A stretch of 21,297 nt of DNA from a virus, in the IMG/VR virus record IMGVR_UViG_3300044815_000137, positions 1 through 21,297 of that record. One strand, written 5' to 3'. The position numbers and the translations under genes were made by a program. Positions 1-21,297 of the stretch are shown piece by piece. Within the stretch, counting starts at the first letter, position 1; the number at the start of each line of letters is the position of its first letter. Below the pieces are notes generated by a model that worked only from the letters and a program-made list of their open reading frames with translations, had not been told where the DNA came from and did not search any database.

Positions 1-127
1 GGTGTTGCCACCCACCGTGCTGGTCAGGCTGGTGAGGCTGGCGCTCAGGGCGCTGTCGGCGGCGGCCCGCGTCACGGCCTCGGCCGAGATCGCCGAGGTG
101 TTGCCGCCCACCGTGCTGGTCAGGCTG
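1..127 (-). repeat. 96-bp in-frame tandem repeat in the tail-tip gene
   Basis: Positions 1-31 and 97-127 are nearly identical (one difference, A versus G, in the first 31 bases). The spacing is exactly 96 bp, or 32 codons. Each copy encodes SLTSTVGGNT followed by Ala-rich residues. The array may continue beyond the left edge. Repeats of this kind usually form elongated fibre or coiled-coil sections. Confidence 0.75.
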
Positions 128-2271
128 ACGATGCTGGCGGTCAGCGATCCCTCGGCGCCGATCGCTCGAGTGACTTCCGCCGACAGCCCACTCAAGGCCG
201 AGGCGGCAGCGGCGCTTGCGGCCGACGCCGAACTCGACGCGGCGGCAGCATCGTCAAGGGCCTCGTCAACGCTGTCCAACGCCTCGTTAATCCGAGCATT
301 GGCTTCGGCGATATTCGCGACCACGTCGCGGCCCTGGACGGTGCCCGCATCAACACCACCGACGGCGACCTCGCCAAGATCGACGTTGCTGTCAGGGTTC
401 TCGACACCCTTGGCCGTGATGTAGCGCACGCGCACCTGATAGGTCGCGCCCGGCTTCACGCCCGACACCACCAGAGTCGTGGCCGAGGCCGGAAACGACT
501 CCGATTTCCAATCACCATAGGTGACCGGTACGGTGGCCAGCACCTCGCGATAGTCGACCACGATCGACACCGCGTCGTAGAGGTCAACCTCGCCAGTGAT
601 CACGATGCCGGGCAGCGATCCCGTCGCGCCCGCAACCTCGCCGCCCACCACGGCCCAGGCGTCGGCCGCCGGCAGCGGCACGATATTGGCGTCGACTCCG
701 GTCAGGGCGGGGGTGTCGGGCGCGGTGGCGGTCTGGCCCAGGGCCCAGGCGTGCTTGCCGTCCGTCTCTGTGCGGCAGACCAGCGTCACCTTCATGGTCG
801 CCGGATCACGCACCCGCTTGAGGATCAACAACTTCTGGCCGTTCAGGCCCCAGGCGGGCTCGTTGGCCGTGAAGCACTGGCCGGGCTCCAGCCACATCCA
901 GGCCGGCTTGGCCTGAATGACGATATTGGTCAGCTCGCGGCTGTCCTCGATCAGGTAGCGTGAGAGCTGCCCCGCCTGGACCGCGCTTTGCACCATCGGC
1001 AGCGGCAGCTCGCGCGAGCGCACGCCCCTATCGACATCGACATAGGCCGCGACCTGCACGGGAGCCGCCGCCGGCGTGACCTCCCAGGCCAGCTCCTCCA
1101 CCGTCCAGGACGGCCAGATCGTGTTGAGCCGTTCATTGTACGGCACCGCGGCGTCCAGGCTCACCTCACCCGCCGCATCGGCCCCCGTCAGGGTGGCCAC
1201 GCTGACCTTGGGCGCATTGACCAGGCAGCTCAGCTTGTCGCCCAGCAGGATCGGCTCGCCCGCTCCGCACTGGAGGAAGGCGCGCAGCACTTCCCATTTG
1301 TCGTCGGTCGAATAGACTTGGCCGCCCAGCGTCCAGCCGTTCGCGTAGGCCACATTCGCGGCCTCGACGAACGCCGCGACATCGACGTCCTCGATATCGA
1401 GACCAAAGCCATGGGTCTGCACCAACGGCTCTCCGGTCAGATCCGGGTCGCCGGTCCAGGCTCCCAGCGCCCACTGCAGGCCGTGGAGAAACGGATCGGC
1501 CGTCCATGACCAGGTCGCCTTGGCGGCCAGGTAGGCGGCCTTGTCACCGGGATTGGCGTAGCGGTGCGAGCCAGCGCCGCCGGGATAGGTGCTGTCCTTA
1601 CGCGGGTCGTAGCACCTGACCCACTTGCCGACCTGTTTGGGCGGAGGAACTCCGCCGGCATACTTGGCTGTGTCCCACTCCAGGCCCCACAGCGACGCGG
1701 CGTAGCCCGAGAGCTTGTGCGCCGAGGTCCAACCGTCCGGCATCCCGCCATGGTTCGCGGGCGTGTCCTTGGTCCCCGTGGCCGTCCAATGCAGATAGGC
1801 CGCGTGCGCGCCGCCCAACTGGCGGACCATCCACATGCGGTTCTGATAGTAACCGGACGCGCCTTCGCCGCTGTCGGCCGTGAACGGCACGACGACGCTG
1901 TTGGCGTAGAACTCCTCGAATCCCTCGATCGGGCCAACGGAATAGACGGTGACGAAGTTCTTGAATTTGTTGCTGCCGCTGACCGGAGCCGAGCGCTCGA
2001 ACCGGATGTCGCCGGCAACGGCGCATCGCCCCACGGCATAGGGCACGCCCGCCTGGGGATCGGCCTTCCAACGCGTCTCGTTGCCCGCCATGGTCGGCGG
2101 CCGGGGCGCGAGCATGCCCGCGACCACCGAGGCGTCGTAGGCCAGCGCGGCCTTGATCAGGTAAGGGTTGCCCGAGATGACCGCCGCCGCCGTCACAACG
2201 GCGGCGATCAGGGTCTTCTTGTGCAGGATCGGGAAGGCCAGCGAGGCGATGTTTCTGGCGGTTTTGCTCAC
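1..2271 (-). CDS. Tail-tip / host-specificity protein (partial, runs off the left edge)
   Basis: An open frame of 757 codons starts at GTG 2271 and has no stop before the window edge, so the C-terminus is missing. The GTGA overlap with the stop of the gene before it supports this start. A hydrophobic stretch lies near residues 20-34. The first two thirds are rich in Trp and Gly like central tail-hub proteins of siphoviruses (lambda J / GTA host-specificity type). A fibronectin-III-like strand pattern follows (GATYQVRVRYITAKG), then an Ala/Ser-rich coiled-coil-like segment, and then 32-residue repeats containing SLTSTVGGNT. As the last gene of the tail module after the tape measure and distal tail genes, it should form the tail tip or central fibre that contacts the host. 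The tail-tip role is inferred mainly from size and position. The receptor-binding part is probably outside the window. Confidence 0.8.
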   Translation of the reverse strand, partial: MSKTARNIASLAFPILHKKTLIAAVVTAAAVISGNPYLIKAALAYDASVVAGMLAPRPPTMAGNETRWKADPQAGVPYAVGRCAVAGDIRFERSAPVSGSNKFKNFVTVYSVGPIEGFEEFYANSVVVPFTADSGEGASGYYQNRMWMVRQLGGAHAAYLHWTATGTKDTPANHGGMPDGWTSAHKLSGYAASLWGLEWDTAKYAGGVPPPKQVGKWVRCYDPRKDSTYPGGAGSHRYANPGDKAAYLAAKATWSWTADPFLHGLQWALGAWTGDPDLTGEPLVQTHGFGLDIEDVDVAAFVEAANVAYANGWTLGGQVYSTDDKWEVLRAFLQCGAGEPILLGDKLSCLVNAPKVSVATLTGADAAGEVSLDAAVPYNERLNTIWPSWTVEELAWEVTPAAAPVQVAAYVDVDRGVRSRELPLPMVQSAVQAGQLSRYLIEDSRELTNIVIQAKPAWMWLEPGQCFTANEPAWGLNGQKLLILKRVRDPATMKVTLVCRTETDGKHAWALGQTATAPDTPALTGVDANIVPLPAADAWAVVGGEVAGATGSLPGIVITGEVDLYDAVSIVVDYREVLATVPVTYGDWKSESFPASATTLVVSGVKPGATYQVRVRYITAKGVENPDSNVDLGEVAVGGVDAGTVQGRDVVANIAEANARINEALDSVDEALDDAAAASSSASAASAAAASALSGLSAEVTRAIGAEGSLTASIVSLTSTVGGNTSAISAEAVTRAAADSALSASLTSLTSTVGGNT

Positions 2272-2693
2272 GGCAGAACGCTCCAGCATCCGGCGAAGGC
2301 GGTCGGCTTGATGATCACCGCGACGTCGCTGTCTTCATGGAAGCCGAGGTACTGGCCTTGACCAAGCACGATCACCAGGGCCGCCAGGGCGTCGATACTC
2401 TCCAGCGCCAGGATGTCGCCGACCAGGGCGTGGGCCGGCGCGATACGCGGCAGGCCCAGAGCGTCAAGCCGCTGCTCCAGACTTTCAAAGCCGCGGGTCC
2501 TGAGCCACTTCACGGCCCCAGCCGGCGTCGAATAGGCGCCCACCTTTGGCAGCTCCAGCGTGTGGCCCAGCTTGCGCAGATGCAGGCCAGCCATCTTGCC
2601 GCAGTCCAGCGTCGACCACTTATGGGGACGACCAAGGGCGCGATCCAGGATCGCCTGCGCCGCGTCGCGGCGGCGGACCAGGTTGTCGATCAC
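2268..2693 (-). CDS. DUF6950/NlpC-P60-like tail assembly protein
   Basis: A 141-aa protein starting at GTG 2693, which overlaps the stop of the preceding gene (GTGA). The N-terminal half has a STLDCGKMA segment, where Asp-Cys sits at the position of the catalytic Cys of NlpC/P60-type hydrolases. The C-terminal half reads like the DUF6950 family, with a GDILAL strand and a terminal GCWSV. I do not see a clear catalytic His (the expected region has YLGFHEDSD), so enzymatic activity is doubtful. Its position between the distal tail genes and the tail-tip gene matches the place of the lambda K / GTA peptidase gene, so it may help the tail tip cross or dock to the cell wall. The family assignment is from memory of motif patterns. 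Confidence 0.6.
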   Translation of the reverse strand: MIDNLVRRRDAAQAILDRALGRPHKWSTLDCGKMAGLHLRKLGHTLELPKVGAYSTPAGAVKWLRTRGFESLEQRLDALGLPRIAPAHALVGDILALESIDALAALVIVLGQGQYLGFHEDSDVAVIIKPTAFAGCWSVLP

Positions 2694-3337
2694 AGATTGA
2701 CCCCCAGGCCTTGCAGCATCCGCAGCTGCGCCGCCGAGCGGTCGATCACGGCCTTGGGCGTGTCGGATCCCCAGTAATCCGGCTGCTCGACCGAGCTGGA
2801 ATACTCCATGCCCTTCTCGCCGGGCCAGGCCCTCTGGTGGAAGCCGTCGTTCATGCGCACGCCTTCGTCGGCCTGCTTCGCGTCAGCGAGGATGGAGTTG
2901 ACCGAGATCGACAGGGCTTGGAGGTTTTCATCCACGCTCAGGCTGGGCACGTTCAGCTGACCCTTGAACCAGCGCTGAGGGTCGCCATCGACGCCGCCCG
3001 TGACGGGATCAAGCGTGCAAACCCACAGCCTGACTAGCGACCCCTGAACCTCGGGAGCCGCCCAGGCGGCCAGCGCCGCGTTATTCGGATAGAGGATGAC
3101 GATATCCACCGTGGGAAACTCGCCGGTGACCCCGTCGGTGATCGGACCGACGCCGCCCAGCACGCCATAGGTTTCATCCTTGGCCGCGAAAACCCGCGTC
3201 ACGCCGTCCACGTCGAAGCCGTAAAAGCCGCCGTCCGTCAGGCGCACGGTGGCGTCTGGCAGTTTCAGCTCGACGCAATAGCTCATCAGCACCGACGACT
3301 GCGCCAGTCGGCCGGCCATGGGGGCGGGCAGGGTCAT
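2690..3337 (-). CDS. Distal tail / tail assembly protein
   Basis: A 215-aa protein. The same frame stays open far upstream into the neighbouring gene, but ATG 3337 is the sensible start because it lies just after the previous stop (3343). The sequence begins MTLPAPMAG and contains CVELKLPDATVRLTDGGF, PTVDIVILYPNN, and LWVCTLDPVTGG, a beta-rich pattern I associate with phage tail proteins lying between tape measure and tail tip. The C-terminal part has FHQRAWPGEKG. It probably forms part of the tail hub below the distal tail ring. No catalytic motif is seen. The position resembles GTA gene 13 (DUF2163) or lambda L, but I cannot assign it to either family with certainty. Confidence 0.65.
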   Translation of the reverse strand: MTLPAPMAGRLAQSSVLMSYCVELKLPDATVRLTDGGFYGFDVDGVTRVFAAKDETYGVLGGVGPITDGVTGEFPTVDIVILYPNNAALAAWAAPEVQGSLVRLWVCTLDPVTGGVDGDPQRWFKGQLNVPSLSVDENLQALSISVNSILADAKQADEGVRMNDGFHQRAWPGEKGMEYSSSVEQPDYWGSDTPKAVIDRSAAQLRMLQGLGVNL

Positions 3338-3342
3338 GAAGT

Positions 3343-3939
3343 CTATTCGATCTCGGTGATGGTGAAGCTGACGCCGACGAAGCGCAGGCGCTCGACGGTC
3401 CACTCGACTGGCCCCAGGTCCAGCTCGCCCTCGATGATCGGGGCTGTGAAATTCAGGGCCAGGCCGTTGCCGGGTGACACGCGCAGCATGGGGCCGATCG
3501 TCGCGATGGCCTTGCCCGTCCCGTCGGCGGTCGTCTGGCTGGTGGTGCTGTGCAGGTAGGACCGTCCAGAGACGATGATGCTGAAATTGCGGTTCGGCTT
3601 CAGGATCTGACCGACGCCCAGACCCTTGATCGCCAGCAGTGCACCGGCCTGCCCCGCGCCATCGATTTGCGCCCCGGCGGGCAGGCCGTCGGCCGGCTTC
3701 AACGGCAGGGTCAGGCGCACAGACCCGCCCTCGGTCTTGTGGCGGATCATCACCGCGATCCATGCGTCGGCGCAGTCGGCGTCGAGGGTCGGAAGGGTGA
3801 CGCGAGCATAGCGGCGGTCGCCGGGCCTCAGAATGGTCTGGCTGGGTCCGCCGGTCGGCGGCTTCAAGCGCCCGGCGTTGTCGCTCAGGCCAAGGACAGC
3901 ACTCGCCGCCCTGGGCAACGTCGGAAAGACGAACGCCAT
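3343..3939 (-). CDS. Putative distal tail protein
   Basis: A 198-aa protein that starts at ATG 3939, inside a TGATG overlap with the tape-measure stop, so translation is probably coupled. It is mostly beta-strand-like with many Gly and Pro turns (for example RLTLPLKPADGLPAGAQ, RNFSIIVSGRSYLHSTT). There is no signal peptide or membrane segment. The gene directly after the tape measure in siphoviruses normally encodes the distal tail protein ring (GTA gene 12 / lambda M position), and the length fits. This is a positional call, as I recognise no diagnostic motif. Confidence 0.6.
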   Translation of the reverse strand: MAFVFPTLPRAASAVLGLSDNAGRLKPPTGGPSQTILRPGDRRYARVTLPTLDADCADAWIAVMIRHKTEGGSVRLTLPLKPADGLPAGAQIDGAGQAGALLAIKGLGVGQILKPNRNFSIIVSGRSYLHSTTSQTTADGTGKAIATIGPMLRVSPGNGLALNFTAPIIEGELDLGPVEWTVERLRFVGVSFTITEIE

Positions 3940-6434
3940 CAGGAGCGACCCAGCTTCGACGACGCTGCGCGCTGCACCCGGAATCGGGACAGAGCCGCGC
4001 CTCCATTCGCGCCGCTGGTTGCGGCATCCATGGCTCTCGCGTCGGTATAGGCCATCAGCTTCGCGGCCTCGCCCTCCCAGATCAGCGCGCCGCGATTGTC
4101 CAGGGTGACGTACTGGTTGACGCCACGGCCGCCGCCCAGGCTCGAAAGCGCCGGCATGCTCCCAATCATTCCGCCCGTGGCGTACCGGTCGATTTCCCCG
4201 GAATTGATTGCCTCCAACAGGGCGCGATGCTTGCGGGTCGCCTTGGCCGTCGAGACGAACTCGCCGTCACTGAACCGCGCGAACTTGCCCTTGCCATTGG
4301 TGGCCAGGATACTGTCGGAGGTGCCGGTGCCCGGGCCGGACAGCAGGCGCCCGCCGTCCGCGTAGCCGCCGAGGTAGCCGCCGCCGGAAAAGCCGAAGGT
4401 GGTCGCGGCTTCCTTCATGCCTGCCTTGATCAGCAGGCGCAGCATCTCGATCTCGAACTGCTTGAAGACGCTGGCCCCGACATCGGCCAGGCTCTCGGCA
4501 TTGACGATGGCCTCGGCCAAGCCGCCGGCCAGGCCCTCGAAAGCCTGCACCCCGGCGTTCTGCATCTCGGTGTCGAGATCCTGGATGCTGCGCAGGTACT
4601 TCTTGGTTGGGCTTTCGTGATCGACGCTGAACCGCTCGCGGTCGTCGGCGCGCGATTGGCCGGCGGCGGCCGATCGGCGAGCGCCTTCCTCGGGCGAGAT
4701 AGCGCCGGTCTCCTCGAGCCGGCTGATCTGCTTTCCGGTCAGATGAACCATCTCGGCCTGCTGGATCTTGAGGATTTGCGCCTCGATGCGTGTCCGCTCG
4801 GCTTGAGTGGTCGCCAGACTGGCCTGCTGCTGAAGGCCGCGGATCTCCGCGTCGCGGATTTCCTGGCGCGTGTCGTCGGCGCGATCTTCGGCCGCCCAGT
4901 CGGCCTCGCGGTTGATCAGATCGACCCTGGCTTCCGATGCCTTGCGGGCCGCGACCATGGCCTCGTCGGCCTTGGCCTTCAGCCCCTTGCGCTCCGGATC
5001 GGAGAGACCCGTGTCCTTGTCGAAATCGGCTTTGACCTTGGCCAGGCGCGCGAGGTCCTGGGCCAGTTCCTGGGCCGCGATGTCGCGCTCGTTCTGAGCC
5101 CGGGCCTCGATGTCGCCGGTCAGGTTGTTCTGCGCCTGCAGCAGATCCTTGTTGGCCGAGGCCAGGAGGCCGTTGATTGTTTCGACTTGCGCGGCATAGG
5201 TGTCGCGCGGCTTGCTTCCGCCGCCGCCCGACTGGTCGAGAGGGTCGAACGCCGGCGGCTTCTTGGCGCCGTAGACCTCGTCGAAGTCGGCCGGTCGATC
5301 GACCTGGCCGCCGGCGAGCATGTCCTTCACGCCGGTCTTGAGGCTTTGGAGACGGCCGGCCCGGGCCGCTCCCCCCAAGGCGCTTCGCGCCGCATCGCCG
5401 GTGAGGTTCAACAGGCCAGCTGGCCCGTTGTAGCGTGTGATGTCGCGGCCCTTGCCGCCCCCGTTCAGCAACGAGAACCAGCGCTGCATGACGGGCAGCG
5501 CGTCCTTGACGTCCTGCGAGATCTTGTTGACCTCACGAGCCGCGCTGGCAATCGCGCCGGCCACGTTCAGGATCACCGGCGCCAGGTCCACGAAGGCGGA
5601 CTTCAGTTGGACGTCGGCGATCGCCTGCAGGTCTTCCAGCTTGTCGTTGGCCTCGCCGGCCTTGGCGATCAGGTCGGCGTCCATCACGTAGCCGAGCCGG
5701 TGCGCGGCCGCCCGTAGCTCGTCCAGTCGGCCCGAGCCCTCGCGAGCCAGCGGGATGAACTTCTCCAGTCCCAGAGCGGCGGCCAGCCCCTGGCGCTTTT
5801 CCTCGTCCTTGATCCCCGCCAGGCGATCGAGGATCGCCTTCAAGGCGTCGTCGGCCGAGGCGAAGTTGTTGAGGTCGTCCTTGCTGAAACCCAAGGCCGC
5901 GAACGGCTTCAGCGCCTTCTTGCTGAAGCCCAGTTCAGCCTTGCCGAGGGTCTGGGTGAACTTCGACAGGGCCTCGTCGGCGTCGGCATAGTCGCCGCCG
6001 ACCTGGTGAATGGCGTAGCGGTATTCCTGCAGCGTGTCGGTGGAGACGCCGACCTTGGTGGCCGAGTCGGCGATGGCGTCGCCAAACGCCACGGCGGCCT
6101 TGGCCTGGCCGAGCACCAGCACCAGAGCCCCGATGCCCGCCGCGGCGGCGACGCCGGCGGCGCCGAACCCTTCCAGCATGGTCCCGGCCATGAGCGCGTT
6201 CTTCGACAGATCACGGATGTTGTCGCCGATGGCGGCGCCGAACCCGCGCGACAGCTTCTGCACGGCGTTGTCGTTGGCGTTGCCGAACGTCTTGGCGAAC
6301 CGCGTCGCCCGGTCCTCCATCTTCTTGGAGCCGGAGTTGACCGTGTTCACCGCCTTGTCGAACTGCTTCTGCAGCTTGCTGATGTCGGCCGAGACCTGCA
6401 GCAACAGAATGTCGGCGTCGGTCCTGCCGCCCAT
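3939..6434 (-). CDS. Tail tape measure protein
   Basis: An 831-aa protein, the longest complete gene here. The N-terminus has the typical LQVSADISKLQKQFDKAVNT coiled-coil start. A hydrophobic stretch near residues 80-110 (AAGVAAAAGIGALVLVLG) follows, then long charged helical regions (residues about 400-570, rich in Ala, Glu, Arg and Lys). A Gly-rich C-terminal part contains GGGYLGGYADGGRLLSGPG and FSDGEFV, a signature often seen in phage minor tail/tape-measure proteins. It sets tail length and is ejected with the DNA. By the usual rule of roughly 0.15 nm per residue the tail would be about 120 nm (inference). It starts at ATG 6434, four bases after the upstream stop. Confidence 0.9.
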   Translation of the reverse strand: MGGRTDADILLLQVSADISKLQKQFDKAVNTVNSGSKKMEDRATRFAKTFGNANDNAVQKLSRGFGAAIGDNIRDLSKNALMAGTMLEGFGAAGVAAAAGIGALVLVLGQAKAAVAFGDAIADSATKVGVSTDTLQEYRYAIHQVGGDYADADEALSKFTQTLGKAELGFSKKALKPFAALGFSKDDLNNFASADDALKAILDRLAGIKDEEKRQGLAAALGLEKFIPLAREGSGRLDELRAAAHRLGYVMDADLIAKAGEANDKLEDLQAIADVQLKSAFVDLAPVILNVAGAIASAAREVNKISQDVKDALPVMQRWFSLLNGGGKGRDITRYNGPAGLLNLTGDAARSALGGAARAGRLQSLKTGVKDMLAGGQVDRPADFDEVYGAKKPPAFDPLDQSGGGGSKPRDTYAAQVETINGLLASANKDLLQAQNNLTGDIEARAQNERDIAAQELAQDLARLAKVKADFDKDTGLSDPERKGLKAKADEAMVAARKASEARVDLINREADWAAEDRADDTRQEIRDAEIRGLQQQASLATTQAERTRIEAQILKIQQAEMVHLTGKQISRLEETGAISPEEGARRSAAAGQSRADDRERFSVDHESPTKKYLRSIQDLDTEMQNAGVQAFEGLAGGLAEAIVNAESLADVGASVFKQFEIEMLRLLIKAGMKEAATTFGFSGGGYLGGYADGGRLLSGPGTGTSDSILATNGKGKFARFSDGEFVSTAKATRKHRALLEAINSGEIDRYATGGMIGSMPALSSLGGGRGVNQYVTLDNRGALIWEGEAAKLMAYTDARAMDAATSGANGGAALSRFRVQRAASSKLGRS

Positions 6435-6437
6435 GCG

Positions 6438-6860
6438 CTACTCCTTCGGGTAGAGTTGCTTGAGCGCCTTCCGGCCGGAGGCCAGGGTTCTGCTCTTCAT
6501 GCCCTTCTTGCGGGCGCGGTAGGTCGGGTAGAAGCTGGGCTGGCCCGGGACGTGCGTACCGTCCCGCGCGCGGTGGCCGTGCTCGATATTGCCGCCGATC
6601 GGCTTGCCCTCCTCGTCCACCGCGTCGGCGATGACGCGAAAGCTCAAGGGGCGATCGGGATTCGGATATTCGTGGATGCTGTCGCGGAAGGCGCCCGGGT
6701 TCTTGGACTTCGGATCGACCGGGGCGGCACGGCGTTGCGCCGCCACCAGGTCCTTGACCTCGGCCTCCAGCTTGGCGCCGACATTGTCCTTCATCGCCGG
6801 CGGCAAACGCTTCAGTCTCGCCAGTACCTTCTCCAGGTTCTTCATCTTCGCCGGTGTCAC
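6438..6860 (-). CDS. HK97 gp10-like morphogenesis protein
   Basis: A 140-aa basic protein starting at GTG 6860, in a GTGA overlap with the tail chaperone frame. The N-terminal helix (KNLEKVLARLKRLPPAMKDN), then AAPVDPKSKNPGAFRDSI and HVPGQPSFYPTYRARKKGM, match the general layout of the HK97 gp10 / minor tail protein family (helix, then AP...G.LR.S, then ...PF..PA). That family usually acts at the head-tail or tail-completion joint. Here it sits between the tail chaperone and the tape measure rather than upstream of the tail tube, which is a less common place. A head-tail joining or tail assembly role is inferred. Confidence 0.6.
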   Translation of the reverse strand: MTPAKMKNLEKVLARLKRLPPAMKDNVGAKLEAEVKDLVAAQRRAAPVDPKSKNPGAFRDSIHEYPNPDRPLSFRVIADAVDEEGKPIGGNIEHGHRARDGTHVPGQPSFYPTYRARKKGMKSRTLASGRKALKQLYPKE

Positions 6861-7132
6861 GTCCGCGCCTCGTACTTGGCGACAAGCGCGTCGTGCTCTT
6901 CGGGCGTCGGTGGGCGCGCCGCGTCATCGGCGCAGTTAGCGGCCTTCCATCCGGACACGGCCGCCGACAGCTCCCACTCGGTCAGCTGGTCGACGTCGCG
7001 GGGCGAGAGCCCGATGATCGCGCCGAGGCCGTAGAGGGTTTCGAAGTCCGTCGTTTCGGTGGGGTCGCGGGGCTCTCCCCCGCCCGCATCTCCCCCGATG
7101 GGGGCTCCTCCGGCGTCTTGCGCGAGGCCCAC
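6857..7132 (-). CDS. Tail assembly chaperone, second frame (possible -1 frameshift product)
   Basis: A 91-codon frame, -1 relative to the upstream chaperone frame and overlapping it by 151 nt. It could start at GTG 7132, but the only SD-like run (GAGGT) lies just 3 nt away, so expression by frameshifting from the upstream frame is at least as likely. From about residue 29 it reads DFETLYGLGAIIGLSPRDVDQLTEWELSAA (split here: SPRDVDQL is followed by TEWELSAAVSGWKAAN), similar in style to the short phage tail chaperones next to GTA gene 10. The region before residue 29 is Gly/Pro-rich and could be a linker. In lambda the analogous pair is G and G-T, needed for tail tube polymerisation around the tape measure. 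Confidence 0.6.
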   Translation of the reverse strand: MGLAQDAGGAPIGGDAGGGEPRDPTETTDFETLYGLGAIIGLSPRDVDQLTEWELSAAVSGWKAANCADDAARPPTPEEHDALVAKYEART

Positions 7133-7476
7133 AACACCTCGAGCGCCGTCGAGGTATTGTCGAGCAGGCCCTGGATCCCGCGGTCATCAATCTCGATGCG
7201 GAGCAGTTTGGTCGCGTCACCAGGCAGCATGCCGCCGCCGATCAGGCCCTGATAGATTGGCTCGCGCACGTCGTCGGCGTGGATGTCGACGCCGGCGGCG
7301 AGTGCTTCCAGGCCTTTGACCTTCGACAGCACCAGGACGGCGCGAGCCAGGCGGCGAAGCACCTCGCCAATGCCCGTCTCACACCTCTGCTCGATACGCC
7401 GGATCTCGCCGAGGCGGATGCGGAATTCCCGCTCCTCCCCGGCAAAGTCCGTCGAGCTTTCACCCGTGCCGCTCAT
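6982..7476 (-). CDS. Tail assembly chaperone, first frame (GTA gene 10-like)
   Basis: A 164-aa protein starting at ATG 7476, within a TGATG overlap with the tail tube stop. The same frame continues open upstream through the tube gene, but that is a shadow. The conserved-looking core is REFRIRLGEIRRIEQRCETG, then LRRLARA, DIHADDVREPIYQGLIGGGM, and LLRIEIDDRG, which is the pattern of GTA-type tail assembly chaperones (TAC family). The last 40 residues become Arg/Ser/Thr-rich and low in structure (PPKRRTSKPSTASARSSGSR). That suggests the useful product may switch frame before this tail. It acts in the cytoplasm during tail tube assembly. Confidence 0.75.
   Translation of the reverse strand: MSGTGESSTDFAGEEREFRIRLGEIRRIEQRCETGIGEVLRRLARAVLVLSKVKGLEALAAGVDIHADDVREPIYQGLIGGGMLPGDATKLLRIEIDDRGIQGLLDNTSTALEVLWASRKTPEEPPSGEMRAGESPATPPKRRTSKPSTASARSSGSRPATSTS
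7067..7110 (-). promoter_or_regulatory. Candidate -1 frameshift signal in the tail chaperone overlap
   Basis: Read on the minus strand, a purine run GGAGGAG (7111-7105, SD-like) is followed by in-frame codons CCC CCA (7104-7099). Two GC-rich hairpins follow or overlap: CCCCC/GGGGG with an ATC loop (7104-7092) and GCGGGG/CCCCGC with a GAGAG loop (7083-7067). An internal SD-like element plus downstream hairpin is the arrangement that stimulates -1 frameshifting in bacterial genes such as dnaX. No classic X-XXY-YYZ heptamer is present, so the exact slip site is uncertain. Confidence 0.35.
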
Positions 7477-7922
7477 CAGTCGTTGGCCACGCAGGTGACT
7501 TCGCCGTCCGAAGCCAGGCTGATGGAGCATTCCTGCTTGGCGCCACGGTCGCCCGTGATGCTGAAGTCCGTCAGGTGATAGGCGCCTTCGAACACCACGC
7601 CGCCGTCCGCCGACGGGACATCGACGACGACCTGGCAGTTGCGGGAGTTTTCGTCGGTCAGGTACTCGAAGAAGAACGAGACATCGGTCGTGTCCAGCAT
7701 CCCCGCGCCGGAAAGCGCGACAGAGATCGACTTCTTCTCCCGTGCCACCCAGGCGATCTGATCGGGATCGTCGCAGTTGGGGATCTCGAACTCGTTGGTC
7801 GCGGCGGTGAAGGTGATGCCGCGCGCCGCGTTGATGGAACACTTGGCGAAGAATTGTTCCGGATCCGCGCCATTGCCGATCTTCAGCAGGAGCTTGACGC
7901 CCCGCGCATGCTTAAGGGCCAT
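7476..7922 (-). CDS. Major tail tube protein
   Basis: A 148-aa protein starting at ATG 7922, preceded by a strong ribosome binding site (AGAGGAGG, about 5 nt before the ATG). That is in line with the high amounts needed for a tube subunit. The sequence begins MALKHARGVKLLLKIGNG and is beta-rich, with TDVSFFFEYLTDE and a C-terminal TCVAND. This layout is typical of TP901-1/GTA-type tail tube proteins. It lies between the tail terminator and the tail chaperone, the canonical place. It polymerises into the non-contractile tail tube around the tape measure. Confidence 0.85.
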   Translation of the reverse strand: MALKHARGVKLLLKIGNGADPEQFFAKCSINAARGITFTAATNEFEIPNCDDPDQIAWVAREKKSISVALSGAGMLDTTDVSFFFEYLTDENSRNCQVVVDVPSADGGVVFEGAYHLTDFSITGDRGAKQECSISLASDGEVTCVAND

Positions 7923-7995
7923 GCTGGCCTCCTCTATGATGATTGGGGCGCCCTGCCTGGGCCAGGATCGGGCAAGGCCCGGATAGGCAACTTGG

Positions 7996-8421
7996 TCAGA
8001 CCAGGGCGGTCGTCTCGTAGCGGAAGGTGACGCGTCCCCAGGTCGACTGGTCCGGATCCGTGCCGTAGCGTTCGGGGACTTCCATCTCCCAGAGCACAGT
8101 CACGTGCCCCTCGATGGCCAGCTGGCGGAGAAGAGCCAGGATGATCGCCGCACCCATCTGGCGGGCGGCATCGGATCCCTTCACTTCGCCGATGATCTTG
8201 GTCCACCATTTCACGGTGGTGACGATCGTGTGGGCTTCGCCACATCCGTCGGAATCGTCGTCGACCTCATGGTCGCCCAGGGCGACGTAGGGCAACGGCG
8301 CGTTCTCCGGCACCTCGTAGTAGATGCGGGGCAGCGACAGCCCCATGGCGGTCTGCAGGGCCACGGAGCCGCGCAGGGCGGCTTCCTCGGCGAGTTTGAA
8401 GGGGGCGGCCGGGCTATCCAT
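7996..8421 (-). CDS. Tail completion/terminator protein (DUF3168-like)
   Basis: A 141-aa protein starting at ATG 8421, overlapping the preceding gene by 8 nt. It begins with a helix (ALRGSVALQTAMG), then IYYEVPENAPLPYVALGDHE, in line with the DUF3168 pattern (helix, then ..V....A..PYV.LG). The middle has HTIVTTVKWWTK and the end GRVTFRYETTALV. DUF3168 proteins cap the tail tube and join it to the head. The gene order head closure ... terminator ... tube supports this. A 73-nt gap with a short hairpin (CGGGC/GCCCG) separates it from the tail tube gene. Confidence 0.8.
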   Translation of the reverse strand: MDSPAAPFKLAEEAALRGSVALQTAMGLSLPRIYYEVPENAPLPYVALGDHEVDDDSDGCGEAHTIVTTVKWWTKIIGEVKGSDAARQMGAAIILALLRQLAIEGHVTVLWEMEVPERYGTDPDQSTWGRVTFRYETTALV

Positions 8422-8632
8422 CGCCGCCCCCCGGATTCACGGGGCGGCCCACCGGCTCGCCCGTCGGCTTCTCACCCCGGCGAGGTGCGCGGATCCGAAC
8501 GAACCTCCCCTCGGCCGCCTTGGCGCAGGCCGTGGTGATCAGGACGCGATGTCCTGCCTTGTAGGCGGTCGTGACACGGCGTTCACGGGCGTGCGTCCAG
8601 TTGAAGTTTTCGGTGAACTCGACCCACGGCAT
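8414..8632 (-). CDS. Small conserved-style phage protein of unknown function
   Basis: A 72-aa basic protein beginning MPWVEFTENFNW, with VTTAYKAGHRVLITTACAKA in the middle and a Gly/Pro-rich end (VNPGGGDG). Small proteins with a W..F...F.W start and a YKAG...V...CA pattern are common between head and tail genes in alphaproteobacterial siphophages, but I know no function. It starts at ATG 8632 and overlaps the DUF3168-like gene by 8 nt, so the two are probably co-translated. Confidence 0.65.
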   Translation of the reverse strand: MPWVEFTENFNWTHARERRVTTAYKAGHRVLITTACAKAAEGRFVRIRAPRRGEKPTGEPVGRPVNPGGGDG

Positions 8633-8658
8633 CGCCAGACCTCCCGGGACCAGGTCGC

Positions 8659-9240
8659 CTAGTTCGACGTGCCGATGACGATGATGTCGTACTGGACGCT
8701 GGTGCCGGCGCCGGAGTTCAGCACCTTGAGCAGGTCGCCGGTCGCGGGCGTCACGGGCCAGCCCGCACCGGGATGGGTGAGCAACAGGAAACCACCCGGC
8801 GGGATCGACAGCGTCGGGGTCGTGCCGCCGAAGGGGCCGGCAAAGCCGTTGGACGCCGCGCCGCCGACGACGACACTGTTGGTGTTGGCGGCCGTGGCGG
8901 TCATGTAGATGGCCTTGATGTGACCGAAGGTCAGGACCGCGCCCAGCGGATCGGCCAGGGCCCCGGCCAGATCCAGGTTCTCGGTGGCCGAGGCGGCCAG
9001 GGCGCGGCGATCGGCGAAGGCCAGATCGGCCTTGCCCGGGCCGGTGCCGGGCGAGAACTGCGCCAGCGCCTGTTGGTCTAACGAGAAGGACGCCGAGCCC
9101 AGGCCGCTGGCCGAGGTGTATTGGCCGGAGACCCGGCCGGTGACGTCGGCTCGCACCGAACCGGCGAAGGCCGACGACAACGGCGCGATGGCGGCGCAGA
9201 CCATGAAGATGGCTGCCGCGAAGGTTCTGAAGTGGCGCAT
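8659..9240 (-). CDS. Putative virion structural protein with signal-peptide-like N-terminus
   Basis: A 193-aa protein from ATG 9240, with GAGAG about 8 nt upstream. The frame is also open further upstream, but that part overlaps the previous gene. Residues 1-26 look like a Sec signal: MRHFR, then TFAAAIFMVCAAIAPLSS, then an AFA cleavage site. The rest is Gly/Ala/Thr-rich and beta-like (LAASATENLDLAGAL, NSVVVGGAASNGFAG, PPGGFLLLTHPGAGW, VLNSGAGTSVQYDIIVIG). I associate this pattern with a family of phage structural proteins of unknown exact role found between head closure and tail genes, perhaps decoration or tail-neck. The export signal is unexpected for such a protein. No internal start with a good RBS was seen just after the signal. 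Confidence 0.7.
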   Translation of the reverse strand: MRHFRTFAAAIFMVCAAIAPLSSAFAGSVRADVTGRVSGQYTSASGLGSASFSLDQQALAQFSPGTGPGKADLAFADRRALAASATENLDLAGALADPLGAVLTFGHIKAIYMTATAANTNSVVVGGAASNGFAGPFGGTTPTLSIPPGGFLLLTHPGAGWPVTPATGDLLKVLNSGAGTSVQYDIIVIGTSN

Positions 9241-9289
9241 GGAAAAGCTCTCGCTGAGGGTGGTGTGAAGGACGGTGCGGGGCGTGCGG

Positions 9290-9658
9290 TCAGCGGCCGA
9301 CGAGGTCGCCGGCCTTGGCCGTCGCCAGGACCTCGACCCAGGTGCGGGTCTCGTCCAGGTTGGCGTTGGTGATCTCGAAGATCTGGCCGCTGCGCGCATC
9401 GACGGCGCGCCAGGCGCTATCGAGCTGGCGCGTGACGAGGCACGGGCGCGCGCCGATGATGACGGGTTGCAGCCCCTGCAGGCGCTGCGCCTGGACAGCC
9501 TCTCCGCCGCGCAGGCGGATGATCTCAACCGACCACGCGCCGTCGGGCGCTTGACTGGCCACCGTCACCCAATCACCCAGCGGGTCGTTGTTGTCGTCCA
9601 GGCCTCGCTTCTGAAAGAGCACCCGCTCGCGCATCTTCCCCGTCAGGCGGTTTGACAT
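9290..9658 (-). CDS. Head closure / head-tail adaptor protein (SPP1 gp16-like)
   Basis: A 122-aa protein beginning MSNRLTGKMRERVLFQKRG, followed by DPLGDWVTVASQAPDGAWS. This is the hallmark start of the phage head-tail joining family (L...I.....D..G...W......WA.). It ends with FEITNANLDETRTWVEVLAT. Such proteins form the ring that closes the connector and binds the tail terminator. It is located directly after the connector gene with a 21-nt gap, as expected. Confidence 0.82.
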   Translation of the reverse strand: MSNRLTGKMRERVLFQKRGLDDNNDPLGDWVTVASQAPDGAWSVEIIRLRGGEAVQAQRLQGLQPVIIGARPCLVTRQLDSAWRAVDARSGQIFEITNANLDETRTWVEVLATAKAGDLVGR

Positions 9659-9679
9659 CGTCGACTCCGCCCAGCCGCG

Positions 9680-10246
9680 CTAGACGCGCCAGAACCGATA
9701 GCGCTCGACCAGGCCTTCGACGCTGGTCGGCATCTGGTACGAGAACGCGATCGACCCGCTGCCGCCGCTCTCGCGGTTGGCGTAGAGGTCGGCGGTCATG
9801 ATCAGGATGGCCGTGCGGATGGTCTCCGGCACGACCTGGTAGCCGGCGGTGTAGAGGATCTCGACCGGCGCGCGCGGATCCCGCGCCGTCGGCCAGGCCG
9901 CGCCGTAGGCCAGCTCGAGCTCGCCGTCCGCGCTCAGATCATAGATCTCGGGATCGACCTCGGTCGCCACGCCGTCGGCGCCGACATAGGTCAGGTCGTT
10001 GATGGCGCTGACCGGCGCCATGGGCAGGACGAACGCCTCGGCCGGGAAGCCGCGCAGCGTGGTCTTCAGGACCTGAGCGCCCAGGGCGCGCTGCAGCCAG
10101 CCGTCGGGCCCGTCCAGCATGCCCGTGGCGGCCGCCACGTAGGCGGTGATCAGGGCGTCGTCGTCAGCGAAGTCAACGCGGCAGTGCGCCTTGGCCTCGG
10201 CCAGGGTGACGATCGCCGGGGGCGGCGTGACGACGACGACCTTCAT
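9680..10246 (-). CDS. Head-tail connector protein (phiE125 gp8 / HK97 gp6-like)
   Basis: A 188-aa protein starting at ATG 10246, in a TGATG overlap with the upstream stop. The N-terminus has VTLAEAKAHCRVDFADDDAL followed by ITAYVAAAT, the classic (L.EAK.HLR.D...DD..I..Y..AA) signature of phage connector/gp6-like proteins. The C-terminus has ETIRTAILIMTADLYANRES and ends with YRFWRV, also typical. It forms the ring under the portal that links to the head closure protein. Confidence 0.88.
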   Translation of the reverse strand: MKVVVVTPPPAIVTLAEAKAHCRVDFADDDALITAYVAAATGMLDGPDGWLQRALGAQVLKTTLRGFPAEAFVLPMAPVSAINDLTYVGADGVATEVDPEIYDLSADGELELAYGAAWPTARDPRAPVEILYTAGYQVVPETIRTAILIMTADLYANRESGGSGSIAFSYQMPTSVEGLVERYRFWRV

Positions 10247-10581
10247 CAGGCGGCCGCCTGGGCCCGGCGGGCCAGCTCGTCCGTGATGGCCTGTTCGGAA
10301 GCGGCCTTGTCCTTGGGCTTGGCGCCCAACTGCTCGGCCAGCTTCTTCAGGTCGGGCGCCTTGAGCGTCGCCCAGTCGTCAGGGATGACGACGGCCAGCA
10401 GCTGCTCGACCGTCCGCGCCGGCGCGGCCGCGCCGCCCTTGACCTCTTCGATCAGGCCGGCGTCGATCAGGCCCTGGCGGATGTCCGCGCGGATGGAACG
10501 ATCGGGCGATTCAGTCGTGAGCTCGATGACGGCGACGCCGTCAGGCGAGTACTTGAACGTGTCGAGGATCTTGAACAGCAC
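10246..10581 (-). CDS. Small head-region protein of unknown function
   Basis: A 111-aa protein starting at GTG 10581. A strong AGGAGG lies 7 nt upstream, just after a stable hairpin. It begins MLFKILDTFKYSPDGVAVIE with SIRADIRQGLIDAGLIEEVK, then an Ala-rich linker, then a helical C-terminus (TLKAPDLKKLAEQLGAKPKD). The C-terminal part reads like a short helix-extended-helix (LEM/SAP/HeH-type) motif seen in some phage head proteins, but this is a weak impression. The position between the capsid group and connector is common for small head assembly or decoration-associated proteins. Confidence 0.6.
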   Translation of the reverse strand: MLFKILDTFKYSPDGVAVIELTTESPDRSIRADIRQGLIDAGLIEEVKGGAAAPARTVEQLLAVVIPDDWATLKAPDLKKLAEQLGAKPKDKAASEQAITDELARRAQAAA

Positions 10582-10607
10582 GGCGCTTCCTCCTGGATGG
10601 CCGGGAT

Positions 10608-10631
10608 CCAGGGCGGCCGAAGCCGCCCTGG
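10608..10631 (-). promoter_or_regulatory. Perfect 10-bp hairpin with UUCG tetraloop between head genes
   Basis: On the minus strand the sequence is CCAGGGCGGC, TTCG, GCCGCCCTGG. This is a perfect 10-bp stem closed by C(UUCG)G, an exceptionally stable RNA tetraloop. It lies 5 nt after the stop of the 141-aa gene and upstream of the AGGAGG of the next gene. No U-tract follows, so it is more likely an mRNA-stability or processing element, or a partial or factor-assisted terminator, than a standard intrinsic terminator. Confidence 0.6.
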
Positions 10632-10636
10632 TCCGA

Positions 10637-11062
10637 TTAGACCGGCGGGTTGGCGGTCGGCTGCAGCTCGGCCAGGTCGAGCATGGCGAGGATGGCGAGG
10701 AACAGGTTGCCGGCGTTGCCGGTCGGGGTGACCGTCAGGCGGACGTATCGCTTGTCGCCGACATAGCCCACCTTGCGGGTCTCGCTGTCGTCGGCGAACG
10801 TGAAGCCAGCCAAAGCCAGCGTCCCGACCAGGTCGGTGGAGGCCACGGCGGCCACATCCGAATAGTCGTCGGCGTCGGCATGATGCATCGTCACCGCGAA
10901 GGTGGCGTCGGCGTCGCTCAGCACGCCCGTCAGCAAGATGAACGTGAGGGCCGCGAAGCCGCGGCGATCGATCCATGCAGTGACGGCAGGGGTGTTGTCG
11001 GTAACGGCGGCGCCCGGCGCAAACGCGCAGACCGGATGATAGTGGTTCAGCTTGTCGCGCAT
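10637..11062 (-). CDS. Small head protein after the major capsid gene (possible decoration protein)
   Basis: A 141-aa protein from ATG 11062, with TGGAG about 8 nt upstream. The frame remains open further upstream, but that part is intergenic. It begins MRDKLNHYHPVCAFAPGAAV and is beta-rich in the middle (ALTFILLTGVLSDADATFAV, RYVRLTVTPTGNAG). It ends LAELQPTANPPV. I recognise no named family. The gene lies directly after the major capsid gene and is flanked on both sides by UUCG hairpins, so it could be a decoration or accessory capsid protein whose mRNA is separately stabilised (inference). Confidence 0.6.
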   Translation of the reverse strand: MRDKLNHYHPVCAFAPGAAVTDNTPAVTAWIDRRGFAALTFILLTGVLSDADATFAVTMHHADADDYSDVAAVASTDLVGTLALAGFTFADDSETRKVGYVGDKRYVRLTVTPTGNAGNLFLAILAMLDLAELQPTANPPV

Positions 11063-11121
11063 GGCGATATCTCCAGGGGAACGGCCGGCCCCAGGGCGGC
11101 CAAGGACGGGGGAAAGAGGGT

Positions 11122-11145
11122 GGCGGGCGACCGAAGCCGCCCGCC
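11122..11145 (-). promoter_or_regulatory. 10-bp hairpin with UUCG tetraloop after the major capsid gene
   Basis: On the minus strand the sequence is GGCGGGCGGC, TTCG, GTCGCCCGCC. Its ten base pairs include one G-U pair, and it is closed by C(UUCG)G. It lies 25 nt after the capsid stop codon, in the gap before the 141-aa head gene. The following bases are pyrimidine-rich (ACCCTCTTTCCCCC) but not a U-tract. It has the same loop and stem length as the hairpin at 10608-10631. Confidence 0.6.
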
Positions 11146-11169
11146 TGGCGCTTTGCCGGCTGGCGGCCG

Positions 11170-12519
11170 CTAGGCGGCGGCCACCTTCAGCATCTTGCAA
11201 CTCTCGAAGTTCGTGGCGCCGCCGCCGACGCGCTTGCGCATCAGGAACTTCACGAAGCCCGGGCGGGTGATGTTGTCGCGGATCACCGAGATGCCCAGAC
11301 GATCGACGATCGTGTAGGTCTCGGCGAAGTCGCCAAACGCCACCGGGTAGGCGCCGGCCCCGATCGCCGGCATGTCCTCGCCCTCGGTCGTGCCGAAGCC
11401 GAGCAGCTGCTCGGTCAGCACGCCGTCGGCCAGCTGCAGGCCCGACAGATAGTTGTTCTGGCCGTCCTTCAGCTTGCGGATGTCGCGTTGGGTGCGGCGG
11501 GCCAGCAGGAAGCGGGCCGCCTGGCGATAGGCCGGGTTCAGTTCGAAGATCAGGTTGATCAGGGCGTCGGCGCTGTTGATCAGGGTGGCGTGGCCCGACA
11601 GCATGAACTGGAACTTACCCCAGGCTCGGGTCGCGTCGTCGGTGGCGACGAAGTCGTAGGTCATCAGGCCCTTGGGCTTGAGGACGCCATTGCCGCTGAT
11701 GAAGGCGGTGTTCTCCTTGCGGGCGAACTTCGACGACGCCTTGTCGCCCAGCCAACCCTCGACGTCGATCTTGGCGTCCTCGAGCAGCCGCTGGGTCACG
11801 GTCGGATAGGCGTAGAGTTCGTGGACGTCGATCGACCACATGCCGAACTCCGGCGAGTCGGTGCCGGCGCGGACGGTCTGCTCGCCCACCCATTGGGCGT
11901 CCATCTCGCCGTTGTCGATCGGGCCTTCCAGCTTGTCGGTGCCGATCGACACGATGTTGGCCAGCTGGCGCATCGGGGTGGAATCGTAGATCTTCTTGAC
12001 CATGCGGCCCGAGGTGTCGGGCGTGACCATGTAGCCGCCGGCCGGATCCACGCCGACCGACAGCACCGAGGCCTTGGCTTCGTTGCGACGGATGAAGCGG
12101 GCCAGGTCCTTCTTGTACTCGCGCAAATCCTCGATCGAGTAGTCGGCCTTGCCGACCAGCTCGCCGAACGCGCGGGCTGCCTTGGCTTCGCGGGCCCCGT
12201 CGGCGTCGCCGCCGCCGGTCAGCGACAGGCGGTTGGTCTTCTTCAGGGTTTCCTCGAGCTGCTTGTTGATCTCGTCCTTCAGGGCGTCCAGGCCCTTGTT
12301 GATCTTTTCCAGCTCATCCTTGGTGACGGCGTCCTCGCCCTTCTTGGACAGCTGCTCGAGGCGCGCGTCGTTCTTGGTGCGGAACTCGGCGAAGGTCTTG
12401 CCGAGCAGGTCGACCGCTTCCTTCGTGGCCGTGTCGAGATTGCCGCCATCCTTGACCTCAAGGCCATCGGGGATCGACGCGGCGCCAGCCATCAGCTGGG
12501 CACGGGAAAAATGCTTCAC
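11170..12519 (-). CDS. Major capsid protein, HK97 fold, with N-terminal delta domain
   Basis: A 449-aa protein starting at GTG 12519 with AGGAG 8 nt upstream. Residues about 25-105 are charged and helical (coiled-coil; ARLEQLSKKGEDAVTKDELE, INKGLDALKDEINKQLEE), acting as the scaffold-like delta domain that the prohead protease removes. The mature part begins around residue 150 (SVGVDPAGGYMVTPDTSGRM), a typical HK97 capsid motif. Further HK97-style motifs are WVGEQTVRAGTDSPEFG, AFISGNGVLKPKG, FLLARRTQRDIRKLKDGQNN, and the P-domain end FGDFAETYTIVDRLG. The prohead protease gene lies 18 nt upstream, as usual. Confidence 0.95.
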   Translation of the reverse strand: MKHFSRAQLMAGAASIPDGLEVKDGGNLDTATKEAVDLLGKTFAEFRTKNDARLEQLSKKGEDAVTKDELEKINKGLDALKDEINKQLEETLKKTNRLSLTGGGDADGAREAKAARAFGELVGKADYSIEDLREYKKDLARFIRRNEAKASVLSVGVDPAGGYMVTPDTSGRMVKKIYDSTPMRQLANIVSIGTDKLEGPIDNGEMDAQWVGEQTVRAGTDSPEFGMWSIDVHELYAYPTVTQRLLEDAKIDVEGWLGDKASSKFARKENTAFISGNGVLKPKGLMTYDFVATDDATRAWGKFQFMLSGHATLINSADALINLIFELNPAYRQAARFLLARRTQRDIRKLKDGQNNYLSGLQLADGVLTEQLLGFGTTEGEDMPAIGAGAYPVAFGDFAETYTIVDRLGISVIRDNITRPGFVKFLMRKRVGGGATNFESCKMLKVAAA

Positions 12520-12537
12520 GGGTAGTGCTCCTGGGGA

Positions 12538-13200
12538 TCAGGCTTCGAGGGCGGCTGCGGCCTTGCGAAGCGACATGAGCAGCTCGGCCGACCCGTCACG
12601 GGCCGCGCGCTCGTCTTGACCGCCGTCACGGAGGTCCAGTTTGCGGGCGACGCTGCAAGCCAGCTTCGCCTCACGTTCGGAGAGGCCCTCGACGCGCAGC
12701 GCGCGCTCAAAGGCCCGGGCGTCGAATTCGCCTTTGACGTTGGTGATCTGCGCCTGGGTCAGCATCGGGAAGGTGACCGGGGAGATTTCCCAGAGCTCGA
12801 CCTTCTTCAGGGTGCGAATGCCGGTCGTGCGGTCGATGTCGTAGTCGAGCGTGCGGTAGCCGATAGACAGACCCCTGACCGCCTTGGCCTTGATCAAGGC
12901 TCGCGCGGCCACGGCCAGCGGCACCTCGAGCACCAGCTGACCTTTGACCTTCAGGCCCTTGTCGTCTTCCTCGAGCTCGGTCCACACGCCGATCGGCGAG
13001 TAGCTGTCATGTTGCCAGAGCATGACGGGCGCGGACTTCTGCTTTTTCCAGTTGGCCAACGAGGCCTTGAATGCGCCTGGCGCGACGACGTCGCCACCGC
13101 GGTCGACCAAGTTGAACATCGAGCCGTAGCCCTCGATCGCCCCCGACTCCTCGTCGAACTTAAATTCGCACTCGAAGTCGAGGCGCTTCATCTCGGTCAT
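12538..13200 (-). CDS. Prohead (HK97-type, peptidase U35) protease
   Basis: A 220-aa protein starting at ATG 13200, in an ATGA overlap with the portal stop. It has the U35 layout: GAIEGYGSMFNLVDRGGDVV, then APGAF, then the catalytic His in LWQHD (about residue 64). The catalytic Ser is in VRGLSIGYR (about residue 112), and LWEISPVTFPM is a conserved strand. The C-terminal 60 residues are charged and helical. It cleaves the delta domain of the capsid protein inside the prohead. Size and position between portal and capsid genes are standard. Confidence 0.95.
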   Translation of the reverse strand: MTEMKRLDFECEFKFDEESGAIEGYGSMFNLVDRGGDVVAPGAFKASLANWKKQKSAPVMLWQHDSYSPIGVWTELEEDDKGLKVKGQLVLEVPLAVAARALIKAKAVRGLSIGYRTLDYDIDRTTGIRTLKKVELWEISPVTFPMLTQAQITNVKGEFDARAFERALRVEGLSEREAKLACSVARKLDLRDGGQDERAARDGSAELLMSLRKAAAALEA

Positions 13201-14453
13201 GCCGGATCCTCGGTGACGTCAGGGTTGGGTTTGACGATGGGTTTGGCGGCGCCGCTCGGCGGGTGAAGTTTGGCGCTGTCGCCACCCATGGGCGGCAGAT
13301 CCAGGTCGTCGCGGGCCTCGTCGTCGGTCATCAACTGGCGGCCGCCGCCGCTGCCGGTCAGCTTCGCGAGGAAGTCGCCACGGTCCTTCAGCGACCCACG
13401 TAGCAAGCTCTTCTCGTCGAAGTGGGTGTAGTAGCCGGTGTCGTCCTCGACCCCGAGCAGGTGGACGTCGGCCGACTGCTCAATCCGCTCCCACAGCGGC
13501 GCCATGGTGTGGACCACATGGGCGATGAATAGCTGCTCGGCGCTGGCGTAGGTCGGCTTGTCGACCGCGAAGATCATCATCGGCTGGACGTTGAACGCCC
13601 TGCAGATCTCGACGACCTGGTGGTTGCGCGTGGCCAGGTGCTCGGCGTCGACGCCGCTCATCTGCTGCTGCAACCACTTCGCGCCGCTGTCGATCACCAG
13701 CGGGTTGAACCGCTCGGTCGAGGCCGCGTGCTTCTTGATCCACTCGGTGAGGTTCTTGTGCTGTGGCTCGGTGAGTTTCCCCTCGACCGAATAGGTCCCG
13801 CTCGTCTGCACGCCGTTGGCGTGCAGCTTGGCGTGGGATTCCTCCAAGGCCATGGAAAGGCCGATGGCCTCGGCCGCCAGCTTGACGGTCTCCATGCCTG
13901 TCCAACCGTTCCACGACAGTCCCCGGATATGCCAGATCACGTCGGCTGGCAGGACCTGCTGGGAGCCGTCTTCGCCAGTGACCCGATAAGACAAGGTCAG
14001 GTCTCGCGTGTTGCGGATCGTCTCGACGCTGCCGGGCACCAGCGGGATCAGCTCCAGGATCTGATTCTTGGCCCCACGGCTGATGAACGAGAAGTGGTTG
14101 CGCGCCAGCGCCAGGTGCAGCGCGATGGTCTCGCGGTATTCGAACGACGTCTGCCAACCGTTCGGCTTGCGGTTCAGCACCCTGTAGAGCGGGTGCTTGG
14201 GATCAGGGTCCGCGCCGCGACCGGTGGCCCGCGCCTTCATCACCCGCCAGGGGACTTGGGCCAGGCCATTGGCCAGGACCTGGCAACAGGCCAGGACGGT
14301 CGTCACCTTCAGCGCGGTATTGTAATTGACGTCCTGTCCGGACTTCACCGTGCCCCAGCTGAGGATGCTGGGCAGGTAGTCCAGGATCGAGGTATTCTTG
14401 TAGTCGGCGCCGGAAACGGCAGCGCTGAGCCAGCCCCGGGGACGCTCCCGCAT
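13197..14453 (-). CDS. Portal protein (HK97 family)
   Basis: A 418-aa protein. ATG 14453 is chosen as the start because it lies in a TGATG overlap with the small membrane gene; the frame is open further upstream but would run through that gene. Typical HK97 portal motifs are present: NYNTALKVTTVLACCQVLAN near the N-terminus, then HPLYRVLNRKPNGWQTSFEY. Further along are NHFSFISRGAKNQILELIPL, DVIWHIRGLSWNGWTGMETV, and VEICRAFNVQPMMIFAVDK. It forms the dodecameric ring at the capsid vertex through which DNA is packaged. Confidence 0.95.
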   Translation of the reverse strand: MRERPRGWLSAAVSGADYKNTSILDYLPSILSWGTVKSGQDVNYNTALKVTTVLACCQVLANGLAQVPWRVMKARATGRGADPDPKHPLYRVLNRKPNGWQTSFEYRETIALHLALARNHFSFISRGAKNQILELIPLVPGSVETIRNTRDLTLSYRVTGEDGSQQVLPADVIWHIRGLSWNGWTGMETVKLAAEAIGLSMALEESHAKLHANGVQTSGTYSVEGKLTEPQHKNLTEWIKKHAASTERFNPLVIDSGAKWLQQQMSGVDAEHLATRNHQVVEICRAFNVQPMMIFAVDKPTYASAEQLFIAHVVHTMAPLWERIEQSADVHLLGVEDDTGYYTHFDEKSLLRGSLKDRGDFLAKLTGSGGGRQLMTDDEARDDLDLPPMGGDSAKLHPPSGAAKPIVKPNPDVTEDPA

Positions 14454-14656
14454 CAGGCTCTGGCCCGCGCGACCAGGATGCCGGTGACCAGCGCCAGCGC
14501 CCCGCCGACGATCCAGCCGGCCGCTTCGGCCAGCATCCACGCGCCGCGTGTCACCATGACGCCGCCGGCGAGCATCAGCAGCTCGGTCATGGCGACCGTC
14601 ACCCACGAGGCGACGACGCCGGCGGCCGTCTTCAGCAGCCGTTTGGCTTGGTTCAT
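14453..14656 (-). CDS. Small two-segment membrane protein (holin-like)
   Basis: A 67-aa protein from ATG 14656, in a TAATG overlap with the large terminase stop. It has a basic N-terminus (MNQAKRLLKTAAG) and two hydrophobic stretches, about residues 12-33 and 45-62 (GWIVGGALALVTGILVARA). Small membrane proteins between large terminase and portal are frequent in this phage group, but their job is unknown. It is holin-like in shape, but no endolysin lies next to it, so I do not call it a holin. Confidence 0.7.
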   Translation of the reverse strand: MNQAKRLLKTAAGVVASWVTVAMTELLMLAGGVMVTRGAWMLAEAAGWIVGGALALVTGILVARARA

Positions 14657-16419
14657 TATGACCTGTCCCAGAAACTCGTGGTGTCGTCGGCGATCTCGGT
14701 CACGGCCGGGTGGATCGCGTTGACCAGGGCGTCGACGCCGTCGATCTTCATCTTCGACATCGGCGACTCTTTGATCGGCAGCAGGGTGTTGTCGCGCCGG
14801 CGCGAGACGACGGTGTTGCTCGCCATCCAGGTCATGCAGGCGTTGCCATCGTGGGCCAGGTAGGCGGGCCCGGCCTTGACCCGGGCCTCGAGATCCTTGG
14901 CCGGGTCGGTGACGTTGGCGGCGTTCTTGTGCAGGATCCGAAAGAGCGGGTCGTCCGGATCACATTCCAGGTCGAGGTTGAGCTTGCTGGCCATGCCCTG
15001 GGCCGCCGCGAACTGGTCGAAAGTCCCGCGCTTCATCTGAGGGTAGCGGTTGTGCCAGGCCCGGATCTGGAGCTCGATCACGTTGTGATCGACCCAGTCG
15101 CCCTCGGTGAGGGTGATCACCTTGTCCTTGGCCCAGGCCCGATAGGGGGCGGCCCCCCTGCCCTCGGCCTGCTCGTCGTCCTGCAACACCGCCGACGGCA
15201 AGTAGAACAGCGGCTTGAAGATCAGCTGCTCAACGCCCTCTTTCAGCGGCGACGGCCGATATGCGGCCAGCACCAGGGCGGTGATGTCGTCCTTGTCGGC
15301 CAGGTCGCCGCCCAGAAACACGTCCAGGCCGTCGAAATCGTCCCACGTCACCCCGGTGGCGCACCGGTTCCACTGCGCCATGTTCAGCCAGGCGCTGGCC
15401 GCGCCGAGCCACAGGTTGAGGTTCTTGGTCTTGAAGTTGCCTTCCGACGCCGGCGACGATTTGGCGTCGGCCGCGTAGCCGCGCATCTTCGTCAGCTTGG
15501 GCGTGGCCGGCATCAGCGGGTTGGCCTTGGGCCAGACCTTCTCGTCGTAGGGGTCGTCGCCCTCGTCCAGGGTGAAGATGATGCCGAAGTAGTGGTCGGC
15601 CACCAGGATCCGGCGCAGGATCTTCTCGATGTACAGGCGCTGCTCGTAGCAGACGCCCGCCATGTTGAAGCCCGCCGTCGTGATGGCCAGCAGCAGCGGG
15701 TTCTCCCGCGCGCCGTCGGCCGACTGCATCACGTCGTAGAGCCCCCGGGTCTTGTGGGCGTGCAACTCGTCCAGGATGGCGCAGTGCGGGTTGTGGCCAT
15801 CGTTGGTCGAACCCTTGGCGTTGACCGTCTGGATGAAGCCGTTGTTGTCGGCGCAGGTGATCGACTTGGCCCAGACCATCAGGCCGAACGCCTCGCGCAG
15901 ATCCGGCGTCTTGCGCGCCATGCCCTGCATGGGTTCGAAGACCTTGAGCGCCTGGGCCCCGGTCGTCGCGCCGACGTAGATCTCTGGGCCTTCCTCCTGT
16001 TCGCAGGTCAGACAGTAGAGCCCGATCCCCGCGGCCAGGGTCGACTTGGCGCCCTTCCGCGCCATCTCGATATAGGCCGAGGTGAACCGGCGCAGGCCGT
16101 CCTCGGTCCGCCGCCAGCCGAACAGGCAGACCAGGATGAACACCTGGGGCGGGGCCAGGACGATGGTCTTGGGATCCCACCGGCCTTTGACGTGCGGCAA
16201 CTTCTCGATGAAGTCGCAGACGTCGTTGCCGTGCCACGGGTCGAAGTAGTAGCCCCAGGCCTTGTCCTTCTTGGCCCGCTTCAGGTCCTCGAGGTGGCGC
16301 TTGCAGGTAAGCCTGGTGAGCTCGCAGGCCACGATCCGCTTGGCGACGACGTCGCGGGCCCACGTCTCGGCGACCGCCACATAGTCACGGGCGTGGCCGG
16401 TGTCAGTTGCGGCGGCCAT
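14656..16419 (-). CDS. terL: Terminase large subunit (packaging ATPase and nuclease)
   Basis: A 587-aa protein. ATG 16419 is chosen because MAAATDTGHARDYVAVAETW resembles the usual family start; it overlaps the small terminase by 17 nt. The ATPase domain has a Walker A-like ARKGAKSTLAAG (about residues 120-131) and Walker B ILDELHAH (about 215-222). The C-terminal nuclease domain has acidic residues in LGGDLADKDD (about 369-378) and DGVDALVNA near the end. It pumps DNA into the prohead and cuts it. Length and motifs fit the Terminase_1 / HK97-like family. Confidence 0.95.
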   Translation of the reverse strand: MAAATDTGHARDYVAVAETWARDVVAKRIVACELTRLTCKRHLEDLKRAKKDKAWGYYFDPWHGNDVCDFIEKLPHVKGRWDPKTIVLAPPQVFILVCLFGWRRTEDGLRRFTSAYIEMARKGAKSTLAAGIGLYCLTCEQEEGPEIYVGATTGAQALKVFEPMQGMARKTPDLREAFGLMVWAKSITCADNNGFIQTVNAKGSTNDGHNPHCAILDELHAHKTRGLYDVMQSADGARENPLLLAITTAGFNMAGVCYEQRLYIEKILRRILVADHYFGIIFTLDEGDDPYDEKVWPKANPLMPATPKLTKMRGYAADAKSSPASEGNFKTKNLNLWLGAASAWLNMAQWNRCATGVTWDDFDGLDVFLGGDLADKDDITALVLAAYRPSPLKEGVEQLIFKPLFYLPSAVLQDDEQAEGRGAAPYRAWAKDKVITLTEGDWVDHNVIELQIRAWHNRYPQMKRGTFDQFAAAQGMASKLNLDLECDPDDPLFRILHKNAANVTDPAKDLEARVKAGPAYLAHDGNACMTWMASNTVVSRRRDNTLLPIKESPMSKMKIDGVDALVNAIHPAVTEIADDTTSFWDRS

Positions 16420-16867
16420 TCCGCGCGAAAGGATTGCTCTTCGCCGCCTCCACGCCCTTGCTGGTGACGCGGCTGCCGGGCCCGGCCAGGCCGAACAGCT
16501 CGCCGAGCATGCGAAACTGGGCGACGTAGGACGCCGGCGCCGGCGTCGGCGACGAGACAACGTTGCCCTCGCCGTCCTTCTCGGTAGCGTTTCGGGCCTT
16601 CCGCAGCAGCGCGGACATGCTGCACCACTCGGCGAAGGACTCGGCGTCGCACTGGCGGGCGCCGTTCGCGACGGCAGCGCCGACATATTCCGCCCAAACG
16701 TCCGCGATCTCGAGCGGCAGCTCCGGCGGGGTCAGCGACATGGCCGGCTCGATCGACGCCGCCGGCGCTCGGGCTTCCCGCGTGTCAACGCCATCGCGAC
16801 AGGGCTGGCGCGTGCCGCGCGCATCCTTCACCCCTACGGGGATCCGCTTTTTTCCGGGTGCTGGCAT
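16403..16867 (-). CDS. terS: Terminase small subunit (P27-like)
   Basis: A 154-aa protein. ATG 16867 is preferred because it gives the usual MPAPGKKRIPVGVKDARGT start; a TTG/ATG-type start near 16906 would add a Cys-containing leader of doubtful value. Residues about 40-120 have PPELPLEIADVWAEYVGAAV, AESFAEWCSMSALLRKA and SYVAQFRMLGELFGLAG, as in P27-type small terminases (P..L......W......L). It ends RVTSKGVEAAKSNPFARNG. It recognises the packaging site and loads the large subunit, whose start it overlaps. Confidence 0.85.
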   Translation of the reverse strand: MPAPGKKRIPVGVKDARGTRQPCRDGVDTREARAPAASIEPAMSLTPPELPLEIADVWAEYVGAAVANGARQCDAESFAEWCSMSALLRKARNATEKDGEGNVVSSPTPAPASYVAQFRMLGELFGLAGPGSRVTSKGVEAAKSNPFARNGRRN

Positions 16868-16994
16868 TTTCTCAGACCCCGCGATTTTTAATTCGCACGC
16901 ACACAAAAAAGACTGAGCAGCCGGTCTTCTCTGATGAGATTGGATGTTTTCGACCCCGGGGGGGGTACGGCGTCAAATGAGGCCTGCGGCAGTC
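16868..16994. other. 127-bp AT-richer gap upstream of terS; possible late promoter or cos region
   Basis: This gap holds the most AT-rich stretch among the late genes (GCGATTTTTAATTCGC and a run of six A at 16904-16909) and a C4G8 run at 16954-16965. On the minus strand TTGACG (near 16977) could be a -35 box, but no good -10 box follows at 17 nt. A weak AGAC/GTCT stem followed by six T lies near 16904-16925. cos sites are often found just upstream of terS, so this gap is the natural place to look. None of these signals is decisive. Confidence 0.35.
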
Positions 16995-17210
16995 TCAGCT
17001 GGTGCTCGATGGCGAGGCGGCCAGGGCCATTTCGAGCTCGACCTCGACCGCGCAGCCCGCAATGAAGACGGCCATGTGCATGGTCGCACAGGCCAGCCAC
17101 AACCGGGCCCGAAAGACCTTCATGCCGGTGAACCGCACCCTAAGCGCGACGCTGCGCAGCGTCGCGGCGGCCGGGTAGTCGATGGTGGCGGTGTCGGTAG
17201 TGGCGGGCAT
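16995..17210 (-). CDS. Small conserved-style phage protein with one hydrophobic segment
   Basis: A 71-aa protein starting at ATG 17210, 2 nt after the HNH gene stop. It begins MPATTDTATIDYPAAATLRS, followed by VALRVRFTGMKVFRARLWLA, a moderately hydrophobic stretch, and an acidic GCAVEVELEMA. Similar small proteins (L.V.ITG......R...) occur next to HNH/terminase genes in alphaproteobacterial prophages. The function is unknown. Its place between HNH and terS suggests it belongs to the packaging operon. Confidence 0.6.
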   Translation of the reverse strand: MPATTDTATIDYPAAATLRSVALRVRFTGMKVFRARLWLACATMHMAVFIAGCAVEVELEMALAASPSSTS

Positions 17211-17212
17211 GA

Positions 17213-17599
17213 TCAGTCCCTTGGTCTAACAGGCAGGCCGAGCCTGACGGCAAGGCGGTCGAGCGCGTCGAGGCCGGCGTGCTCGACGCGTTGCTTGAAG
17301 CTGTTGTGGCAGGGGGCACAGCTGCTCACCCACCAGGTGGGATCCCAGAACAGCGCCATGTCGCCTCGGTGCGGATAGAAGTGGTCGACGAGGGTGGCCA
17401 CCGTGATCCTGGGCGACCTCGACGTGGCGCAGTATCGGCAAAGCGGCGAGGACCTGAGGTGTCTCTTCGACTCGCGGGCCCAGCGGGCGTCGTAGCCTCG
17501 GGACGATGCGGATCCTCGCCGTTGGTCGGTCAGCCTGGCGATCGCCGTGCTGACCTTCAGCTGCTGCTTACGGCGTGCGTTCGGAGGCTTGCTCGGCAT
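17213..17599 (-). CDS. HNH endonuclease
   Basis: A 128-aa basic protein. ATG 17599 is preferred over TTG 17605 because GGAGG lies 8 nt upstream of the ATG. It carries SRGYDARWARESKRHLRSSP, the usual start of phage HNH proteins. The zinc-binding Cys pairs are CRYC (54-57) and CAPC (94-97), and the HNH core runs from VDHFYPHRGD (about 71-80) through WDPTWW to CHNSFKQ. Phage HNH enzymes of this type lie next to terS and assist cos cleavage in HK97-like packaging. It overlaps the methylase gene end by 32 nt. Confidence 0.88.
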   Translation of the reverse strand: MPSKPPNARRKQQLKVSTAIARLTDQRRGSASSRGYDARWARESKRHLRSSPLCRYCATSRSPRITVATLVDHFYPHRGDMALFWDPTWWVSSCAPCHNSFKQRVEHAGLDALDRLAVRLGLPVRPRD

Positions 17600-18413
17600 G
17601 GGCAAGGCCTCCGGTGATAATCAGCTCACCGGCCTTGGTGGGTGTTCCCCCGACCGAGTAGGTGACGTCGAGGTCGACGTGGTCAAAGGCCGAGAAGATC
17701 TCGCGCACCTCGGGCCGATCGTTGAGCGACAGGATGAAGCGCCCCTGCAGGTGGGTCAGCACCTCGGCCATTTCGACGAACTCAGCCCGGGCGAACATCC
17801 CAGGGCCATAGTCGTCCTCGCAGCCGTAGTACGGCGGGTCGAGGTAGAAGAGGGTCTCGGGCGTGTCGTACCGCTCAATGAAGGACCGCCACTGCAGGCG
17901 CTCGATCGTCACCCCCGACATGCGCTCGTGCAGCTGCTCGAGCTCGCCCTGCAGGCGGGTGACGTCGATGCGGCCAGGCCTATGACGGCTGACCCCGAAG
18001 TTGCGACCATCGACCTTCCCGCCGAAGGCCGTGCGCTGCAGGTAGAGGAAGCGGGCCGCCCTCTGCAGGTCGGTCAGCGTGTCGGGGTCGACGGCGATCA
18101 GACGCTCGAACTCGGCCCGGGCGGTTATCTGAAACCGAAGCATGTCCAGGAAGGCCACGAAGTGGACCTGCAGCACCCGGTAGAAGTTGGAGACGTCACG
18201 GCTCCAGTCGTTGACCACCTCGGCCTGGGGCCTGACTGGCCGGCGCAAGAAGACGCCGCCCATCCCGACGAAGGGTTCAGCGTAGGTCTTGTGCGGCACG
18301 GCGCCGATCATCGTGATCAGGCGACGCGCCAGGTTGCGCTTGCCGCCGATGTAGGGCGCGGCCGGCCTGGCCTGTTGAACGGCCTGAAGGCCGGAGATTT
18401 CGTGGTGAGGCAT
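17568..18413 (-). CDS. DNA adenine N6-methyltransferase (D12 / Dam class)
   Basis: A 281-aa protein from ATG 18413. It has the N-terminal PYIGGKRNLARRLI (about 20-33), S-adenosylmethionine-binding motif I YAEPFVGMGGVF (44-55), and catalytic motif IV YLDPPYYG (190-197). This order is that of D12-class (alpha group, Dam-like) enzymes, and the length is usual. It transfers a methyl group to adenine N6 in a short site; the recognition sequence cannot be read from the protein, though GATC is common for this class. It probably protects phage DNA from restriction or masks it from host factors. The gene before it encodes a Com-like regulator that overlaps its start, and the start region can fold over the ribosome binding site. 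Confidence 0.92.
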   Translation of the reverse strand: MPHHEISGLQAVQQARPAAPYIGGKRNLARRLITMIGAVPHKTYAEPFVGMGGVFLRRPVRPQAEVVNDWSRDVSNFYRVLQVHFVAFLDMLRFQITARAEFERLIAVDPDTLTDLQRAARFLYLQRTAFGGKVDGRNFGVSRHRPGRIDVTRLQGELEQLHERMSGVTIERLQWRSFIERYDTPETLFYLDPPYYGCEDDYGPGMFARAEFVEMAEVLTHLQGRFILSLNDRPEVREIFSAFDHVDLDVTYSVGGTPTKAGELIITGGLAHAEQASERTP

Positions 18414-18576
18414 CAGGCCCCTTCCCTTCTGCCGACGATGCGGCGTTGGGGCTCAGAGGCCTCGGATGGTTGTCGGCGCCGCATCGGCGGCACCTGATTT
18501 CGATCTTGCCGGCCAGCGCCTGGCGATCGGCACGGAAAAGAAGCGCGTCGCACGACACGCAACGGATGGACTCCAT
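18277..18576 (-). CDS. com: Com-like zinc-finger translational regulator
   Basis: A 99-aa frame from ATG 18576; TTG 18588 is an alternative start. The first 40 residues match the Com family of Mu-like phages: MESIRCVSCDALLF, then KIEIRCRRCGADNHPRPLSP, with Cys 6, 9, 29 and 32 forming a zinc knuckle. In Mu, Com binds mom mRNA and opens a stem that hides the ribosome binding site. Here the neighbour is a Dam-type methylase rather than mom. The usual Com is about 60 aa. This frame continues 137 nt into the methylase gene, and the Arg/Gly-rich tail after about residue 60 looks like a read-through shadow rather than a domain. Confidence 0.82.
   Translation of the reverse strand: MESIRCVSCDALLFRADRQALAGKIEIRCRRCGADNHPRPLSPNAASSAEGKGPDASPRNLRPSGRSTGQAGRALHRRQAQPGASPDHDDRRRAAQDLR
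18407..18463 (-). promoter_or_regulatory. Predicted RNA stem hiding the methylase ribosome binding site
   Basis: On the minus strand AGGCCTCT (18462-18455) can pair with AGGGGCCT (18422-18415): eight pairs including one G-U. This covers the purine run just before the methylase ATG (18413). An alternative fold pairs GAGGC/GCCTC (18463-18459 with 18411-18407) and GCCCC/GGGGC (18452-18448 with 18421-18417), leaving the A and T of the ATG in an internal loop. A small GCCG/CGGC stem sits in the main loop. The structure lies within the Com-like reading frame. Confidence 0.4.
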
Positions 18577-18597
18577 GTATCGACTCAACGTGGAAGA

Positions 18598-18696
18598 GTT
18601 CCCGCCGGTCGGACCGGTGGCGGGAACTGACGGGGCTGCTAGCGCCCCGGACGTGCGGGCTCCACTCCCGCGGTTCAGGGCGTTGGAGCGCCCTGA
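18598..18696. ncRNA. Four adjacent hairpins between the divergent com-like and FlbD-like genes
   Basis: Plus-strand hairpins: (1) 18598-18627, arms GTTCCCGCC/GGCGGGAAC with an inner GGT/ACC; (2) 18631-18649, CGGGGC/GCCCCG, loop TGCTAGC; (3) 18655-18671, GCGGG/CCCGC, loop CTCCACT; (4) 18675-18696, TCAGGGCG/CGCCCTGA, loop TTGGAG. Linkers are only 3-5 nt. CTCCA of loop 3 is complementary to TGGAG of loop 4, and CTCC could also pair with the GGAGG of the downstream plus-strand gene. It could be a structured 5' leader, a small RNA, or (minus strand) the com leader. The strand is not decided by the sequence. Confidence 0.45.
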
Positions 18697-18725
18697 CCCC
18701 CGCTGTTTTGCAACGGAGGAATGTG

Positions 18726-18917
18726 ATGGTCAAACTTGTGCAGCTAATCCGCCCCCACGACGGGCAGGCGTTCTATGTGAACGCCGATCTCGTCGCGGAG
18801 GTAAAAGAAGCAGCGTCGGAAGGCGGGCAAGAAGCGTCGATCGTAAAATTCGCGCCTGAGTACTGGGTCGTGGTGCAAGGTTCCGTGGACTTTGTTGTCG
18901 GCAAGCTAAACGCCTAG
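18726..18917 (+). CDS. FlbD-like small protein (only plus-strand gene)
   Basis: A 63-aa protein. ATG 18726 is chosen because GGAGGA (18715-18720) ends 5 nt upstream; an ATG at 18721 is followed at once by TGA. The pattern MVKLVQL...GQAFYVNADLVAEVK, then VKF...YWVVVQGSVDFVVGKL, resembles the short FlbD family (PF06289-type: M.KL.RL.G..F.LN.DLI..IE...V....G....V..S..E.V..I). This family is named from flagellar operons and is distinct from the Caulobacter transcription factor FlbD. About 20 of 63 codons end in A or T by my count, more than in neighbouring genes. Opposite orientation and composition suggest a moron-type insertion. The function in a phage is unknown. Confidence 0.65.
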   Translation: MVKLVQLIRPHDGQAFYVNADLVAEVKEAASEGGQEASIVKFAPEYWVVVQGSVDFVVGKLNA

Positions 18918-19564
18918 GCGGTCGCCGCGTCGAGTGACACGGCTTCCCACTTGGCCTGAGGATCGGCTCGCTTGTGGAAGCGGATATAGCTCTTGGTGCC
19001 GTCAGGCTGCTCGGCCTCGACGATCGCGTCCATCGCGCGGAGCCAACGAGGATCCTCGACCTTGTACTTGCGCAGGCGTAGCAGGTTGCCGCGATTGATC
19101 TGGCCGGCCCGATCGACGCTGAAGGCGTCCATGACGATGCCCTGCAGCACGGGGTCGCTGTCGGCGACCTTTTCAGTCAGGTACTCGTCGATCAGGGCCT
19201 TGGCCTGCTGCAGCTCGGGTCCGTAGATCACCCGGTCCTGGACCTGCACCAGGACACGCTGCAGGCCATCGATGGTGGTCAGGGTCAGATTTCCCTTCGG
19301 CCCGCCGAGCGGCGCGGCAAAGCGCTCGGCCAGCAGGTCGTTGAAGGCCTGGACCGTATCGAAGCCATAGGCGACGAAGTCGGCAATGGATTTGGACAAA
19401 TCCTCGACCTTGGCATGAAGGTCACGCACCAGCTGGTCGCGAAGTAGATCCTTGTCTTTGATCGCCTCGATCCGCAGCAGCGCGCCGCGATGGTCGCGCA
19501 TGTAGACTTGGCCGCCCGGGCCGATCTCTTGGCCGGCGGCCAGCTTCAGTTCAACGTCGGACAT
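18914..19564 (-). CDS. DUF3164-like protein (Mu-like phage family)
   Basis: A 216-aa protein from ATG 19564, overlapping the preceding gene by 14 nt. The core AERFAAPLGGPKGNLTLTTI followed by DGLQRVLVQVQDRVIYGPEL, QQAKALIDEYLTEK, DAFSVDRAGQINRGNLLRLR and DPRWLRAMDAI matches my memory of DUF3164 proteins. These are found in the early region of Mu-like transposable phages. The function is unknown, and it contains no catalytic motif I can name. It ends in a shared CTAG with the convergent plus-strand gene, so the two coding regions overlap by 4 nt at their stops. Confidence 0.82.
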   Translation of the reverse strand: MSDVELKLAAGQEIGPGGQVYMRDHRGALLRIEAIKDKDLLRDQLVRDLHAKVEDLSKSIADFVAYGFDTVQAFNDLLAERFAAPLGGPKGNLTLTTIDGLQRVLVQVQDRVIYGPELQQAKALIDEYLTEKVADSDPVLQGIVMDAFSVDRAGQINRGNLLRLRKYKVEDPRWLRAMDAIVEAEQPDGTKSYIRFHKRADPQAKWEAVSLDAATA

Positions 19565-19754
19565 CGGGGGCCTTCCAGGTGGTCAGGTCCTTGCGGGGCC
19601 CGTCACCGCGCAGCCGGCGCGCCATATGGCGCAGCCGGACGGCGACGTCGTTTTTGATCTCGTGAAACCGCTCGGGCTTGCCGAACAGCATCGCCAGCTT
19701 GTTGACCTCGTTGGCCAGTTGGTCGGCCTCGAGGGCCTCGTCCTGGACACTCAT
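19551..19754 (-). CDS. Small helical phage protein
   Basis: A 67-aa protein starting at ATG 19754 in an ATGA overlap with the gene before it; the frame is open further upstream but would run through other genes. MSVQDEALEADQLANEVNKL is followed by AMLFGKPERFHEIKNDVAVR and LRHMARRLRGDG. It is charged and mostly helical. I recognise no family. Tight coupling on both sides makes it part of the early operon with the recombinase and the DUF3164-like gene. Confidence 0.6.
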   Translation of the reverse strand: MSVQDEALEADQLANEVNKLAMLFGKPERFHEIKNDVAVRLRHMARRLRGDGPRKDLTTWKAPDVRR

Positions 19755-19873
19755 GGCTCGTTGCTCGCAGCGACGCGGGGGAAGACCCGGCTGAAACAGC
19801 GCCGGCAGATGCGCACCGCGGTGAACCACAGCGCCCAGCGCAGTAGCTCCCGCTTCTCGTCCTGGTCGCTCAT
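19751..19873 (-). CDS. Very small protein in the recombinase operon
   Basis: A 40-aa protein, MSDQDEKRELLRWALWFTAV followed by RICRRCFSRVFPRVAASNEP. It starts at ATG 19873 with an ATGA overlap with the recombinase stop and ends in an ATGA overlap with the next start. These two couplings are the main evidence that it is real. It is amphipathic, with a short hydrophobic WALWFTAV and a CRRC pair. The function is unknown. Confidence 0.5.
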   Translation of the reverse strand: MSDQDEKRELLRWALWFTAVRICRRCFSRVFPRVAASNEP

Positions 19874-20724
19874 TGGCCGGCCTTGATGAACGACGCCGAG
19901 CCTTCGCCGGCCTTCATGTGCAGGTACCTGGTCGTCGTGCCCAGCGAGGCGTGGCCCATGCTGGCCTGCAGGACGTGCGGCGGACAGCCGTTGTCCAGAG
20001 CGTGGCTGGCGTGGGAGTGACGCAGCCAGTGCGGCGAGGCCGCACCGTTCACGCCGGCGCGCCGCGCCGCGCGCTTCACGGCGCGATGGACGGCGGCGCG
20101 GTCGAGCAGCTCGCCGTTGCGGGCGGGCACGACCGGCGACTCGGGGCGCGGCACCGACGTCAGGGCCGCCAGCTCGCGCCACAGGTCGGCGGGCACCACC
20201 ACGCTCCGAAGCTTGCCGCCCTTCCCGAGGATCCGCGCCTCGCCGCCCTTGCGTTCGGCGCCGGCCATGTCGCGCCAGCGCAGCCCGCACGCTTCGGACG
20301 CGCGCAGCCCGCAAACGTACAGGAGCCGGAGCAGCGCGCGCAGGCGGGCGTCGACCTCGGCCCCGATCATGCGGGCCACCTCGGCGCGGGTCAGGATCCG
20401 CTCGGCCGACGTTGAGCTGGCCTTCTCGACTTTGAGCGCCACGCCCGGGTTGAGCGCGATGTAGCCCATCTTCAAAGCGAAGCTCAGGAGCGACTTCACC
20501 GAGGCCGCCCGGCGCGCCCGCGTGGCGCGCGACAGGTCGACGCCGGCGGCGTCCCAATCCTGCAGGTCGCCGAGCGCCCAGTGGGCGATCGGCTTGCCGC
20601 AAAACGCAGCGAAACGCTGCACATCGGCGGCGTAGGCCAGCGCCGTGTTCGGCTGGCGGCCGTGCAGCCACATGCGAACGAGCATTTCGTCCTGACTAAG
20701 CGCTTGAGCGGGAACAGTATTCAT
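19870..20724 (-). CDS. int: Tyrosine recombinase / phage integrase
   Basis: A 284-aa protein. ATG 20724 is chosen because GAGGAGG lies 4 nt upstream; a longer frame to 20799 has no good RBS. The N-terminal SAM-like core-binding domain (residues about 10-95) contains NTALAYAADVQRFAAFCGKP. The catalytic domain has Arg in YVCGLRASEACGLRW (R141), Lys in GKGGKLRSV, His-x-x-Arg in PHWLRHSHAS (H232, R235), His in MGHASLGTTTRYLH (H258) and the nucleophile Tyr267. All expected residues are present. Length fits compact XerC/D-like integrases. It likely catalyses prophage integration and excision, or genome dimer resolution. It heads a coupled operon rather than standing alone. Confidence 0.93.
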   Translation of the reverse strand: MNTVPAQALSQDEMLVRMWLHGRQPNTALAYAADVQRFAAFCGKPIAHWALGDLQDWDAAGVDLSRATRARRAASVKSLLSFALKMGYIALNPGVALKVEKASSTSAERILTRAEVARMIGAEVDARLRALLRLLYVCGLRASEACGLRWRDMAGAERKGGEARILGKGGKLRSVVVPADLWRELAALTSVPRPESPVVPARNGELLDRAAVHRAVKRAARRAGVNGAASPHWLRHSHASHALDNGCPPHVLQASMGHASLGTTTRYLHMKAGEGSASFIKAGQ

Positions 20725-20748
20725 CCCGCCTCCTCGCGCCGTAGACCC

Positions 20749-20770
20749 GCACATAACTGCAATTATGTGC
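20749..20770. promoter_or_regulatory. Imperfect 22-bp palindrome upstream of the recombinase gene
   Basis: The sequence reads GCACATAACTG then CAATTATGTGC, with ten of eleven positions symmetric. It lies 25 bp upstream of the recombinase ATG. On the minus strand it contains CATAAT, a possible -10 box, but no good -35 box is seen. It could be an operator for a phage repressor acting on the recombinase operon, or a core-type recombinase site. Confidence 0.5.
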
Positions 20771-20779
20771 GCCGCTGAG

Positions 20780-20846
20780 CGGGTTATTTGACGTTTCACC
20801 CTGAAAGCAGGCCGCTTATTGTGCGGTTACAGGCCGGGTTATTTGA
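20780..20846. repeat. Directly repeated CGGGTTATTTGA boxes
   Basis: CGGGTTATTTGA occurs exactly at 20780-20791 and 20835-20846, 55 bp apart. A weaker related copy (CAGGCCGCTTATTG, from about 20807) lies between them, and CAGGCCG precedes both the weak copy and the last exact copy. Such spaced repeats upstream of an integrase gene are typical of arm-type recombinase sites or repressor/activator boxes. The assignment is inferred. Confidence 0.5.
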
Positions 20847-20959
20847 TGGTCCGCAGGCCGGGCGTCAGGCGGCTGAGGCGGTTTCGCGAACGCTGCCGGA
20901 CAGCACGCGTTTACCGCGCTGCATCACTGGCCCGATATCGCCGCCGCTGCGGGTCTCTG

Positions 20960-20975
20960 GTCGCCGATCGGCGAC
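20960..20975. repeat. Perfect 16-bp palindrome
   Basis: GTCGCCGATCGGCGAC reads the same on both strands. It sits in the gene-poor stretch upstream of the recombinase operon and contains a central GATC. It may be a dimeric regulator site or chance in GC-rich DNA. Confidence 0.35.
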
Positions 20976-21170
20976 ATGGTGTCTGCAGGCGGGGCGTAAC
21001 TCCCGCTGGCGCCGTTCCTTCCGAGCCGTTGGTCCGGACACTCCTGCCGGCAACGGGCGAACCGCTCACCGTGATGTTGAGGACTGTGTCGGGCGGCCAC
21101 CTCCCCCACGCGCCGCGGGAGGCCACTTCTGCGGGTCCACTTTCCCCGCCGCTGCAGATTGCTGGCGCGC

Positions 21171-21296
21171 CTAGTCCATCCAGGCGCGCATCTGGTCGAC
21201 GGTCCGGCCATCGCCGGTCGCGAAGACCGCGCACTTCGTCGCGGTCACCGCCATCGCAGCGATGTTGCGCCGATCGGCGTCGTTGAGCTCGACCAT
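21171..21296 (-). CDS. Small protein at the right edge (start uncertain, possibly partial)
   Basis: From an ATG at 21296 the minus strand encodes 41 residues, MVELNDADRRNIAAMAVTAT followed by KCAVFATGDGRTVDQMRAWM and Asp, ending in TAG. Composition is normal protein-like (LNDADRRNIAAMAV; DGRTVDQMRAWMD), unlike the shadow frames nearby. Only one base remains upstream in the window, so the RBS is not visible and the real start may lie further out. I recognise no family. Confidence 0.5.
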   Translation of the reverse strand: MVELNDADRRNIAAMAVTATKCAVFATGDGRTVDQMRAWMD

Positions 21297-21297
21297 G

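Follow-up and report, generated by a model that had tools for sequence, protein, structure and literature searches.

The window, by which we mean the whole 21,297-nt stretch of viral DNA that was analysed (IMG/VR record IMGVR_UViG_3300044815_000137), carries on its minus strand a com-like zinc-ribbon gene (ATG at 18576) that overlaps a downstream gene for a D12-class DNA adenine methylase (dam), and a dense array of hairpins stands just ahead of com (Table 1). The Com protein of the window (99 aa) extends across the dam start (18277-18413) by about 45 residues read in a different frame; most other Com proteins that we found are about 56-72 aa long. In phage Mu, too, the Com zinc-ribbon gene overlaps the downstream modification gene, and Com binds a hairpin ahead of mom (native GAAUGC-CUGCGA-GCAUCCC; PMC6483171). 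The window holds a hairpin resembling this target before its own modification gene; its CTCTGA loop, upstream of the methylase start, matches the form CNNNGA by sequence. A by-eye reading finds loops of that form before the modification genes of many related phages, including B3, JD024, KS5 and TJ1. As judged by sequence, the operon of the window is of the com-mom kind.

Table 1. Features of the leader and operon in the window. Numbers in brackets after hairpin names are those of the sequence-only reading.
Feature	Position	Strand	Description	Basis
dam, D12-class DNA adenine methylase gene	17568..18413	minus	second in operon	PF02086, E 5e-20; phrog_56, E 2.5e-75
com-like zinc-ribbon gene	18277..18576	minus	99 aa, first in operon	PF10122, E 1e-6; relative in contig L002 74% identical
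Hairpin resembling the published Com target before mom	18448..18463	minus	GAGGC-CTCTGA-GCCCC, within com	sequence only; compared with PMC6483171
Segment 4	18597..18606	minus	GGCGGGAACT; 3' arm of the stem with segment 3 (hairpin 1; 18597-18606/18619-18628, 10 bp)	stem read from sequence; pairing test, double changes, state energies
Segment 3	18619..18628	minus	AGTTCCCGCC; partner segment 2 or 4	pairing test, double changes, state energies
Hairpin P4 (hairpin 2)	18631..18649	minus	stem 18631-18636/18644-18649, 6 bp; varies between relatives	stem read from sequence
Hairpin P3 (hairpin 3)	18655..18671	minus	stem 18655-18659/18667-18671, 5 bp; 7-nt loop AGTGGAG	sequence, covariation
Hairpin P2 (hairpin 4)	18675..18696	minus	stem 18675-18682/18689-18696, 8 bp; 6-nt loop CTCCAA	sequence, covariation, loop C.A/U.G exchange
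Segment 2	18697..18704	minus	AGCGGGGG; partner segment 1 or 3	own-versus-swapped pairing test, double changes
Segment 1	18712..18719	minus	CCTCCGTT; pairs with segment 2	minus-strand fold; complementarity over 51 leaders

The array had been described from the letters as four stems of 9, 6, 5 and 8 bp separated by 3-5 nt. All four are present, the first being one pair longer than described, and the gaps between them are 2, 5 and 3 nt. A fifth, imperfect stem (18697-18704 with 18712-18719), missing from that list, adjoins the array on the minus strand. The predicted minus-strand RNA fold of 18590-18740, made up of the separate hairpins plus the fifth stem, has an energy of -71.7 kcal/mol, where shuffled sequences average -54.9 (z -4.16; equalled in 0 of 200 shuffles). 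The plus strand of the same interval gives a z of -2.0 and another predicted shape, in which hairpins 2-4 are merged. Comparison with shuffled sequence on both strands, which the sequence-only reading had proposed as a check, thus shows that the minus strand is structured beyond chance. On that strand the end of segment 4 lies 20 nt from the com ATG, and we read the array as, most likely, the structured 5' leader RNA of a phage com-dam modification operon.

A near relative, contig L002, holds the array together with com and dam at 93.6% identity across the array and the com start; the similarity ends at segment 2, and the gene on the far side differs. The arms of P2 change from TCAGGGCG/CGCCCTGA in the window to TTAGGGCG/CGCCCTAA in L002, a compensatory pair, and the two sequences differ by three single-base indels, which makes it unlikely that the array stretch is coding. 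The loop of P2 is CTCCAA in the window and CGCCAA in L002. These differences bear on the earlier proposal that complementary CTCCA and TGGAG loops could kiss, and that loop 3 could pair instead with the GGAGG ribosome site of a plus-strand FlbD-like gene, so as to switch that gene. The complementary pentamers do exist, but in the window only: the L002 loop breaks the pair and, in a set of nine leaders, native loop pairs show no advantage in complementarity over swapped ones (p 0.10), so that we rejected a P2-P3 kissing loop. The switch on the FlbD-like gene was rejected as well, because L002 has a different gene at that place; the FlbD-like gene has no relative among the viral contigs searched, and the plus strand folds differently. 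A plus-strand riboregulator of this gene is thus extremely improbable. The broader suggestion of a riboregulator or leader was right in kind, while its strand, gene and switch are unsupported. The FlbD-like label of 18726-18917 is itself weak (Pfam E 0.056, under its cut-off).

Compensatory changes, which had also been put forward as a check, were found in further homologues. Both sides change in 7 of the 13 pairs of P2 and P3 in nine window-type leaders and in 11 of the 13 in 51 aligned members, where there are 112 double-change cells against 27 in shuffles and the covariation score is 0.468 against at most 0.080 in slid controls; this larger alignment was built with the covariance model and is so biased towards it. 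The outermost modelled P2 pair is not a true pair, and G.U pairs are nearly missing from P2 and P3. Bases 1 and 6 of the P2 loop are C.A in 29 cases, U.G in 12 and U.C in 5 (Fisher p 7e-12, uncorrected for relatedness), and the C.A/U.G exchange preserves a wobble-type pair, which speaks for a folded single strand. Comparison of the leaders shows that compensatory change preserves the core formed by segment 2, P2, P3 and segments 3 and 4, which stands, in sense orientation, upstream of com-dam, com-mom or dam alone in many phages and prophages.

Direct DNA similarity to phage records was nil. Searching for the P3 hairpin as an exact pattern returned the L002 contig and unrelated matches only, and an initial scan of genomes with a pair of close Com sequences gave no matches. 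We sampled about 60 com genes from viral contigs and genomes, and added named phages. Most of the sampled genes have a multi-hairpin leader ahead of them, and in most of these leaders a G-C-closed hairpin with a 6-nt loop stands roughly 90-120 nt upstream of the start codon. Leaders built to this plan lie 5' of com in the isolated phages B3, UMP151, JD024, KS5, AP3 and TJ1. Upstream of com in Mu there is a short AT-rich stretch without hairpins, and the leader is also absent in Chuche, Smp131, DVM-2008, Carl1 and AC844P1 among the com phages examined. The leaders of Pseudomonas, Burkholderia, betaproteobacterial and Mu-like types share the plan of the window type, their kinship being one of layout and position and not of model match, as they are too distant for a window-type model to recognise.

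Such a covariance model (R1), trained on nine window-type leaders, was searched against more than 700 bacterial genomes (one class, two orders) at E 0.001. Matches were present in 11 of 385, 38 of 317 and 3 of 36 genomes and amount to 61 distinct places outside the two genomes from which training sequences came, with about one false match expected. Among the 43 genome loci that we read, com and/or dam or mom follows the leader in 38, and a com-profile match in the sense reading frame was seen in 17, the frame crossing the leader in a few (e.g. L129). In 21 loci, 20 of them distinct (L102 and L111 are copies), dam comes directly downstream and com was not found; in several of these the methylase starts with MES, as Com does. 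The remaining five have neither com nor a modification gene, one of them with a broken dam remnant. Weak matches to R1 were also obtained in isolated phages with dam and without com, Microcystis phage Mae-JY29 (E 1e-4) and Komagataeibacter phage phiKM1 (E 0.001). Since dam-only loci keep the leader, it goes with the modification operon and not with Com. At L110 (1501-1554, minus), where no com, dam or mom was found, fully covaried segments GCGAGG/TCTCGC/GTGAGA precede a small, possibly membrane-spanning frame.

Around the conserved hairpins lie four segments: segment 2 stands just before P2, segment 3 follows P3/P4, and the end of segment 4 is mostly 16-28 nt from the start codon. When 22 varied leaders are compared, the pairing of segment 2 with its own segment 3 beats swapped combinations (mean -14.0 vs -11.35; 0 of 50000 permutations), in search windows picked after inspection; two control regions are null in the same test (p 0.96 and 0.73), and a loose wide-window scan, unlike the positioned test, is not significant (p 0.056). 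The 2:3 pairing is weaker in the Mu-like type (p 0.01). Segments 3 and 4 likewise prefer each other (0 of 50000 permutations), with windows that overlap by 9 nt. Double-change cells, counted in a hand-set register, number 15 for 2:3 against 1.7 permuted and 12 for 3:4 against 3.6. Segment 1, which is complementary to segment 2, stands upstream of it (complementarity against shuffles, p 1.8e-7 over 51 leaders). The segments can therefore pair in turn (1:2, 2:3, 3:4), so that 2:3 excludes both 1:2 and 3:4. The two states are predicted to be near balance, 3:4 being favoured by a median of 2.75 kcal/mol in 42 leaders.

Judging by where it lies and how its segments can alternate, the leader may act in cis as a gate on the operon's first gene. 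Pairing of segment 3 with segment 2 would create a closed domain around P2 and P3, and its pairing with segment 4 would instead create a hairpin whose end lies some 20 nt upstream of the start codon, while segment 1 could sequester segment 2. The leader would thus switch in cis between 2:3 and 1:2 plus 3:4, gating the first gene and thereby timing DNA modification. Runs of at least four T after segment 4 occur in 3 of 50 leaders, so a U-tract is not the rule and an intrinsic terminator was rejected. A hidden ribosome site was rejected as a general rule because its predicted accessibility is equal in the two states (0.47 vs 0.46 unpaired, p 0.56), and pairing of the P2 loop or segment 2 with the ribosome site gave no signal. 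Neither textbook output fits as it is; the 3:4 hairpin might instead be read near the ribosome site by a protein or the 30S subunit, or the switch might act through RNase cleavage or Rho. In one subtype, Pseudomonas phages L089, L090, L091 and L096 plus L080, a stretch just before the com start (e.g. GGCTTTGCAG) has its complement in the 3' arm of P3 (CTGCAAGCC; p 0.003 over 22 leaders), which could mask the ribosome site. On balance, we favour the view that the 2:3/3:4 leader acts as a cis expression switch gating the modification operon.

The same inverted repeats could be recognised as DNA, as binding or methylation-sensing sites in the promoter region of the modification operon, the RNA folding being incidental. 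The 3:4 tips of L018, L023, L024, L101, L106 and others are perfect palindromes of 10-16 bp with centres such as TGCA, GCGC, TCGA, AGCT and GATC. Of 64 leaders, 30 have a perfect palindrome of at least 10 bp at the tip, where shuffles give 6.1. A plain RNA hairpin has no need of such palindromes; possibly they serve as loop-loop dimers or as a dyad DNA site. Averaged over many leaders, the two strands fold equally well, so that fold energy does not decide the strand, and this, together with the palindromes and the scarcity of G.U pairs, counts in favour of a possible DNA-level role. Nevertheless, the palindrome sequences vary between phages, no promoter signal is visible upstream of segment 2 in the AT profile, and the alternate 2:3/3:4 pairing with the C.A/U.G loop exchange suits a folded single strand, so we consider a DNA element unlikely.

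Less probable again is a trans-acting small RNA, either independent or derived by processing of the leader, whose place beside the modification genes would be incidental. The compactness of the structure, and its stability even where a different gene follows (L110), would suit such an RNA, but the fairly constant spacing between segment 4 and the start codon and the constant orientation to the gene fit action in cis. Com itself might bind P2 and so set its own level, as the leader is often upstream of com and the loop of P2, in many cases CNNNAA, is similar to the published target loop CUGCGA. Against this, P2 is closed by G-C and Com targets by C-G, several com genes, including that of Mu, have no leader, and P2 loops are alike in kind at loci where dam comes next and a search for com gave none. 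Given the 20 distinct loci of the latter sort, Com binding cannot be the whole function, and we regard Com autoregulation as very unlikely. Because operons without recognisable com retain the leader, the trigger of the cis switch that we favour would not be Com alone.

Attenuators of the trp or erm type have leader segments that pair 1:2, 2:3 and 3:4. The present leader resembles them in that its segments pair in turn, 2:3 excluding 3:4, and differs in lacking a U-tract after 3:4 and a hidden ribosome site, in having segments that flank two extra conserved hairpins, and in that no leader peptide is established. From the com-mom system of Mu it differs by the multi-hairpin leader, which Mu lacks upstream of com, and by also preceding dam where com was not found. 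Like families of Rfam 15 it is a structured leader of protein genes; however, no Rfam 15 family scored above its gathering threshold for the window leader or other com leaders, or was found at relaxed thresholds, and identity with a known RNA family was rejected. As the enzymes encoded downstream vary between operons (dam, mom, N4/N6 methylase), a shared cofactor ligand, as for a riboswitch, is not obvious.

The leader is absent from Rfam and from the open-licence papers searched, and we are confident that a conserved structured leader 5' of phage DNA-modification genes is real and apparently undescribed. DNA modification shields phage DNA from restriction and needs timing; in Mu, Com controls mom, which is a textbook case. 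More tentatively, the leader may represent a widespread, undescribed phage RNA switch, with four alternating segments around a pair of conserved hairpins and, in many cases, a palindromic tip, that times anti-restriction modification in many temperate phages (B3 included) on some signal and without needing Com. Its role is testable in culturable phages such as the long-studied B3. A conserved leader before com-dam, com-mom and dam-only operons would add a layer of control that is independent of Com.
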